A DNA stretch of 64,000 bases from Microbacterium sp. LWH7-1.2 (GTDB taxonomy: Bacteria > Actinomycetota > Actinomycetes > Actinomycetales > Microbacteriaceae): contig NZ_CP151637.1 in the NCBI RefSeq assembly GCF_038397755.1, positions 682,001 to 746,000 on the forward strand. The letters run 5' to 3'. A program made the translations under genes and the position numbers. The notes beneath the pieces are model-generated. The model was not told the DNA's origin and searched no databases. It worked only from the letters and a program-made list of their open reading frames with translations. This document shows, in pieces, positions 1-64,000 of this stretch (position 1 is the stretch's first letter; every line of letters begins with the position of its first letter).

Positions 1-277
1 TATGCACCTCTTGGCGCAGCTCGTCCTCGTCGCCGCACACCGCCAGGTGCGGCTCGCGGTACACGAGGATGCGGTCCGGCAGCTCGCCGATCCCGTAGCG
101 CTCCCGCTCGGTCAGCGCCCAGCCGTCGTACAGCCCCAGCAGGTCGAGGCTGCCGTCCTCGGGCCGGTCCTCCACGACGAACACGACGTTGTCGAGGCCC
201 TGGACCATGTCGTCGGGGAGGGCATCCAGCTCGTCGATCACGAGCGTCTCGAAGGTCGCGGCATCCATCTCCATCAT
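1..277 (-). CDS. Minimal zincin-like metallopeptidase, N-terminal part (runs off the left edge)
   Basis: About 92 residues are visible, starting MMEMDAATFETLVIDEL and ending just before the window edge. The sequence resembles the N-terminal half of the small zincin family (metallopeptidase family protein, PF06262/DUF1025). In that family the HExxH zinc motif follows soon after the last visible stretch (DEDELRQEVH), so the catalytic residues are outside the window and cannot be confirmed. Possible starts are ATG 277, ATG 274 or ATG 268, with a GCGGGG stretch ahead of the first two. It lies downstream of tRNA-His on the same strand, separated by a terminator hairpin. The substrate is unknown. 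Confidence 0.7.
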   Translation of the reverse strand, partial: MMEMDAATFETLVIDELDALPDDMVQGLDNVVFVVEDRPEDGSLDLLGLYDGWALTERERYGIGELPDRILVYREPHLAVCGDEDELRQEVH

Positions 278-294
278 GATGCCCCGCTTCTACG

Positions 295-325
295 CGAATG
301 GGGCGCGTGAGACGCGCCCCATTCG
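295..325 (-). terminator. Hairpin downstream of tRNA-His
   Basis: Arms of 14 bp (295-308 and 312-325, CGAATGGGGCGCGT and its complement) flank a 3-nt loop. It sits between tRNA-His and the metallopeptidase gene, so it probably ends the tRNA transcript. There is no strong U-tract, as is common in actinobacteria. Confidence 0.6.
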
Positions 326-332
326 ATTGATC

Positions 333-409
333 TGGGGTGAGTAACGGGACTTGAACCCGCGACCCCCTGGACCACAACCAGGTGCTCTACCAACTGAGCT
401 ATACCCACC
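333..409 (-). tRNA. tRNA-His (anticodon GTG)
   Basis: On the minus strand a full cloverleaf is visible. The acceptor GTGGGTA pairs with TACTCAC, the anticodon loop is TTGTGGT with GTG, and the T-loop is TTCAAGT. CCA is encoded (333-335). The discriminator is C73 and the base before +1 is G (409), so the G-1:C73 pair recognised by HisRS is genomically encoded. Confidence 0.95.
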
Positions 410-445
410 ATGTCTCCCGCTCGCGCGGGCAACCAGACGATTCTC

Positions 446-1072
446 TCACACCTCCGGAGCAAACGACGACACGACGGCGGCAGCAGCTGCGCGCGCGCCG
501 TCGCTCGTCGGCCCGGGCTCCGGAACGAACACCGCCTGACGGTAATACGCGAGTTCGCGGATCGACTCGAGGATGTCGGCGAGGGCGCGATGGCCGCCGT
601 CCTTCGCGGGTGCGTGGATGTACGCGCGGGGGTACCAGCGGCGCGAGAGCTCTTTGATGCTCGACACGTCGACGTTGCGGTAGTGCAGCCAGCGGTCGAC
701 GCGCGGCATGTACTTCGCGAGGAACATGCGGTCAGTGCCGATGGTGTTCCCGGCGAGAGGAGCCTTGCCCTCGAGCGGGACGAAGCGCTGGATGTACTCG
801 AGCACCTGGAATTCGGCGTCCGCCAGGCTCACGCCCTGCGGGATCTCGTCGAGCAGCCCGGAGGTCCGATGCATGTTCGTGACGAACTCGTTCATGTTCG
901 CCAGCGCCGAGTCGTCCGGCTTGATCACGACGGAGAAGCCCGGATCGAGCGTGCGCAGCTCGAAGTCGGTGACGACCACTGCGATCTCCACCAGTTCGTC
1001 CACGCCGAGGTCGAGCCCGGTCATCTCGCAGTCGATCCACACCAGACGGTCGTTCTCGGATGCCCCCACCAT
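446..1072 (-). CDS. orn: Oligoribonuclease
   Basis: A 208-aa DEDDh 3'-5' exonuclease that degrades 2-5 nt RNA (nanoRNA, pGpG) at the end of cytoplasmic mRNA decay. The ExoI motif WIDCEMTGLD, ExoII NTIGTDRMFL, the segment YRNVDVSSIKEL and the ExoIII stretch HRALADILESI are all visible, and the length is typical of Orn. ATG 1072 is chosen because AAGGA lies 8 nt upstream. In-frame ATGs at 1081 and 1102 would add a few unconserved residues. The C-terminus carries a short Ala-rich extension. It lies between tRNA-Arg and tRNA-His on the same strand. Confidence 0.95.
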   Translation of the reverse strand: MVGASENDRLVWIDCEMTGLDLGVDELVEIAVVVTDFELRTLDPGFSVVIKPDDSALANMNEFVTNMHRTSGLLDEIPQGVSLADAEFQVLEYIQRFVPLEGKAPLAGNTIGTDRMFLAKYMPRVDRWLHYRNVDVSSIKELSRRWYPRAYIHAPAKDGGHRALADILESIRELAYYRQAVFVPEPGPTSDGARAAAAAVVSSFAPEV

Positions 1073-1149
1073 GTGCTCCATCCTTGTCGCAAGTCCAGAC
1101 ATCCCACAGGCCTGAACGCGGGTGCCGACTCCCACGCCGGACCCGTTCG

Positions 1150-1222
1150 CCCCTCCGGGAGGATTCGAACCCCCGACCTGGCGGGTAGAAACCGCTCGCT
1201 CTGTCCCCTGAGCTACGGAGGG
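1150..1222 (-). tRNA. tRNA-Arg (anticodon TCT)
   Basis: The acceptor CCCTCCG pairs with CGGAGGG. The D-stem is GCTC/GAGC, the anticodon loop is TTTCTAC (TCT, reads AGA) and the T-loop is TTCGAAT. The anticodon stem AGCGG/CCGCC has one A-C mismatch at its outer pair. The discriminator is G73 and CCA is not encoded. AGA is a rare codon in this high-GC genome, so this is a minor isoacceptor. Confidence 0.93.
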
Positions 1223-1328
1223 AAGGGTTCTTCCACACTACCGGGTCGCACCACGCCGTCGCGGACGCTGGCGGATGACGGAGTCTCGGCGTAGCGTCAG
1301 CAGCGGAGGCATCGAAAGGAGTTCACCG

Positions 1329-1541
1329 ATGAGCACCACGGAGACGCACCACCCTCTCTGGGTCGCCTATGGAGCATCCGGCGTCGCCGGAAGCATCCGA
1401 AAGGACGAAGACGGCTACACGGTCACCATGGCCGGTGCGAGCGAAGCGACAGGCACGTACCCGACGATGGAGATCGCGAAGAGCGCGTTGCACGCGCACA
1501 TGACGCCAGGCAGCGACTGGCCCATGTTCCGCGAGCACTGA
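1329..1541 (+). CDS. Small conserved-type protein, 70 aa, function unknown
   Basis: ATG 1329 is preceded by AAAGGAG at 7-nt spacing, so translation is likely. The protein is soluble, has no signal or membrane segment, and reads as one short beta/alpha unit: a Gly-rich turn (ASGVAGSI), strands (DGYTVTM) and a C-terminal helix (TMEIAKSALHAHM). The layout G-x-I...GG/GY...strand...turn...EIAKSAL resembles the 87-aa protein at 3711-3974, which suggests a shared mini-fold. It is convergent with yczE, with a GC-rich hairpin between them. No catalytic residues are evident. Confidence 0.8.
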   Translation: MSTTETHHPLWVAYGASGVAGSIRKDEDGYTVTMAGASEATGTYPTMEIAKSALHAHMTPGSDWPMFREH

Positions 1542-1549
1542 CCCGCGCT

Positions 1550-1584
1550 GCGCGCCCGGTTCCGGGGGTCACCGGGTGGCGCGC
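1550..1584. terminator. GC-rich hairpin between convergent genes
   Basis: GCGCGCCCGG (1550-1559) can pair with CCGGGTGGCGCGC (1572-1584) with a small bulge, between the 70-aa gene and the 3' end of yczE. It overlaps the last codons of yczE. Likely a bidirectional terminator; no T-run is present. Confidence 0.4.
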
Positions 1585-2201
1585 GTCACGCCGATCCTTC
1601 GGCCCTGACGCGCGCCGGCGTTGCGCGCGTCGAGCAGGGGCAGCGCGATATGCACCAGCGGGCCGATCAGGACGGCGAAGAGCACCGTGCCGATGCCGAC
1701 CGTGCCACCGAGCAGCCAGCCCACGAGCAGCACCGAGATCTCGACGAAGGCCCGGCACACCCAGATCGGCCAGCCGAGGCGGGCGTTCATGCCCGTCATG
1801 AGTCCGTCGCGCGGGCCCGGGCCGAAGTGGGCGCCGATGTAGAGTCCTGACGCGACCGCGACCAGGACGATGCCGCCGAGGAGTGTCGCGAGCTGGGCGG
1901 CGAAGCCCGACACGGGCGGCACGACGGCGAGCACGATCTGCATGCTCGTGCCGACGAGGAGGATGTTGGCGATCGTGCCGATGCCCGGCTTCTGGCGGAG
2001 GGGGATCCAGAGCAGCAGCACGAAGAATCCCACGATGTTGGTGATCCAGCCGATCCCGATGCCTGTGCGCACGGACAAGCCCTGCGCGAAGACCGTCCAG
2101 GGATCGACGCCCAGTCCGGCTTCGACGGTGAGCGCGCAACCGGCTCCGTAGAGGAAGAGACCGACGAGCAACTGGACGATTCGGCGTGGCATGAAGTCCA
2201 T
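1569..2201 (-). CDS. yczE: YczE-type integral membrane protein
   Basis: A 210-aa polytopic membrane protein with about five to six hydrophobic segments (for example near residues 7-27, 50-68, 75-97, 103-125 and 140-165), a basic N-terminus and a charged C-terminal tail. It resembles the YczE/YyaS family, whose biochemical role is unsettled. It is divergent from a MocR-type regulator (2255-3679); this yczR-yczE pairing is a known recurring arrangement in which the regulator controls the membrane protein. The start may be ATG 2201 or ATG 2192. Neither has a clear Shine-Dalgarno, though 2192 has a weak GGA. Confidence 0.85.
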   Translation of the reverse strand: MDFMPRRIVQLLVGLFLYGAGCALTVEAGLGVDPWTVFAQGLSVRTGIGIGWITNIVGFFVLLLWIPLRQKPGIGTIANILLVGTSMQIVLAVVPPVSGFAAQLATLLGGIVLVAVASGLYIGAHFGPGPRDGLMTGMNARLGWPIWVCRAFVEISVLLVGWLLGGTVGIGTVLFAVLIGPLVHIALPLLDARNAGARQGRRIGVTRATR

Positions 2202-2248
2202 CCAATCTCATGATTGGCCCGCTGACTGCAGTCCAATATGGGTACGCT
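2202..2248. promoter_or_regulatory. yczE/yczR divergent promoter region with inverted CCAAT/ATTGG repeats
   Basis: CCAATC (2202-2207) and GATTGG (2212-2217) form a perfect inverted repeat with a 4-nt spacer. A further CCAAT at 2233-2237 pairs with the ATTGG at 2213-2217 around a central palindrome GACTGCAGTC (2224-2233). TACGCT at 2243-2248 is a -10-like box 6 nt before the yczR start. MocR regulators usually bind paired CCAAT/ATTGG-like half sites, so this is a good candidate operator for YczR. Confidence 0.5.
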
Positions 2249-2254
2249 GGCCCT

Positions 2255-3679
2255 ATGGACTCCCGCATTTCCGCGCGCGCCCTCGCCGCTGCACTCGGTG
2301 GCTGGCGCACGCGCGAGCCGGCGTACGAGGCGCTGGCCGACGGCATCCGACTGCTCTGTCTCGACAACCGGCTCGCGCCGCGCACCGCGCTGCCGGCCGA
2401 GCGAGAGCTCGCGAGCGCGCTGCACGTGAGCCGCAGCACCGTCGCCGCGGCCTACCGGAGCCTGCGCGCGACCGAGCACATCGCGAGTCTGCGCGGATCG
2501 GGCAGCGTCACCCTGCCGCTCGGGCGCCGAGATCCGGGACGCACCGACGCCGGGGAGGGGATGATCGACCTTCAGCAGGCGAGCCCACCCGCCTGGCCGG
2601 GGCTGGCGGGAATCATGGCCGAGACCGCCGGCGGCGCATCTGCGCTGGTCTCGCGCGTGGGGTACGACGTTCTGGGTCGGATCGAGCTGCGTGAGGTGGT
2701 CGCTGAGCGGTACACCGCGCGGGGAATTCCGACGCGTCCGGACGAGGTGCTCGTCACGACCGGAGCGCAGAGCGCGATTCACCTCGTGTCGACGCTGCTC
2801 ATCGGGCGAGGAGACCGCGTGCTCGTGGAAACGCCCACATATCCGCACGCGGCGGACGCGCTGCGACGGGCTGGGGCGCGTCTCGTGGGTGTGCCAGTGA
2901 CCACCGAGGACGGCTGGGATCTCGATCGGGCCGAGCAGGCGTTCGCCCGGACTCTCCCGGTGATGGCGTACCTGATGCCCGACTTCCAGAATCCGACGGG
3001 CCGGAGCATGAGCGTCGAGGAGCGCGAGGTGATGCTCGCCGCGGGGGAGCGTTCGGGGTCTGTGCTGGTCCTCGACGAGACGACCGCGGATCTCGACATC
3101 GACCGCGGATCGTTCGCGCCGGGGTTCACGGCATCCGAGCCCGGCACAGTCGTGCGGATCGGGTCCCTGGGCAAGACCGTGTGGGGTGGGCTGCGGCTCG
3201 GGTGGGTGCGCGCCGACGGGGATCTCATCCGCAGACTCGTGGCGGCGCGGCCGGCGCACGACCTAGGCACCCCCGAGTTCGAGCAGGCGATCGCCACCCG
3301 CCTGCTGTCGCACTTCGACGACATCGTCGTCCAGCGCTCGGAGTTGCTGCGCTCGGGACGCGACGCGCTCGTACGGGCACTGCGGGAGCGGCTGCCCTCG
3401 TGGGATCTGCCGAGTGCTCACGGCGGCGTCTCGCTCTGGATCGAGCTCGGCGCCCCACTCAGCTCGGCTCTGGTCATCGAAGCCCGATCACGCGGTGTGC
3501 TGCTGAGTGCAGGCCCGCGGTTCTCCGTCGATGGTGGGCATGAGCGACACCTCCGGGTGCCCTTCACCGCACCCCCCGAGGAGATGGTGCGTGCCGCGGA
3601 CGTGCTCGCGGACGCCTGGTCGTCGGTGCGGGCCGGAGCGCCGTCGACGATCGTGGAGCAGGTCGGCGCGGTCATCTGA
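2255..3679 (+). CDS. yczR: MocR-family GntR/aminotransferase-type transcriptional regulator (YczR-like)
   Basis: 474 aa. The N-terminal winged helix of GntR type spans about residues 20-90 (ERELASALHVSRSTVAAAYR is the recognition region). It is fused to a fold-type I aminotransferase domain (about 110-460). The PLP-lysine motif SLGKTVWGGLRLGWV and the YLMPDFQNPTGRSM segment are present, so PLP or a related effector is probably bound. It is expected to control the divergent yczE. ATG 2255 has no Shine-Dalgarno, but TACGCT ends 6 nt upstream, implying a leaderless mRNA. The C-terminal PLP domain acts as an effector sensor rather than an enzyme in this family. Confidence 0.88.
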   Translation: MDSRISARALAAALGGWRTREPAYEALADGIRLLCLDNRLAPRTALPAERELASALHVSRSTVAAAYRSLRATEHIASLRGSGSVTLPLGRRDPGRTDAGEGMIDLQQASPPAWPGLAGIMAETAGGASALVSRVGYDVLGRIELREVVAERYTARGIPTRPDEVLVTTGAQSAIHLVSTLLIGRGDRVLVETPTYPHAADALRRAGARLVGVPVTTEDGWDLDRAEQAFARTLPVMAYLMPDFQNPTGRSMSVEEREVMLAAGERSGSVLVLDETTADLDIDRGSFAPGFTASEPGTVVRIGSLGKTVWGGLRLGWVRADGDLIRRLVAARPAHDLGTPEFEQAIATRLLSHFDDIVVQRSELLRSGRDALVRALRERLPSWDLPSAHGGVSLWIELGAPLSSALVIEARSRGVLLSAGPRFSVDGGHERHLRVPFTAPPEEMVRAADVLADAWSSVRAGAPSTIVEQVGAVI

Positions 3680-3710
3680 GACCACGGTGAAGATCCTGGC
3701 CGGGCGTGTC

Positions 3711-3974
3711 TCAGCGGGCGGACGTCAGGCTTTCGACCGCATCGTCGGCGCTCCAGAAATCGCCGAGATCGCGGAATGCGTGAGTCGCTGGGTTGTAGCG
3801 TCGCGCACGGAAGCGGAGGCCGCCCGCCTGGGCGACCGTTTGGAGATGACCGATCACGCGCCCACCCGGCTCCAGCACCCGCCAGAGAGCGGGCGCCGCG
3901 GCGACGAGGCGCATGCGGGTGCGCGGAGCGAGGAGCGGCGTGGCCGATGTGCGGGCTTCGATGACAGCTGACAT
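3711..3974 (-). CDS. Small conserved-type protein, 87 aa, function unknown
   Basis: ATG 3974 is preceded by GGGAGG at 4-nt spacing. The basic N-terminal half (ARTSATPLLAPRTRMRLVAAA) is followed by a beta-rich unit (GGRVIGHLQTV, GLRFRARRYN) and an acidic C-terminal helix (WSADDAVESL). The pattern GRVIGHL...GGLRFRAR...F...DDAVESL parallels the 70-aa protein at 1329. There are no membrane segments. It is convergent with yczR. A GGAAT-N18-GTT element upstream (3994-4019) suggests control by a SigH/SigR-type stress sigma factor. Function unknown. Confidence 0.78.
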   Translation of the reverse strand: MSAVIEARTSATPLLAPRTRMRLVAAAPALWRVLEPGGRVIGHLQTVAQAGGLRFRARRYNPATHAFRDLGDFWSADDAVESLTSAR

Positions 3975-3993
3975 GTTGCCTCCCTTTCCTTCG

Positions 3994-4019
3994 AACATAC
4001 CTACGTGCTCCGACATTCC
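3994..4019 (-). promoter_or_regulatory. Candidate SigH/SigR-type promoter (GGAAT-N18-GTT)
   Basis: Read on the minus strand, GGAAT (4015-4019) is followed by 18 nt and then GTT (3994-3996), matching the known actinobacterial SigR/SigH consensus. Transcription would start about 10-15 nt before the 87-aa gene and still include its Shine-Dalgarno. The rest of the intergenic stretch (to 4202) shows no other recognisable element. Confidence 0.45.
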
Positions 4020-4202
4020 GGCTTCGCGGTTCTTCCGGCGTTTCCTCCCCAGCGGCGCGGGGGCGACCGCTATCCACAGATCGCTACGCCGGTGCGCGCC
4101 GAACACCCGCACGGGGCGACGCTGAATCCACTGCCGGCGTCCTCGGGCACGGGGCGCCGGCAGTACCGGGGACGGTCCTCGGGACGACAGAGAGGATGAG
4201 CC

Positions 4203-4748
4203 ATGAGCGACACAGGCGACACGATCACGATCACCGGCAACGTGGCGACACCGCCCGAACTGAAGCAGACGCCGGCCGGAGTCGCGATCGTCACGTTCCG
4301 GGTGGCGAGCGGTCAGCGGCGGTACAGCCGGGAAGCCGGAGGCTGGACCGACGCTGGAACGAACTGGTACACCGTCTCGCTGTTCCGCACGCTGGCCGAG
4401 CACGCCCACCGATCGCTCCAGAAGGGCGATCGCGTGATCCTCACGGGTCGCCTGCGACTTCGCGAATGGGACAACGGCACCCGCAGGGGCACGGCCATCG
4501 AGATCGACGTCGACGCCATCGGGCACGATCTGCGCTGGGGGACGACGACGTTCCAGAAGGACTCGCGGGCCGCGACGACCGACACATCGCAGACCTGGTC
4601 GACGGCGCCCGCCGGCGATGTCTGGGCGGCGCCCGGCGTCGACGGAGCGCACGAGCCCGGAGAGGGGGAAGAAGTCGCCAAGCCCGTGCTCGTGGCGGTC
4701 GGATCGGGCGACGACCGCGCTGGTGTGGATGCGGAGACGCCGTTCTGA
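4203..4748 (+). CDS. ssb: Single-stranded DNA-binding protein paralogue
   Basis: 181 aa with an N-terminal OB fold (about 5-110): ITITGNVATPPELKQTP, VTFRVASGQRR, NWYTVSLF, GDRVILTGRLRLREW. The C-terminal part (about 120-175) is low-complexity and ends VDAETPF. This keeps the terminal Pro-Phe used by SSB-interacting proteins but lacks the usual DDDIPF acidic cluster. It stands alone, not next to rpsF/rpsR/rplI where the housekeeping actinobacterial ssb lies, so it is probably a second SSB (SsbB-like). Start: ATG 4203 with GAGGATGAGCC upstream. Confidence 0.9.
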   Translation: MSDTGDTITITGNVATPPELKQTPAGVAIVTFRVASGQRRYSREAGGWTDAGTNWYTVSLFRTLAEHAHRSLQKGDRVILTGRLRLREWDNGTRRGTAIEIDVDAIGHDLRWGTTTFQKDSRAATTDTSQTWSTAPAGDVWAAPGVDGAHEPGEGEEVAKPVLVAVGSGDDRAGVDAETPF

Positions 4749-4790
4749 GGCGTTCAGCGTGTGCGGGGGCGGCGGCCCTAAACTCTCCCC

Positions 4791-5318
4791 GTGGCCCGAG
4801 ACCTCCCGCCCCGCGCTCGCTCCGATGTCCGTTCGAGGCGCGCCTCGCGGGCGATCGCCGTCATCGCGCTCCTCGGCGCGCTCACCGCCTGCAGCCCTGA
4901 CGGCCCGGAGCCGACCCCGGCGCCCACGGTCACGACGACGGAAAGTGCACCTCACCCGAGCGCCACGCCGACCGCGCCGGCCGCACCCACGCTCGTGCCC
5001 GACGGCACCGCGGAGGACAACCTCCCGCTGTTCTCGTCGGTCACCGCCGCCGTGTGGGCGACCGATGCCCGCGTCACCGGGCGCGCGTACGTCGATGCGC
5101 TCACGGCGGCGGGGTTCGACAAGGCCGCGATGCAGGTCACGCAGGACACATCGACGGTGGGCAATCCCGCCGAGAGCATCCAGTTCTCGGTGCGCTGGAA
5201 CGATCAGTGCCTCATCGGCCAGGTCGGCCCCGCGACGGGAGAACCCGTCACGGTCGTGGTCCCGGTGCTCGCGGAGGGAAACTGCCTCGTGGGGCAGACC
5301 CGCCCGATCGACTGGTGA
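4791..5318 (+). CDS. DUF6993-like lipoprotein
   Basis: 175 aa. A basic N-terminus (RARSDVRSRRASR) and a hydrophobic stretch end in the lipobox LGALTAC, so the mature protein is lipid-anchored outside the membrane after cleavage before Cys. A Pro/Thr/Ala-rich linker follows (about 36-75). The globular domain (about 80-175) has two well-spaced cysteines (NDQCLIGQ, EGNCLVGQ) that could form a disulfide. The domain resembles DUF6993; function unknown. GTG 4791 is supported by TAAACT at 4779-4784, 6 nt upstream, implying a leaderless transcript. Confidence 0.78.
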   Translation: MARDLPPRARSDVRSRRASRAIAVIALLGALTACSPDGPEPTPAPTVTTTESAPHPSATPTAPAAPTLVPDGTAEDNLPLFSSVTAAVWATDARVTGRAYVDALTAAGFDKAAMQVTQDTSTVGNPAESIQFSVRWNDQCLIGQVGPATGEPVTVVVPVLAEGNCLVGQTRPIDW

Positions 5319-5384
5319 GGTCGGACCACCCGACGCGCGGTGGCGGACGCGGGACGAGCTCACGCCGCTCACCGCGACGCCCGG

Positions 5385-5390
5385 TAGGCT
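5385..5390 (+). promoter_or_regulatory. Candidate -10 element of ettA
   Basis: TAGGCT at 5385-5390 in an otherwise very GC-rich stretch, about 40 nt before the ettA ATG. It leaves a leader that contains AAGGAG. No convincing -35 hexamer is visible. Confidence 0.45.
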
Positions 5391-5431
5391 GGGACGCTGA
5401 CGTCTGAAGTCCAAGGAGAGCAGAAACCCGC

Positions 5432-7103
<1,672 letters not shown>

Positions 7104-7111
<8 letters not shown>

Positions 7112-7625
7112 GACGGGCGACGTGGCGGTCGCAGCCACGGGAGGCGACCGCCGCGTGCACATCCCCATCCACCTGAGATGGGGGGACCTCGACGCGTTCA
7201 ACCATGTCAACAACACGTCGATGCTCAAGCTCCTCGAAGAGGCGCGCGTCCGGGCGTTCTGGCTGCCCGAGCCCGGCGAGGATGCGCCAGCCACGGCCGT
7301 ACTCGATTCGAGCATCTTCAGCGGGATGCTGACGCTCATCGCCCGTCAGGAGATCGAATACCTGGCCCCGGTGCCGTACCAGCGACATCCGCTCGACGTG
7401 CAGATGTGGTTCGGGAAACTGGGCGGCTCGAGCATCGAAGTCTGCTACGAGGTGTACAGCCCGGTCGAGTCCGCGGCAGGCGGCCGAACCCTGTACGCAC
7501 GCGCCACCACGGTGATCGTGAAGGTGGACGCCGAGACCGGTCGTCCGCTTCGACTCACGAGCGAGGAGCGCGCGGCGTGGGGGCCCTACGTCGGCGAGCC
7601 GATCTCCTACACCCACCGTCGCTGA
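7104..7625 (+). CDS. Acyl-CoA thioesterase, 4HBT hot-dog family
   Basis: 173 aa. The hot-dog signature WGDLDAFNHVNNT is near residue 26, followed by LLEEARVRAFW and the strand GSSIEVCYEVY, as in single-domain 4-hydroxybenzoyl-CoA/YbgC-type thioesterases that hydrolyse acyl-CoA in the cytoplasm. The GTG start at 7104 overlaps the ettA 3' end by 8 nt, so it is probably translated by coupling. An in-frame GTG at 7122 is an alternative. It converges with the TesB-type thioesterase gene. The physiological substrate is not deducible. Confidence 0.88.
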
Positions 7626-7645
7626 AACCGCCCACCGGCGCCCAC

Positions 7646-8560
7646 TCAGCCGACATCGTCGCCTGCACCGGGGACGCGGATCATGATCTCCTGCGCCACA
7701 CTGGCCATCAGCGTCCCGTCTGCGGCGTAGATCCGTCCTGACGCGAGGCCGCGGCCACCGCGGGCGCTCGGCGATTCCTGGACGTACAGCATCCATTCGT
7801 CGACGCGTCCGAAGCGATGCCACCACATCGCGTGGTCGAGGCTCGCGACCTTCAGGCCCGGCGTCGCCCACGAGACTCCGTGGGCACGGAGGATCGACTC
7901 CTGGATCGTCAGGTCGCTGAGGTATGCCAGCGCGGAGCGGTGGACCGCAGGATCGTCTGGGATCGGTCGGCGCACGCGCATCCAGACCGCCTGGCGCGGA
8001 GCCTTCTCGGCCCCGGCCGTGAGGTAGATGGGCGCCGGTATGTGCCGCAGATCCACCGGCCGGTCGGTGAAGAGCCGCTTCGACATCGGGTGGAGCCCAC
8101 CGAGATGCGCCTCTATGTCGGGGAGGTCCTCCGGCGCCGGAACGCCTTCGGGCATGGGCTCCTGGTGGTCGAATCCCGGGTCCTCGTCTTGGAACGACGC
8201 GATCATCGAGAAGATCGGGACGCCCTCCTGGAACGCCTGCGTGCGCCGGGTCGAGAACGAGCGTCCGTCGTGGATGCGATCCACGGAGAAGGTGATGCCC
8301 TCTGTCGAGTCGCCCGGACGCAGGAAGTACCCGTGCATCGAGTGCACGATCCGCTCCTGCGGGATCGTGCGCGACGCGGCGACGATGGACTGCGCGAGCA
8401 CCTGCCCGCCGTACACGCGGCCGAGCGGCATCGACTGCGATCGGCCGGTGAAGATGTCTTCCGTGGTGCGCGCGTCGGACGCGCTCAGATCGATGACCGA
8501 CAGCATCGACGCGACCGGATCCTTCTCCGGCGCCGTCTCGGCGTTCGGCTCGGCATCCAC
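7646..8560 (-). CDS. tesB: Acyl-CoA thioesterase II
   Basis: 304 aa forming a tandem hot-dog fold. The N-terminal half contains RVYGGQVLAQSIVAASRTIP and HSMHGYFLRPGD, and the C-terminal half contains SLDHAMWWHRFGRVDEWMLY and the final VAQEIMIR. These match TesB, a broad-specificity cytoplasmic acyl-CoA thioesterase. The conserved Asp of the SDLTIQES segment and the C-terminal Gln (VAQE) are consistent with the Asp-Thr-Gln active site. The GTG start at 8560 is preceded by AGGAG. Its promoter region is shared with the divergent unknown gene at 8619. Confidence 0.93.
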   Translation of the reverse strand: MDAEPNAETAPEKDPVASMLSVIDLSASDARTTEDIFTGRSQSMPLGRVYGGQVLAQSIVAASRTIPQERIVHSMHGYFLRPGDSTEGITFSVDRIHDGRSFSTRRTQAFQEGVPIFSMIASFQDEDPGFDHQEPMPEGVPAPEDLPDIEAHLGGLHPMSKRLFTDRPVDLRHIPAPIYLTAGAEKAPRQAVWMRVRRPIPDDPAVHRSALAYLSDLTIQESILRAHGVSWATPGLKVASLDHAMWWHRFGRVDEWMLYVQESPSARGGRGLASGRIYAADGTLMASVAQEIMIRVPGAGDDVG

Positions 8561-8618
8561 GGGTGCTCCTCTCCGGGGCGGCGGCCGCCCGTAGGTCCGC
8601 TTGGTAGCTTAGAGGGCG

Positions 8619-9296
8619 ATGTCACCGCGCCTGTTGCTCGCCGATCCCGAGTCCGCCGCCGACGCCCTCACCTTCGCGGGTAGGGCAGCGCGCTTCACCG
8701 TCGAAGGCGTCCGGCTGCAAGCGTCGGGCGGGGTGCTGGCGATGACCGCCGCCCCCCTGGCGCCGCGGGGCTTCGGTGATCCGACGCCGACCGTCCTCGC
8801 TCTGCGCTCGCTCGGCGCAGACCCCGAGCTCGTATGCGACCTCGTGGTCGAGGCATCCGCTCTCTCCGCCACGACCGACGATCCGCGAGCTCTCATGCTC
8901 CCCGAGACCGCCCTGTCGCCGGCGTGGGCCGGGATCACCCCGCCGCGCGGCGGCTGGCATGCACGGCCGGGCATCGAGGCGTCGACGCTCGCCGCCAAGG
9001 CGCAGGGCGGGATCGCGCGCGTCGCCGACACGGTGCCGACCGATGCCGGCGAAGACGTGGTGCGCACGGTCCGCGCCGCGGTGTGGGGCGCGCCCGACGA
9101 AGAGCTGGGAGGCCTCCCGCTCGGCGTCGCGTTCGCGGCGTTGAGCCTCGGCTTCATCAGCGGCGGCGAGACCGCACGGGTGTTCGCGAGCGGGCCGTGG
9201 ACGCGTGTGAGCCTGTCCCGAGGGCACGTTCTGGTGCGCGGTCCGGTGGCGACCGGCCTCACGCCCGTGCGGCGGACGGGATCATCGGCGAGCTGA
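8619..9296 (+). CDS. Protein of unknown function, 225 aa
   Basis: I do not recognise the family. It is a soluble, Ala-rich alpha/beta protein without signal peptide, membrane segments or clear motifs. The middle contains a Pro/Gly/Trp-rich patch (SPAWAGITPPRGGWHARPG, about 100-118) that looks like a structured loop. The C-terminus is basic. ATG 8619 has TAGCTT at 8605-8610 eight nt upstream, implying a nearly leaderless mRNA. It is divergent from tesB, and codon use resembles its neighbours, so it is probably a lineage-conserved gene. Confidence 0.75.
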   Translation: MSPRLLLADPESAADALTFAGRAARFTVEGVRLQASGGVLAMTAAPLAPRGFGDPTPTVLALRSLGADPELVCDLVVEASALSATTDDPRALMLPETALSPAWAGITPPRGGWHARPGIEASTLAAKAQGGIARVADTVPTDAGEDVVRTVRAAVWGAPDEELGGLPLGVAFAALSLGFISGGETARVFASGPWTRVSLSRGHVLVRGPVATGLTPVRRTGSSAS

Positions 9297-9335
9297 GTCG
9301 GCAGCCGGACTGAGCGGACGGTGAACGATTCCGGC

Positions 9336-10994
9336 CTAGACGGCCGTGGCCGCGGCGCGCCCGGCGACCCGTCCCGAGAAGAGGCATCCGCCTACGAACG
9401 TTCCCTCGAGTGCGCGATAGCCGTGGACGCCGCCGCCGCCGAAACCGCTCGCTTCGCCCGCGGCGTACAGTCCGGGCACGGGCTCGCCCGCGGCGCCGAG
9501 CGCGCGTGCTGACAGGTCGGTCTCGATGCCACCGAGGGACTTTCGGGTGAGCACGTGCAGCTTCACGGCGATGAGCGGACCCGACTTCGGGTCGAGGATC
9601 CGGTGCGGGCTCGCGGTGCGGATGAGCCGATCGCCGCGGAACGCGCGCGCTGAGCGCAGCATGGCGATCTGGGCGTCCTTGGTGAAGTCGTTGTCGATCT
9701 CCCGGTCGCGGGATTCGACCTCGAACCGCACCCGGTCGGCGTCGAGCACGTCGCCGCCGGGGAGCGCCTGCATCCCTGCGATCAGGTCGTCGAGGCTGTC
9801 GCGCACGACGAAGTCGGCGCCGCGATCCATGAAGGCCTGAACGGGACCGGCGGCGCCCTTGCCGAGGCGGGACTTCGCAAGGAGCTTGACGTCCTTCCCG
9901 GTGAGGTCGGGGTTCTGCTCACTGCCCGAGAGTGTGAACTCCTTCTCGATGATCTTCTGCGACAGCACGAACCATGAGTGGTCGTGGCCGGTCGCCCGCA
10001 GATGCGCGAGCGTGCCGAGCGTGTCGAAGCCGGGGAACAGCGGCACCGGCAGCCGGCTGCCGGTCGCGTCGAGCCACACCGACGAGGGACCGGGGAGGAT
10101 GCGGATGCCGTGATCCGGCCAGATCGGATCCCAGTTCTGGATCCCCTCGACGTAGTGCCACATGCGGTCGCCGTTGATCAGCCGAGCACCGGCCGCCGCC
10201 AACACCGGCTGCATCGACCCGTCCACGTAGGCGGGCACGCCCGTCACCATCGTCGCCGGGGGAGTGCCGAGGCGCTCCGGCCACCACTGGCGCACGAGGT
10301 CGTGGTTGCCGCCGATTCCCCCCGACGACACGATCGTCGCGGCTGCGGTGACGGTGAATGTGTCGACGGCCTCCCGCGAGCTCGCGACGCCGCGTGCGGC
10401 TCCGGAGGGCGCCAGGACATCGCCGGCGGCGCCCGTGACGACCCCGCCGTCGACGGTGAGCGACGTGACCCGGTGACGGGGCAGGATCGTCACGCGCCCG
10501 TCGGCCTCACCGGCCTCCACCGCCGCCTGGAACGGTGCGACGATCCCCGGGCCGGTTCCCCATGTGATGTGGAAGCGCGGCACCGAGTTGCCCGGTCCGG
10601 TCGCGGTGTACCCGCCGCGCTCCGCCCAGCCGACGATCGGGAAGAAGCCGACGCCCTTCTCGCGCAGCCACGCCCGCTTCTCCTCGTGCGCGAACTGCAG
10701 GTAGGCCTCGGCCCACCGTCGCGGCCAGAGGTCGTCGTCGCGGTCGAATCCCGCGTTGCCGAACCAGTCCTGTCGCGCCAGCTCGAGCGAATCCCGTATG
10801 CCCAGCCGGCGCTGCTCGGGCGAATCGATGAAGAACAGCCCGCCGAACGACCACCACGCCTGCCCACCGAGGTTCGACCGCGGCTCCTGGTCGACGATCG
10901 TCACGCGCTTGCCCGCGGCGACCGCCTCCGCGGTGGCGACGAGGCCGGCGAGCCCCCATCCGATGACGAGGATGTCGGTGTGGTGGGAGGGCAT
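9336..10994 (-). CDS. FAD-binding dehydrogenase (fumarate reductase/ketosteroid dehydrogenase-like flavoprotein)
   Basis: 552 aa. The N-terminal dinucleotide-binding motif DILVIGWGLAGLVATAEAVAAG and ITIVDQE-like strand (VTIVDQEP) begin a GR2-type flavoprotein. The capping domain spans roughly 190-420. The C-terminal FAD motif is PVPGLYAAGEASGFGGGGVHGYRALEG. This architecture fits the FAD_binding_2 family annotated as FAD-binding dehydrogenase, cytoplasmic or membrane-associated; the substrate is not evident. Start: ATG 10994 with AAGGAG at 5-nt spacing. It lies 44 nt downstream of the globin gene on the same strand and may share its transcript. Confidence 0.88.
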   Translation of the reverse strand: MPSHHTDILVIGWGLAGLVATAEAVAAGKRVTIVDQEPRSNLGGQAWWSFGGLFFIDSPEQRRLGIRDSLELARQDWFGNAGFDRDDDLWPRRWAEAYLQFAHEEKRAWLREKGVGFFPIVGWAERGGYTATGPGNSVPRFHITWGTGPGIVAPFQAAVEAGEADGRVTILPRHRVTSLTVDGGVVTGAAGDVLAPSGAARGVASSREAVDTFTVTAAATIVSSGGIGGNHDLVRQWWPERLGTPPATMVTGVPAYVDGSMQPVLAAAGARLINGDRMWHYVEGIQNWDPIWPDHGIRILPGPSSVWLDATGSRLPVPLFPGFDTLGTLAHLRATGHDHSWFVLSQKIIEKEFTLSGSEQNPDLTGKDVKLLAKSRLGKGAAGPVQAFMDRGADFVVRDSLDDLIAGMQALPGGDVLDADRVRFEVESRDREIDNDFTKDAQIAMLRSARAFRGDRLIRTASPHRILDPKSGPLIAVKLHVLTRKSLGGIETDLSARALGAAGEPVPGLYAAGEASGFGGGGVHGYRALEGTFVGGCLFSGRVAGRAAATAV

Positions 10995-11038
10995 GTCGAC
11001 TCCTTCGTCGGCGGCGGGGTGGAGCCGAGTCGGGTGAC

Positions 11039-11521
11039 TCAGCGAGCGGGGTCGGCGTCGGCCGGCGGTGCCGCCGTGACGGGGAGGGATGCCGCAGCCC
11101 TCGCTCCTGCGGCGGGTCCGATGCCCGAGGGCTCGAAGGTGTTCACCATGGCATACGCGGCGCGCTGGAGGTAATCCCAGAGCGTCGCCTCGTGCAGCGG
11201 CGGGAGGTGGAGCTCGTCCACGGCGACGCGCATGTGCCCGAGCCACCGGTCGCGCGCGTCGGGGTCGACATGGAACGCCGCGTGCCGCATACGCAGCCGG
11301 GGGTGGCCGCGCTCCTGGCTGTACGTCGTCGGACCGCCCCAGTACTGCTCGAGGAACAGCGTGAGGCGCTCCTTCGCGGGCCCGAGGTCCTCCTCGGGAT
11401 ACATGGGCCTCAGCACCTCGTCGTCGGCGACGCCCCGGTAGAACGCGTCGACCAGCCGCACGAACGTGTCGTGGCCGCCGACCTCGTCGTAGAAGCTCAG
11501 CGGGGTGGCGGAGTCGGTCAT
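11039..11521 (-). CDS. glbO: Group II truncated hemoglobin
   Basis: 160 aa with the two-over-two globin core (about 8-130): FYDEVGGHDTFVRLVDAFYRGV (B helix with the distal Tyr/Phe region), PRLRMRHAAFHVDPDARDRWLGHM containing the proximal His (MRH) and Trp G8 (RW). This fits group II (GlbO) proteins that bind O2 or react with NO and peroxide. An Ala/Pro-rich tail extends beyond the globin fold. ATG 11521 overlaps the mscS stop codon (ATGA), so translation is coupled to the upstream channel gene. Confidence 0.93.
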   Translation of the reverse strand: MTDSATPLSFYDEVGGHDTFVRLVDAFYRGVADDEVLRPMYPEEDLGPAKERLTLFLEQYWGGPTTYSQERGHPRLRMRHAAFHVDPDARDRWLGHMRVAVDELHLPPLHEATLWDYLQRAAYAMVNTFEPSGIGPAAGARAAASLPVTAAPPADADPAR

Positions 11522-12630
11522 GGGGTTCCTCCGGTGGTGGTGCCGGATTCGTCGCCCGTGGGCGCTGTCGACGGCTTCTTGGGGGTTCGCTTGGGCTTCC
11601 ACACCGCGCGCTCGGGCGCGGAGGCGACAGGCGTGGGCTTCGTCTTCGGCGGGTTGGCACCGCGCACGCGCTGGGCACCCTCGAGCCCGCTCGGCATGAC
11701 CGCGGCGAGCGCCGGGAGCGTGATCCCCATCTCGTCGATGGCGTGCTTGAGGCGCATGCGCAGCTCGCGGGCGACGTCGTCCTTGGCGTTCGCGCGGGTC
11801 TTCATGACGAGACGGATCACGAGCGCATCGCCCGAGATCGACTCGAGACCCCACACCTCGGGCTGCTCGAGGATGCGTGTGCGCCACTTCGGATCCTTCG
11901 CGAGCGCCTTCGCGGTGTCGAGCATCACCCTCTCGACCTCGCCGATGTCGGAGTCGGTCGCCACCGAGAGGTCGAGGATGACGCGCGACCAGCCCTGCGA
12001 CAGGTTGCCGATGCGCAGGATCTCGCCGTTGCGCACGTACCAGAGGGTGCCGTTGACGTCGCGCACGTGCGTGACGCGGACGCTCACGTACTCGACGATG
12101 CCGGTCGCCAGGCCGAGGTCGACCACGTCGCCGATCCCCACCTGGTCCTCCGCGACGATGAAGATGCCGTTGAGCACGTCTTTCACGATGTTCTGCGCGC
12201 CGAAGCCGAGGCCCGCGCCGATGGCGGCGGTCAGGAGCGTGAGCGAGCCGAGCGCGGTCGGCGCCAGCACGTTGATGATCAGCAGCAGCGCGATGATCAC
12301 GACGGTCACGTTGACGATGTTGCTGAGGATCGACCCGAGGGTGCGCGTGCGCTGGACGAGCCGCACCGACGCCAGCGGCGACCTCTCGAGCGCCTGTGTG
12401 TCGTCGACATTCGCCTTGTTCTTGGCTCCGTTGACGATGCGCCCGACGACGCGGTGGATGACGAAGCGCAGGATCCACACGACGAGCACCGCGCCGACGA
12501 TGATGCCGGCCACCGCCAAGAGGTTCCAGCCTGCCATGACGAAGAAGTCGCCGACGTCCCGCCAGAGCCCGACGTCGGTGAGGTCGGGGGCTTGCGGGGC
12601 GGGAGTGGGTTCGAGGGGGACGCGGATCAT
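11518..12630 (-). CDS. MscS-family mechanosensitive channel
   Basis: 370 aa. Three membrane helices are visible (about 32-58, 108-126 and 136-160), the last being the pore helix TAAIGAGLGFGAQNIVKDVLNGIFI, followed by the beta domain motif VGIGDVV and a cytoplasmic cage. A basic Pro/Lys-rich tail (KPKRTPKKPSTAP) closes the protein. It relieves turgor on osmotic downshock. ATG 12630 is preferred over GTG 12636 because TAGGAT (minus strand, 12638-12643) lies exactly 7 nt upstream, implying a leaderless mRNA. It overlaps the globin gene by 4 nt. Confidence 0.92.
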   Translation of the reverse strand: MIRVPLEPTPAPQAPDLTDVGLWRDVGDFFVMAGWNLLAVAGIIVGAVLVVWILRFVIHRVVGRIVNGAKNKANVDDTQALERSPLASVRLVQRTRTLGSILSNIVNVTVVIIALLLIINVLAPTALGSLTLLTAAIGAGLGFGAQNIVKDVLNGIFIVAEDQVGIGDVVDLGLATGIVEYVSVRVTHVRDVNGTLWYVRNGEILRIGNLSQGWSRVILDLSVATDSDIGEVERVMLDTAKALAKDPKWRTRILEQPEVWGLESISGDALVIRLVMKTRANAKDDVARELRMRLKHAIDEMGITLPALAAVMPSGLEGAQRVRGANPPKTKPTPVASAPERAVWKPKRTPKKPSTAPTGDESGTTTGGTP

Positions 12631-12676
12631 CGTCACGATCCTAACGACGTCGAGCTGCGCTCAGCCTGGGCGGCGC

Positions 12677-13390
12677 TCAGGGCGTGGGTGACTCGTCACC
12701 AACCGAAGGCAGGGGCACGGACGCATCCACGAGTCGGTGCCGGTGGGCGAGGATCACCGCGTGCACGCGGTCGCGTGCCCTGATCTTGCCCAGCACCCGG
12801 CCGACATGCGTCTTCACCGTCGATTCGCTCAGGAACAGGTGCCGCGCGATCTCGGCGTTGTTCATCCCCTGGGCGATCGCGATGAAGACGTCCCGTTCGC
12901 GTTCGGTGAGCTCCGTCGTCGGGTCGGACGCTGACGACGCATGCGGTGCCGCCGCCGGGGGCGCCGCATGGAGCCTGTCGATGAGTCGCCGTGTGACCGA
13001 GGGCGCCAGCACGGCATCGCCGCGATGCAGCGCGCGGATCGCGGCGGTCAGCTCGGAGCGCTGCGCATCCTTGAGGAGGAACCCGCTCGCGCCGGCATCG
13101 AGGGCCCCCAGCGCGTACTCGTCGAGGTCGAACGTGGTCAGGATGAGCACGCGCGTCCGCGGGTGAGCGGCGACGATCGACCGGGTGGCGGCGATGCCGT
13201 CGGTACGCGGCATCCGTATGTCCATCAGCACCACGTCGGGGGCGTGCGCGGCGGCGGCGCGCACCGCCTCGTCGCCGTCGGCCGCTTCGCCCACGACGGC
13301 GACGTCCGGCTCTGCCTCGAGCACGAGGCGGAACCCGAGCCGGATCAGCTCCTGATCGTCGACCAGGAGGACGCGGATGGGGGTGGTCAT
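12677..13390 (-). CDS. NarL/LuxR-family response regulator
   Basis: 237 aa. The receiver domain (about 5-120) has acidic pocket DD at 11-12, phospho-acceptor Asp57 in VVLMDIRMP, and switch residues Thr (LILTTFD) and Lys (FLLKDAQ). A linker precedes a LuxR-type HTH (about 170-228): ELTERERDVFIAIAQGMNNAEIARHLFLSESTVKTHVGRVL. It overlaps the kinase stop codon by ATGA, so the pair is co-translated. It probably controls the upstream ABC transporter operon itself. Confidence 0.94.
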   Translation of the reverse strand: MTTPIRVLLVDDQELIRLGFRLVLEAEPDVAVVGEAADGDEAVRAAAAHAPDVVLMDIRMPRTDGIAATRSIVAAHPRTRVLILTTFDLDEYALGALDAGASGFLLKDAQRSELTAAIRALHRGDAVLAPSVTRRLIDRLHAAPPAAAPHASSASDPTTELTERERDVFIAIAQGMNNAEIARHLFLSESTVKTHVGRVLGKIRARDRVHAVILAHRHRLVDASVPLPSVGDESPTP

Positions 13391-14688
13391 GGTCGGTTCT
13401 CCTTTGCTGCGGTCGTCGCGCTCGCGTGCGCGGGCAGTGGCAGCGAGGCCCGCACCGCCCACCTCCTGCCGGCGACCGCTCCCGCCTCCAGCGTCCCTCC
13501 CACGTGGGCCGCGCGCTCGCGGAGTCCGGGGAGACCGAACCCGGCGCGTGCCGGCGGGTCCGCAGCATCCGTGCGGGGCCGCACCCCGTCGTTGACGATG
13601 GCGAGGTCGACGGCGTCCGCCCGAGCGGCGATCCGCACCTCGATCGCGGTGGCGAGCGGTGCGTGCCGCATCGCGTTCGTGAGCGACTCCTGCACGATGC
13701 GCGCCACCGCGAACCGCACTTCCGCCGGCACGTCGTCGAGGCGACCCTCCACCTGCAGCATGACGGGGAACCCCGCCCGCTGGGCGGATTCGACCGCATC
13801 GGCGACGGACGCCGACTCGATCGGCGCGAGCGGCGCGTCGGGGGAGAGATCGGGGTCGCGCAGCACCCCGAGCATCGCGCGCATCTCGGTCAGCGCACCT
13901 CGAGCCGTGGCGGCGATCTGCTCGGTGGCGGCGCGGGCGCGCCTGATGTCGGATGTCGCGGTCGCCCCCTCCGCGAGGGCGACGACGACGGTCAGGTTGT
14001 GCGAGACGATGTCGTGCATCTCGCGCGCGATGCGCGTGCGCTCGGCCGCGGCGCCCAGGCGCGCCTGCTGGTCCCGTTCGACCAGCAGTTGCCGCGAGCG
14101 GTCGATGAGCGCTTCCAGATACCGGCGGCGGTTTCCGACGTTGATCCCGATCAGGGCGCCGATCAGCAGCGCGATCGCCCCCGATACCAGCGAGGTGAGG
14201 AGGTAGCTCCACGTTGCGGGATCCGCGAAGCCGGCGATGAGCGTGTACACCGCCATCAGCGCGGTCACCGAGGCGAACGCGATCCAGCACGACCGCACCG
14301 ATCGATAGACGGCGACCGCATAGATCGCGAAGGCGGGAAGGACATGCGATATGGGGACCAGGCTCGGCGGCAGGATCACCAAGGGCAGGGCGGCCACGGC
14401 GAAGACGAGGAGCGGCCGAGAGCGCCGGAACAGCAGCGCGACGCACGCGCCGGTCACGACGACGATCGCGAACACGGTCTGCGCCCCCGTCGGAGGCACG
14501 GGGTATTCGGAGCGGATCGCCGCGGTGGGCACCGACAGCAGGAACGCGACGACGGCGACGACCACGTCGGCGAACCGCGGATGCCGCGCCCAGAAGCGCC
14601 GGAAGACGCCCGGAGGGCGGGGCAGCAGGAGGCCGTCGTCGGCGCCGGGAGCGGCGCCGACGACGGCCTGGCTGGCGGATCGCGGCAT
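13387..14688 (-). CDS. DesK-type sensor histidine kinase
   Basis: 433 aa. Six hydrophobic segments occupy about residues 40-185 with no extracellular sensor domain. A short coiled-coil then leads into the HisKA_3 domain with phospho-accepting His225 (RIAREMHDIVSHNL) and an HATPase domain (NAMRH N-box near 320, GFGLPGLRERA G-box). Such intramembrane-sensing kinases usually respond to envelope stress or the partner transporter. It is third in the ABC-HK-RR operon. A TAGAGT box (minus strand, 14696-14701) overlapping the permease stop could give an internal leaderless promoter. Confidence 0.93.
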   Translation of the reverse strand: MPRSASQAVVGAAPGADDGLLLPRPPGVFRRFWARHPRFADVVVAVVAFLLSVPTAAIRSEYPVPPTGAQTVFAIVVVTGACVALLFRRSRPLLVFAVAALPLVILPPSLVPISHVLPAFAIYAVAVYRSVRSCWIAFASVTALMAVYTLIAGFADPATWSYLLTSLVSGAIALLIGALIGINVGNRRRYLEALIDRSRQLLVERDQQARLGAAAERTRIAREMHDIVSHNLTVVVALAEGATATSDIRRARAATEQIAATARGALTEMRAMLGVLRDPDLSPDAPLAPIESASVADAVESAQRAGFPVMLQVEGRLDDVPAEVRFAVARIVQESLTNAMRHAPLATAIEVRIAARADAVDLAIVNDGVRPRTDAADPPARAGFGLPGLRERAAHVGGTLEAGAVAGRRWAVRASLPLPAHASATTAAKENRP

Positions 14689-14698
14689 TCGGTCGACT

Positions 14699-15508
14699 CT
14701 ACGCGTCGCGGCCGCGCAGCACCGCCCAGCCGCCGACGAGGGGGACGAGGCCCCAGACCGCCAGGGTCAGCAGCGGGACGGCGAGGTCCTCGGCGCCCGG
14801 TGCGGTCACCTCGGTCGCGGCGTTCATCGGGAGGTACTCTGCGAGGTCGGCGATCCAGCTCCAGCTCTCACCGAACATCGCGAACAGGCTGAACACGATG
14901 GGCAGCACGAACAGCACGCCCACCGTCACCGCGATGGCTCCGGCGCCGTTGCGCAGGATGAATCCGAACCCGAGACCGATGAGGGTGAAGACCACCATCG
15001 AGAGAACACCCAGCGCGAGCGGCACGATGGACTGGTCCGGCTCCGACCAGTCGATCCCCTCGGCGACCAAGGGGGCGGTCGCCGCGATCGCCACGGCGTA
15101 GATCACGACTGTCGTCACCGCGATGAGCGCGCCGACGACGATCGCCTTGGCGGCGACGACGGCACCGCGACGCGGCTCGGCGGTGAGCGTGGAGCGGATC
15201 ATCCCGGTCGAGTACTCGCCGGTGATGACGATCGCGCCGAGGATGCCCGCGACGAGCATCGTGAACTGCGTGGGCGAGAGGATCGCGCTGACCGCGGGGA
15301 AGCCGCCACCGAACTGGGCGGACGCCGACGCGATCATCATCGCGATGCCGATGGACAGCAGGGCGGTGATCCCGAGCGACCACCACGTCGAGCGGAGCGT
15401 CGTGATCTTGATCCATTCGCTGTGCAGCAGGTGGGCGAAGCTCAGGCGGTACGGCGAGACGGCGCGGGCGCCGGCGTCGGCACGCGTGGCGGAAGCGAGG
15501 GCGGTCAT
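14699..15508 (-). CDS. ABC-2 type transporter permease
   Basis: 269 aa with about six hydrophobic helices. The N-terminal cytoplasmic segment reads LLHSEWIKITTLRSTWW, the hallmark of actinobacterial ABC-2 permeases of the BcrB/DrrB-like class (EWxKxxTLRS). It pairs with the ATPase directly upstream, whose stop it overlaps (ATGA). It is probably an exporter or an antimicrobial-resistance transporter. The substrate is unknown. Confidence 0.92.
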   Translation of the reverse strand: MTALASATRADAGARAVSPYRLSFAHLLHSEWIKITTLRSTWWSLGITALLSIGIAMMIASASAQFGGGFPAVSAILSPTQFTMLVAGILGAIVITGEYSTGMIRSTLTAEPRRGAVVAAKAIVVGALIAVTTVVIYAVAIAATAPLVAEGIDWSEPDQSIVPLALGVLSMVVFTLIGLGFGFILRNGAGAIAVTVGVLFVLPIVFSLFAMFGESWSWIADLAEYLPMNAATEVTAPGAEDLAVPLLTLAVWGLVPLVGGWAVLRGRDA

Positions 15509-16416
15509 GCGATCTCCTTGGAGGTGTACTCGACGGCGTCGCCGGTGAGGGCGAGGTAGGCGTCTTCCAGCGATCCGGTGCGGGAGGTGAGCTCGTGGAC
15601 GGGGATGCCGAGCGAGGCGGCGAGATCGCCGATGGATGCGGCGGTGACGCCGGAGATCTCGGCGACCCCGGGTGCTGAGGCGGTCACGGTGACATCGGGC
15701 CCCGCGAGGGCGGCGACGAGCTCCGACAGGCGGGGCGAGCGCACCACGACGTTGTTGGTGGTCCACGCCCGGACGAGCTCCGACAGCTCGGCATCCGCGA
15801 GCACCTCACCACGGCCGAGGACGATCACGTGATCGGCGGTCTGCGCCATCTCGCTCATGAGATGGCTGGACAGGAGCACGGTGCGCCCCTCCGCCGCGAG
15901 GTGCCGCACGAACTGGCGCACCCACCTCACGCCTTCGGGGTCGAGGCCGTTCACCGGCTCGTCGAGGGTGAGGGTGCGCGGGTCGCCGAGCAGCGCCGCG
16001 GCGATGCCGAGCCGCTGACCCATGCCGAGCGAGAACTTGCCGGCCCGCTTGCCCGCGACCGACTGGATGCCGGTGAGCTCGATCACCTCGTCGACGCGGG
16101 CGCGGCCGATGCCGTGCGTCGCCGCCATCGCTCGCAGGTGGCTGCGCGCCGAGCGGCCGGTGTGCACCGCCTTGGCGTCGAGCAGCACGCCGACCTCGGT
16201 CAGCGGCGAGCGCAGGTGCGCGTAATTCTGGCCCGCGACGGTGACGGTTCCGGACGTGGGCCGGTCGAGGCCGACGATCATCCGCATCGTGGTCGACTTG
16301 CCGGCTCCGTTCGGGCCGAGGAACCCGGTGACCTTCCCCGCCTGCACGGTGAACGACACATCGGACACCGCGGTCTTGTCTCCGAAGCGCTTCGTGAGCT
16401 GTTCTGCAACGATCAT
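15505..16416 (-). CDS. ABC transporter ATP-binding protein
   Basis: 303 aa. Walker A GPNGAGKST is at about 34-42, signature FSLGMGQRLGIA, Walker B TLTLDEPVNGLDPEG, and the H-loop region LLSSHLMSEM. The C-terminal about 85 residues are the usual DrrA/BcrA-type extension. It is the first gene of a four-gene operon (ATPase, permease, kinase, regulator), all with 4-nt or short overlaps. ATG 16416 is preferred over GTG 16422 because TAGCGT (minus strand, 16423-16428) lies 6 nt upstream, a leaderless arrangement. Confidence 0.95.
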   Translation of the reverse strand: MIVAEQLTKRFGDKTAVSDVSFTVQAGKVTGFLGPNGAGKSTTMRMIVGLDRPTSGTVTVAGQNYAHLRSPLTEVGVLLDAKAVHTGRSARSHLRAMAATHGIGRARVDEVIELTGIQSVAGKRAGKFSLGMGQRLGIAAALLGDPRTLTLDEPVNGLDPEGVRWVRQFVRHLAAEGRTVLLSSHLMSEMAQTADHVIVLGRGEVLADAELSELVRAWTTNNVVVRSPRLSELVAALAGPDVTVTASAPGVAEISGVTAASIGDLAASLGIPVHELTSRTGSLEDAYLALTGDAVEYTSKEIA

Positions 16417-16508
16417 GCCCACACGCTATGAGTCAGCTGTGCCCGTGCGCGTCAGCCTTCGGGATGAAACCATGGGCGACCGAGTGGTACCACGGTGCCG
16501 CAAACGAC

Positions 16509-16540
16509 GGATGCCTCGACCCGGCCGGGTCGAGGCATCC
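16509..16540 (-). terminator. Perfect 32-bp palindromic terminator of pepN
   Basis: GGATGCCTCGACCC is followed by GGCC and the exact complement GGGTCGAGGCATCC. It lies 12 nt beyond the pepN stop. Its ends are the GGATGC/GCATCC hexamer that recurs across the window. Confidence 0.75.
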
Positions 16541-16551
16541 GTCGCGGCCGA

Positions 16552-19113
16552 TTACTGAGCGTCGCGGTCCTGCACCGACAGCGCGCGCTCGACGCCGGCG
16601 AGGTTCTCGGCGACCAGGCGGCGCAGGGCCGGAGCCGCATCGGCGTTCGCCTCGAGCCACGCGCGCGTGGCGTCGCGGAGCGCGATGTCGGCGAGCGGAG
16701 CAGGGTAGAGGCCGACGATGAGGTACTGCGCGATCTGATAGGTGCGCGAGTCCCAGATGGGCAGCAGCGACTCGAAGTAGCGCGCGACGAAGCCGCTGAG
16801 GAGGTCGCGGCCCGCCGGGTGCACGAACCCGAGCGCCGCGGCGCGGACGATGGTGTTCGGCTGGTCGTCGCTGTCGACGAGCGACGACCAGGCCGCAGCC
16901 TTGGCCTCGACCGACGGCAGTGCCGCCTTGGCCTGCGCCGCGAACTCGCCGCCCTTGGCGGTGTTGTCGGCTTCGAGGGCCTCGTCGATGTCGGCCGCCG
17001 TGACGACGCCGCCCGCGGCGAGCGACACCAGCAGCTGCCACGACAGGTCGGTGTCGATCGCGAGTCCCTCGAAGGCGACCTCGCCATCGCGCACCTGACG
17101 GACCTTCTCCCACTGGCCGGGGGTCGCTGCGGCCGATGCGAACGCGGTGACGAACTGCAGCTGATTGTCGCTTCCGGCCTCCGCCTCCTGGGCGAGGCCC
17201 CACAGCGCGTCAGCGACCTTCGCACGGGTGACGTCCCGCTTCTCGGGCGCGACGTACGAGTTCGCCGCGAGCTGCAGTTGCGCGAGGGTCGTGCGGACCG
17301 TGGTCGACTCCGTCTCGGCGCCGATGTTGCGCAGGACCAGATCCACGTAGTCGGAGGCGGATGCCTCGGCATCGCGCGTCTGGTCCCACGCGGCTCCCCA
17401 GACCAACGAGCGGGCGAGCGGGTCGCTGATCTTGCCCAGATGGTCGATCGCCGTCTCGAGCGACTGGTCGTCGAGGCGGATCTTCGCGTACGCGAGGTCC
17501 TCGTCGTTCAGGAGCACGAGCGCGGGTCGCTTCAGACCCTTGAGCTCGGGCACCTCGGTGAGGTCGCCGTCCACGTCGAGCTCGACGTGGTGCACGCGCA
17601 CGAGGGCGCCGCCGTCGAGGTCGTAGAAGCCGACGCCGAGGCGGTGCGGGCGGATCGTGGGGTAGTCGGCCGGCGCCGTCTGCACGATCGCGAAGCGCGT
17701 GATGGCGCCGTCGACATCCGTCACGATCTCGGGCGACAGGGTGTTGACGCCCGCCGTCTCGAGCCACTTCTTCGACCACGTCGACAGTTCACGGCCGCTG
17801 GTGACCTCGAGCTCGGTGAGCAGGTCCGAAAGCTCGGTGTTCGACCACTCGTGCTTCTTGAAGTACGCGGCGACGCCGGCGAAGAACGCCTCGATGCCGA
17901 CCCATGCGGCGAGCTGCTTGAGCACCGAGCCGCCCTTGGCGTACGTGATTCCGTCGAAGTTGACCTGCACGTCCTCGAGGTCGTTGATCTGCGCGACGAC
18001 GGGGTGCGTCGACGGGAGCTGGTCCTGGCGGTACGCCCAGGTCTTCTCCATCGCGTTGAACGTGGTCCACGCCTCGGTCCACTCGGTGGCCTCGGCGGTG
18101 GCGATGGTCGACGCCCACTCGGCGAACGACTCGTTGAGCCACAGGTCGTTCCACCACTTCATCGTGACGAGGTCGCCGAACCACATGTGGGCGAGCTCGT
18201 GCAGGATCGTGACGACGCGGCGCTCCTTGACGGCATCGGTCACCTTGGAGCGGAAGACGTACGTCTCGGTGAAGGTGACCGCGCCCGCGTTCTCCATCGC
18301 ACCCGCGTTGAATTCCGGAACGAAGAGCTGGTCGTACTTGGCGAACGGGTAGGCGTAGTCGAACTTCTCCTCGAAGTAGGAGAAGCCCTGGCGCGTCTTG
18401 TCGAAGATGTAGTCGGCGTCGAGGAACTGCCAGAGGCTCTTGCGGCCGTAGACCCCGAGTGGGATGACCCGGCCCGACGCGCTGGTCAGCTCCGAGAACG
18501 TGGCCTCGTAGGGTCCTGCGATGAGGGCCGTGATGTACGACGAGATGCGCGGCGTGGGCTCGAAGCGCCAGGTCGCCGTGCCGTCGCCGTGCTTCTTCGG
18601 CTCGGGGGTGGGGGAGTTCGAGACGACCTTCCACGGCTCGGGGGCCGTCACCGTGAAGGCGAACGTGGCCTTCAGGTCGGGCTGCTCGAACACCGCGAAG
18701 ACGCGGCGCGAGTCGGGCACCTCGAACTGCGAGTAGAGGTACACCTCGCCGTCGACAGGGTCGACGAAACGGTGCAGGCCCTCGCCGGTGTTCGTGTACA
18801 GGCAGTCCGCGTCGATCACGAGCTCGTTGTCGGCGGCGAGGTCGTCCAGCGCGATGCGCGAGTCCGCGAACGCCGTCGCGGTGTCGATCGAGCGGCCGTT
18901 GAGCGTGATCTCGCGCACCTCGCGCGCGATCAGGTCGATGAACGTCGAGGCACCGGGCGTCGCCGTGAAGCGGACGACGGAGCGGGATCCGAAGACCTCG
19001 GCGCCCTTCGTCAGGTCGAGCGCGACTTCGTACGACTGCGTGTCGACGATCGCGCGGCGCTCCTGCGCCTCGATGCGGGTGAGGTTCTCTCCAGGCACTG
19101 CTGTGGCTCCCAT
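16552..19113 (-). CDS. pepN: Aminopeptidase N (M1 family zinc metallopeptidase)
   Basis: 853 aa, the actinobacterial PepN length. The exopeptidase motif GAMENAG and the zinc motif HELAHMWFGDLV with downstream NESFAEW (HExxH-18-E) are intact, and a C-terminal ERAP1-like helical domain occupies about 530-853. It releases N-terminal residues from peptides in the cytoplasm and acts downstream of Clp and proteasome-like proteolysis. Start: ATG 19113; no Shine-Dalgarno is visible, so a leaderless message is possible. It is a single-gene unit ended by the palindromic terminator at 16509-16540. Confidence 0.95.
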   Translation of the reverse strand: MGATAVPGENLTRIEAQERRAIVDTQSYEVALDLTKGAEVFGSRSVVRFTATPGASTFIDLIAREVREITLNGRSIDTATAFADSRIALDDLAADNELVIDADCLYTNTGEGLHRFVDPVDGEVYLYSQFEVPDSRRVFAVFEQPDLKATFAFTVTAPEPWKVVSNSPTPEPKKHGDGTATWRFEPTPRISSYITALIAGPYEATFSELTSASGRVIPLGVYGRKSLWQFLDADYIFDKTRQGFSYFEEKFDYAYPFAKYDQLFVPEFNAGAMENAGAVTFTETYVFRSKVTDAVKERRVVTILHELAHMWFGDLVTMKWWNDLWLNESFAEWASTIATAEATEWTEAWTTFNAMEKTWAYRQDQLPSTHPVVAQINDLEDVQVNFDGITYAKGGSVLKQLAAWVGIEAFFAGVAAYFKKHEWSNTELSDLLTELEVTSGRELSTWSKKWLETAGVNTLSPEIVTDVDGAITRFAIVQTAPADYPTIRPHRLGVGFYDLDGGALVRVHHVELDVDGDLTEVPELKGLKRPALVLLNDEDLAYAKIRLDDQSLETAIDHLGKISDPLARSLVWGAAWDQTRDAEASASDYVDLVLRNIGAETESTTVRTTLAQLQLAANSYVAPEKRDVTRAKVADALWGLAQEAEAGSDNQLQFVTAFASAAATPGQWEKVRQVRDGEVAFEGLAIDTDLSWQLLVSLAAGGVVTAADIDEALEADNTAKGGEFAAQAKAALPSVEAKAAAWSSLVDSDDQPNTIVRAAALGFVHPAGRDLLSGFVARYFESLLPIWDSRTYQIAQYLIVGLYPAPLADIALRDATRAWLEANADAAPALRRLVAENLAGVERALSVQDRDAQ

Positions 19114-19211
19114 GGGTGAGGATGACGGAGGTGGTCGATCGGCTCGTCGCGCGAGCGTTCGATCCGGCGGCCGCCACCAGCGCTGCTGGCACCGATGACA
19201 ACCGTCCCAGC

Positions 19212-20909
19212 CTATGTGCTGTGGGTGCTGGATTGTCGTCTGACATGGCTGCGGGCGTGCTCCAGCGCAGAGGGGAGATCGGCGAACAGGTGGTTCTGGT
19301 GCCGGAGCGAGCCGAGCACGCCGACGGTTCGGAAGAGCTCCTCGTGTCCGGGCTGGACGCCCTTGATGAGCACCGTGACGCCTCGACGCTCCATGGTCTG
19401 CACGATCTCGGTGAGCACGCGCGCACCGGTCGCGTCGACCAGTTCGAGCCGGGACATGCGCAGGATCACGACCGAGATGCCCGTGAGCCCGGTGACCGCC
19501 TCGAACACCCGGTCTGCCGCCGCGAAGAAGAGTGGACCGTCCAGACTCACGATCGCGATGTGCACGTCTTCCGGCGCGGGTTCGCCCGAGGGTGGTTCGC
19601 GGTGCACCGACGTCGCCCGCGAGAGGCTGCGCAGTGCGAAGAAGCCCGCGCAGGCGACCCCGATAACGACGGCGACGATCAGATCGAAAGACACCGTCAC
19701 GACGGCTGTCAGAACGAACGCGGCGGCGTCCGAGCGCGTGGAGCCCAGGATCGAGCGCACGGTCGCGGCGTGGACCATCCGCACCGCGGTGAGGGTCAGC
19801 ACGCCGGCGAGCGCCGCCAGCGGGATCGCGCTCACCGGACCCGCGGCGATCACGACGAAGCCGAGCAGGACGATGGCGTGCACCATTGCCGCCAGCCGCG
19901 AGCGTCCGCCTGAGCGAACGTTGACCGCGGTGCGTGCGATCGCGCCGGTGGCGGGCATGCCTGCGAACAGGCCGGAGCCGATGGACGCGATCCCCTGACC
20001 GATCAGCTCGCGATCGGGGTCGTAGCTGCCGGTGTCGGCGAGCGAGGCGGCGACGCGCGCCGAGAGCAGCGACTCGATGGCCGCCAGAGCGGCCACGGTC
20101 ACCGCGGGGAGGGCCAGGGACCAGAGTTCGGCGGGGTCGAGTGACGGAAGCGCGGGTGCGGGCAGCGTCGCGGGGAGCGGACCGATCACCGCCAGCGGAT
20201 CGGGCACCACCAGAGCGAGCACCGTGACGACGGCGATCCCGATCAGCGATCCGGGGATCGCGGGATGGATGCGCGGAGCCGCGAGCATGCAGGCGGCCAC
20301 CGTGCCGGCGGCCGCGAGCGCCCACGGCACATAGGCCCAGTCGGCCTCCGCGATCGCCTGCGCCGCTGCGATGACCGCGTTCGAGCTGTGCTCGCCCGCG
20401 GGGCTGAGGGTCGGCGAGACGAGCAGGGGCACCTGCTGCAGGAAGATGATCACGGCGATGCCGAGCGTGAACCCCTCGATGACCGGCCACGGGATGAACG
20501 ACACCGCGCGGCCGAGCCGCAGCAGTCCGGCGACGAGCACGAGGATCCCTGCGAGCATGCTGACGACCGCGACCGCGCCCGGTCCCTGCGAGGCGACGAT
20601 GGGCACGAGGACGACGACCATCGCGCCCGTCGGCCCCGACACCTGCACATGCGATCCGCCGAACACGGCCGCGAGCACACCCGCGACGATCGCGGTCACG
20701 AGCCCTGCCTCCGCTGTCAGCCCCGAACTCACCCCGAACCCGAGCGCGAGGGGGAGAGCCACGATCCCGACCGTGACCCCGGCGACGAGGTCCCCCCGCC
20801 ACGTGCGGCGCAGTCCGCGGTAGTCCTCGGGCGAGGGGAGGAGATTCCGCGTGTACGACATCGCACGCCGGGTCCGGCTCGCCCGCGCGGCGGCATCCCT
20901 CCCGCTCAT
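19212..20909 (-). CDS. SulP-family inorganic anion transporter with STAS domain
   Basis: 565 aa. The N-terminal SLC26/SulP core (about 35-400) has a dozen or more hydrophobic segments, with SGLTAEAGLVTAIVAGVLAA and VFGGSHVQVSGPTGAM matching the family signature region. The C-terminal STAS domain (about 425-555) contains DATGARVLTEIVQTM. Possible substrates are sulfate or bicarbonate. It overlaps the upstream ArsR-type regulator (ATGA), so the pair is an operon and transport is presumably controlled by that regulator. Confidence 0.92.
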   Translation of the reverse strand: MSGRDAAARASRTRRAMSYTRNLLPSPEDYRGLRRTWRGDLVAGVTVGIVALPLALGFGVSSGLTAEAGLVTAIVAGVLAAVFGGSHVQVSGPTGAMVVVLVPIVASQGPGAVAVVSMLAGILVLVAGLLRLGRAVSFIPWPVIEGFTLGIAVIIFLQQVPLLVSPTLSPAGEHSSNAVIAAAQAIAEADWAYVPWALAAAGTVAACMLAAPRIHPAIPGSLIGIAVVTVLALVVPDPLAVIGPLPATLPAPALPSLDPAELWSLALPAVTVAALAAIESLLSARVAASLADTGSYDPDRELIGQGIASIGSGLFAGMPATGAIARTAVNVRSGGRSRLAAMVHAIVLLGFVVIAAGPVSAIPLAALAGVLTLTAVRMVHAATVRSILGSTRSDAAAFVLTAVVTVSFDLIVAVVIGVACAGFFALRSLSRATSVHREPPSGEPAPEDVHIAIVSLDGPLFFAAADRVFEAVTGLTGISVVILRMSRLELVDATGARVLTEIVQTMERRGVTVLIKGVQPGHEELFRTVGVLGSLRHQNHLFADLPSALEHARSHVRRQSSTHST

Positions 20910-21268
20910 CGCGGGGGCAGCGCCGGAAGCGAGTCAGCGCCGGCGAGAAGGTCGCGATCGGACGACAGGACGCCGAGCAGCAGCGCGCGCGCAACGGCGA
21001 GCAGTTCGGCCACCTTGGCGTCGGCGAGCCGGTAGTACACATGGCTCGCGCGCCGCTCAGAGGCCACCAGGCGGTGCCGGCGCAGCACGGCGAGGTGCTG
21101 GGAGAGGTGGGATGCCTCCAGGCCGGTCTCCGTCTGGAGCTCGGCGACGCTCAGCTCGTCGGCGGCCGAGAGCAGCTCCAGGATGCGGATCCGGAACGGA
21201 TGCGACAGCCCCTTGAAGAGGCCGGCCTTGACTTCGTACAGCGGTCGCTGAGCTCGTGTTAGTGGCAT
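20906..21268 (-). CDS. ArsR/SmtB-family transcriptional regulator
   Basis: 120 aa. Winged helix (about 10-95): LFKGLSHPFRIRILELLS, then the recognition helix LEASHLSQHLAVLRRHRLVAS and the wing RRASHVYYRLAD. The classic ELCVCDL metal site is absent (no Cys), so the inducer may not be a thiophilic metal. An inverted repeat ATGATGA-AA-TCATCAT (21267-21282) overlaps the start codon and a -10-like TATGAT, which fits autorepression. The first ORF of an arsR-sulP operon, divergent from ferrochelatase. Confidence 0.9.
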   Translation of the reverse strand: MPLTRAQRPLYEVKAGLFKGLSHPFRIRILELLSAADELSVAELQTETGLEASHLSQHLAVLRRHRLVASERRASHVYYRLADAKVAELLAVARALLLGVLSSDRDLLAGADSLPALPPR

Positions 21269-21283
21269 GATGAAATCATCATA
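21267..21283 (-). promoter_or_regulatory. Inverted-repeat operator at the arsR start codon
   Basis: Seven-bp arms ATGATGA and TCATCAT separated by AA (21267-21282) contain the arsR initiation codon. TATGAT (minus strand, 21278-21283) is a -10-like box inside it. Binding here would block both transcription and ribosome access and lies only about 40 nt from the ferrochelatase start. Confidence 0.55.
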
Positions 21284-21322
21284 TCGCGGGTTCCGGCGGC
21301 GACGCGGTGTCAGGATGGAGGG

Positions 21323-22522
21323 GTGACCTCCCCCGAGCAGCACGTCGTCCCGTTCGCCTCTACCGCCGCCGCTCCCGGCGCACCGTACGTCGACGAGCCC
21401 GTCGCGTACGACGGCATCCTCCTCGCGGGCTTCGGCGGGCCAGAGGGCCAGGACGACGTCATCCCGTTCCTCCGCAACGTCACGCGCGGCCGCGGGATCC
21501 CCGACGAGCGCCTCGAAGAGGTCGCGCACCACTATCGTCACTTCGGCGGCGTGAGCCCGATCAACGCACAGAACCGCGCACTCAAAGCGGCTCTGGAGGC
21601 CGAGCTCGCGCACCGGGGCATCGGTCTGCCCGTGTACTGGGGCAACCGCAACTGGGCACCGTACCTCGGGGAGGCGGTGACGGATGCCGCAGCCGCCGGT
21701 CACACGAACCTGCTGGCGCTCGCGACCAGCGCCTATTCGTCATTCTCGAGCTGCCGTCAGTACCGCGAGGACTTCGCCCGTGTTCTCACCGAGACCGGAC
21801 TCGCCGGCACTGTGACGATCGACAAGGTGCGGCAGTTCTTCGACCATCCGGGCTTCGTGCAGCCCTTCGTCGACGGGGTGCGCGATGCCGTGGCCGGGTT
21901 CCTCGCCGACGGCATCGCCCCCGAGGGCGTGCGGGTGCTGTTCTCGACACACAGCATCCCGACGGCGGATGCTGAGCGCTCCGGTCCGCGCGAGGGCGAC
22001 GAGCTGCACCGCGCATTGGGCGAGGGCGGCGCGTACGCTGCACAGCACATGGCCGTCGCCGAGGTCGTCATGGCGACCGTCGCCGCGGAGATCGCCGGCG
22101 CCGACCGCGTCGCGTGGGACCTCGTCTACCAGTCGCGTTCCGGCCCGCCCAGCCAGCCGTGGCTCGAGCCCGACATCAACGATGTCATCGCGGAGCTTCC
22201 GGGCGCCGGCGTGAAGGCCGTCGCGATCGTGCCGGTCGGCTTCATGAGCGACCACATGGAGGTCCTGTGGGACCTCGACACCGAGGCGATGGAGGCCGCC
22301 GCCGAGGTGGGCATCCGCGCGGTGCGCACGCCGACGCCCGGCGTCGACCCGGTCTTCGTGTCGGGACTCGTCGACCTCGTCGAAGAGCGCCTGGACGGCA
22401 CGCCGGCGGGCGAGCGGCCCCACGCCACCGACCTCGGACCCTGGTTCGACGTCTGCCGCCCCGCCTGCTGCGAGAACGTGCGCGCAGGCTTCAAGCCGGC
22501 CGCCGCCGGCATCGCCCCCTGA
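21323..22522 (+). CDS. cpfC (hemH): Coproporphyrin III ferrochelatase
   Basis: 399 aa. It inserts Fe2+ into coproporphyrin III in the Gram-positive heme route, where the class was formerly called HemH. Catalytic His in VLFSTHSIP and Glu in SDHMEVLWDLDTEA are present. Four cysteines expected to ligate a [2Fe-2S] cluster are visible: SSCRQYR and the C-terminal CRPACCENV. GTG 21323 has GGAGG just upstream and no ATG alternative. It is a stand-alone heme gene here, divergent from arsR-sulP. The C-terminus carries a short unconserved tail. Confidence 0.95.
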   Translation: MTSPEQHVVPFASTAAAPGAPYVDEPVAYDGILLAGFGGPEGQDDVIPFLRNVTRGRGIPDERLEEVAHHYRHFGGVSPINAQNRALKAALEAELAHRGIGLPVYWGNRNWAPYLGEAVTDAAAAGHTNLLALATSAYSSFSSCRQYREDFARVLTETGLAGTVTIDKVRQFFDHPGFVQPFVDGVRDAVAGFLADGIAPEGVRVLFSTHSIPTADAERSGPREGDELHRALGEGGAYAAQHMAVAEVVMATVAAEIAGADRVAWDLVYQSRSGPPSQPWLEPDINDVIAELPGAGVKAVAIVPVGFMSDHMEVLWDLDTEAMEAAAEVGIRAVRTPTPGVDPVFVSGLVDLVEERLDGTPAGERPHATDLGPWFDVCRPACCENVRAGFKPAAAGIAP

Positions 22523-22607
22523 GCCCGCCACCCGCCTGATCCGACGGTCGCCGCAGGGCGCAGCATCCGTCGTCCTTCGTCCACCCCCTCTCTCTAGGAT
22601 TGAGCCC

Positions 22608-23153
22608 ATGCGCATCCACATCGCGACCGACCACGCCGGCCTCGAGTTCTCGACGCAGCTGCAGCACCATCTCGCGGCCGCCGGCCACGAGGTCGTCGAC
22701 CACGGCCCGATCGAGTACGACCCGCTCGACGACTACCCGGCGTTCTGCATCCGCGCGGCCGAGGCTGTCGTGCGCGACCAGGCCGCCGGCATCGAGGCGC
22801 TCGGCGTCGTCTTCGGCGGCTCGGGCAACGGCGAGCAGATCGCCGCGAACAAGGTCGTGGGCGTCCGCGCCGCACTCGCGTGGAGCATCGCCACGGCGGA
22901 GCTCGCTCGCGAGCACAACGACGCGAACGTCATCGCGATCGGCGCACGCCAGCACACGTTCGAAGAGGCCGCGAGCTTCATCGACCGCTTCATCGCGACG
23001 CCCTTCTCAGGCGAGGAGCGCCACGCGCGCCGCATCGCCCAGCTCGCCGCGTATGAGGAGGACGGCACGCTCGAGCCCGACCCGCGAGCTGTCGCCGGGC
23101 AGCCCGACGTCCTCGCCGCCGACGACAGCTCGTTCGATCCCGAAGCCGGCTGA
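22608..23153 (+). CDS. rpiB: Ribose-5-phosphate isomerase B
   Basis: 181 aa. It interconverts ribose-5-P and ribulose-5-P in the non-oxidative pentose phosphate pathway. ATDHAGLEF, the phosphate-binding FGGSGNGEQIAANK loop and NVIAIGARQHT are conserved. The E. coli catalytic Cys is absent and Glu in GNGEQ takes its place, as in mycobacterial RpiB. ATG 22608 has TAGGAT ending 7 nt upstream and no Shine-Dalgarno, implying a leaderless message. The next gene starts 3 nt after its stop, so the two are co-transcribed. Confidence 0.95.
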   Translation: MRIHIATDHAGLEFSTQLQHHLAAAGHEVVDHGPIEYDPLDDYPAFCIRAAEAVVRDQAAGIEALGVVFGGSGNGEQIAANKVVGVRAALAWSIATAELAREHNDANVIAIGARQHTFEEAASFIDRFIATPFSGEERHARRIAQLAAYEEDGTLEPDPRAVAGQPDVLAADDSSFDPEAG

Positions 23154-23156
23154 GCA

Positions 23157-24155
23157 GTGCCGGAGGGGCATTCCGTCCATCGCATCGCCCGCCAGTTCGA
23201 CCGCAACTTCGTCGGCCGCTCCGTCGCGGCGTCGAGCCCGCAGGGACGCTTCGTCGAGGGCTCCGAGATCCTGAGCGGGCGCACCGCGACGTCGGTACGG
23301 GCCGTCGGCAAGCAGATGTTCCTCGAGTTCGACGACGACCTGTGGCTGCGCGTGCACCTCGGCATGTACGGTGCGTGGGACTTCGCGGGCGAGATCCTCG
23401 TGGATCCGACCATCGCGTCGGCCAACGGGCGCATGGGCCAGACGAACCAGCGGGGCACGGACCTCGATGACCCGATCCTCGACACGGCCGGCGAGAACTC
23501 GCTGACCTCGATCGGAGCCCCGCGCCGCACGCGCGTCCACGTGCGCATGTCGGAGCAGACCACCGGGCTCGCCGACGAGGGGGACGAGTGGCCGCCGCCC
23601 GTGGTCGGTCAGGTGCGGCTCCGCCTGCTCACGGAGGTGACGTGCGCCGATCTGCGCGGGCCGACGGCCTGCGAGCTGCAGACGCCGGAAGAGGTTGCTG
23701 CGACCATCTCGAAGCTCGGACCGGACCCGCTGGTCGACGACATCGCGGAGGGGGAGGAGCGGTTCACGTCGGTCGTGCGGCGCAAGCCGACCTCCATCGG
23801 CCTGCTGCTCATGGACCAGAACGTGGTGAGCGGCATCGGCAACGTGTATCGCGCCGAGCTGCTGTTCCGGGCGCGCCAGAACCCGCACACGCCGGGGCGC
23901 GACGTCCCCGAGGAGGTCGTCCGCGACATCTGGCGGGACTGGGTGCGGCTCCTGGCGATCGGCGTCGAAACCGGCCAGATGATGACGATGGACGACCTCG
24001 ACCCCGAGGCGTATCGTGCGGCGATGGCGAGTCGCGACGACCGCCACTGGGTCTACCACCGCGCGGGTCTCCCGTGCCGGGTGTGCGGCACCGCGATCGT
24101 GGTCGAGGAGGCCGCGGGGCGGAAGCTCTACTGGTGCCCGTTCTGCCAGGCCTGA
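23157..24155 (+). CDS. nei: Fpg/Nei-family DNA glycosylase (Nei2-like)
   Basis: 332 aa. It excises oxidised bases and nicks at the abasic site. After the GTG start the mature protein begins PEGHSVHRIA, giving the catalytic Pro and Glu. The H2TH helices include LLLMDQNVVSGIGNVYRAELLFRAR, and the C-terminal zinc finger CRVCGTAIVVEEAAGRKLYW-CPFC is intact. The PEGHS start and finger pattern resemble actinobacterial Nei2 rather than MutM. It is co-transcribed with rpiB (3-nt gap). Confidence 0.92.
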   Translation: MPEGHSVHRIARQFDRNFVGRSVAASSPQGRFVEGSEILSGRTATSVRAVGKQMFLEFDDDLWLRVHLGMYGAWDFAGEILVDPTIASANGRMGQTNQRGTDLDDPILDTAGENSLTSIGAPRRTRVHVRMSEQTTGLADEGDEWPPPVVGQVRLRLLTEVTCADLRGPTACELQTPEEVAATISKLGPDPLVDDIAEGEERFTSVVRRKPTSIGLLLMDQNVVSGIGNVYRAELLFRARQNPHTPGRDVPEEVVRDIWRDWVRLLAIGVETGQMMTMDDLDPEAYRAAMASRDDRHWVYHRAGLPCRVCGTAIVVEEAAGRKLYWCPFCQA

Positions 24156-24196
24156 CTGTGACGCCGGGGGCCCGACCCCGCGAATAGGCTGGGCGC

Positions 24197-24853
24197 ATGC
24201 GTCAGAACCCGAGCTTCGCGATGTCGGATGCCGGCGAGATCCGCCGGCTCATCGAACAGAATCCGTGGGTCACGATCGTCTCGTCGACCGACACCGGGCT
24301 GGTCGCCTCGCACTACGCCGTGCTGCTGGACGGCGACGTCGACGACGGGGATCACGACGCTCTCACGATCGTGGGCCACGTCGGCAAGCCCGACGACCTC
24401 ATCCACGGTCTCGGAGAGCGTGAGCTGCTGGTGGTGGTTCAGGGCCCGCACGGATACATCTCGCCGGGGTGGTACGGCGACGTGCCCAGCGTGCCGACGT
24501 GGAACTTCGTGTCGGCGCACCTGACCGGCGTCCCTGAGCTGCTGAGCCCGGAGGAGAACCTCCGGGTGCTCGAGCGCCTCGTCACGCGCTTCGAGAGCGG
24601 CCTGCCGCAGCCGCGCCTCATGTGGGAGCCGCCGAACGATCCGGAGTACGTGCGCAGGCTGGAGCAGGGCACGGTCGGCTTCCGGCTCACGCCGACCAAG
24701 GTCGTCGGCAAGCGCAAGCTGAGCCAGAACAAGCCCGACGAGACGGTCGAGACCGTCATCGTGGAACTCGAGTCCGGCGCGAGCCCGTACGCCGATCCGC
24801 GGCTGGCGGCCGAGATGCGCCGCGATCTCGAGACCCGGAAGGCGGCCCGATGA
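24197..24853 (+). CDS. PaiB-type FMN-binding protein
   Basis: 218 aa. It resembles the FMN-binding split-barrel family named after Bacillus PaiB, with HGYISPGWYG, VPTWNFVSAHLTG and the C-terminal VVGKRKLSQNKP typical of the family. PaiB was described as a negative regulator of protease and sporulation genes, but most members are probably flavin-binding enzymes, so a DNA-binding role is not implied. ATG 24197 has TAGGCT at 24185-24190 6 nt upstream, a leaderless arrangement. It overlaps the amidohydrolase gene (ATGA). Confidence 0.88.
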   Translation: MRQNPSFAMSDAGEIRRLIEQNPWVTIVSSTDTGLVASHYAVLLDGDVDDGDHDALTIVGHVGKPDDLIHGLGERELLVVVQGPHGYISPGWYGDVPSVPTWNFVSAHLTGVPELLSPEENLRVLERLVTRFESGLPQPRLMWEPPNDPEYVRRLEQGTVGFRLTPTKVVGKRKLSQNKPDETVETVIVELESGASPYADPRLAAEMRRDLETRKAAR

Positions 24854-26355
24854 CGGCCGCGCGCGGCGAAGCCATAGACGTCATCGCGAACGCGCATCTG
24901 ACCGGCTCCGACCGCACCGATCCGTTCGGCGCGGACCCGGTCGACGTGCACCTCGCCGAAGGGCTCGTGGTCGACATCGCGCCCGCGGGGGCCCTGCCAC
25001 GTCACGGGCACGTGCTCGACGCCGACGGCGGCTGGGTCATCCCCGGTCTCTGGGACCACCACGTCCACACCGTGCAATGGGCGCTCTCCGCCCAGCGGGT
25101 CGCCCTCGGAGGGGCGGCGACCGCCGCACACGCGGCGGCGCTCATGGCCGCGGCCGAGACCCTTCCCGACGGACGCCGCGTGGGCACCGGCTTCCGCGAC
25201 GCCTTCTGGGCCGACACGCCCGACCTCGCGCTCCTGGATGCGGTGACGGGCGAGATTCCGACCTACCTCATCAACGCCGACGTGCACAGCGTGTGGCTGA
25301 ACTCGGCGGCCCTGCGCCGCGAGGGGTTCGAGCCGGAGGGGTCCGGCTTCCTCCGCGAGGAGCCGGCGTTCGAGATCTCGCGCCGCCTCAACGCCGTCGA
25401 CGCGTCGGTGTCCGATCCGCTCGTGACGCGCATGGCGCAGGATGCGGCGTCCCGCGGCGTCGTCGGACTCGTCGATCTCGACATGTCGTGGAACGAGGAC
25501 GCGTGGGCGCGGCGGCTCGCCACCGGGTTCGACGCGCTGCGGGTCTCCTTCGGGATCTACCCCCAGTTCCTCGAGCGGGCCATCGCCGACGGACTCCAGA
25601 CGGGGGACGCGGCCAGGGGCGCAGCATCCGATCTCGTCCGCGTCGGCCCGCTCAAGGTGATCACCGATGGCTCGCTCGGCACCCGCACCGCCGCGTGCTC
25701 CCACGCATACCCGGACGATCCGCACAACCACGGCATGATCACGGTCGACCTCGCGACGCTCGTCGAGCTCATGACGCGAGCCACGGCCGCGGGCATCGCG
25801 TCGGCGATCCACGCGATCGGCGACGTCGCGAACTCGCACGCACTGGACGCCTTCGCCGCGACGGGCGCCTGGGGCACCATCGAGCACGCGCAGCTCGTCG
25901 CCCATGCCGACATCCCGCGGTTCGCGCGGCTGGGGGTCGGCGCGAGCGTCCAGCCCGAGCACGCCCTCGACGACCGCGAACTGACCGACAGCGTATGGGC
26001 GGGTCAGACCGCGCAGCCGTATCCGCTGCGGGCTCTCGCCGATACGGGTGCGAACCTGCTCTTCGGCTCCGATGCGCCCGTCTCGCCGCTCGATCCGTGG
26101 GCAGCGATGGCGGCCGCTGTGTTCCGCACACGCGAGGGCCGCGAGCCGTGGCAGCCGGCGCAGCGCGTCGACGCCGCGACGGCGCTGGCCGCCTCGACGC
26201 GCGGCGGCTCCGCCGAGCCCGCGCGCATCGATCCCGGTGACGCCGCCGACCTCGCGGTCTGCGAGCACGACCCCCTCGCCGTCGGCGAGCCGACGCTGCG
26301 CAGGATGAAGGTGGCTGCGACGCTGCTGGCGGGACGCCTCACCCACGTGGACTGA
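24850..26355 (+). CDS. YtcJ-type amidohydrolase
   Basis: 501 aa. Metal-dependent hydrolase of the Amidohydro_3 type: GLWDHHVHTVQ supplies the first metal HxH, then STDGSLGTRTAA-like VITDGSLGTRTAACS, HAIGD, and FGSDAPVSPLDPW with the catalytic Asp. N- and C-terminal beta-sandwich pieces frame the TIM barrel. The substrate (cyclic amide, formamide or ester) cannot be assigned. The start overlaps the paiB stop, so the two are co-translated and may act on one pathway. Confidence 0.9.
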   Translation: MTAARGEAIDVIANAHLTGSDRTDPFGADPVDVHLAEGLVVDIAPAGALPRHGHVLDADGGWVIPGLWDHHVHTVQWALSAQRVALGGAATAAHAAALMAAAETLPDGRRVGTGFRDAFWADTPDLALLDAVTGEIPTYLINADVHSVWLNSAALRREGFEPEGSGFLREEPAFEISRRLNAVDASVSDPLVTRMAQDAASRGVVGLVDLDMSWNEDAWARRLATGFDALRVSFGIYPQFLERAIADGLQTGDAARGAASDLVRVGPLKVITDGSLGTRTAACSHAYPDDPHNHGMITVDLATLVELMTRATAAGIASAIHAIGDVANSHALDAFAATGAWGTIEHAQLVAHADIPRFARLGVGASVQPEHALDDRELTDSVWAGQTAQPYPLRALADTGANLLFGSDAPVSPLDPWAAMAAAVFRTREGREPWQPAQRVDAATALAASTRGGSAEPARIDPGDAADLAVCEHDPLAVGEPTLRRMKVAATLLAGRLTHVD

Positions 26356-26366
26356 GCCGCGGGCCC

Positions 26367-26388
26367 ATGCGGGGGTCTTCCCCCGTAT
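26367..26388. promoter_or_regulatory. Inverted repeat upstream of the sensor kinase gene
   Basis: ATGCGGGGG (26367-26375), TCTT, then CCCCCGTAT (26380-26388): nearly perfect 9-bp arms with one mismatch. It could act as terminator of the amidohydrolase gene or as an operator of the LuxR-type regulator encoded just downstream; the arm length and position about 78 nt before the kinase ATG suit the latter. The rest of the 110-nt gap shows only a Shine-Dalgarno. Confidence 0.45.
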
Positions 26389-26465
26389 CGGTCTGGGAGC
26401 ACATCGGATGCCGCCCCGTCGTCGGCGTCGCGAAGCTGGGAACATGAGTTCCGAGGGAGACATCG

Positions 26466-27872
26466 ATGACCGCCGCCACCACTGAGCCGGCTCCGCTCCA
26501 ACCCGTCGCTTCCCGCCCCGTCTCGGGGTTCTGGGCGTCCTACGGGCAGGCGTGGGTCCGCACCCCCGGCAGTGCGTTGTACCTGCTCGCGGTGTTCGTA
26601 CTCGCGATGGTCTCGGTGAGCCTGCTCGCCTCCCTGTTCTGGACGGGCGTCGGGCTGCTGATCCTCGTGATCGGGCTGCCGCTCATCGTGCTGACGCTGC
26701 TGATCGCGCGGGGCTTCGGCATCGCCGACAGGTTCCTCCTCCTGCTGACCGCACAGCCCGAGATCCCCGAGCCGGAGTGGAATCGCGACAGGCCGGAGGC
26801 GACGGGCTTCTGGATGACGCTGACCCGCCCGATCCGCAACGCGCACTATTGGCTGTATCTCGTGCACGGCATGATCGTGAACCCGATCATCAGCACCATC
26901 TCGTTCACCCTCACGGTCGTATGGCTGAGCGCCGGCCTCGGCGGTCTCACGTACTGGTTCTGGGGCCTCTTCCTCCCGCGCAGCTGGAACGCCGACGGCT
27001 CGGGTGGGGAGTGGGGGCACTACGTCGCAGACTTCATGCCGTGGCTCTTCGGCGGCTGGTCGAGCTGGGCAGTCGAGGTCGCGCTCTATCTCATCGCCGG
27101 CATCGTCTTCACCTTCACGATGCCGTGGGTGCTCGGCGGCCTTGCGCGCGGCCACCACGCGATCGCGAAGGGCATGCTCGGCCGGTGGCAGTCGGACGAG
27201 CTCGCCGCCGAGGTCCGCGCCGAAGCCGCGGCGCGCGGCGCCGCGGTGCACGCCGAGGACCTCGCACTGCGTCGCCTCGAGCGCGACATCCACGACGGCC
27301 CGCAGCAGCGCCTGGTGCGGCTGCAGATGGACCTCGCCGCGCTGGAGCGGCGCGCCGAGTCGGGAGACACGGATGCTGCCGCCGACCTCGCGCGGGAGGC
27401 ACGAGGTCACGCGAAGGCGGCGCTGGATGAGCTGCGGGCGCTGTCCAGCGGCGTCGCACCGCCGCTCCTGCAGGACCGCGGGCTTGCTGCCGCCCTGGGC
27501 GCCGTCGCGACCGCATCGCCGCTGTGGGTGCAGGTCGACGTCGACCCCTCGATCGACCTCGCCGTCAGTCAGGAGGCGGCGCGCACCGTCTACTTCGTCG
27601 TCGCCGAGCTGATGACGAACGCGGTCAAGCACTCCGGAGCCACCGGGGTGACCCTTCGCGCCTCGTTGCGACGAAGCGCAGCCGGGACTCCGACGCACCT
27701 CGACGTCTGGGTCGTGGACAACGGCCGCGGCGGCGCGGCCATCACGTCGGGCCACGGGCTCGAGGGCCTGCGCGAACGGGTCGCCGGGCTCCGCGGCGTG
27801 CTGGTCGTGACGAGCCCGGTCGGCGGGCCGACGTCGGTCGGCGCCCATATCCCTCTCACGGTCGCGCCATGA
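26466..27872 (+). CDS. Sensor histidine kinase with PF13796-like membrane sensor domain
   Basis: 468 aa. The N-terminal putative sensor region has four hydrophobic segments (about 38-60, 62-82, 140-170 and 195-228), as in the actinobacterial 'sensor' family of LuxR-paired kinases. HisKA_3 follows with phospho-accepting His276 (LERDIHDGPQQRLV) and an HATPase domain (ELMTNAVKHSG, GHGLEGLRERV). ATG 26466 is preceded by GAGGGAG. It overlaps the response regulator by ATGA. The stimulus is unknown; envelope stress is usual for this class. Confidence 0.93.
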   Translation: MTAATTEPAPLQPVASRPVSGFWASYGQAWVRTPGSALYLLAVFVLAMVSVSLLASLFWTGVGLLILVIGLPLIVLTLLIARGFGIADRFLLLLTAQPEIPEPEWNRDRPEATGFWMTLTRPIRNAHYWLYLVHGMIVNPIISTISFTLTVVWLSAGLGGLTYWFWGLFLPRSWNADGSGGEWGHYVADFMPWLFGGWSSWAVEVALYLIAGIVFTFTMPWVLGGLARGHHAIAKGMLGRWQSDELAAEVRAEAAARGAAVHAEDLALRRLERDIHDGPQQRLVRLQMDLAALERRAESGDTDAAADLAREARGHAKAALDELRALSSGVAPPLLQDRGLAAALGAVATASPLWVQVDVDPSIDLAVSQEAARTVYFVVAELMTNAVKHSGATGVTLRASLRRSAAGTPTHLDVWVVDNGRGGAAITSGHGLEGLRERVAGLRGVLVVTSPVGGPTSVGAHIPLTVAP

Positions 27873-28561
27873 CGCGTGCCTATCCTGAGGGGATGGCCGC
27901 ATCGTCCGACTCCGCACCGCTGCGCGTCGTCCTGTTCGAGGACTCGGTCCTGCTGCGGGAGGGGCTCGTCCGGCTGTTCGACGAGGCCGGGTACACGACG
28001 GCGGGCGCCTGGGGCGACGCCGAGGATGTGGTGGGCCGCGTTCGCGAGGCGCGGGCGGACGTCGCGATCCTCGACGTCCGCCTGCCCCCGGGCTTCCGCG
28101 ACGAGGGCATCCGCGCGGCCCTGGCGGTGCGCGCCGCGCTTCCCGCCGTCGGCATCCTCGTGCTCAGCCAGTACGTCGAGGGCGTCTACGCGAAGGAGCT
28201 TCTCGCGGGCGGCGAGGGTGGCGTCGGCTACCTCCTGAAGGACCGCGTCACGTCCCTGGATGAATTCACGGATGCCGTGCGCCGTGTCCGCGAGCGTGGG
28301 ACGGTGCTCGATCCGCTCGTCGTGCAGGGACTGCTCTCAGCGCGACCCGATCCGCTCTCCACGCTCACGCCGCGCGAACGCGACGTGCTCACCCTCATGG
28401 CGGAGGGACGCAGCAACGCGAGCATCGCGCAACGGCTGTTCATCGGCGTCGGAGCGGTGGAGAAGAACATCAGCGCCATCTTCGCGAAGCTCGGTCTCGA
28501 GGAGTCCGGCACCGAGCACCGCAGGGTCCTGGCGGCGCTCGCCTTTCTGCAGCATCCATGA
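27869..28561 (+). CDS. LuxR-family response regulator
   Basis: 230 aa. Receiver with Asp69 (VAILDVRLPPG) and Lys in YLLKDRV, then a LuxR HTH at about 168-222 (TLTPRERDVLTLMAEGRSNASIAQRLFIGVGAVEKNISAIF). ATG 27869 overlaps the kinase stop (ATGA); ATG 27893 is an alternative with GAGGGG just before it. It probably recognises a palindrome such as the one at 26367-26388 and thereby autoregulates the pair. Confidence 0.93.
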   Translation: MTRAYPEGMAASSDSAPLRVVLFEDSVLLREGLVRLFDEAGYTTAGAWGDAEDVVGRVREARADVAILDVRLPPGFRDEGIRAALAVRAALPAVGILVLSQYVEGVYAKELLAGGEGGVGYLLKDRVTSLDEFTDAVRRVRERGTVLDPLVVQGLLSARPDPLSTLTPRERDVLTLMAEGRSNASIAQRLFIGVGAVEKNISAIFAKLGLEESGTEHRRVLAALAFLQHP

Positions 28562-28602
28562 CGTGACGAAGGCCTCCGGGGATCCCGGAGGCCTTCGTCA
28601 CG
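28562..28602. terminator. Bidirectional terminator between the response regulator and dps
   Basis: Perfect 19-bp arms (28562-28580 and 28584-28602) with a 3-nt loop lie between convergent genes: one bp after the regulator stop and 9 bp before the dps stop. Confidence 0.85.
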
Positions 28603-28611
28603 CCGTTGCGA

Positions 28612-29094
28612 TCACTCGGCGAGGTGCGCGAAGAGGAACCAGCGGTCCTTCTCGAGCGACTCCTTGATGCCGATCGCGATGTCCTGGCTCGTGAGGTCGA
28701 ACTCGTCGAGCCCGTCGATCGCGGCCTGCGTGTCGGCGATGACGGTGTCCATGTCGGAGATCACGTTGCGGATCAGCGCGTCCCACTGGGTGAAGCCCGC
28801 AGGGACCGCCGTAGAGGTCTTCTGCGCGACCGTTCCGACGCGGGCGTCGATCGGGAGACCGAGGGCCACGATGCGCTCGGCGGCCTGGTCGGCGCCGGCC
28901 TGTGCGTGGAGCACCACCGAGTCCAGCAGTTCGTGGATGGCGATGAAGTTCGCGCCGCGCACGTTCCAGTGCGCCTGCTTTCCGTTCACGGCCAGGGCCT
29001 GCAGGCCCAGGACAACGGGGGTGAGGAACTGCGCCGTCGCGGCGGCGACGTCGGGGTTCGCTGCGGTTGCGGGGGTGGTCTGGGTGTTCGTCAT
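28612..29094 (-). CDS. dps: Dps-family ferritin-like DNA-protection protein
   Basis: 160 aa. Dps oxidises and stores Fe2+ with peroxide and can bind DNA. The ferroxidase signature KQAHWNVRGANFIAIHELLD has the two His ligands and Asp, with the downstream acidic QAAERI. A short Thr/Ala-rich N-terminal tail is present. ATG 29094 has GGAGG at 8-nt spacing. Two overlapping promoter types lie upstream (29155-29183). It is a monocistronic unit ended by the shared terminator at 28562-28602. Confidence 0.93.
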   Translation of the reverse strand: MTNTQTTPATAANPDVAAATAQFLTPVVLGLQALAVNGKQAHWNVRGANFIAIHELLDSVVLHAQAGADQAAERIVALGLPIDARVGTVAQKTSTAVPAGFTQWDALIRNVISDMDTVIADTQAAIDGLDEFDLTSQDIAIGIKESLEKDRWFLFAHLAE

Positions 29095-29154
29095 GTCTCT
29101 GGCCTCCATCGTTCGGAGGGTCGCTCAGCTCAGCGGTCTTCCTCCGGTGACTGC

Positions 29155-29183
29155 AACGCTACTCACGAGAAGTCATTCCGCAA
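29155..29183 (-). promoter_or_regulatory. dps promoter: overlapping primary-sigma and SigH/SigR-type elements
   Basis: On the minus strand TTGCGG (29178-29183), 16 nt, TAGCGT (29156-29161) is a fair housekeeping promoter. GGAAT (29175-29179), 17 nt, GTT (29155-29157) in the same stretch matches the thiol/heat-stress sigma consensus. Either or both may drive dps. Confidence 0.5.
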
Positions 29184-29262
29184 GCAAGAGAAGGCTGGGC
29201 TAAACCGGGGAATCCGCGCCGTCGGTGCGGGCGCGTCGTGCGACAGCGGCTAACGTCGATTC

Positions 29263-31410
29263 GTGCCTTCCGCCGATCACGACCTCGGACCGCAGCATCT
29301 GGGCGCTCCCGCCACGACCGTGACCCGGGAGCCCCGCGATCGCTCGCCCGAACACGCCGAGCCCTCGCGCTTCATCCCGCACGTGCAGGGCCTGCGCGCG
29401 ATCGCCGTCCTGTGCGTCGTGCTTTACCACTTCTGGCCCGGCCGGCTCACCGGCGGCTACATCGGCGTCGACATCTTCTTCGTGATCTCGGGCTTCCTCA
29501 TCACGGCGCACCTGATGCGCGAGCTCACAGCGACCGGCACGGTGCGGCTCGGTCAGTTCTGGGCGCGCCGCGCACGACGCCTGCTCCCCGCATCCCTTCT
29601 CGTCCTGCTCTTCTGCGCGCTCGTCGTGATGTCGCCCTACCTCATGCCCACGTCGGCATTGCCGAACGAGGTGCGCGAGATCCTGGCGTCGACGTTCTAC
29701 GTCGAGAACTGGTACCTGGCCCTCAATTCCGCCGACTACCTCAACCACTCCGGTTCGCCCACCACGGTGCAGCACTACTGGTCGTTGTCGCTGGAAGAGC
29801 AGTTCTACGTGATGTGGCCCCTCATCATGCTGCTGGCCGCGTGGATCGGCGTGAAGTTCTTCCGCGGCGCGCGCCGGCGCGCGATCATCACGGCCCTCGG
29901 CACCGTGACCGTGGTCTCCTTCGTGTTCTGCGTCGTCTTCACGATCACGAATCCGGCACCCGCCTACTTCGTCACATTCGGCCGAATGTGGCAGTTCGGA
30001 GTGGGAGCGCTCATCGCGTTGGTGCCGATGCTGCGCGTACGCAACGCGATCGGCAGCTTCGTGCTCGGCTGGGGCGGCATCCTGCTGCTCCTCTACGTCG
30101 CCTTCACGTTCGACGGTCAGACGCCGTTCCCCGGTCACATGGCGGCGCTGCCGACCTTGGGCGCGGCCGCGGTCATCGCTGCGTCGAACACCGCACGCTG
30201 GTGGTACCCGACGCGCATCCTCGCGATCCGTCCGGCGCAGTTCGTCGGAGACATCTCGTACTCGCTCTATCTCTGGCACTGGCCGCTGATCGTCATCGCG
30301 CCCTCGGTGCCGTTCTGGGGCCTCACGATCTACCATCGCGTAGCGCTCCTGGTGCTCTGCTTCGTGCTCGCGTGGCTCACGAAGCGGTTCGTGGAGGACC
30401 CGGCCCGTGGCTGGAAGGTGCTCACCTCGCGCCCCGCCCGCGTGACGCTGTGGTCGTCGCTCGCGGCGATGGTCGTGGTGGGCCTCGTCGCGGCCTCCGC
30501 GTGGTTCGTCAACGCGCCGTTGTACAACCAGGGCACGCGCGACATCGCCGAGCTGCAGCAGAACCCGCCGGAGTGCTTCGGCGCGGCATCCGTGCTCGAC
30601 TCCGCCTGCGCCGGCGCCGACTTCGGCGATACGATCCTGCCTGCCCCCGGCTTCGCCGGCATCGACCGGCCCGAGAACCCGGACTGCTTCGTGCAGCTCA
30701 CCGATTCGCGACCCGTCTCGTGCACCTTCGGCTCGGATGACCCCGACGCTCCCCGCATCGCGCTCATCGGCGACAGCCACGCCTACCAGCTACTGTCGAC
30801 GTTCCAGCGCATGGCCGACGAGAACGGCTGGCAGCTGGTGACCTGGTTCAAGGGCGCATGCCCCTGGAACACCACGCCGCTGTCGACGCCGGGGGCCTTC
30901 GGCGCCGCCTGCACCGAATGGCGCGGCCGCGTGCAGAACGCCATCGACGACGCCGACCTCGACGCCGTGTTCACGGCGGCGATCGCGACCACGCCGTACT
31001 CGTCCGCCGGGTACGACTCCTCGTACGACGCGGCCGTGGCCGGCTACCGTGATGCGTGGAGCACGGTCACGGAGCGCGGCATCCCCGTCATCACCGTGGT
31101 CGACAACCCGGTGTGGGAGACGGATCCGAACAAGTGCCTGCGCACGCGCGACGTCTCGGAGTGCGACGGCGCCCGGTCGGACGTGCTCGTGGAGGACGAT
31201 CCGCTGCGGGCCGCAGCATCCGGTCTCGATTCGGTCACTCTGCTCGATTTCACCGACGTGTTCTGCGGCACCGAGACGTGCGCGCCGGTCGTGGGCGGGG
31301 CGAACATCTATCGCGACCAGGACCACCTGACGGTCACCTTCGCCGACACGCTGGCCCCGTGGTACACCGAAGCCATCGAGGTGGCGCTGGCCAATAGAGT
31401 CGCCTCATGA
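29263..31410 (+). CDS. OafA/YrhL-type acyltransferase with C-terminal SGNH domain
   Basis: 715 aa. The N-terminal acyltransferase-3 domain has about ten membrane helices (residues 40-410), with PHVQGLRAIAVL and GGYIGVDIFFVISGFLI marking its start, and EEQFYVMWPL. An extracytoplasmic SGNH-hydrolase domain (about 470-715) has block I IALIGDSHAYQL and the catalytic Asp-His in DQDHLT. Such proteins O-acetylate cell-wall or envelope glycans. The GTG start has TAACGT at 29251-29256 6 nt upstream, a leaderless arrangement. It overlaps the gamma-carbonic anhydrase gene by ATGA. Confidence 0.92.
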   Translation: MPSADHDLGPQHLGAPATTVTREPRDRSPEHAEPSRFIPHVQGLRAIAVLCVVLYHFWPGRLTGGYIGVDIFFVISGFLITAHLMRELTATGTVRLGQFWARRARRLLPASLLVLLFCALVVMSPYLMPTSALPNEVREILASTFYVENWYLALNSADYLNHSGSPTTVQHYWSLSLEEQFYVMWPLIMLLAAWIGVKFFRGARRRAIITALGTVTVVSFVFCVVFTITNPAPAYFVTFGRMWQFGVGALIALVPMLRVRNAIGSFVLGWGGILLLLYVAFTFDGQTPFPGHMAALPTLGAAAVIAASNTARWWYPTRILAIRPAQFVGDISYSLYLWHWPLIVIAPSVPFWGLTIYHRVALLVLCFVLAWLTKRFVEDPARGWKVLTSRPARVTLWSSLAAMVVVGLVAASAWFVNAPLYNQGTRDIAELQQNPPECFGAASVLDSACAGADFGDTILPAPGFAGIDRPENPDCFVQLTDSRPVSCTFGSDDPDAPRIALIGDSHAYQLLSTFQRMADENGWQLVTWFKGACPWNTTPLSTPGAFGAACTEWRGRVQNAIDDADLDAVFTAAIATTPYSSAGYDSSYDAAVAGYRDAWSTVTERGIPVITVVDNPVWETDPNKCLRTRDVSECDGARSDVLVEDDPLRAAASGLDSVTLLDFTDVFCGTETCAPVVGGANIYRDQDHLTVTFADTLAPWYTEAIEVALANRVAS

Positions 31411-31946
31411 CAGTCGCACCCGGAGCATCGGTCCTCACCGCGGCGGGCAGGACGCCCTCGCTCGACCCCACGTCGTTCGTCGCGGCCGGCGCGCGCGTCG
31501 TCGGGGGAGTGACCCTCGGCCCCGGCGCCAGCGTCTGGTACAACGCGGTGCTCCGCGCCGACGGCGACACCATCACGGTCGGGGCGAACAGCAACCTGCA
31601 GGACAACGTCTCCGTCCACGTCGACGCGGGCCGGCCCGTCGTCATCGGCGAGAACGTCTCGGTCGGGCACAACGCCGTCGTGCACGGCTGCACGATCGGC
31701 GACGGCTCGCTCATCGGCATGGGCGCCGTCGTGCTCAACGGCGCGAAGATCGGATCCGGATGCCTCGTCGCCGGCGGCGCGGTAGTGCTCGAGGGGTCCG
31801 AGATCCCGGACGGCTCCCTGGTCGCCGGCGTGCCCGCGAAGGTGCGCCGCGAGCTCACCGATGAGGAACGCGCCGGACTGCTGCGCAACGCCGAGCACTA
31901 CCTCGCGCACATCGGCGAGCATCGCGACGCAGCGCCCCTCGGCTGA
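31407..31946 (+). CDS. Gamma-carbonic anhydrase-family hexapeptide-repeat protein
   Basis: 179 aa. A left-handed beta-helix built from hexapeptide repeats (residues about 20-150), with VWYNAVLRADGD and the metal-ligand His residues in VSVHVD, VGHNAVVHG. The family binds Zn or Fe and includes active carbonic anhydrases and many uncharacterised acetyltransferase-like proteins. It overlaps the acyltransferase stop codon, so it is co-translated. Its small size suits trimer formation. Confidence 0.9.
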   Translation: MTVAPGASVLTAAGRTPSLDPTSFVAAGARVVGGVTLGPGASVWYNAVLRADGDTITVGANSNLQDNVSVHVDAGRPVVIGENVSVGHNAVVHGCTIGDGSLIGMGAVVLNGAKIGSGCLVAGGAVVLEGSEIPDGSLVAGVPAKVRRELTDEERAGLLRNAEHYLAHIGEHRDAAPLG

Positions 31947-31963
31947 GCCGCCGTTCGGTGGCC

Positions 31964-32869
31964 TCAGCTCCGCGGCTGCGCCGGAGGGTGATGCTTGCCA
32001 CGGTGCACCTCGTACAGACGCACGTGGCCTGGCCACGCCGGGTCGTTCTCGATCGGCAGGTCGTCCATGAAGTGACGGATGACGTGGGCCAGCTGCCCCG
32101 GATGGCTGAAGTTGATCGCGTGGGCGGCGCCCTCCAGCATGACGACCAGCACATGGCTGTCGGTCTGGCTGGCGATCTCATCGACGCGGTGCGCGTGGGG
32201 GAGCAGCGGGTCGCGCTGGCCGAGCACCACGAGCGTGGGGATGCGCATCTCGAGCAGTCGCTGCAGTGACGGGTACTGCGTGAGGGAGCGGAACATGCGC
32301 ATCGTGCTCGGCACGCCGAAGCGCACGTAGTCGGGCACGGCGACGCGTGCCATCTTGACGGGCTCGCGTGGCGCGTCCTGCGAGAGCTGCTTGATGGCGC
32401 GGCGCAGCGGCTGGTTGAACAGGCCGCCCGCGGGGGATACCAGCACCGCGCGGTCGATGCGCTCCGGGTAGCGGTGCGCGAACTCGATGATGACCGGGCA
32501 GCCCATCGAGTTGCCGACGAGCGTCGCCTTCTCGACGCCGCGGTCGTCGAAGAAGTCGACCGCGGCGCGCGCGAGGTCGGGAATGTCGAGCATGTCTCTG
32601 CGCTTGCCGCTGCGCCCGAAGCCGGGAAGGTCGGGCACATAGGTGTGGAACTCGTCCGCGAGTCGCTCGGCCGTCGGCAGGAGGTAACGACCGGAGAGCC
32701 CGAATCCGTGCACGTGCGCCATGACGCGCTCGTCCTTCGTCGGGTTCGGCGACTCCCGATAGAAGACGTCGACGCCGTCGATGCGCGTCCACTTCTCGGC
32801 GAGCGTCGACGCGGGCCGGCGAGGGACCTTGCGCTCGCCCGGCTCAGGGGTGGGCTTACTGCTGCTCAT
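31964..32869 (-). CDS. Alpha/beta hydrolase
   Basis: 301 aa. Core fold residues about 40-290: oxyanion region HVHGFGLSG, nucleophile elbow VGNSMGCPV (Ser), acid region LGQRDPLLPH and catalytic His in EGAAHAINFSHP. It resembles esterases and C-C hydrolases; the substrate is unknown. ATG 32869 with AGGAG at 6-nt spacing is preferred over the upstream ATG 32902. It is convergent with the carbonic anhydrase gene with a 17-nt gap. Confidence 0.88.
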   Translation of the reverse strand: MSSSKPTPEPGERKVPRRPASTLAEKWTRIDGVDVFYRESPNPTKDERVMAHVHGFGLSGRYLLPTAERLADEFHTYVPDLPGFGRSGKRRDMLDIPDLARAAVDFFDDRGVEKATLVGNSMGCPVIIEFAHRYPERIDRAVLVSPAGGLFNQPLRRAIKQLSQDAPREPVKMARVAVPDYVRFGVPSTMRMFRSLTQYPSLQRLLEMRIPTLVVLGQRDPLLPHAHRVDEIASQTDSHVLVVMLEGAAHAINFSHPGQLAHVIRHFMDDLPIENDPAWPGHVRLYEVHRGKHHPPAQPRS

Positions 32870-33001
32870 CGCGGGCTCCTGCAGGGCATGGAACTGTTCC
32901 ACACTCAGTCTGCCGCGACAGTGCGACCCGCGAACAGTGGGGCACGCGGCAGAACATCGCGCGATCTGAACGAAATTCGCCGTCGGGAGGCGGCACTCGT
33001 C

Positions 33002-34030
33002 TCAGACGAACCGCACCCAGTTCGCCCCGCCGCCCGTCTCGACCCGCTGCAGCAGCTCGAGCCGATCCTCGTCCACCGCGTAGAGGGCGACATCGCTCGA
33101 CCGCTCACCCGCCGCGACGAGGTATGCGCCGTCCGGGCTGATCGCGAATCCGCGCGGCTGCGTCTCTGTCACCGTGAAGCTCGTCGCCGCCGACACCGAC
33201 CCATCGGCCGACACGGATGCCGCACCCAGCGTGCTCTCCGTGCGCTCGGTGGCCCACAGCCACCGGCCACCCGCGCCGAAGTGCACGTCCGCACCCCAGA
33301 TGAGGTGCTCGGCGCGCGGATCCGCGCCGAATCGGCTGTGCGTGAGTCCCTTCGACGGATCGAACACGGATGCTGCGCCCACGAGCTCCAGGGTTCCGTC
33401 GGAGGTGTCGCGGGCGTAGCGCAGCACTTCGCCCGAGAACTCCGTCAGGACGTACACCGCGTCCTGGGCGTCGTTGAGCACGAGATGCCTGGGGCCGCTG
33501 CCTTCCGGCGCGGCGACCGTCGCCGGCTCGAGCGGTTCCAGCGAGAGATCGTCGCCGATGGCGTACTGCCCCACCAGGTCGGCGCCGAGCGAGACGAAAT
33601 ACGCGAACCGGCCGTCGGCGCTCGGCAGCACCGAGTGCAGGTTGGGAAACTCGATCCGCGACACGGGCTCGCCGACGGCTCCGTCGGTCACCGGCGCGAT
33701 GATCCCGTACCCGCCGCCGTACGACGCGCCGAGCAGACCTGAACCGTCGCGCGTGAGCGCGAGATAGTTCATGCCGCCTCCGACCAGATCTGCGCGCGAG
33801 ACCGGCGAAAGCCGCCCCGTCTCGCGATCGAGCCGGAGCGTGACGATCGCGGCGGGCTCACCCTTGACGCCGGCGTAGACGAGGTCGCGCCCCGCGTCCA
33901 CCACGAACGTGGAGCATCCGTCGAGTCCTTCCGTCACCGCGAGCCGTTCGAGGGATCCGTCCGAGAGCCGGAAGGTGCTGATGCTGCCATCGCCGGCATT
34001 GGCCACGAGTACGAGAAGCGATTCGGTCAC
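33002..34030 (-). CDS. Lactonase-family beta-propeller protein (6-phosphogluconolactonase-like)
   Basis: 342 aa. A seven-bladed propeller of the YbhE/6-phosphogluconolactonase type: repeated strand units with GSGPRHLVLND, PRGFAISPDGAYLVAAGE and NYLALTRDGSGLLGASYGGG. It may hydrolyse 6-phosphogluconolactone or another lactone, but the family includes many unassigned members. No signal peptide. GTG 34030 is supported by TACGAT (minus strand, 34037-34042) 6 nt upstream, a leaderless arrangement. Confidence 0.85.
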   Translation of the reverse strand: MTESLLVLVANAGDGSISTFRLSDGSLERLAVTEGLDGCSTFVVDAGRDLVYAGVKGEPAAIVTLRLDRETGRLSPVSRADLVGGGMNYLALTRDGSGLLGASYGGGYGIIAPVTDGAVGEPVSRIEFPNLHSVLPSADGRFAYFVSLGADLVGQYAIGDDLSLEPLEPATVAAPEGSGPRHLVLNDAQDAVYVLTEFSGEVLRYARDTSDGTLELVGAASVFDPSKGLTHSRFGADPRAEHLIWGADVHFGAGGRWLWATERTESTLGAASVSADGSVSAATSFTVTETQPRGFAISPDGAYLVAAGERSSDVALYAVDEDRLELLQRVETGGGANWVRFV

Positions 34031-34081
34031 CCTTCGATCGTAGGCGCGGCGGCGGGGCGGCGCGGCGGCTCCTGGACATGA

Positions 34082-34109
34082 AGAAAGCCCCGATTCGTCG
34101 GGGCTTTCT
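34082..34109 (-). terminator. Terminator of tRNA-Gly
   Basis: Twelve-bp perfect arms (AGAAAGCCCCGA and its complement) around a 4-nt loop, 5 nt beyond the tRNA 3' end. Confidence 0.85.
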
Positions 34110-34113
34110 CGTA

Positions 34114-34187
34114 TGGAGGGGATGACGGGAATCGAACCCGCACCATCAGTTTGGAAGACTGAGGCTCTACCATTGAGCTACATCCCC
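34114..34187 (-). tRNA. tRNA-Gly (anticodon TCC)
   Basis: The acceptor GGGGATG pairs with CATCCCC. The anticodon loop CTTCCAA contains TCC, the T-loop is TTCGATT, the discriminator is T73 and CCA is encoded (34114-34116). It reads GGA/GGG. Confidence 0.95.
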
Positions 34188-34286
34188 GTGCGCCCGCGGA
34201 CGGGTACCGACCAATCGTATTACATCGCGAAGGTCTTCCCGTTCCGACCCGCGGTCCGGACGCGCGGCCGAGCGAAGGAGCCGGCG

Positions 34287-34664
34287 ATGGAACGCACGGG
34301 CAGGCAGGTCGTGGAGGCGCTGGTCGCCACGCTGAATGCGGGCGAGGTGGCCGGCATGGACGACGTCTTCCGCGACGACGCCGTCATCGAGTGGCCGCAG
34401 TCGGGGGAGCGCATCGTCGGCGCCGACAACCGGCGCGCGATCTACGGAGCGTTCCCGCAGCTTCCTGCGATCTCGCCGCGGCGTCTCACGGGTGATGGAG
34501 ACCTGTGGGTGCTGGAGGCTGACCTCGACTACGGCGACGGCGATCCCTACCAGACCGTGTTCGTGTTCGAGCTGCGCGACGGACTCATCTCCAAAGAGAC
34601 CGCGTATTGGACGAAGCCGTTCCCGGCGCCCGACTGGCGCGCGGGCTGGGTCGAGCGGATATAG
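34287..34664 (+). CDS. NTF2/SnoaL-like protein
   Basis: 125 aa. A cone-shaped alpha+beta fold of the NTF2 superfamily: N-terminal helix [12 protein letters not shown], the [16 protein letters not shown] strand-turn, and the pocket-forming [21 protein letters not shown]. Members are ketosteroid-isomerase-like enzymes or binding proteins. No definite catalytic pair can be named here. ATG 34287 has AAGGAG at 6-nt spacing. It is a single-gene unit between two tRNAs. Confidence 0.85.
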
Positions 34665-34695
34665 CTCGGCGCAGGAACGTCTCGGGCAGGTCGGC

Positions 34696-34701
34696 TAGAC
34701 T
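34696..34701 (+). promoter_or_regulatory. Candidate -10 element for tRNA-Pro and tig
   Basis: TAGACT at 34696-34701, 40 nt before tRNA-Pro. No -35 hexamer can be recognised. No clear terminator separates tRNA-Pro from tig. Confidence 0.4.
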
Positions 34702-34741
34702 TCTCGGGGCCGAAAGGCGCACGCACGCGTGCGAACCCGCC

Positions 34742-34815
34742 CGGGGCGTAGCTCAGCTTGGTAGAGCGCCCGCTTTGGGAGCGGGAGGCCGCAGGTTCAA
34801 ATCCTGTCGCCCCGA
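34742..34815 (+). tRNA. tRNA-Pro (anticodon TGG)
   Basis: The acceptor CGGGGCG pairs with CGCCCCG. The anticodon loop TTTGGGA contains TGG, the T-loop is TTCAAAT and the discriminator is A73. CCA is not encoded. It reads CCA and, with wobble, other Pro codons. Confidence 0.95.
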
Positions 34816-34894
34816 CATCACGGCCATCGGAATTCCGAACCCAGACCTTCAACCGCCGCGGCCTCGCGCGGTCCGAAAGAGGAGAAGTACAGGC

Positions 34895-36409
34895 ATGGTG
34901 AACAGCACCGTCGAGAAGCTCAGCCCGACCCGGGTGAAGCTGCACATCACGGTCAGCCCCGACGAGCTCAAGCCGTCGATCAAGCACGCGTACGAGCACA
35001 TCGCGCAGGACGTGCAGATCCCCGGCTTCCGCAAGGGCAAGGTGCCCGCGCCGATCATCGACCAGCGCATCGGCCGTGTCGCGGTGCTCGAGCACGCCGT
35101 CAGCGAGGGCCTCGACACGTTCTACCGCGAGGCCGCAGCCGCTCACGAGCTGCGTGTGCTCGGCCGCCCGTCGGCCGAGGTCACCGAGTGGCCGAACGAG
35201 AAGGACTTCTCAGGTGACCTCGAGGTCACCGTCGAGGTCGACGTCCGGCCCGAGTTCGACCTGCCGTCCTTCGAGGGCACGACCGTCGAGGTCGACGCCG
35301 TCGAGGTCGACGAGGCCGCGATCGACGAGGAGCTGGACCGCCTGCGCGGCCGCTTCGGCACGCTCGTGACGGTCGACCGTCCCGCGGCCAACGGCGACTT
35401 CGTCGAGCTCGACCTCGTGGCCGCCATCGACGGCGCCGAGATCGATCGTGCGGAGGGCGTCTCGTACGAGGTCGGCTCGGGCGAGCTCCTCGAGGGCATC
35501 GACGAGGCCATCGACTCGCTCACCGCCGGCGAGGACACCACCTTCCGCTCGAAGCTCGTCGGCGGTGACCACGCCGGCGAGGAGGCCGAGGTCTCGGTGA
35601 CCGTCAAGGCCGTCAAGGAGCGCGAGCTCCCCGAGGCCGACGATGACTTCGCTCAGATCGCGAGCGAGTTCGACACCATCGCGGAGCTGCGCGACAGCCT
35701 CAAGGAGCGGGTCGGCCAGCAGGGCGCCTTCACCCAGGGCTCCGCCGCGCGCGACAAGCTGATCGAGACGCTGCTCGAGCAGGTCGAGATCCCCGTCCCG
35801 CCGCAGCTCATCGAGGACGAGGTGCACAACCACCTCGAGGGTGAAGGCCGTCTCGAGGACGACGTCCACCGCGCCGAAGTGGCCGAGGCCAGCGAGAAGC
35901 AGTTCAAGACCCAGATGCTGCTGGACAAGATCGCCGAGACGGTCAATGTGCAGGTCTCGCAGGACGAGCTCACGCAGTACCTCGTCCAGTCGGCCGCCCA
36001 GTACGGCATGGCCCCGCAGGACTTCGTGAACGCGCTGCAGGAGGGCAACCAGCTCCCCGCCATGATCGGCGAGGTCGCGCGCAACAAGGCCCTCGCCGTC
36101 GCGCTCGGCAAGGTCAACGTCGTCGACACCAACGGCAAGCCCGTCGACCTCAGCGGCTTCGTGGCCACCGAGGACGAGGAAGAGGTCGTCCAGGAGGCGG
36201 AGGAGATCGCGGATGCAGCGGCCGACGCCGACGCCGTGATCGAGGCCGAGGAGGCCGCGGCGGCCGAGAAGCCCGCCAAGAAGGCCCCCGCGCGCAAGCC
36301 CGCCGCGAAGAAGGCTGCCGCCGAAGACGAGGCCGCCGCGAAGAAGGCTCCCGCCAAGAAGCCGGCAGCCAAGAAGGCTCCGGCAAAGAAGGCGGCCGAC
36401 GCCGAGTGA
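34895..36409 (+). CDS. tig: Trigger factor (ribosome-associated chaperone, peptidyl-prolyl isomerase)
   Basis: 504 aa versus about 430-470 usual. The ribosome-binding loop GFRKGKVP is at about 46-53, the PPIase (FKBP-like) domain at about 160-245 ([14 protein letters not shown]) and the C-terminal chaperone arms end near 415. The last about 80 residues are an acidic helix ([17 protein letters not shown]) followed by alternating [13 protein letters not shown] repeats, a histone H1-like Lys/Ala/Pro tail. ATG 34895 has AGGAG upstream. It is followed by a strong palindromic terminator and then clpP1P2, a common actinobacterial order. Confidence 0.96.
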
Positions 36410-36444
36410 CGCCCGTCACGGCCGGCACTCGCGCAGTGACCGAT

Positions 36445-36488
36445 TGAGAGAAGAGGACGGATGCCGCGGCATCCGTCCTCTTCTCTCA
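36445..36488. terminator. Perfect 44-bp palindromic terminator of tig
   Basis: Two 22-nt arms meet with no loop bases; the core is GGATGCCGCGGCATCC and the outer arms are GA-rich, giving CCTCTTCTCTC at the end. It lies 35 nt beyond the tig stop. It separates tig from clpP1. Confidence 0.8.
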
Positions 36489-36540
36489 TGTGTGCGCTCT
36501 GCCCAGGGCGAACACGGGCGGGTCGTTCGCGGGGCGCCGG

Positions 36541-36546
36541 TAGATT
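36541..36546 (+). promoter_or_regulatory. Candidate -10 element of clpP1
   Basis: TAGATT at 36541-36546, 30 nt before the clpP1 ATG, leaving a short leader with AGGAG. Confidence 0.45.
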
Positions 36547-36576
36547 CGATGGCGACCCAAGGAAACAGGAGTACAC

Positions 36577-37167
36577 ATGGCCGAACCACTTGTCGCGACC
36601 AGCGTCTTCGACCGGCTGCTGAAGGACCGCATCATCTGGCTGGGGTCGGAGGTGCGTGACGACAACGCCAACGAGATCTGCGCGAAGATCCTGCTTCTCG
36701 CCGCCGAGGACTCCGAGAAGGACATCTACCTCTACATCAACTCGCCCGGTGGCTCGATCACGGCCGGCATGGCGATCTACGACACCATGCAGTTCGTCCC
36801 CAACGACATCGTCACGGTCGGAATCGGCATGGCCGCCTCGATGGGCCAGCTCCTGCTGACGGCGGGCACGAAGGGCAAGCGCTACATCACGCCCAACGCC
36901 CGCGTGCTCCTGCACCAGCCCCACGGCGGGTTCGGCGGCACCGCGAGCGACATCCAGACGCAGGCGCAGCTCATCCTCGACATGAAGAAGCGTCTGGCCG
37001 AGATCACGGCCAAGCAGACGGGCAAGAGTGTCGAGCAGATCAACGCCGACGGCGACCGGGACCGCTGGTTCGGCGCCGAGGAGGCGCTCGAGTACGGCTT
37101 CGTCGACCACATCCGCGAGTCCGCGACGGACGTCATCGGCGGCGGCGGCACCGCCTCCGACAGCTGA
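36577..37167 (+). CDS. clpP1: ATP-dependent Clp protease proteolytic subunit ClpP1
   Basis: 196 aa. Serine protease forming the ClpP1P2 heterotetradecamer that works with ClpX or ClpC. The catalytic triad is visible: Ser88 (GMAASMGQ), His113 (LLHQPHGG) and Asp162 (GDRDRWF). Oxyanion/strand motif YINSPGGS is present. AGGAG lies 5 nt before ATG 36577. The gap to clpP2 is 29 nt, so the two are one operon. Confidence 0.97.
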
Positions 37168-37196
37168 GACCGAAGGCGAAAGAGAGAGAACCCGGA

Positions 37197-37868
37197 ATGC
37201 AGACCCCCACCTTCGGAGCAGCGGCGCCTCAGGCGCTCCAGATGCCCGGAAGCCGCTACATCCTGCCGCAGTTCGAGGAGCGCACCGCGTACGGCTACAA
37301 GCGCCAGGACCCGTACAACAAGCTGTTCGAGGACCGCGTCATCTTCCTGGGCGTCCAGGTCGACGATGCCTCGGCGGATGACGTCATGGCCCAGTTGCTC
37401 GTGCTCGAGTCGCAGGACCCCGACCGCGACATCATCATGTACATCAACTCGCCCGGCGGCTCATTCACGGCGATGACGGCGATCTACGACACCATGCAGT
37501 ACGTGTCGCCGCAGATCCAGACCGTGGTGCTCGGCCAGGCCGCGTCGGCGGCCGCCGTGCTGCTGGCAGCCGGCGCGCCCGGCAAGCGCCTGGCGCTTCC
37601 GAACGCGCGCATCCTGATCCACCAGCCCGCCGTCGGCGAGGCCGGCCACGGTCAGGCGTCGGACATCGAGATCCAGGCGGCCGAGATCCTGCGCATGCGA
37701 ACCTGGCTCGAGGAGACGCTCGCGAAGCACTCGAACAAGACGCAGGCAGAGGTCAACAAGGACATCGACCGAGACAAGATCCTCTCCGCTGAGGAGGCGG
37801 TCACGTACGGCCTCGTCGACCAGGTGCTCACCACGCGCAAGCGCGGTCAGCAGGCCCTGACGAAGTAG
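37197..37868 (+). CDS. clpP2: ATP-dependent Clp protease proteolytic subunit ClpP2
   Basis: 223 aa. Second subunit of the actinobacterial ClpP1P2 protease. Catalytic Ser117 (GQAASAAAV) and His142 (ILIHQPAVG) are present, and the Asp lies in DIDRDKIL. It has a longer N-terminal extension (about 30 residues) than ClpP1, probably removed or used for docking. The expected Shine-Dalgarno is the GAGAGAGAA stretch upstream. Hairpins follow the stop, so it ends the operon. Confidence 0.97.
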   Translation: MQTPTFGAAAPQALQMPGSRYILPQFEERTAYGYKRQDPYNKLFEDRVIFLGVQVDDASADDVMAQLLVLESQDPDRDIIMYINSPGGSFTAMTAIYDTMQYVSPQIQTVVLGQAASAAAVLLAAGAPGKRLALPNARILIHQPAVGEAGHGQASDIEIQAAEILRMRTWLEETLAKHSNKTQAEVNKDIDRDKILSAEEAVTYGLVDQVLTTRKRGQQALTK

Positions 37869-37869
37869 T

Positions 37870-37930
37870 CTGTCCGCACGACTGCGGACAGACCAGCGCC
37901 CCGCCCCCGGCCAGCCGGGTGGCGGGGCGC
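37870..37930 (+). terminator. Tandem hairpins ending clpP1-clpP2
   Basis: CTGTCCGCA-CGAC-TGCGGACAG (37870-37891) is followed by GCGCCCCGCC...GGCGGGGCGC (37896-37930) with a smaller internal stem. Two consecutive terminator-like hairpins isolate clpX from the clpP operon. Confidence 0.65.
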
Positions 37931-38006
37931 CGGCGTGCGGGGCGGGTTCTCTCTCCGCGAACCGCGGGTCGTCCACAACGTGCGTCGCAATGCCGCCGCA
38001 TGTCGG

Positions 38007-38038
38007 CCCCAGCTATTAGGCTCGGAGAACAGCTGGGG
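38007..38038 (+). promoter_or_regulatory. clpX promoter with flanking inverted repeat
   Basis: CCCCAGCT (38007-38014) and AGCTGGGG (38031-38038) are perfect 8-bp inverted arms that bracket a -10-like TAGGCT (38017-38022). A repressor binding these arms would block clpX initiation; it could also be fortuitous. A G-run/C-run hairpin (38035-38048) follows in the leader. Confidence 0.4.
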
Positions 38039-38069
38039 GGCTCGCCCCCGACGTACGAGGAGGAGCGGC

Positions 38070-39338
38070 ATGGCACGCATCGGTGAGAGCGCCGACTTGT
38101 TCAAGTGCTCCTTCTGCGGCAAGAGTCAGAAGCAGGTCCAGCAGTTGATCGCCGGGCCCGGCGTGTACATCTGCGACGAGTGCGTCGAGCTGTGCAACGA
38201 GATCATCGAAGAGCGCATGGCGGAGTCGTCGTCCGGCGTCGTCGCCGACTTCGACCTGCCGAAGCCCCGCGAGATCTTCGCGTTCCTCGAGGAGTACGTC
38301 GTCGGGCAGACCGACGCCAAGCGCGCGCTCTCCGTCGCCGTGTACAACCACTACAAGCGCGTGCGCGCCCACGGCACGATCCAGTCGGCCGAGCAGCGAG
38401 CCGACGAGATCGAGATCGCCAAGAGCAACATCCTCCTCCTCGGCCCGACAGGCTGCGGCAAGACCTATCTCGCGCAGACCCTCGCAAAACGCCTCAACGT
38501 GCCGTTCGCCGTCGCGGACGCCACCGCCCTCACCGAGGCCGGCTATGTCGGTGAAGACGTGGAGAACATCCTCCTCAAGCTGCTGCAGGCCGCCGACTTC
38601 GACACGAAGCGCGCAGAGACCGGCATCATCTACATCGACGAGGTCGACAAGATCGCGCGCAAGGCGGAGAACCCGTCGATCACGCGCGACGTCTCGGGCG
38701 AGGGCGTCCAGCAGGCTTTGCTGAAGATCCTGGAAGGCACCGTCGCCTCGGTTCCCCCGCAGGGCGGCCGCAAGCATCCCCATCAGGAGTTCATCCAGAT
38801 CGACACGACGAACGTGCTGTTCATCGTGGCCGGCGCGTTCGCCGGGCTGGAGGACATCATCTCCTCCCGCGTCGGCAAGCACGGCGTCGGCTTCGGCGCC
38901 TCGCTGCACCGCAAGGACGAGGACCTCAACCTCTTCGGCGACGTGCAGCCCGAAGACCTGCACAAGTTCGGCCTGATCCCGGAGTTCATCGGCCGTCTGC
39001 CGGTCGTCGCCTCGGTCTCGCCGCTCGACCGCGAGGCGCTCATGGAGATCCTCACCGAGCCGAAGAACGCTCTGGTGAAGCAGTACCACCGCATGTTCGA
39101 GCTCGACGGTGTGACGCTCGAGTTCGACCGCGAGGCGCTCGAGGCGATCGCCGACCTGGCGGTGGCGCGCAAGACCGGTGCGCGCGGCCTCCGAGCGATC
39201 CTCGAGGACGTCCTCGGTCCGATCATGTTCGAGATCCCCTCGACGGACGACGTCGACAAGGTCATCGTCACCCGCGCGGCCGTCGACGAAGGCGCTCCGC
39301 CGACGCTCGTGCTGCGGGAGAAGCGCAAGAGCGCCTGA
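38070..39338 (+). CDS. clpX: ATP-dependent Clp protease ATP-binding subunit ClpX
   Basis: 422 aa. AAA+ unfoldase that feeds ClpP1P2. N-terminal C4 zinc domain: Cys13, Cys16, Cys35 and Cys38 (KCSFC...ICDEC). Walker [11 protein letters not shown], Walker [11 protein letters not shown], the ClpP-contact loop (IGF-like region AFAGLED...VGFGA) and sensor-2 [10 protein letters not shown] are visible. ATG 38070 has GAGGAGGAG upstream. Transcribed separately from clpP1P2. Confidence 0.97.
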
Positions 39339-39370
39339 CCAGGGTCCCCACTCCCACCGCGGGATTCCAC

Positions 39371-40357
39371 ATGGCCGACGTCGTACCGGACCTCGAGGGC
39401 TTCTCGGGTGTCGTCAGCGCGCGGCGCGGCGATGAGGTGCTCGGAGAGTGGGCGGTCGGGTTCGCAGACCGCACCGCGGGTGCGCCGAACACACCCCGGA
39501 CGCGCTTCGGACTCGCCAGCGGCACGAAGACCTTCACTGCGCTCACCACGCTCTCCCTCATCGGCGACGGCTTGCTGCATCAGGACACCCGCGCGAGAGA
39601 GATCCTCCACGACGACCTGCCGCTCATCGCCGACGATGTCACCGTCGACCACCTGCTGACACACACCTCCGGCATCGGGGACTATCTCGACGAAGAGGTC
39701 GACGCGTTGGCCCCGTTGAGCGTCCCCGTGCAGCGGTTGGACTCCACGCCCGCATACCTGCCGATGCTCGAGGGCTTCCCGACGAAGTTCCGCGCCGGTC
39801 AGCGATTCTCCTACTGCAACGGCGGCTACGTCGTGCTGGCGATCATCGCTGAAAGGGTCGCGGGTGAGCCGTTCGCCGACCTCGTACGCACGCGGGTGTT
39901 CGAACCGGCCGACATGGAAGCGTCGGGCTTCCCGCGCTCCGACCTGCTGCCGGCGGGGACGGCTACCGGCTACAAGCAGGACGGCCGAACCAACGTCTTC
40001 GAGCTCCCGGTGGTCGGGTCGGGGGACGGGGGAGCGCACTCCACGGCGCGCGACCTCCACCGCTTCTGGCAGGCGCTCCTGGCGGGGCGCATCGTGCATC
40101 CGTCGCTCGTCGCGCTGCTCACCGAGAGGGTCACGGCCGACGCCGGTGACGGACTCGGCTACGGCCGAGGGGTGTGGCTCGACGCCGAAGATCTCATCAT
40201 CGCGGGCGGCGACCACGGCGTCGTGGCCGTGAGTCGGCATCACCCGCCGACCGCGACCACCGTCACCGGTCTCGCGAACGTCGAGGTGCCGACATTCGCG
40301 CGCGTCCGCGAGTTGATGCGCGCGGTCACCGCGGACGGTGTCGTACCCGCCGAGTAG
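39371..40357 (+). CDS. Serine hydrolase of the beta-lactamase/penicillin-binding family (class C-like)
   Basis: 328 aa. Ser-x-x-Lys motif ASGTKTF (about 50-55), Tyr-x-Asn SYCNGGYV, and GGDHGVVAV in place of the KTG box. This fits beta-lactamase-family esterases/DD-peptidases rather than a true resistance enzyme. No signal peptide is evident, so it is probably cytoplasmic. No Shine-Dalgarno precedes ATG 39371. Downstream, the epoxide hydrolase gene starts 9 nt after its stop. Confidence 0.87.
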   Translation: MADVVPDLEGFSGVVSARRGDEVLGEWAVGFADRTAGAPNTPRTRFGLASGTKTFTALTTLSLIGDGLLHQDTRAREILHDDLPLIADDVTVDHLLTHTSGIGDYLDEEVDALAPLSVPVQRLDSTPAYLPMLEGFPTKFRAGQRFSYCNGGYVVLAIIAERVAGEPFADLVRTRVFEPADMEASGFPRSDLLPAGTATGYKQDGRTNVFELPVVGSGDGGAHSTARDLHRFWQALLAGRIVHPSLVALLTERVTADAGDGLGYGRGVWLDAEDLIIAGGDHGVVAVSRHHPPTATTVTGLANVEVPTFARVRELMRAVTADGVVPAE

Positions 40358-40366
40358 TTTCGGCGC

Positions 40367-41485
40367 ATGCCCAGCCTCCGTCCGTTCCAGATCCACGTGT
40401 CCGAAGCCGACCTCGCGGATCTGCGGGCGCGCCTCAACCGGTTCCGACCCCTCCCGGATTCGCCTCGGCGACCGCCTTCCGGCATGACCGCCGACTACCT
40501 CGACGACCTCGTCGAGGCATGGCGCCACTGGGACTGGCGAGCCCGCGAGGCGTGGCTGAACGGGCACGCGCAGTTCCTCGCAGACATCGGCGACACCACG
40601 ATCCACTTCGCGCATCTTCGGTCTGCGCGCGACGACGCCCCCGCGCTCCTGGTGATGCACGGCTGGCCGCACACCTTCGCCCTGCAGCTCGACTTCGCGG
40701 ATCTGCTGCCCGACTTCCACGTCGTCGTGCCGAGCTTCCCGGGCTTCGCGTACTCGACCGCGTACACCGACGGCCCGATGACCGAGACGCGGCTGGCCGA
40801 GACGATGCATTCGCTGATGACCGAGGTGCTCGGGTACACCTCCTACCTCACGTACGGGGAGGACGTCTCCGCGAACGTCAACGATCTGATCGCGGGAACA
40901 CATCCGGAGACCGTCGCGGGAGTCGTGGTCACCCACTCGCATTTCCCGTCTATGGCGGAGCGTCCCGGGCTCACCGCCACCGACGAGGTCGCCTTCTTCA
41001 CGAGGCTCGAGCAGTGGGGCGGTGCCAACGGTGCGTACGGGCATGTACAGGCAACGCGCCCCGACACGCTTGCGGCCGCGCTGAACGATTCGCCGGCGGG
41101 TCTGCTCGCCTGGCTGGCTGAGAAGCTCGTGGAGTGGAGTGACACGCCCGCGGGAGACCCCAGCGCCGTCGAGGGCAGGATCTCTCGGGAGCGCATCCTG
41201 ACCGAAGCGATGATCTACTGGACGACCGAGAGCATCGGCACGTCGTTCCGCCCGTACTACGAAGGGGCCGACCAGCCGGATGAGATGCCGCCCGTCGTGA
41301 TCCCGGCATCCGTCCATATTCAGCGCCACGAAGGCGACTACCCCGAATCCCTGGCTCGACGCTTCTACCGCGACCTGCGCGTGTTCGAGCGGCTCGACGA
41401 GGGCGGGCACTTCGCGATCGCCGAAGTGCCCGCCGTCATGGCCGAGCGGGTGCGCGCGTTCGCGCGTGAGCTCGACCTGGTGTGA
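40367..41485 (+). CDS. Epoxide hydrolase (EHN-domain alpha/beta hydrolase)
   Basis: 372 aa. The N-terminal EHN domain (about 5-110) precedes an alpha/beta core with HGWPHTFALQ oxyanion region, the nucleophile Asp in LTYGEDVSANV, the lid Tyr residues and the catalytic His in EGGHFAIAEVP. Microsomal-type epoxide hydrolases open epoxides to diols. ATG 40367 has TAGTTT (40355-40360) 6 nt upstream; the first bases of that box are the stop codon of the preceding gene. Leaderless arrangement. Confidence 0.88.
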   Translation: MPSLRPFQIHVSEADLADLRARLNRFRPLPDSPRRPPSGMTADYLDDLVEAWRHWDWRAREAWLNGHAQFLADIGDTTIHFAHLRSARDDAPALLVMHGWPHTFALQLDFADLLPDFHVVVPSFPGFAYSTAYTDGPMTETRLAETMHSLMTEVLGYTSYLTYGEDVSANVNDLIAGTHPETVAGVVVTHSHFPSMAERPGLTATDEVAFFTRLEQWGGANGAYGHVQATRPDTLAAALNDSPAGLLAWLAEKLVEWSDTPAGDPSAVEGRISRERILTEAMIYWTTESIGTSFRPYYEGADQPDEMPPVVIPASVHIQRHEGDYPESLARRFYRDLRVFERLDEGGHFAIAEVPAVMAERVRAFARELDLV

Positions 41486-41489
41486 CGGG

Positions 41490-43541
41490 CTAGTCCGCGA
41501 GGCCGCGGCGTGCGAGGAGCGGCTCGATCTCGGCGTCCCGCCCGCGGAAGTCGCGGTAGGCCTCGAGCGGGTCCTTCGATCCACCCACCCCGAGCAGTCG
41601 TCCGCGGAAGCGGTCGCCATTCTCGCGACGCAGGCCGCCGTTCTCGCGGAACCACTCCACCGTGTCGGCGTCGAGCACCTCGCTCCAGATGTACGAGTAG
41701 TAGCCGGCGCTGTAGCCGCCCGAGAACACGTGGGCGAAGTACGTCGACGAGTACCGGGTCGGCACGGCCGGGTTGTCGAGGCCGATGTCGGCGAGGGCGG
41801 CCGCCTCGAAGTCGGCGACGTCGATGTCCGCCGCGGCGCCGGCCACCGAGAGGGAGTGCCACGCCTGGTCGAGCCACGCTGCCGCGAGGTACTCGCTGGT
41901 CGCGAAGCCCTGGTTGAACGCCTCCGACGCGTGGAGCTTCTCGACGATCTCGGCGGGCAGCGGCTCGCCGGTGTCGATGTGGCGGGCATACGACGCGAGG
42001 ATCTCCGGCCAGTAGATCCACATCTCGTTGACCTGGCTCGGGAACTCGACGAAGTCGCGGTAGACGTTGGTGCCCGCGAAGTGCGGGTACGTGACGGTCG
42101 CGAAGAGGCCATGCAGGGCGTGGCCGAACTCGTGGAACAGAGTGGTGACCTCGTCGAGGCTGAGCAGCGTCGGGCGCCCCTCGGCCGGCTTCGGCACATT
42201 GAGGTTGTTGACCACGATCGGCTGGGTGCCGCGCAGGCGCGACTGCAGCACGATCGAGTTCATCCACGCGCCGCCGCGCTTCGTGTCGCGCGTGTAGAGG
42301 TCGAGGATGTACAGCCCGAGTGTCGAACCGTCTGCGTTGCGGACCTCGAAGATGCGCGTGTCGGGGTGGTAGCCGCCGAGGTCCGTGCGCTCGGTGAAGG
42401 TGATGCCGTACAGGTCGGTCGCGGCGCGGAACACGCCGTCCTTGAGCACCCGCTCCGCCTCGAACCAGGGCCGCAGCGCCGCGCGGTCGAGGTCGTACTC
42501 GGCGGCGCGAACCTTCTCGGTGTAGAACGCCCAGTCGTGTGCTTCGAGGGCGAACGGCGCGGGGCCGGCGTCGATGATGGCCTGCAGCTTCGCCTGCTCG
42601 CGTCGCGCATTCCGCGCCGCCGGTGCGGCGAGCTGGCGCAGCAGGTCGTGGACTGCCGCGGGAGAGCCGGCGGTCTCGTCCGACGTGATGTACGCGGCGT
42701 GCGAGTCGTAGCCGAGCAGGGCGGCGCGCTCTGCGCGCAGACGCACGATCTCGAGCAGGGTCGCGCGGTTGTCGTGGTCGTTGCCTCGGGAGCCGCGGGA
42801 GCGGGATGCCGCGAGCAGGCGCGCACGCGAATGCCGATCGGTGAGGCTCGCCAGGTAGGGGTGGCCGGTGAAGAGGGTGAGGGTCACGACCCACTTGCCC
42901 TCCAGTCCTCGATCCGCCGCGGCCTGCGCCGCCGCGGAGAGCTCGCCCTCGGAGAGGCCGTCGAGCTCGGCGGCGTCGTCGAAGACGATCGCCAGGTCGT
43001 TGGTGTCGGCGAGCAGATTCTTCTCGAACTGCGTCGTGAGGGTCGAAAGCCGCTGGTTGAGCTCGGTGAGCCGCTTCTTCGACTCATCGTCGAGGCCCGC
43101 ACCGGCGTGGGCCATCTCGGTGTGGTGGCGCTCGACGAGGTAGCGCTGCTCGGGGGTCAGGTCGAGTTCGTCGAGCTGATCGTGGATCGTCTTGATGCGC
43201 CAGAACAGGGCGGAGTCCAGCTGGATCGAGTCCTGGTGCGCCGCCATGAGCGGCGCGAGCTGCTCCTCGATCTCCTGGATCTCGGCCGTCGCGTCTGCCG
43301 AGGACACCGTGTAGAAGGTCCGCGCGATGTCACCGAGCACTCGTCCGCTCTCCTCCAGCGGCACCAGCGTGTTCTCGAACGTGGGCATCGATCGGGCGCG
43401 CGTGATCGCGGAAACCTCGGCGGTGTGGGCGGCGAAGGCCTGCTCGAACGCCGGCAGATAGTGCTCGGGGCGAATGGCTGCGTAGTCGGGCAGCCCGTAC
43501 GGCAGCGTGCTGGGGGACAGAAGCGGGTTGTCGTGCGGCAT
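41490..43541 (-). CDS. M3-family metallopeptidase (oligopeptidase A/Dcp-like)
   Basis: 683 aa. Zinc endopeptidase that degrades oligopeptides from cytoplasmic protein turnover. The HExxH motif LFHEFGHALHGLF and the downstream FVEFPSQVNEMW supply zinc ligands; the N-terminal helical region is typical. ATG 43541 has TAGGCT (minus strand, 43549-43554) 7 nt upstream, a leaderless arrangement. It diverges from the TTGCA-repeat regulator operon, and the repeat array begins about 30 nt upstream of its -10 box, so the array could affect it too. Confidence 0.93.
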   Translation of the reverse strand: MPHDNPLLSPSTLPYGLPDYAAIRPEHYLPAFEQAFAAHTAEVSAITRARSMPTFENTLVPLEESGRVLGDIARTFYTVSSADATAEIQEIEEQLAPLMAAHQDSIQLDSALFWRIKTIHDQLDELDLTPEQRYLVERHHTEMAHAGAGLDDESKKRLTELNQRLSTLTTQFEKNLLADTNDLAIVFDDAAELDGLSEGELSAAAQAAADRGLEGKWVVTLTLFTGHPYLASLTDRHSRARLLAASRSRGSRGNDHDNRATLLEIVRLRAERAALLGYDSHAAYITSDETAGSPAAVHDLLRQLAAPAARNARREQAKLQAIIDAGPAPFALEAHDWAFYTEKVRAAEYDLDRAALRPWFEAERVLKDGVFRAATDLYGITFTERTDLGGYHPDTRIFEVRNADGSTLGLYILDLYTRDTKRGGAWMNSIVLQSRLRGTQPIVVNNLNVPKPAEGRPTLLSLDEVTTLFHEFGHALHGLFATVTYPHFAGTNVYRDFVEFPSQVNEMWIYWPEILASYARHIDTGEPLPAEIVEKLHASEAFNQGFATSEYLAAAWLDQAWHSLSVAGAAADIDVADFEAAALADIGLDNPAVPTRYSSTYFAHVFSGGYSAGYYSYIWSEVLDADTVEWFRENGGLRRENGDRFRGRLLGVGGSKDPLEAYRDFRGRDAEIEPLLARRGLAD

Positions 43542-43584
43542 GGCGTCCAGCCTAGTCACGCTGTCGGCCCATGCCGAGAGTCTT

Positions 43585-43646
43585 TTGCAAAGACCAGCTT
43601 GCAAACAACTGATTGCAAAGAAGCCCTTGCAAAGAATGCTTTGCAT
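43585..43646. repeat. Five TTGCA units at an exact 14-bp period (candidate operator array)
   Basis: TTGCAAAGACCAGC (43585), TTGCAAACAACTGA (43599), TTGCAAAGAAGCCC (43613), TTGCAAAGAATGCT (43627) and TTGCATCG (43641) start at exact 14-bp intervals. Each of the first four units is TTGCAAA followed by C or G; the fifth is TTGCAT and is also part of an inverted CTTTGCA (43639-43645). The array is AT-richer than its surroundings and overlaps the promoter of the regulator gene at 43662. It is the best candidate binding site for that regulator, possibly as several dimers side by side. Confidence 0.7.
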
Positions 43647-43655
43647 CGCTAATCT
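43627..43655 (+). promoter_or_regulatory. Promoter of the regulator operon
   Basis: TTGCAA (43627-43632), 17 nt, TAATCT (43650-43655), then 6 nt to ATG 43662. The -35 hexamer is the fourth unit of the TTGCA array and the fifth unit lies in the spacer, so a protein bound to the array would block polymerase. The transcript is predicted to be leaderless. Confidence 0.65.
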
Positions 43656-43661
43656 GGGGTC

Positions 43662-44297
43662 ATGGCTGAGAACGAGACTCCGCGGGGGCAAGACGCCGCC
43701 CGCACCGAGCAGCGCCACAACCAGGACCGCGTCCTGGACTCGGGCGCCCTCAGGGCGCTTGCGCACCCGCTTCGCGTGAAGATCTACGACATCCTCAGCC
43801 AGTACGGTCCGCAGACGGCGAGTTCGCTCGCCGAGCGACTGGAGGAGTCCAGTGGATCGACGAGCTACCACCTTCGCGCCCTCGCCAAGCAGGACCTCAT
43901 CCGGGAGGCCGAGGATCGCGGCACCGGCCGCGAGCGCTGGTGGGAGCGTCCGGTCGGGGGCGTGTCGTTCGCGAACCCCGACGCGATGACGACGCCCGCG
44001 GGCCGCGCGGCGACGCAGGTCGTGATGAACGAGTTCCTGCGCAACCGCAACGACCAGCTGCTCGACTTCGTCAACAGGGGGATCGGCGGCGAGGACGAGA
44101 TGTGGCAGGAAGGGACGCTGATCTCCACCGCGACCGCCCGCCTCACGCCGGAGCAGAGCAAGGAACTGGCGCTGAAGATCATGGCGCTCATCGACGAGAC
44201 CGTCGACAACTACCGCAATCAGACCGGAGAGGACGTCCGGCCCGTCACCATCCGGGCCGACCTGTTCCCGCTCCCGCAACTTGGAGGACAGTCATGA
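43662..44297 (+). CDS. Winged-helix (ArsR-like HTH) transcriptional regulator
   Basis: 211 aa. N-terminal ArsR-like winged helix (about 25-100): [20 protein letters not shown], recognition helix [18 protein letters not shown] and wing [14 protein letters not shown]. The C-terminal half (about 110-211) is helical, with [20 protein letters not shown], and probably binds an effector. Regulators of this design commonly sit next to and control MFS exporters. The operator is likely the TTGCA array. It overlaps the next gene by ATGA and starts without a Shine-Dalgarno. Confidence 0.9.
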
Positions 44298-44524
44298 CCG
44301 CCATCACGGCAGACGAACTGGCAGCACGTGGGTTCCGGGCATCCGCCACCCGATTCGACCGCGCGCTGCTGCGCGCAGCATCCGCTCTCGACGCGTACGT
44401 CGTCGCACGTGTCGAGAAGCGAGACGACGCCCAGGAGCGTCGCGCGCTGGCCGTACAGGCCGCCGCGAGCGTTGCGCGGCGCGAAGCCGAGGCGCGCGCG
44501 GCGATGGGGTTGCTTCCGCGATGA
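44294..44524 (+). CDS. Small helical protein, 76 aa, function unknown
   Basis: ATG 44294 overlaps the regulator stop (ATGA), and its own stop overlaps the MFS start (ATGA), so all three are translated together. The protein is Ala/Arg/Glu-rich and predicted almost entirely alpha-helical. It is soluble and basic (RHRKRR-like clusters [24 protein letters not shown]). No motif is recognised. Its placement suggests an accessory role for the regulator or the transporter, but a pure coupling spacer is possible. Confidence 0.72.
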
Positions 44525-45885
44525 GCGAGAGCGTCGACACGGCGGAGCGGACCGGATCGCCGGCCGGGCGGGAAGGCAGGGTCCCGCTCGGCCGCGATTT
44601 CGGCAAGCTGTGGACGGCGGCCGCCTTCAGCAACCTGGCCGACGGCCTCGGGCGAGTGGCAGTTCCGCTCATCGCCACCACCCTCACCCGTGATCCGCTG
44701 GCCATCTCGGCGATCGGGGCGCTGGCGTTCCTCCCGTGGCTCGTCTTCGGCCTGCCCGCGGGCATGATCGTCGACCGCTTCGACCGACGATGGATCATGG
44801 CGATCGCGAACGGCATCCGCGGCCTTGCCGCTGTCGGGCTCGCCGTCCTCACCGTCGCGGGGGCGCTCGACATCTGGTGGCTGTTCGCCGGCGTGCTGGT
44901 GTTCGGCCTGGGCGAGACGCTGTTCGACAACGCGACCAATGCGATCGTGCCGAGCGTGGTGAAGCGCCCCGCCCTCGACCGCGCCAACGGCTGGCTGCAG
45001 GCTGCGCAGATCACGATCGACAGCTTCATCTCTTCGCCGATCGGCGGCGTGCTGTTCGCGATCTCGCTCGCGCTCCCGCTCTGGGTGGGCGCGGCGGGCT
45101 ACCTGATCCCCATCGTGCTCGCGGTGATGCTTCCCCTGTCCGCCGCTCGTCCACTGCACGGTGCGCCCGCCGCGTCGGTGCGAGCCGACGCGGCGGTGGC
45201 GGCGGGCGACCCGCTGGCAGCTTCCGAGGAGGCTTCCGAGAAGAGTGTCGGGACGGGTGCCGCCACGGCAGCCCGCCCGAACGTCTCGGCCCGCGACGCC
45301 TTCGCTTACCTGTGGAACCACCGGTTCCTGCGCTCGATGGTGATCTTCACGTCCATCGTCGGCTCGGCGTTCGCGTTCGCCCAGGCACCCGTGTTCTTGT
45401 ACTTCCTCGACGTGCAGCACGTTCCGGCGGCTGCGATCGGCGTGGTCACCGCCGGGATCGGGCTCGGCGGACTCGGCGGCTCGCTCGTCGCCTCCTCGCT
45501 CGTTGCGAAGTTCGGCCGTGGCGCTGTCATGCTGGGCGCCAACGTCGTTGCAGCGCTCAGCCTCGCTGCCGTCTGGGCGGCACCCGAGGCGATCACTGGG
45601 ACGATCGCCTACGGCCTCATGGCGGCCGCCGTGTCGGTGTGGAACGTGCCCTGGGGTGCGCTGCGCCAGACGATCGTGCCCGGCCACCTGTTCGGCCGCG
45701 TGCTGGGCATCAGCCGCACGTTCACGTGGGGCATCTTCCCGTTCGCGACGCTCCTCGGCGGGTGGGTCGCCCGCATCGACCTGCGGCTGCCGTTCCTCAT
45801 CGCAGCGGGGGTCACAATCGTCGCGACCCTCTTCGCCGTTCGGCTGCTCCTCTCGGCGTCGCAGCACGACGCACCGGAGGAATGA
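44521..45885 (+). CDS. MFS transporter (drug/metabolite efflux type)
   Basis: 454 aa with about twelve membrane helices. The MFS motif [11 protein letters not shown] follows the second helix; a long Ala-rich cytoplasmic loop (about 210-255) joins the two halves. It resembles actinobacterial MFS exporters paired with ArsR-like regulators. The start ATG 44521 overlaps the 76-aa gene. Regulated through the TTGCA-array promoter, presumably induced by its substrate. The substrate is unknown. Confidence 0.9.
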
Positions 45886-45896
45886 GTCGCGGAGGC

Positions 45897-46145
45897 CTAC
45901 CCGAAGCCGTCGTCCGGATCGTGCCGGACGACGGCTTCGCCGTCGGCGTCCAGCGACACGATCACGCCCGTGTCGAGCTCCGCGATGGGCTTGCCCTCGA
46001 GCCACGTGAGCGTCCAGCGCGGACGCGGCTGACCCAACTGGTCGCCCGGGATCGTCTCGTCGACGGAACGGATGCCGCGCACCAGCGCTGCCGGGACGGC
46101 CTTCGGCGGTTCGTCGCCCGAGGTCCAGCGTGTTCCGAGCTGCAT
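45897..46145 (-). CDS. Small protein, 82 aa, function unknown
   Basis: ATG 46145 is preceded by AGGAGG at 6-nt spacing, one of the strongest ribosome-binding sites in the window. It begins one nt after the valS stop, so it is translated from the valS mRNA. Sequence: MQLGTRWTSGDEPPKAVP, then strands with DTIPG-like turns (ETIPGDQLGQ), a central WTLTWLEGKPIAELDTG and an acidic C-terminus. The last codons form part of a terminator hairpin (45903-45938). No known family is recognised. Confidence 0.82.
   Translation of the reverse strand: MQLGTRWTSGDEPPKAVPAALVRGIRSVDETIPGDQLGQPRPRWTLTWLEGKPIAELDTGVIVSLDADGEAVVRHDPDDGFG
45903..45938. terminator. Terminator embedded in the end of the 82-aa gene
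   Basis: Perfect 15-bp arms (45903-45917, 45924-45938) with a 6-nt loop. It overlaps the final codons of the 82-aa CDS and lies 18 nt after the MFS stop, so it can end transcripts from both sides. Confidence 0.7.
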
Positions 46146-46146
46146 G

Positions 46147-48747
46147 TCACACCTCCTGAGGAGCGAGCTCGACGCCCTCGATGACGAGCTCGTCCGACCC
46201 GTCGATCAGCTCGAGCGTCTCGATGCGGCCGACGGCCCGCAGATCGCCCTCCGCGAGGCGCAGGTTCGCGATGGTGAGATCGTCGGAGCGAAGCGTGAGG
46301 GACGCGACCGGGGTCTTCTGCGAGGCCTTCGCCTCCGTCTTCGCACGGCGGATGCCGATCAGCGCGGCACTCACCGCCGTGAGCACGGCCGGGTCGCCCC
46401 ACTCCTCTTCCGGCGCGACAGGCCAGTCCGCGGTGTGCACCGAGCCGTCGTTGAACCACGACCACGCCTCTTCGGTCGCGAACGCGAGCACGGGAGCCAA
46501 CAGCCGCAGCAGCGCCGACAGCGCCAGACGCAGGGCGAGTGCCGCGGAGGCCTGCCCGGAGTCCGTCTGGTTGTAGGCGCGCTCCTTGACGAGCTCGAGG
46601 TAGTCGTCGCAGAACGTCCAGAAGAACGACTCGGTCAGCTCCAGCGCACGCGCGTGGTCGTAGTTGTCGAGCGCCTTGGTGGCATCCCGCACCACACCGT
46701 GGAGGGTGGCGAGCATCGACGCGTCCAGCGCGTGCGTCACCTCGGCGCCTTCGGGCACGGGGAACGACAGTACGAACTTCGCGGCGTTGAGCACCTTGAT
46801 CGCAAGGCGACGGCCGATCTTCACCTGCGTGGGGTTCTGCGGGTCGAACGCGGCGTCCGTGCCGAGGCGGCTCGAGGCCGCCCAGTACCGTACCGCGTCC
46901 GAACCGTGCTGCGAGAGGATGTCGGCGGGCGTGACGACGTTGCCCTTCGACTTCGACATCTTCTTGCGGTCCGGGTCCACGATGAAGCCGGAGATCGCCG
47001 CATCCGTCCACGGCGCACGATCGTCCTCGAGGGCGCTGCGCAGCATCGTGGAGAACAGCCACGTGCGGATGATGTCCTGGCCCTGCGGGCGCACGTCGAA
47101 CGGGGCGACGAGGTTCCAGAGCTCCGGGTCGCGCTCCCAGCCGCCCGCGAGCTGCGGCGTGAGCGACGAGGTCGCCCAGGTGTCGAAGATGTCGTTCTCG
47201 CCCTCGAAGCCGCCCGGCACGCCGCGCTGGTCGGCCGTGTAGCCTTCCGGCACGTCGGTGGACGGGTCGATCGGCAGCGACGCGTGGTCAGGGGTGAGCA
47301 CGCGGTCGTAGTCTCGCTCCCCGTTCTCGTCGAGCGCGTACCAGACCGGGATCGGCACGCCGAAGAAGCGCTGGCGCGAGACGAGCCAGTCGCCGGTGAG
47401 GCCGTTGGTCCAGTTCTCGTAGCGCACCCGCATGAAGTCCGGGTGCCACGACATGTCCTTGCCGAGCGCGATGAGCTTGTCGCGCAGAGCTTCGTCGCGG
47501 GCGCCGTTGCGGATGTACCACTGGCGCGTCGAGACGATCTCCATCGGGCGGTCGCCCTTCTCGTAGAACTTCACGACGTGCGTGAAGGGCTTCGGGTCGC
47601 CGACCAGCTCGCCCGACTCCTGCAGCAGCTCCACGACGCGCTTCTTGGCGCTGAACACCGTCTTGCCCGCCAGCTCCGCGTACGCCGCCTGCCCGGCATC
47701 CGTCGTGATCGCGTCCGGGGCTTCGGTGATCACGCGGCCGTCGAGACCGAGGATCGTGCGGTTGGGCAGGTTCAGCTCGCGCCACCAGATGATGTCGGTC
47801 ACGTCGCCGAAGGTGCAGATCATCGCGATGCCCGAGCCCTTGTCGGGCTGCGCCAGCGGGTGCGCCAGCACCGGCACCTCGACATCGAAGAGCGGCGTGC
47901 GCACCGTCGTGCCGAAGAGGGGCTGGTAGCGATCGTCGTCGGGGTGGGCGACCAGCGCGACGCAGGCGGGCAGCAGCTCAGGGCGGGTGGTCTCGATGTG
48001 AACGTCGCCGGCGCCGTCGGTGCGGTGGAAGGCGACCCGGTGGAACGCGGCGGGCTGCTCGCGCTCCTCGAGTTCAGCTTGGGCGATCGCGGTGCGGAAG
48101 TCGATGTCCCACATCGTCGGCGCGAGGTCCTGGTAGGCCTCGCCGCGCTCGAGGTTGCGCAGGAACGCGAGCTGGCTGGTGCGGATCGTGTCGTCGGAGA
48201 TGGTGCGGTAGGTCTGCGTCCAGTCGACACTCAGGCCCAGCTGGCGAAAGAGCGCCTCGAAGTGCTTCTCATCCTCGACGGTGAGTCTCTCGCAGAGCTC
48301 GATGAAGTTGCGGCGGCTGACAGGCACCTGGTCGGCGGCGCGGCTCGACTTGTTGTCGCCGCCCTCGAACGGCGGCGTGAAGTCGGCGTCGTACGGCAGC
48401 GACGGGTCGCACCGCACGCCGTAGTAGTTCTGCACGCGGCGTTCGGTCGGCAGGCCGTTGTCGTCCCAGCCCATCGGATAGAACACGGCCTTGCCGCGCA
48501 TGCGCTCGTAGCGCACCTTGAGGTCGGTGTGCGTGAACGAGAAGACGTGCCCGATGTGCAGGCTCCCCGACGCCGTCGGCGGGGGAGTGTCGACCGAGTA
48601 CACGCCCTGACGGCCGACCTCGGCGGCGCGGGCGCGGTCGAACAGGTACGTGCCCTGCCCCGACCACGCGGCATCCCACTTCTGCTCGAGTCCCTCCAGC
48701 GCGGGCTTGTCCGGGATCTGACCCTGTGCGGGGCGGGCGTCGGTCAT
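46147..48747 (-). CDS. valS: Valyl-tRNA synthetase
   Basis: 866 aa class I synthetase. HIGH motif SLHIGHVFS (His64-His67), editing CP1 domain, and KMSKS (DRKKMSKSKGN) are intact. It lacks the long C-terminal coiled coil of E. coli-type ValRS, and the catalytic core (FYPMGWDDNGLPTERRVQNY) resembles the archaeal-type ValRS found in some actinobacteria and Rickettsia. ATG 48747 has GAGGAG upstream. Followed by the 82-aa gene with a 1-nt gap. Confidence 0.96.
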   Translation of the reverse strand: MTDARPAQGQIPDKPALEGLEQKWDAAWSGQGTYLFDRARAAEVGRQGVYSVDTPPPTASGSLHIGHVFSFTHTDLKVRYERMRGKAVFYPMGWDDNGLPTERRVQNYYGVRCDPSLPYDADFTPPFEGGDNKSSRAADQVPVSRRNFIELCERLTVEDEKHFEALFRQLGLSVDWTQTYRTISDDTIRTSQLAFLRNLERGEAYQDLAPTMWDIDFRTAIAQAELEEREQPAAFHRVAFHRTDGAGDVHIETTRPELLPACVALVAHPDDDRYQPLFGTTVRTPLFDVEVPVLAHPLAQPDKGSGIAMICTFGDVTDIIWWRELNLPNRTILGLDGRVITEAPDAITTDAGQAAYAELAGKTVFSAKKRVVELLQESGELVGDPKPFTHVVKFYEKGDRPMEIVSTRQWYIRNGARDEALRDKLIALGKDMSWHPDFMRVRYENWTNGLTGDWLVSRQRFFGVPIPVWYALDENGERDYDRVLTPDHASLPIDPSTDVPEGYTADQRGVPGGFEGENDIFDTWATSSLTPQLAGGWERDPELWNLVAPFDVRPQGQDIIRTWLFSTMLRSALEDDRAPWTDAAISGFIVDPDRKKMSKSKGNVVTPADILSQHGSDAVRYWAASSRLGTDAAFDPQNPTQVKIGRRLAIKVLNAAKFVLSFPVPEGAEVTHALDASMLATLHGVVRDATKALDNYDHARALELTESFFWTFCDDYLELVKERAYNQTDSGQASAALALRLALSALLRLLAPVLAFATEEAWSWFNDGSVHTADWPVAPEEEWGDPAVLTAVSAALIGIRRAKTEAKASQKTPVASLTLRSDDLTIANLRLAEGDLRAVGRIETLELIDGSDELVIEGVELAPQEV

Positions 48748-48844
48748 GGCGTCTCCTCGAGGCGATATGTGCGGCACTGTGTGAGCGTGCCTGAATGTGG
48801 GATGTCGCTCGATTCTACCCGGGCGACACACACCCGAAGGGCGC

Positions 48845-48873
48845 AACGGATGCCGCGGGCCGCGGCATCCGTT
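48845..48873 (-). terminator. GGATGC-type palindromic terminator of the MHS transporter gene
   Basis: AACGGATGCCGCGG, one central G, then CCGCGGCATCCGTT. Perfect arms of 14 bp, 5 nt after the transporter stop on the minus strand. Confidence 0.75.
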
Positions 48874-48878
48874 CCCGT

Positions 48879-50216
48879 TCAGGCGTTCGCGGTCGCGGTG
48901 GCGGGGTCCGTCGCGAGCTCGGGTTCCACGGCGCGGCGCGAGGCGAACCACGCCGAGACGAGCGTGATGACGGACATGATCGCGAGGATCACCCCCGGGT
49001 GCCACCACGCGAAGCCCGTGGCCACGCCGAGCTCGAACGTGAGGTACGGGACGAAGCCGCTGATGGTCGCCGCCAGAGCATACGAGACCGACAGTGCGGA
49101 GTAGCGGAAGCGGTCGGGGAAGAGGTCGTTCATCAGACCCCCGAGCGCGGCCCACGCCATCGTCGGCAGGATGCCGCCGACGAGCATGGTCGCGACGAGG
49201 ATCGGGAACGTGGCGAACTGGAGCAGGAAGTACATCGGGAAGGTGATGAGGAGCGTGCCCAGCGCGCCCCACACCACGACGTTCGCGGAGCCGACCCGGC
49301 TCGCCCACGCGCCGAACAGCGGGATGGTGACGAGCTGCAGCAGACCGCCGATCGTGGTGGCGATGAGCAGATCCTGGAAGCTGAAGCCGAGTCGCTCCAC
49401 GCCGTAGTTGACCGTGTAGGTGTTCATCAGCGAGTACGACCCGATGCCGAGGAGGGCCGCGCCGATGGCGATGGCCATGGCGCCGGGGCGCTGCGCGAAC
49501 ATCGTGAGGAACGGGACGCGGTCGCGGCGCCCCTCTGCGACCACACGCTCGAACACCGGCGTCTCGCTGATCGACCACCGCAGGTACAGCGACACGAGCA
49601 GCAGGGGGATCGCAAGGAGGAACGGGATGCGCCATCCCCACTCGGCGATCTGCTCCGCCGGAAGGACGGCCGTCAGCACGATGAACACGGTGGCGGAGAG
49701 GATCGAGCCCACGGGCGAGACGAGCTGGGGGACGGCGGCGTAGAAGGCGCGCTTGACCGGCCCGGAGTTCTCGGTCGCGATGAGGATGGAGCCGCCCCAT
49801 TCGCCGCCGAGCGACAGGCCCTGCACGATGCGCAGGAGGATCAGCAGGACGGCGCCGAGCCAGCCCGCCTGGGCGTAGGTCGGGAGGACGCCGATGAGGC
49901 CGGTCGCGACGCCCATGATGGCGACCGTCCACAGCAGTGTCGCGCGCCGGCCCAGGCGGTCACCCATGTAGCCGAAGATCACGGCGCCGATCGGGCGCAC
50001 GACGAAAGCGAGTGCGATGGTGAGGAACGCCGCGCTGGTCGCGCCGAACTCGCCCAGCGGGTCGAAGAACAGCGGCCCGACGAAGAACGCCGAGAAGTAT
50101 GCGAACAGGTAGAAGTCGAAGGATTCGAGGGAGGTTCCCACCATCGACGCCCACGCGACGCGACGCGTCGGGGCGGTCTCGAGGGCGAGCGCGGTATCGG
50201 GTGCTGCTGCGGTCAC
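48879..50216 (-). CDS. MHS-family MFS transporter (metabolite:H+ symporter)
   Basis: 445 aa, about twelve membrane helices. The MHS hallmark [20 protein letters not shown] begins helix 1; [14 protein letters not shown] is the motif-A loop and GGEWGG in helix 5 is typical of ShiA/ProP/KgtP-type symporters for organic acids or osmolytes. The substrate cannot be deduced. GTG 50216 is preferred to ATG 50144 because the intervening residues match the family N-terminus; no Shine-Dalgarno is visible. Confidence 0.9.
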
Positions 50217-50286
50217 GGGAGTCGATCTTGGCACGAGTCCAGAAACCTCGGCAGCCGCTTCCGCATTCCCTCTTGCACGGCCACGG

Positions 50287-50522
50287 TAGAATCGTCGGAC
50301 CAGCGCGGATCCGGCCATCACCGGGGAGCTCTCGGAAGAACAGGACGCCACCACCGTGGCTTCCTCATTAGAACCGAGCGGGTCAGGCCCGTCACAGCCG
50401 CAGTGAGAGAGGGCGGTCGCCTCGGCGCCGTCAATGCAGGGTGGTACCGCGGTACGTCTGGTCACGGATCCAGGCAGTGTCGTCCCCGCAGGAAGCACAC
50501 GAGCGAGCACCTGCGAGAGAAG
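50287..50522 (+). promoter_or_regulatory. T-box leader of ileS (translational type, specifier ATC)
   Basis: TAGAAT (50287-50292) is a -10-like box, placing transcription start near 50298-50300. The T-box core AGGGTGGTACCGCGG (50438-50452) matches the family consensus; TGGT pairs with the ACCA end of uncharged tRNA-Ile (A73). The short Stem I region carries the likely specifier ATC (50317-50319) in GGCCATCACCGGGG. CGCAGG (50487-50492) and CCTGCG (50510-50515) form a hairpin directly before the GAGAGAAG ribosome-binding region, suggesting a sequestrator. Uncharged tRNA-Ile should open translation. This accounts for the 306-nt gap between the transporter and ileS. Confidence 0.88.
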
Positions 50523-53500
50523 ATGACCTACCCCCGCCCCTCCGCCTTCGGGCCTGCGGCCGACGCCGCGCCGGCCCCCGTCGTTCCGAGCCCGCGCTTG
50601 CCCGAGATCGAGCAGCAGACGCTCGCGTTCTGGGAGGCCGACCGCACCTTCCGCGCGTCGATCGACCAGCGCGAGGGCGCCGAGGAGTGGGTCTTCTACG
50701 ACGGCCCGCCCTTCGCGAACGGCCTGCCGCATTACGGTCACCTCCTCACCGGCTACGCCAAGGATGTCTTCCCCCGCTTCCAGACGATGCGCGGCAAGAA
50801 GGTCGACCGCGTCTTCGGCTGGGACACCCACGGGCTTCCCGCCGAGCTCGAGGCGATGAAGCAGCTCGGGATCACCGAGAAGAGCGAGATCGAGGCGATG
50901 GGCATGGCCACGTTCAACGCGAAGTCGCGCGAGTCCGTCCTGGCGTACACGCGCGAGTGGGAGGACTACGTCACCCGCCAGGCGCGGTGGGTCGACTTCG
51001 AGCGCGGCTACAAGACGCTCGACCTCACGTACATGGAATCCGTGCTGTGGGCGTTCAAGACGATCTACGACAAGGGCCTCGCCTACGAGGGGCACCGCGT
51101 CCTGCCGTACTGCTGGCGCGACGAGACCCCGCTGTCGGCGCACGAGCTGCGGATGGACGACGACGTCTACAAGATGCGCCAGGACCCGTCGGTCACGATC
51201 ACCTTCCCGCTGGTCGGCGCCAAGGCCGAGGCGCTCGGTCTCACTGCGGTGCGCGCCCTCGCGTGGACGACCACCCCGTGGACCCTGCCGACGAACTTCG
51301 CCCTGGCCGTCGGACCCGACATCCGCTATGTCGTCGTGCCCGGCGGCCCGAACGGCGCTGCGGACGTGCACCGCGACGACGAGCACGCCGAAGCCGAATC
51401 GCACCGCTACCTCCTCGCCGAAGAGCTGCTGGCCGGCTACGCCAAGGACCTGGGCTACGACTCGGCCGAGGCCGCGCGGGAGGCCGTCGAGCAGACGGTC
51501 TTCGGCGCCGAACTCGAGGACGTCGCCTACGACCGCCTCTTCGACTACTACGCGGATGCGGCGATCTGGGGCACGCAGAGCGCCTGGCGCATCCTCGTCG
51601 ACGACTACGTCACCACCGGCGACGGCACCGGCATCGTCCACCAGGCCCCGGCCTTCGGTGAGGACGACCAGCGCGTGACCGAGGCCGCCGGCATCCCGCT
51701 CATCATGAGCCTCGACGACGGCGGACGCTTCCTCCCGCAGGTGACCGATGTCGCCGGCGAGCTGTGGATGGACGCCAACCGCCCGCTCATCCGCCTCCTG
51801 AAGCAGGAGGGGCGCCTCCTGCGCGAAGCGAGCTACGAGCACTCGTACCCGCACTGCTGGCGCTGCCGGAACCCCCTCATCTACCGCGCCGTGTCGAGCT
51901 GGTTCGTGCGCGTCACCGACATCAAGGACCGCATGCTCGCGGGCAACGAGCAGATCACGTGGGTTCCCGAGAACGTCAAGCACGGCCAGTTCGGCAAGTG
52001 GCTCGAGGGTGCGCGCGACTGGTCGATCAGCCGCAACCGCTACTGGGGCTCGCCGATCCCTGTGTGGAAGAGCGACGACCCGGAGCACCCGCGTGTCGAC
52101 GTCTACGGCTCCCTCGAGGAGCTCGAGCGCGACTTCGGGCGCCTTCCGCGCAATGCGGAGGGGGAGGTGGACCTCCACCGCCCGTACATCGACGATCTCA
52201 CGCGCCCGAACCCGGACGACCCGACCGGCAAGAGCACGATGCGCCGCATCGAGGACGTCTTCGACGTGTGGTTCGACTCGGGCTCCATGCCGTACGCCCA
52301 GGTGCACTACCCCTTCGAGAACCAGGAGTGGTTCGACGAGCACTCGCCGGCGGACTTCATCGTCGAGTACATCGGGCAGACGCGGGGCTGGTTCTACGTC
52401 ATGCACGTGCTCTCGACGGCGCTGTTCGATCGCCCCGCGTTCACCGGGGTGTCGTGCCACGGCATCGTGCTCGGCAGCGACGGCCTGAAGATGTCGAAGT
52501 CGCTGCAGAACTACCCCGACGTCAGCGAGGTGTTCGACCGCGACGGCTCCGACGCGATGCGCTGGTTCCTCATGTCGAGCTCGGTGCTGCGCGGCGGCAA
52601 CCTCATCGTCACGGAGGAGGGCATCCGTGCAGGCGTCCGCGAGTTCCTGCTGCCCGTGTGGAACGCGTGGTACTTCTTCGCGACCTACGCCAATGCCGCG
52701 GGCGGCGCCGGCGGCGAGGGCTATGAGGCATCGTGGCGCACCGACTCCACCGACGTGCTCGACCGCTACATCCTCGCGCTCACCGGCGATCTCGTCCGCG
52801 ACGTGGCCGCTGATCTCGAGGTGCTCGACTCGACGCTGGCCGCGGCGAAGCTGCGTGACTTCGCCGAGGCACTCACGAACTGGTACATCCGCCGCTCTCG
52901 CGACCGCTTCTGGGTAGGCGTCTCCGACGATCCGAAGAGCCGTGAGGCGTTCGACACCCTGTACACCGTGCTCGAGACACTGACCCGCGTGGCCGCGCCG
53001 CTCATCCCGCTGGTCTCCGAGAAGGTCTGGCAGGGTCTCACCGGCGGGCGCAGCGTGCATCTGCAGGACTGGCCCGATGCCGGCGCCTTCCCGGCTGCCG
53101 ACGACATCCGCGCCGCGATGGACGCCGTCCGCGAGGCATCCAGCGTCGCGAACGCCCTGCGCAAGAAGGAGGGCCGCCGCGTGCGCCTGCCCCTTCCCAC
53201 CCTGACGGTGGCGGTTCCGGATGCTGCGTCCCTCGCGCAGTTCGACGGCATCCTGCGCGACGAGCTCAACGTGAAGTCGGTCCAGCTCATCGAGCTCGGC
53301 GACGACGTGTCGGAGCGCTATGGGATCAGCAAGCGTCTGACCGTGAACGCGCGTGCCGCGGGTCCCCGCCTGGGCAAGCAGGTCCAGCACGTGATCTCGG
53401 GCGCGAAGGCGGGCGTCTGGGAGGAGCGAGACGGAATCGTGGTCGTCGACGGCATCGCCCTGGAGCCGGGGGAGTACGAGCTCACGCTCGAGGCGGGCGG

Positions 53501-53906
53501 CGTCGCCGAGGGAACCGCGATCGCGCTGCTCGCGGGCGACGGCTTCGTGCTGCTCGACACCACGACGACGCCCGAGCTCGAGGCCGAGGGCCTCGCCCGC
53601 GATGTGATCCGTGCCGTGCAGGACACACGCAAGGCCGCCGGCTTCGACGTCAGCGACCGCATCCGCCTCGGCCTCGTCTTCGACGAAGACGCCGACGGTG
53701 AGGCCGTCGCGGCGGCCTTCGACGTCGCCGACGTGGCGGGTGAGACACTGGCCCTCGCCCACACCGTGCGGACGCGGAGCACCGAGCTCGCAGCATCCGG
53801 TGATTCGGAGACGGCCATCGAGTACGAGGCGGTGGTCGACGCGGGAACCTATGCCAACCGCGGCGCGTTCACCGTTTCGGTCGGCAGAACGGGGACTCAG
53901 GCATGA
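50523..53906 (+). CDS. ileS: Isoleucyl-tRNA synthetase
   Basis: 1127 aa class I synthetase. HYGH at 70-73 (PHYGHLLTG), CP1 editing domain, KMSKS ([13 protein letters not shown]) and C-terminal anticodon-binding region. The length and [19 protein letters not shown] region fit the eukaryote-like, mupirocin-tolerant IleRS2 class, though that assignment needs a phylogeny. ATG 50523 is controlled by the T-box. It overlaps folC by ATGA. Confidence 0.96.
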
Positions 53907-55261
53907 GCGATCGCGACCGGCAGCGCGCCGACGCCGTCTACGAGGCGCTCCTCCGGCGCCAGGGGGAGCGGTGGGTACAGCCCCGCGTGGAACGCACGAG
54001 GCGGATGCTCGAGCTGCTCGACGACCCGCAGAAGACGTACCGCGTCGTCCACGTCACCGGCACCAACGGCAAGACGTCGACCAGCCGCATGATCGAGAGC
54101 CTCGTGCGCGCGCACGGATTGCGCACGGGTCTGTTCACGAGCCCCCACCTCGAGCGGTTCACCGAGCGCATCATGATCGACGGCGAGCCGATCGACGATG
54201 CCGCGGTCGCGGACGCGTGGGACGAGATCGCGCCCTTCGTCGACCTGGTCGACGCCGAGCTCGCCGCGAATGGCGATGCAGCGCTCACGTTCTTCGAGCT
54301 GCTCACGGTGCTGGCGTTCGTCGCCTTCGCCGATGCGCCGATCGACGTGCTCGTGCTCGAGGTCGGCATGGGCGGGTCGTGGGACTCCACGAACACGGCC
54401 GACGGCGACGTGGCGGTGTTCGCCCCGATCGACCTCGACCACTCGGACCGCCTCGGCGACACCATCGCCGAGATCGCGAGCGTGAAGGCGGGCATCATCA
54501 AGGACGGCGCGGCGGTCGTCTCGGCACGGCAGGATGCTGCCGCCGAGGCGGTGCTCCGCGAAGCGGCGGCCGCCCGCGGAGCGTCGATCGCCTTCGAGGG
54601 CGCCGAGTTCGCGCTCGCGCAGCAGCGACTCGCGGTCGGCGGACAGCAGATCAGCGTGCGGGGCCTCGCCGGCACCTACGAAGACGAGTACCTGCCCCTC
54701 TACGGAGCGCATCAGGGCTTCAACGCCGCCCTCGCGATCGCGGCCGTCGAGTCGCTGGTGGGGGGCGCGTCGCAGCCGATCGCCGGAGACGTGCTTGCGG
54801 ACGGCCTCGGTGCCGTGACCTCGCCCGGGCGCCTCCAGCTCGTCGGCGCCGCCCCGACCGTGCTCGTGGACGCGGCTCACAATCCGCATGGCGCTCGCGC
54901 CCTCGTGACGGCGTTGCGCGAGTCGTTCGACTTCGACGAGTGGGGCATCGTGCTCGGCGTGCTCTCCGACAAGGATGCCGCCGGGATCGTCGCGGAGATC
55001 GCCCCCGTGGCGGCGCACGTGTTCGCCACCGCTCCCGACTCCGAGCGGGCCGAGGACGCCGACGCCATCGCCGACCTCGCCGAAGCGCACGACCTGCGGG
55101 TCTCCGTGCACCGCGATCTGCCCGACGCCGCAGAGGCGGCGCGCGCGTGGGCCGCGGCATCCGATCGGCGCGCCGTCGTCATCGCGGGATCGGTCGTGCT
55201 CGCGGGCGAGGCCCTCGCCCTCGCCGCGGACGAGGACTGGAAAGCCGGGTGGAACGAGTGA
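53903..55261 (+). CDS. folC: Bifunctional dihydrofolate/folylpolyglutamate synthase
   Basis: 452 aa. Mur-ligase-type ATP-dependent enzyme that adds glutamate to dihydropteroate/folates. P-loop [30 protein letters not shown] and [13 protein letters not shown] motifs are present; [13 protein letters not shown] is the ATP/Mg region. Start ATG overlaps ileS, and its stop overlaps the DUF4233 gene (GTGA). Translation is therefore coupled to ileS, placing folate polyglutamylation under T-box control in part. Confidence 0.94.
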
Positions 55262-55659
55262 CCGACGCGAAGCAGCCGAAGCCCCGCCGCCCGCGCGGTG
55301 CGGCGGAGTCGCTCGCCACGATCGTGCTCGGCTTCGAGTCGATCGTGGTGTTCCTCGGGGGCCTCGTCGTCTACGGCCTGAAGGCGCTGCCCGCCTCAAT
55401 CGAGCCCTGGTGGGGAATCGTCGCGGGGGCCGTGCTCGCGGCGCTGATGATCGCGACGACGCGCCTGGTGCGCTATCGGTGGGGCATCGTGCTCGGGTGG
55501 GTGCTGCAGGCGATCGTCCTGCTCGGCGCCTTCCTCGTGCCGGCACTCGCGATCGTCGCGCTCATTTTCGGCGGCATGTACGGGTATGCGACGATCAAGG
55601 GGGCCGCTCTCGACCGGCGCAACGCGCGCCTCGCAGCGGATCCCCCTCCCCACGCCTGA
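55258..55659 (+). CDS. DUF4233 membrane protein
   Basis: 133 aa with four hydrophobic segments (about 20-42, 47-63, 75-94 and 96-110) after a basic Pro-rich N-terminus (KQPKPRRPRGAAES). The domain DUF4233 is found between folC and ndk in many actinobacteria; function unknown. GTG 55258 overlaps the folC stop. The C-terminal basic segment is cytoplasmic. Gap to ndk is 21 nt. Confidence 0.88.
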   Translation: MTDAKQPKPRRPRGAAESLATIVLGFESIVVFLGGLVVYGLKALPASIEPWWGIVAGAVLAALMIATTRLVRYRWGIVLGWVLQAIVLLGAFLVPALAIVALIFGGMYGYATIKGAALDRRNARLAADPPPHA

Positions 55660-55680
55660 TCCGTAACGAAAGGTCCCCGC

Positions 55681-56097
55681 ATGCCCATCGAAGAGACCCT
55701 CGTCCTCGTCAAGCCTGACGGCGTCGCCCGCGGCCTCACCGGCGCGATCCTCGCCCGTATCGAGGCGAAGGGGTACGCGCTCGTCGACATCCGCCTGGTC
55801 GAGCCGGACCGCGAGACCCTCGAGCGGCACTACGCCGAGCACGAGGGCAAGCCGTTCTACGAGCCGCTGCTCGAGTTCATGATGTCGGGCCCGTCGGTCG
55901 CGATCCGCGTCGCCGGCAATCGCGTCATCGAGGGCTTCCGCTCGCTGGCGGGCACGACGGACCCGACGACGGCCGCACCCGGCACGGTCCGCGGCGACTA
56001 CGGCCGCGACTGGGGCCTGAAGGTGCAGCAGAACCTGGTGCACGGCTCCGACAGCCCCGAGTCCGCCGCGCGCGAGCTCGACATCTGGTTCAGCTGA
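55681..56097 (+). CDS. ndk: Nucleoside diphosphate kinase
   Basis: 138 aa. Transfers gamma-phosphate between NTPs through a phospho-His intermediate: active-site NLVHGSDSPESAARE (His). TLVLVKPDGVARGL and GTTDPTTAAPGTVRGDY are conserved. Last gene of the ileS-folC-DUF4233-ndk operon; the Shine-Dalgarno is GAAAGG upstream of ATG 55681. Confidence 0.96.
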   Translation: MPIEETLVLVKPDGVARGLTGAILARIEAKGYALVDIRLVEPDRETLERHYAEHEGKPFYEPLLEFMMSGPSVAIRVAGNRVIEGFRSLAGTTDPTTAAPGTVRGDYGRDWGLKVQQNLVHGSDSPESAARELDIWFS

Positions 56098-56106
56098 TCG
56101 CTCGCT

Positions 56107-56143
56107 CGGCTGACCTGCCGGGAGTGCTCAGGAAGGTCAGCCG
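56107..56143. terminator. Terminator between ndk and the VKOR gene
   Basis: CGGCTGACCT (56107-56116) and AGGTCAGCCG (56134-56143) form a 10-bp perfect stem. Overlaps the VKOR stop codon region and lies 9 nt beyond ndk. Confidence 0.7.
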
Positions 56144-56760
56144 AACAGCGTCTGCCAGATGTTGACGACGGCATTCATCTCCAGCTGAGCCAGCAGCAGG
56201 ACGATGGCGTAGCTGATGATCGCCGCCAGCGGCACCCACACCATGAGGCGGTCCGCGACCTGGCGCACCTTGTCGGATGCCGGAAACAGTCCGGCGCGCA
56301 GCATGTGCAGGGTCACCGCGTAGAAGGTAGGGATCGTGACCGCCCACGTCACCATGCACCACGGGCACAGCGTGTGCAGGTTGGGGGCGTAGATGCTCTG
56401 GCTGATGAGCCAGATCACGAACCCGAACGCGAACGCGATGCCGGCCCAGAAGCACCACCAGAACCAGCGGGCGAAACGAGCGCGGGCGAGGATCGCCATG
56501 CCCACGACGATCGGGGCGGCCCAGCCGGTGAGCCCGAGGATCGGGTTCGGGAACCCGAACACGCTTCCCTGCCACGAATCGAGGTTCGCGCTGCACTGCA
56601 CCAGCACGCTCAGATCGCACGACGCGATCGCGTCGGGGTTGGCGAGCTTCTCGAACTTCTCGACCGTCAGCGAGAAGGCCGCCCACCAACCGATCACACC
56701 TGCGATCACGAGCCATACGGCGAGTCCGGTGGGACGGGTGTGGGTCTGCTGCTCGGGCAT
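56137..56760 (-). CDS. Vitamin K epoxide reductase (VKOR) family membrane protein
   Basis: 207 aa with about five membrane helices. Redox-active motif LCPWCMVTW (CPWC) and the loop Cys pair SCDLSVLVQCSANL are present, as in bacterial VKOR that reoxidises DsbA-like oxidases with menaquinone. No DsbA partner is adjacent. ATG 56760 has CATAAT (minus strand, 56768-56773) 7 nt upstream, suggesting a leaderless mRNA. Confidence 0.92.
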   Translation of the reverse strand: MPEQQTHTRPTGLAVWLVIAGVIGWWAAFSLTVEKFEKLANPDAIASCDLSVLVQCSANLDSWQGSVFGFPNPILGLTGWAAPIVVGMAILARARFARWFWWCFWAGIAFAFGFVIWLISQSIYAPNLHTLCPWCMVTWAVTIPTFYAVTLHMLRAGLFPASDKVRQVADRLMVWVPLAAIISYAIVLLLAQLEMNAVVNIWQTLFG

Positions 56761-56883
56761 GCCTCGGATTATGGCATCGAGATCTGCACGGATGCCGCAC
56801 CCTCGAGCCGTGGCAAATCGCCGGTCGTCGGCGTGGGGAAGGCGTGACTGGGTGACGAATGGGCATTCTGGCGGGGGAAGTGC

Positions 56884-57101
56884 GATAATGGGGGTCGATG
56901 ACTCACGGCCGCGCCGTAACGGTCATCACCAGAAGACTTCAGGGCGACGAATGCCCTTGGCAGCGCGAGCATCCGCCTAGTGCCGGACGACCGCTGCAGA
57001 CCGAGTGAGTTCGCGGCACCGCCCCGTCCAGAGGGGCATGGGCGGCGCCGCACGAGATTTCGCCGGGCGACGCGCGGTGTCGCCCCGCTAGGAGTACGCC
57101 A
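56884..57101 (+). promoter_or_regulatory. Long structured leader of rne
   Basis: GATAAT at 56884-56889 is a -10-like box, so the leader would be about 205 nt. It contains a small hairpin AGGGC/GCCCT (56941-56957), a strong 12-bp stem with one mismatch (57013-57024 with 57040-57051) and a hairpin GGGCGAC/GTCGCCCC just before GGAG at 57091. RNase E messages are often autoregulated through structured 5' leaders, so this is a candidate. The 56761-56883 part between VKOR and the promoter holds nothing else that I can identify. Confidence 0.5.
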
Positions 57102-57104
57102 GTG

Positions 57105-59519
57105 ATGGCTGATGGAACCGATGCAGAATTCAACCCTCAGACCGAACCCGACGCACCGCTGACATCAGCGGGCGACGAGGCGACCACCGCGGCTGACGCG
57201 GACTCGCCGGTCGAGGGGCCGCAGGAGACCGCCGAGGTCTCCGAGCCGGCCGAGGAGAGCGCCGCCGAGACGGAGGTCGAGGCTCCTGAGGCGGCCACCG
57301 AGACCGAGACTCCCGCAGAGCAGGAGCAGGAGCAGGAGCCGGAGCCGGACTCCGCCGTCGCCGCGCAGCCCCCTGCCGAGGCGACTCCCGAGCCCACCGG
57401 AGAGGTCCCCGAGGACGAGGCGACGCCGGCAGCCGAGGCCGCAGAGCCGGGGGCTCCTGCAGAGCCCGACGCCGTGACCGCGGTGAGCCTGGGGCTGCTG
57501 CCCGAGGACTTCGTGTCGGCGGTGTCGACGCAGCTCATGTTCTACGCGCCCGAGATCACGCCGCTTCCGGCGCGCCCGGGACGCTCGCAGCCGGAGGCGG
57601 AGCCCGAGGCGGCGGCATCGTCCAGCACCTCGCGCCGGCGCAGCCGTCGCCGCGGCGAGGTCCGGGACGAGGCATCCGCTCCGTCGGAGCCGTCGCAGCC
57701 CCGCCAGCGTGCCGTCGAGCTCATCACCGAGCCACAGCGCATCAAGGGTTCGACCCGCCTCGAGGCGAAGAAGCAGCGCCGCCGTGACGGTCGTGAGGCC
57801 GGCCGCCGCCGCGCGGTCGTCACCGAGGCGGAGTTCCTCGCTCGTCGTGAGGCCGTCGACCGTGACATGATCGTGCGCTCGCGCAACGGCCGCATCCAGA
57901 TCGCCGTGCTTGAAGACAACGTGCTCGTGGAGCACTACGTCGCGCGAAACCAGGACGCGTCTCTCATCGGCAACGTCTACCTCGGCCGCGTGCAGAACGT
58001 CCTGCCGAGCATGGAGGCCGCCTTCGTCGACATCGGCCGGGGCCGCAACGCCGTGCTGTACTCGGGCGAGGTCGATTGGGACGCCGTCGAGACCGGCAAC
58101 CAGCCCCGCCGGATCGAGCTCGCGCTCAAGACCGGCGACCGTGTCCTCGTCCAGGTCACGAAGGATCCGGTCGGCCACAAGGGCGCCCGGCTCACGAGCC
58201 AGATCTCGCTTCCCGGTCGCTATCTCGTGTACGTGCCGGGCGGCAACATGAACGGCATCTCGCGCAAGCTCCCCGACACCGAGCGCGCCCGCCTCAAGAA
58301 GATCCTCAAGGAGGTGCTGCCCGAGTCTTCCGGCGTCATCGTCCGCACCGCCGCCGAAGGCGCCACCGAGGATCAGCTGACGCGCGATGTGCAGCGCCTC
58401 ACCAACCAGTGGGAGCACATCTCGAAGCAGATCGAGACGATCCAGGCGCCCGCGCTGCTGCACTCCGAGCCGGATCTCCTCGTCAAGATCGTCCGCGACG
58501 TCTTCAACGAGGACTTCTCGAAGATGCTCATCCAGGGCGACGACGCGCATCACACGATCTCGAAGTACCTCGAGTCCGTGGCACCCGACCTTCTCGAGCG
58601 CGTGGAGCGGTACGAGGGCGAGCACGACCCGTTCGACGTCTTCCGCGTCACCGAGCAGATCGAGAAGGCCCTCGACCGCAAGGTGTGGCTGCCCTCCGGC
58701 GGCTCGCTGGTCATCGATCGCACCGAGGCGATGACGGTCGTCGACGTCAACACCGGCAAGTTCGTCGGCTCAGGCGGCAACCTCGAAGAGACCGTCACGA
58801 AGAACAACCTCGAAGCCGCGGAGGAGATCGTCCGCCAGCTGCGCCTGCGCGACATCGGCGGCATCATCGTGGTCGACTTCATCGACATGGTGCTCGAGTC
58901 CAACCGCGACCTCGTCCTGCGCCGCCTCGTCGAGTGCCTGAGCCGCGACCGGACGAAGCACCAGGTCGCCGAGGTCACGTCGCTGGGTCTCGTGCAGATG
59001 ACGCGCAAGAAACTCGGATTGGGCCTGCTCGAGACCTTCAGCGAGGCGTGCGAGGTCTGCGCCGGGCGCGGCCTGATCGTGCACCACGACCCCGTCGTCA
59101 AGCACCGTGTGCCCGCCGCTGCCGGCGGTGCGCCGTCATCCGGCCGTCGCCCGCGGGGCGGAGCCTCGACTCCTGCGACCGGCAGCGGCTCGAACGGCAC
59201 GCACGTGATCACCGAGGGCGTGAAGTCGGCGCTCGCGCAGATCGCAGCGTCGACGATCCACCACAGCGAAGAGGCTCCGCACGTCGAGGCGGAGCCGGTC
59301 GTCGAGCAGACTCCCGTCGAGCGTCCGAAGAAGCCGCGCAAGAAGCGCCAGGATTCCGGCGGGAAGAAGGAGAACCGCACCGAGAAGGACCTCCTCCTCG
59401 ACTCGGTGCTGAATGCGCTTCCTGAGCCCAAGGCTCCGGGGCAGGGTCGCTCCCGTCGTCGCGTGACGACGGCGGCGCTCACGGGCACACCGGTGCCCCA
59501 CACGCCCTCAGAGGATTGA
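57105..59519 (+). CDS. rne: Ribonuclease E/G
   Basis: 804 aa. Endonuclease of mRNA decay and rRNA/tRNA processing. The first about 240 residues are acidic and Pro/Glu/Ala-rich (TEPDAPLTSAGDEAT...), then basic (TSRRRSRRRGEVRD), a likely disordered scaffold. The S1 domain begins near 280 (GNVYLGRVQNVLPSMEAAF), catalytic Asp residues are in TVVDVNTGKFVG and IIVVDFIDMV, and the zinc-link is CEVCAGRG. ATG 57105 is one codon after an in-frame GTG 57102; either may initiate. The C-terminal tail is Lys/Arg-rich. Followed by a terminator hairpin. Confidence 0.95.
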   Translation: MADGTDAEFNPQTEPDAPLTSAGDEATTAADADSPVEGPQETAEVSEPAEESAAETEVEAPEAATETETPAEQEQEQEPEPDSAVAAQPPAEATPEPTGEVPEDEATPAAEAAEPGAPAEPDAVTAVSLGLLPEDFVSAVSTQLMFYAPEITPLPARPGRSQPEAEPEAAASSSTSRRRSRRRGEVRDEASAPSEPSQPRQRAVELITEPQRIKGSTRLEAKKQRRRDGREAGRRRAVVTEAEFLARREAVDRDMIVRSRNGRIQIAVLEDNVLVEHYVARNQDASLIGNVYLGRVQNVLPSMEAAFVDIGRGRNAVLYSGEVDWDAVETGNQPRRIELALKTGDRVLVQVTKDPVGHKGARLTSQISLPGRYLVYVPGGNMNGISRKLPDTERARLKKILKEVLPESSGVIVRTAAEGATEDQLTRDVQRLTNQWEHISKQIETIQAPALLHSEPDLLVKIVRDVFNEDFSKMLIQGDDAHHTISKYLESVAPDLLERVERYEGEHDPFDVFRVTEQIEKALDRKVWLPSGGSLVIDRTEAMTVVDVNTGKFVGSGGNLEETVTKNNLEAAEEIVRQLRLRDIGGIIVVDFIDMVLESNRDLVLRRLVECLSRDRTKHQVAEVTSLGLVQMTRKKLGLGLLETFSEACEVCAGRGLIVHHDPVVKHRVPAAAGGAPSSGRRPRGGASTPATGSGSNGTHVITEGVKSALAQIAASTIHHSEEAPHVEAEPVVEQTPVERPKKPRKKRQDSGGKKENRTEKDLLLDSVLNALPEPKAPGQGRSRRRVTTAALTGTPVPHTPSED

Positions 59520-59527
59520 GCGCGCAC

Positions 59528-59553
59528 GCCGTCCCGGCTCCGGCCGGGGCGGC
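59528..59553 (+). terminator. Hairpin after rne
   Basis: GCCGTCCCGGC (59528-59538) with GCCGGGGCGGC (59543-59553), one T-G pair, 4-nt loop; it ends exactly one base before the GTG of the next ORF. Likely the rne terminator. Confidence 0.6.
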
Positions 59554-60465
59554 GTGACCCCCACTGTCGGCCTCGCCGACGACACCGTGGCACTGATCTC
59601 GGCGTTCCCCGCCGACGTCGTGGTGGTCGACTGCACGCTGTTCGCGGTCCTCGACGTGCTTGATCGGATCGACCAGCGCTTCGCGGTGCTCGAGCACACG
59701 CTGCACGACTTCCTGGCGTCGGGCGCGCGAGTGGCGGGGCCGGTGCTGTGGACGAGAGGGATACGCGTGCGGGCGCCGCGCCGACACGCCACACCGATCC
59801 TGGTGGCGTCCGTGCCCGGTTTCGAGCTGCCGTTCCTTTCGCAGCGCGCGCTTTCCGCGGTTCCTGGACAGGTCGTCTACGCGGGCGCGATGACACGCGC
59901 CGTCCCCGCACGACCCGCCGCGCCCACGGTTGTGCTGAGCCTCAGCACCTTCCGCTTCGCCGATCTCGTCCCGATCTGGCAGCGCGTGCTCGACGCCGTC
60001 GACGGCCTCGACGTGCGCGTGGTCGCCACGCTGGGCCCGGCCCTGGCGAGAGGGGAGGTGCGCGTACCCGGCGGCATCGAAGTGCATGAATGGATGCCGC
60101 ACGACGAATTGTTCCCCGAAGCCTCCCTCCTCGTGGGCCACGGTGGGCACGGCACGACCCTCGCGGCGCTCGCGCATGGCGTGCCGGTGCTGGTGCTGCC
60201 ACTCGAACGAACGTCGGATCAGCCGCGCATCGGACGGGCGGTGGCGCGTGCGGGCGTGGGTGCGAAGTTGTCGCGCCGCACGGATGCCGCGACGATCCGG
60301 CGTGCGATCACGCGGACGCTGGCCGACGATGTCATGCGGGATCGCGCCCGCCGGCTGGGCGATGCGATCCGCACGCTCGACGGACCCGGTCGCGCGGCGG
60401 ACGTGCTCGAACTGTCGGCGGCCGCCGGCGGTGAGGTCAGCGGCGGTCGCGCCCCCGCACCCTGA
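59554..60465 (+). CDS. N-terminally short GT-B glycosyltransferase (possible remnant)
   Basis: 303 aa against about 390-430 in the macrolide/UDP-glycosyltransferase families. The C-terminal half is complete: LSLSTFRFADLVPIWQRVL, VHEWMPHDELFPEASLLVGHGG (the His-rich donor-binding segment HGGHGTTLAALAHGVPVLVLP) and TSDQPRIGRAVARAGVG. The N-terminal acceptor domain lacks the first about 90 residues, including the usual GHxxP start. No Shine-Dalgarno precedes GTG 59554, which abuts the rne hairpin. It may be a decayed gene or use another start. Its 3' end overlaps the DUF4031 gene tail-to-tail by 29 nt. Confidence 0.6.
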   Translation: MTPTVGLADDTVALISAFPADVVVVDCTLFAVLDVLDRIDQRFAVLEHTLHDFLASGARVAGPVLWTRGIRVRAPRRHATPILVASVPGFELPFLSQRALSAVPGQVVYAGAMTRAVPARPAAPTVVLSLSTFRFADLVPIWQRVLDAVDGLDVRVVATLGPALARGEVRVPGGIEVHEWMPHDELFPEASLLVGHGGHGTTLAALAHGVPVLVLPLERTSDQPRIGRAVARAGVGAKLSRRTDAATIRRAITRTLADDVMRDRARRLGDAIRTLDGPGRAADVLELSAAAGGEVSGGRAPAP

Positions 60466-60703
60466 GCCCGGACGCGATGAGCCGTCGCACCAGCTCGTGT
60501 CCGCTGACATGGAGGGCGCCGGCGGCGACCAGGCGCGCGTGCGCCTCTTCGGGCACGTCGTAGTGGTCGAGGTCGAATCCCCGTGCGGGGATCCCGTTCG
60601 CCGCGGCGAACGCGTGGAGCTCCGCGAGGTCGGTGTCGGTCACCAGGTGCGCCCACAGCCGACCGTGCGCCGGCCAGAGAGGATCGTCGATCAGGATCGC
60701 CAC
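60437..60703 (-). CDS. DUF4031 protein
   Basis: 88 aa. Small protein beginning MAILIDDPLWPAHGRLWAHL, a match to DUF4031, with FDLDHYDVPEEAHARL and a basic C-terminus. Function unknown; in some fused homologues the domain is linked to nucleotide metabolism. GTG 60703 has TAGGAT (minus strand, 60710-60715) 6 nt upstream, a leaderless arrangement. Confidence 0.85.
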   Translation of the reverse strand: MAILIDDPLWPAHGRLWAHLVTDTDLAELHAFAAANGIPARGFDLDHYDVPEEAHARLVAAGALHVSGHELVRRLIASGLRVRGRDRR

Positions 60704-60764
60704 GACCAGATCCTACGCACCGGATGCCGCGCCGACCGCTTTCGCGGAGTGTTCAGGGATCTGG

Positions 60765-60803
60765 TAAAGTAGACCCTTGGTGCGTCGAGATATCCGCACC
60801 AAG
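60765..60803 (+). promoter_or_regulatory. Promoter and 5' hairpin of the rplU-rpmA operon
   Basis: TAAAGT (60765-60770) is the -10 candidate. The transcript would begin close to the hairpin CTTGGTGCG (60776-60784)/CGCACCAAG (60795-60803), perfect 9-bp arms with a 10-nt loop, at the very 5' end of the rplU mRNA. It could be a ribosomal-protein binding leader or an mRNA-stability element. Confidence 0.5.
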
Positions 60804-60858
60804 TCTTCGTTGACGTCCTCGAGTGCGTGCGCGCGCTCCCAGAAGAAACAGGTGTGAA

Positions 60859-61167
60859 GTGGTTTACGCAGTTGTGCGCGCCGGCGGCCGGCAGGAGAAG
60901 GTCGAGGTCGGCACGATCGTCGTTCTCGACCGTCAGGCCGCGAAGATCGGCGACAAGATCGAGCTCCCCGCGGTGCTCTTCGTCGACGGGGACACCGTCA
61001 CGACCGATGCCGACAAGCTCGCGAAGGTCACCGTGACCGCCGAGGTGCTCGGTGAGGAGCGCGGCCCGAAGATCGTGATCCAGAAGTTCAAGAACAAGAC
61101 CGGCTACAAGAAGCGCCAGGGGCACCGTCAGGACCTCACGCGCGTCAAGGTCACCGGCATCAAGTAA
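60859..61167 (+). CDS. rplU: 50S ribosomal protein L21
   Basis: 102 aa. Typical L21 sequence [54 protein letters not shown] 60859 is the start because the family begins one residue before VYAVV; AACAGG lies upstream. Assembles in domain I of 23S rRNA. Gap to rpmA is 18 nt. Confidence 0.97.
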
Positions 61168-61185
61168 GCCACAGGAGACGCAGAG

Positions 61186-61443
61186 ATGGCACACAAAAAG
61201 GGCGCAAGCTCCACCCGTAACGGTCGTGACTCCAACGCTCAGCGCCTCGGCGTGAAGCGTTTCGGCGGCCAGGCCGTCAACGCCGGCGAGATCCTCGTCC
61301 GCCAGCGTGGCACGCACTTCCACCCGGGCGCCAACGTCGGCCGCGGTGGCGACGACACGCTGTTCGCGCTGGCCGCGGGCGCGGTCGAGTTCGGCCACAA
61401 GGGCGGCCGCAAGGTCGTCAACGTCGTGGCGGTCGCGGAGTAA
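61186..61443 (+). CDS. rpmA: 50S ribosomal protein L27
   Basis: 85 aa. [20 protein letters not shown] and [20 protein letters not shown] are canonical. No N-terminal cleavage extension as in Firmicutes. Co-transcribed with rplU and followed by a terminator. Confidence 0.97.
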
Positions 61444-63892
<2,449 letters not shown>

Positions 63893-63896
<4 letters not shown>

Positions 63897-64000
63897 CCAC
63901 CACCGCCACGACGGCACGCGAACGGATGCTGCTCGCCAAGGATGCGGCGCGCAGCATCGGTCTCCTCGGCGACGACGCGAAGCGCGATGCGCTCCTCTCG
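63893..64000 (+). CDS. proA: Gamma-glutamyl phosphate reductase, N-terminal fragment (runs off right edge)
   Basis: 36 residues visible, MTTTATTARERMLLAKDAAR, with the helical start of the aldehyde-dehydrogenase-like enzyme. The overlap with proB (ATGA) and order proB-proA support the call; the catalytic Cys lies beyond the edge. Confidence 0.85.

Follow-up and report, generated by a model that had tools for sequence, protein, structure and literature searches.

Genomic context and sequence of the array

The window analysed here, a stretch of 64,000 nucleotides of Microbacterium sp. LWH7-1.2, contains a gene (43662..44297, + strand) for a regulator of 211 aa with an N-terminal HTH_20/HTH_5 winged helix. 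The protein has an ArsR-like helix-turn-helix according to both PF12840 (46.1 bits for a cut-off of 27) and PF01022 (33.2 bits for a cut-off of 22). Its stop codon is overlapped (ATGA) by a small ORF of 76 aa without Pfam match (44294..44524, + strand), followed by a gene for an MFS transporter (44521..45885, + strand; PF07690/PF05977) which is found in Microbacterium-type loci and which, by reading alone, lies between the small ORF and an apparent valyl-tRNA synthetase gene. On the other side, a divergent gene encodes a Dcp-like M3 peptidase (41490..43541, - strand; PF01432); its start is 43 bp from the first repeat unit described below, and it could share the control region.

Upstream of the regulator gene, TTGCA begins at 43585, 43599, 43613, 43627 and 43641, with a spacing of exactly 14 bp. 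TTGCAA is its own reverse complement, therefore the units are palindromic cores and not directional repeats, and the array of five TTGCAA-type cores (43585..43646) is assigned to neither strand; the last core (43641) reads TTGCAT instead of TTGCAA. When both strands were searched with at most one mismatch, the eight 14-bp pairs of the window were all inside the array, for 0.60 expected and a maximum of 4 in 100 shuffles. Among 200 copies of the window generated by a first-order Markov model, the longest 14-bp run of TTGCA was a single unit in 198 and two units in 2. The array is real and far beyond chance, and these positions, shuffles and Markov copies bear out the five units at an exact 14-bp period reported in the first-pass annotation. 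Elsewhere in the 4.45-Mb genome, exact TTGCA-N9-TTGCA occurs as a single lone pair at 2554490, and no second array with the exact TTGCA 14-bp pattern was found in the whole genome.

Conservation of the array beside the regulator

The first-pass annotation had made conservation of the array beside orthologous regulators the test of its reading, and had called for a search of genomes for arrays with this spacing; the outcome of both was positive. When the genome collection was scanned with the regulator, 113 pattern stretches, 78 relatives and 77 loci were obtained. Upstream of the regulator, 77/77 loci carry two or more cores (TTGCA or TGCAA) at a distance of exactly 14 bp. The runs comprised two cores in 7 loci, three in 7, four in 34, five in 20, six in 6 and seven in 3, with at least four cores in 63/77. 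According to the record titles, these loci belong mainly to Microbacterium and other Microbacteriaceae. The single Streptomyces locus and the single Chloroflexi locus have two cores each, and the pair of the Streptomyces locus (L076) lies far upstream, out of register with its -10. In a second set of 246 genomes of the class, a relative of the regulator was found in 111; the 14-bp pair was present in 28 of the best 30 class-level loci, and the array is absent from locus L160. Among 60 further, more distant class-level loci picked from the listed matches, a TTGCA pair at 14 bp was present in 19 and absent in 41, many of the latter carrying other cores.

The same association was obtained from DNA alone. 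The pattern GCAA-N8-TTGCAA-N8-TTGC, used without any protein information on 248 genomes of the order, matched in 29, at one place per genome, against 2/248 for the reversed control. A relative of the regulator (30.7-100% identity) adjoins the array in 29/29 matched genomes, its match beginning from 29 bp inside the array pattern to 140 bp past it. In a phylum-wide DNA scan, 12/296 genomes were matched, own genome included, for 2 genomes with the reversed control, and a relative was beside the array in 9 of the 11 other genomes. The exceptions, G148 and G233, each examined at one locus, are AT-rich matches. G233 contains 18 AT-rich matches of a TTGCAA repeat at 14 bp, spread over several contigs, and the sole locus examined there (L095) is not beside this regulator, so that the matches may belong to an unrelated repeat family. 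No relative of the regulator was found in phage records.

For the quantitative comparisons, 166 loci were reduced to 91 representatives of less than 70% identity, of which 54 have arrays of at least three cores. In the PDB, a profile of these 91 sequences hits chains of NmtR, ArsR and NolR, and a search with the single regulator protein gave no match; the structure model was of low quality and unusable (pLDDT 41.8). The score with the metalloregulator model NF033788 was 41.2 bits, under its cut-off of 55, and the 211-aa translation contains zero cysteines, other metal ligands being possible. Within the genome of the window, no TTGCA pair at 14 bp was found beside other HTH_20 paralogues (30 of 37 matches examined). 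Outside the array, no further perfect copy of the predicted site described below was found in the genome and one site with one mismatch was present, at 3558264; at up to two mismatches, 30 matches were obtained for 86 with the reversed control, that is, no signal of a wider regulon. One array place per genome, together with one perfect site in the genome of the window, fits a local autoregulator. Upstream of the HTH match of one paralogue of the same genome (L105), the reverse strand carries CTGAAAG-N3-CTTTCAG and CTGAAAG-N3-CTTGCAG, possibly a related operator with another core.

A predicted leaderless promoter in register with the cores

The fourth core is also the -35 element of the regulator promoter (TTGCAA, 43627..43632, + strand), located 17 bp from the -10 element (TAATCT, 43650..43655, + strand), with the ATG at 43662, 6 nt downstream. 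Both elements and the short distance to the start codon are as the first-pass annotation had placed them, and they recur in relatives. Of the 56 representatives that have an array, 48 show a TANNNT box whose end lies 6-8 nt before the start codon, and 8 have none there; elsewhere in those loci, the same box precedes 26 of 8251 ATG/GTG codons (searched at 5-8 nt). In 44/48, a 17-bp spacer places the -10 in register with the cores, and in these 44 promoters the -35 place is exactly TTGCAA in 39, with 1, 2 and 4 mismatches in 1, 3 and 1 promoters, respectively. Since the -10 lies 6-8 nt before the start codon, leaderless transcripts are predicted, and the regulator transcript of the window, with a transcription start placed from these elements, would be one of them.

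The predicted binding unit

The ends of the arrays are informative about the binding unit. With a core-calling criterion that is symmetric, the first cores of the 54 arrays match AAAG on their inner half at 0.88 and CTTT on their outer half at 0.38, whereas the last cores match CTTT on their inner half at 0.88 and AAAG on their outer half at 0.34. For the first cores, the inner half is the better one in 47 and the outer half in 4, with 3 ties; for the last cores, these numbers are 48, 1 and 5. As the conservation of end cores falls mainly on the inner half, the site would be the interval between cores, GCAAAG-N4-CTTTGC, and the TTGCA unit named in the first-pass annotation is probably not the binding unit. 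That annotation had also set the array against an inverted-repeat operator, an opposition that the asymmetry of the end cores does not sustain, as it points to a chain of inverted repeats sharing their cores. The predicted site is a dimer-sized inverted repeat, with half-site centres 10 bp apart, which is the usual reach of a winged-helix dimer. If the interval is the site, N cores carry N-1 sites, each inner core serving two, and the half-sites of adjacent intervals overlap by 2 bp, the central GC. With at least two dimer-sized predicted sites, the array corresponds to a multi-dimer tandem operator of fixed spacing. The N4 spacer was the best, alone or tied, in 69 of the 72 representatives with a good site, and an inverted-repeat scan free of any motif favoured a spacer of 4 modestly (21.5 of 91, the next at 14.6). 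The internal cores of the 54 arrays are themselves asymmetric, the right half (AAAG) matching at 0.87 and the left half (CTTT) at 0.70; a pure dimer chain does not predict this, and it counts against our best explanation.

In the window, the primary predicted dimer site (43629..43644) is a perfect inverted repeat between -35 and -10, GCAAAG-AATG-CTTTGC (12/12), and this sequence, GCAAAGAATGCTTTGC, is the sole perfect copy in the genome. Going upstream, the predicted dimer sites are GCAAAG-AAGC-CCTTGC (43615..43630, 11/12), the weaker GCAAAC-AACT-GATTGC (43601..43616, 9/12) and GCAAAG-ACCA-GCTTGC (43587..43602, 10/12). A possible extra weak site, GCCGAG-AGTC-TTTTGC (43573..43588, 9/12), lies upstream of the first core, the left TTGCA core being absent. 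These sites, like the array, are given no strand.

Among relatives, the interval that begins with the -35 core reaches 11/12 or more in 35/45 in-register arrays. When only intervals bounded by called cores are considered, its mean is 11.34 of 12, for flat means of 10.05, 9.91, 10.60 and 10.50 in the upstream intervals and 10.88 in the interval after the promoter one. Set against the mean of the upstream intervals of its own array, the promoter interval scores higher in 27 of 34 arrays, the same in 3 and lower in 4, so that the site predicted on the promoter is the strongest of the array. A steady fading of site strength upstream was considered and ruled out: short arrays are simply without a site there, and the means of the bounded intervals are flat. 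A further site with both halves at least 4/6 covers the -10 in 30/45 arrays.

Other cores and periods

The 14-bp period extends beyond the TTGCA core. In the 35 representatives without a TTGCA pair, self-matching was strongest at lag 14 among the 40 lags compared (z 4.9), for a z of 10.3 at the same lag in the 56 representatives with the pair. A palindrome score picked period 14 from 10-18 in 62/90 representatives (L073, incomplete, was left out), some of these picks being GC-rich chance matches (e.g., L170, L175 and L195). Other cores were recognized by eye in many representatives, namely TTGGCCAA, TTGCGCAA, TTTGCGAA/TTCGCGAA and TTGTACAA. The TTGGCCAA type is present in all seven loci L224-L230, with the helix SASASYHLR, two of these loci duplicating L178 and L191. 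A period of 13 was read in five loci (L181, L183, L188, L213 and L215), with an N3 spacer for L183 and L188 in the motif scan; the 13-bp arrays do not form a single tree branch (3 changes). TTGGC units were associated with the recognition helix, being found in 9 of 16 rows in which G65 is replaced by A and in 1 of the 88 that keep G (Fisher p 3.9e-8, without the 4 rows in which the residue is a different one); on the tree this link amounts to only 6 changes and a tree-aware test was not significant. A recognition-helix code for the core is thus suggestive only.

Genes downstream of the regulator

An ORF of 60-130 aa follows the regulator in 62/74 testable loci, with the ATGA overlap in 40. Among representatives, such an ORF is found in 21/29 and the overlap in 11/29, for 330/900 and 3/900 at random places; the informative number is the ATGA overlap and not the presence of an ORF as such. 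The small ORF of the window (44294..44524), whose position behind the regulator is taken by an arginine-rich counterpart in many related loci, may be the actual constant output of the operon. In the class-level loci L147, L152, L156, L159, L161 and L162, a different ORF of about 60-80 aa (e.g., MHPETHL... RTRLGWTLVEVGLRL) follows the regulator.

The first-pass annotation had described the promoter as that of a regulator-exporter operon. The regulator promoter stands, but the exporter as a constant partner is ruled out, an MFS homologue being found in 38/77 loci (a few loci end before its position). Many other array loci have no multi-span membrane ORF nearby, yet have a small ORF after the regulator. 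In the Cryobacterium locus L050, an M3 peptidase gene, the regulator, a small ORF and a class I tRNA synthetase gene follow one another in this order, without MFS; these flanking genes are recurrent in the group, the M3 peptidase being present in 27/40 and the class I tRNA synthetase in 29/40 other loci. From this order, the exporter seems to have joined a smaller operon, composed of the regulator and the small ORF, at a later stage. The Agromyces loci L065 and L069-L071 have different flanking genes.

Proposed mechanism and alternative explanations

We consider it likely that the array is the autorepressor operator of the regulator encoded at 43662, built as a chain of dimer sites that share their cores. 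Binding by the regulator, repression, the number of dimers bound at once and the ligand are parts of this proposal that we infer from features read in the sequence itself, that is, the array, its spacing, the half-conserved end cores, the promoter register and the association with the regulator. One regulator dimer would occupy each interval between neighbouring cores (GCAAAG-N4-CTTTGC), the five cores providing four good sites, each with a core common to the next. Successive dimers would be shifted by 14 bp and turned by 120 degrees, with three dimers for four DNA turns. The promoter interval would be bound first, and a dimer on this best site, which covers the -35 and the spacer of the leaderless promoter, could block the RNA polymerase. 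The weaker upstream sites would be filled next; by increasing local occupancy or cooperativity, they could deepen repression or make it respond more sharply to the concentration of the regulator. Expression of the regulator, of the small ORF and, in Microbacterium, of the exporter would be turned on when a ligand frees the dimers.

Several other explanations could be issued. The overlap of adjacent half-sites by the central GC leads to a reading in which neighbouring dimers exclude each other: if neighbours are unable to sit side by side, the sites of the array would be alternatives to one another, or only alternate intervals would be filled, with a higher capture rate and no chain. A promoter interval clearly better than the upstream ones and a copy number ranging from 2 to 7 are in agreement with this reading, which we nevertheless regard as unlikely, as an exact 14-bp register across deep divergence is easier to explain with touching neighbours and arrays of at least four cores are common. 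It is much less probable that one dimer, or two monomers, would sit on each palindromic core TTTGCAAA, the row of cores forming a protein filament as the first-pass annotation had supposed. The near-palindromic internal cores are consistent with it, and a helical filament could follow the regular spacing with its rotation of 120 degrees; the end cores keep mainly their inner half, which disfavours one dimer per core, and, with 4 bp between the centres of its halves, a core leaves too little room for the pair of recognition helices that a winged-helix dimer typically carries. The multi-site part of that supposition holds, but an ordinary winged-helix dimer per interval suffices, and a continuous filament is possible and not needed. 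Head-to-tail monomers on direct repeats would account for the better conservation of the right halves of internal cores, and BldC of Streptomyces forms filaments on direct repeats (PMC5859096); this arrangement predicts neither a last core that keeps its left half and loses the right one nor a near-perfect inverted repeat in the promoter interval, and seems highly improbable.

Only a small probability is likewise given to the array being read by another protein, or activating instead of repressing. The upstream sites could indeed be activator sites, but the predicted sites over the -35 and the spacer, and the frequent further site over the -10, are in the position of a repressor; moreover, every match of the blind pattern in the order lies just upstream of the regulator family, and other members of this family carry other cores at the same period. 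Finally, the differences in copy number among relatives could recall a tandem repeat expanded by slippage, without regulatory role. In that case, however, spacers should not behave as observed: the four central spacer bases show no more identity inside one array (0.390) than from one array to another (0.383) and, in the window and three close five-core relatives, the cores are invariant (0/144 differences) whereas the spacers vary (63/192). A slippage origin is rejected on these data, and its probability is negligible.

If the chain of core-sharing dimer sites is the right reading for the window, it could be extended to a family-wide architecture in actinobacterial HTH_20 regulators, a tentative generalization to which we give somewhat less than an even chance. 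Such chains would be fused to a leaderless promoter, with a period (13 or 14 bp) set by the protein geometry and a core (TTGCAA, TTGGCCAA, TTGCGCAA, TTCGCGAA or TTGTACAA) that follows the recognition helix. With a strong site on the promoter and weaker ones upstream, the length of the chain would set the sharpness with which the regulator gene reacts to the protein it encodes. In many lineages, a small uncharacterised protein, and not the exporter, would be the output that stays constant. The many natural operator variants (2 to 7 cores, a 13- or 14-bp period, several core sequences), each beside its own regulator, are well suited to examining how autoregulation depends on the number, phase and strength of the sites, and to the study of a recognition-helix code among ArsR-like proteins. 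The array is also a DNA signature for finding such regulators, and points to a small, uncharacterised protein that is co-transcribed.

Comparison with known systems

In the literature searched, where subscription journals are sparsely covered and listings are partial, no description of the array was found. Tandem dimer operators and winged-helix filaments are, nevertheless, already known kinds. Operators of the MetJ type have at least two adjacent dimer sites with a fixed spacing that are filled cooperatively; the array resembles them in its predicted adjacent dimer sites at fixed spacing, MetJ differing by its ribbon-helix-helix fold and 8-bp boxes. The regulator is like the ArsR/SmtB metalloregulators (e.g., AzuR/SmtB) in its ArsR-like winged helix (HTH_5/HTH_20), in probably being a dimer and regulating itself, and in the transporter gene that adjoins it in the window. 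Unlike them, it is 211 aa long, with a long C-terminal part and no cysteine. The AzuR/SmtB-type operator is one 12-2-12 inverted repeat (PMC8790569), whereas a chain of 6-4-6 repeats at 14 bp (GCAAAG-N4-CTTTGC) is predicted here.

With BldC of Streptomyces, the array shares a variable number of regularly spaced promoter repeats, which BldC binds cooperatively (PMC5859096). BldC is a 68-residue MerR-like protein placed head to tail on 9-bp direct repeats, whereas here the repeats are inverted, their period is 14 bp, and the protein is HTH_20/ArsR-like, with no MerR family among its six Pfam matches. RdfS and Xis-type proteins are winged-helix proteins that oligomerise along DNA (PMC11963761); RdfS acts without a consensus motif, whereas in the arrays described here both motif and spacing are strict.
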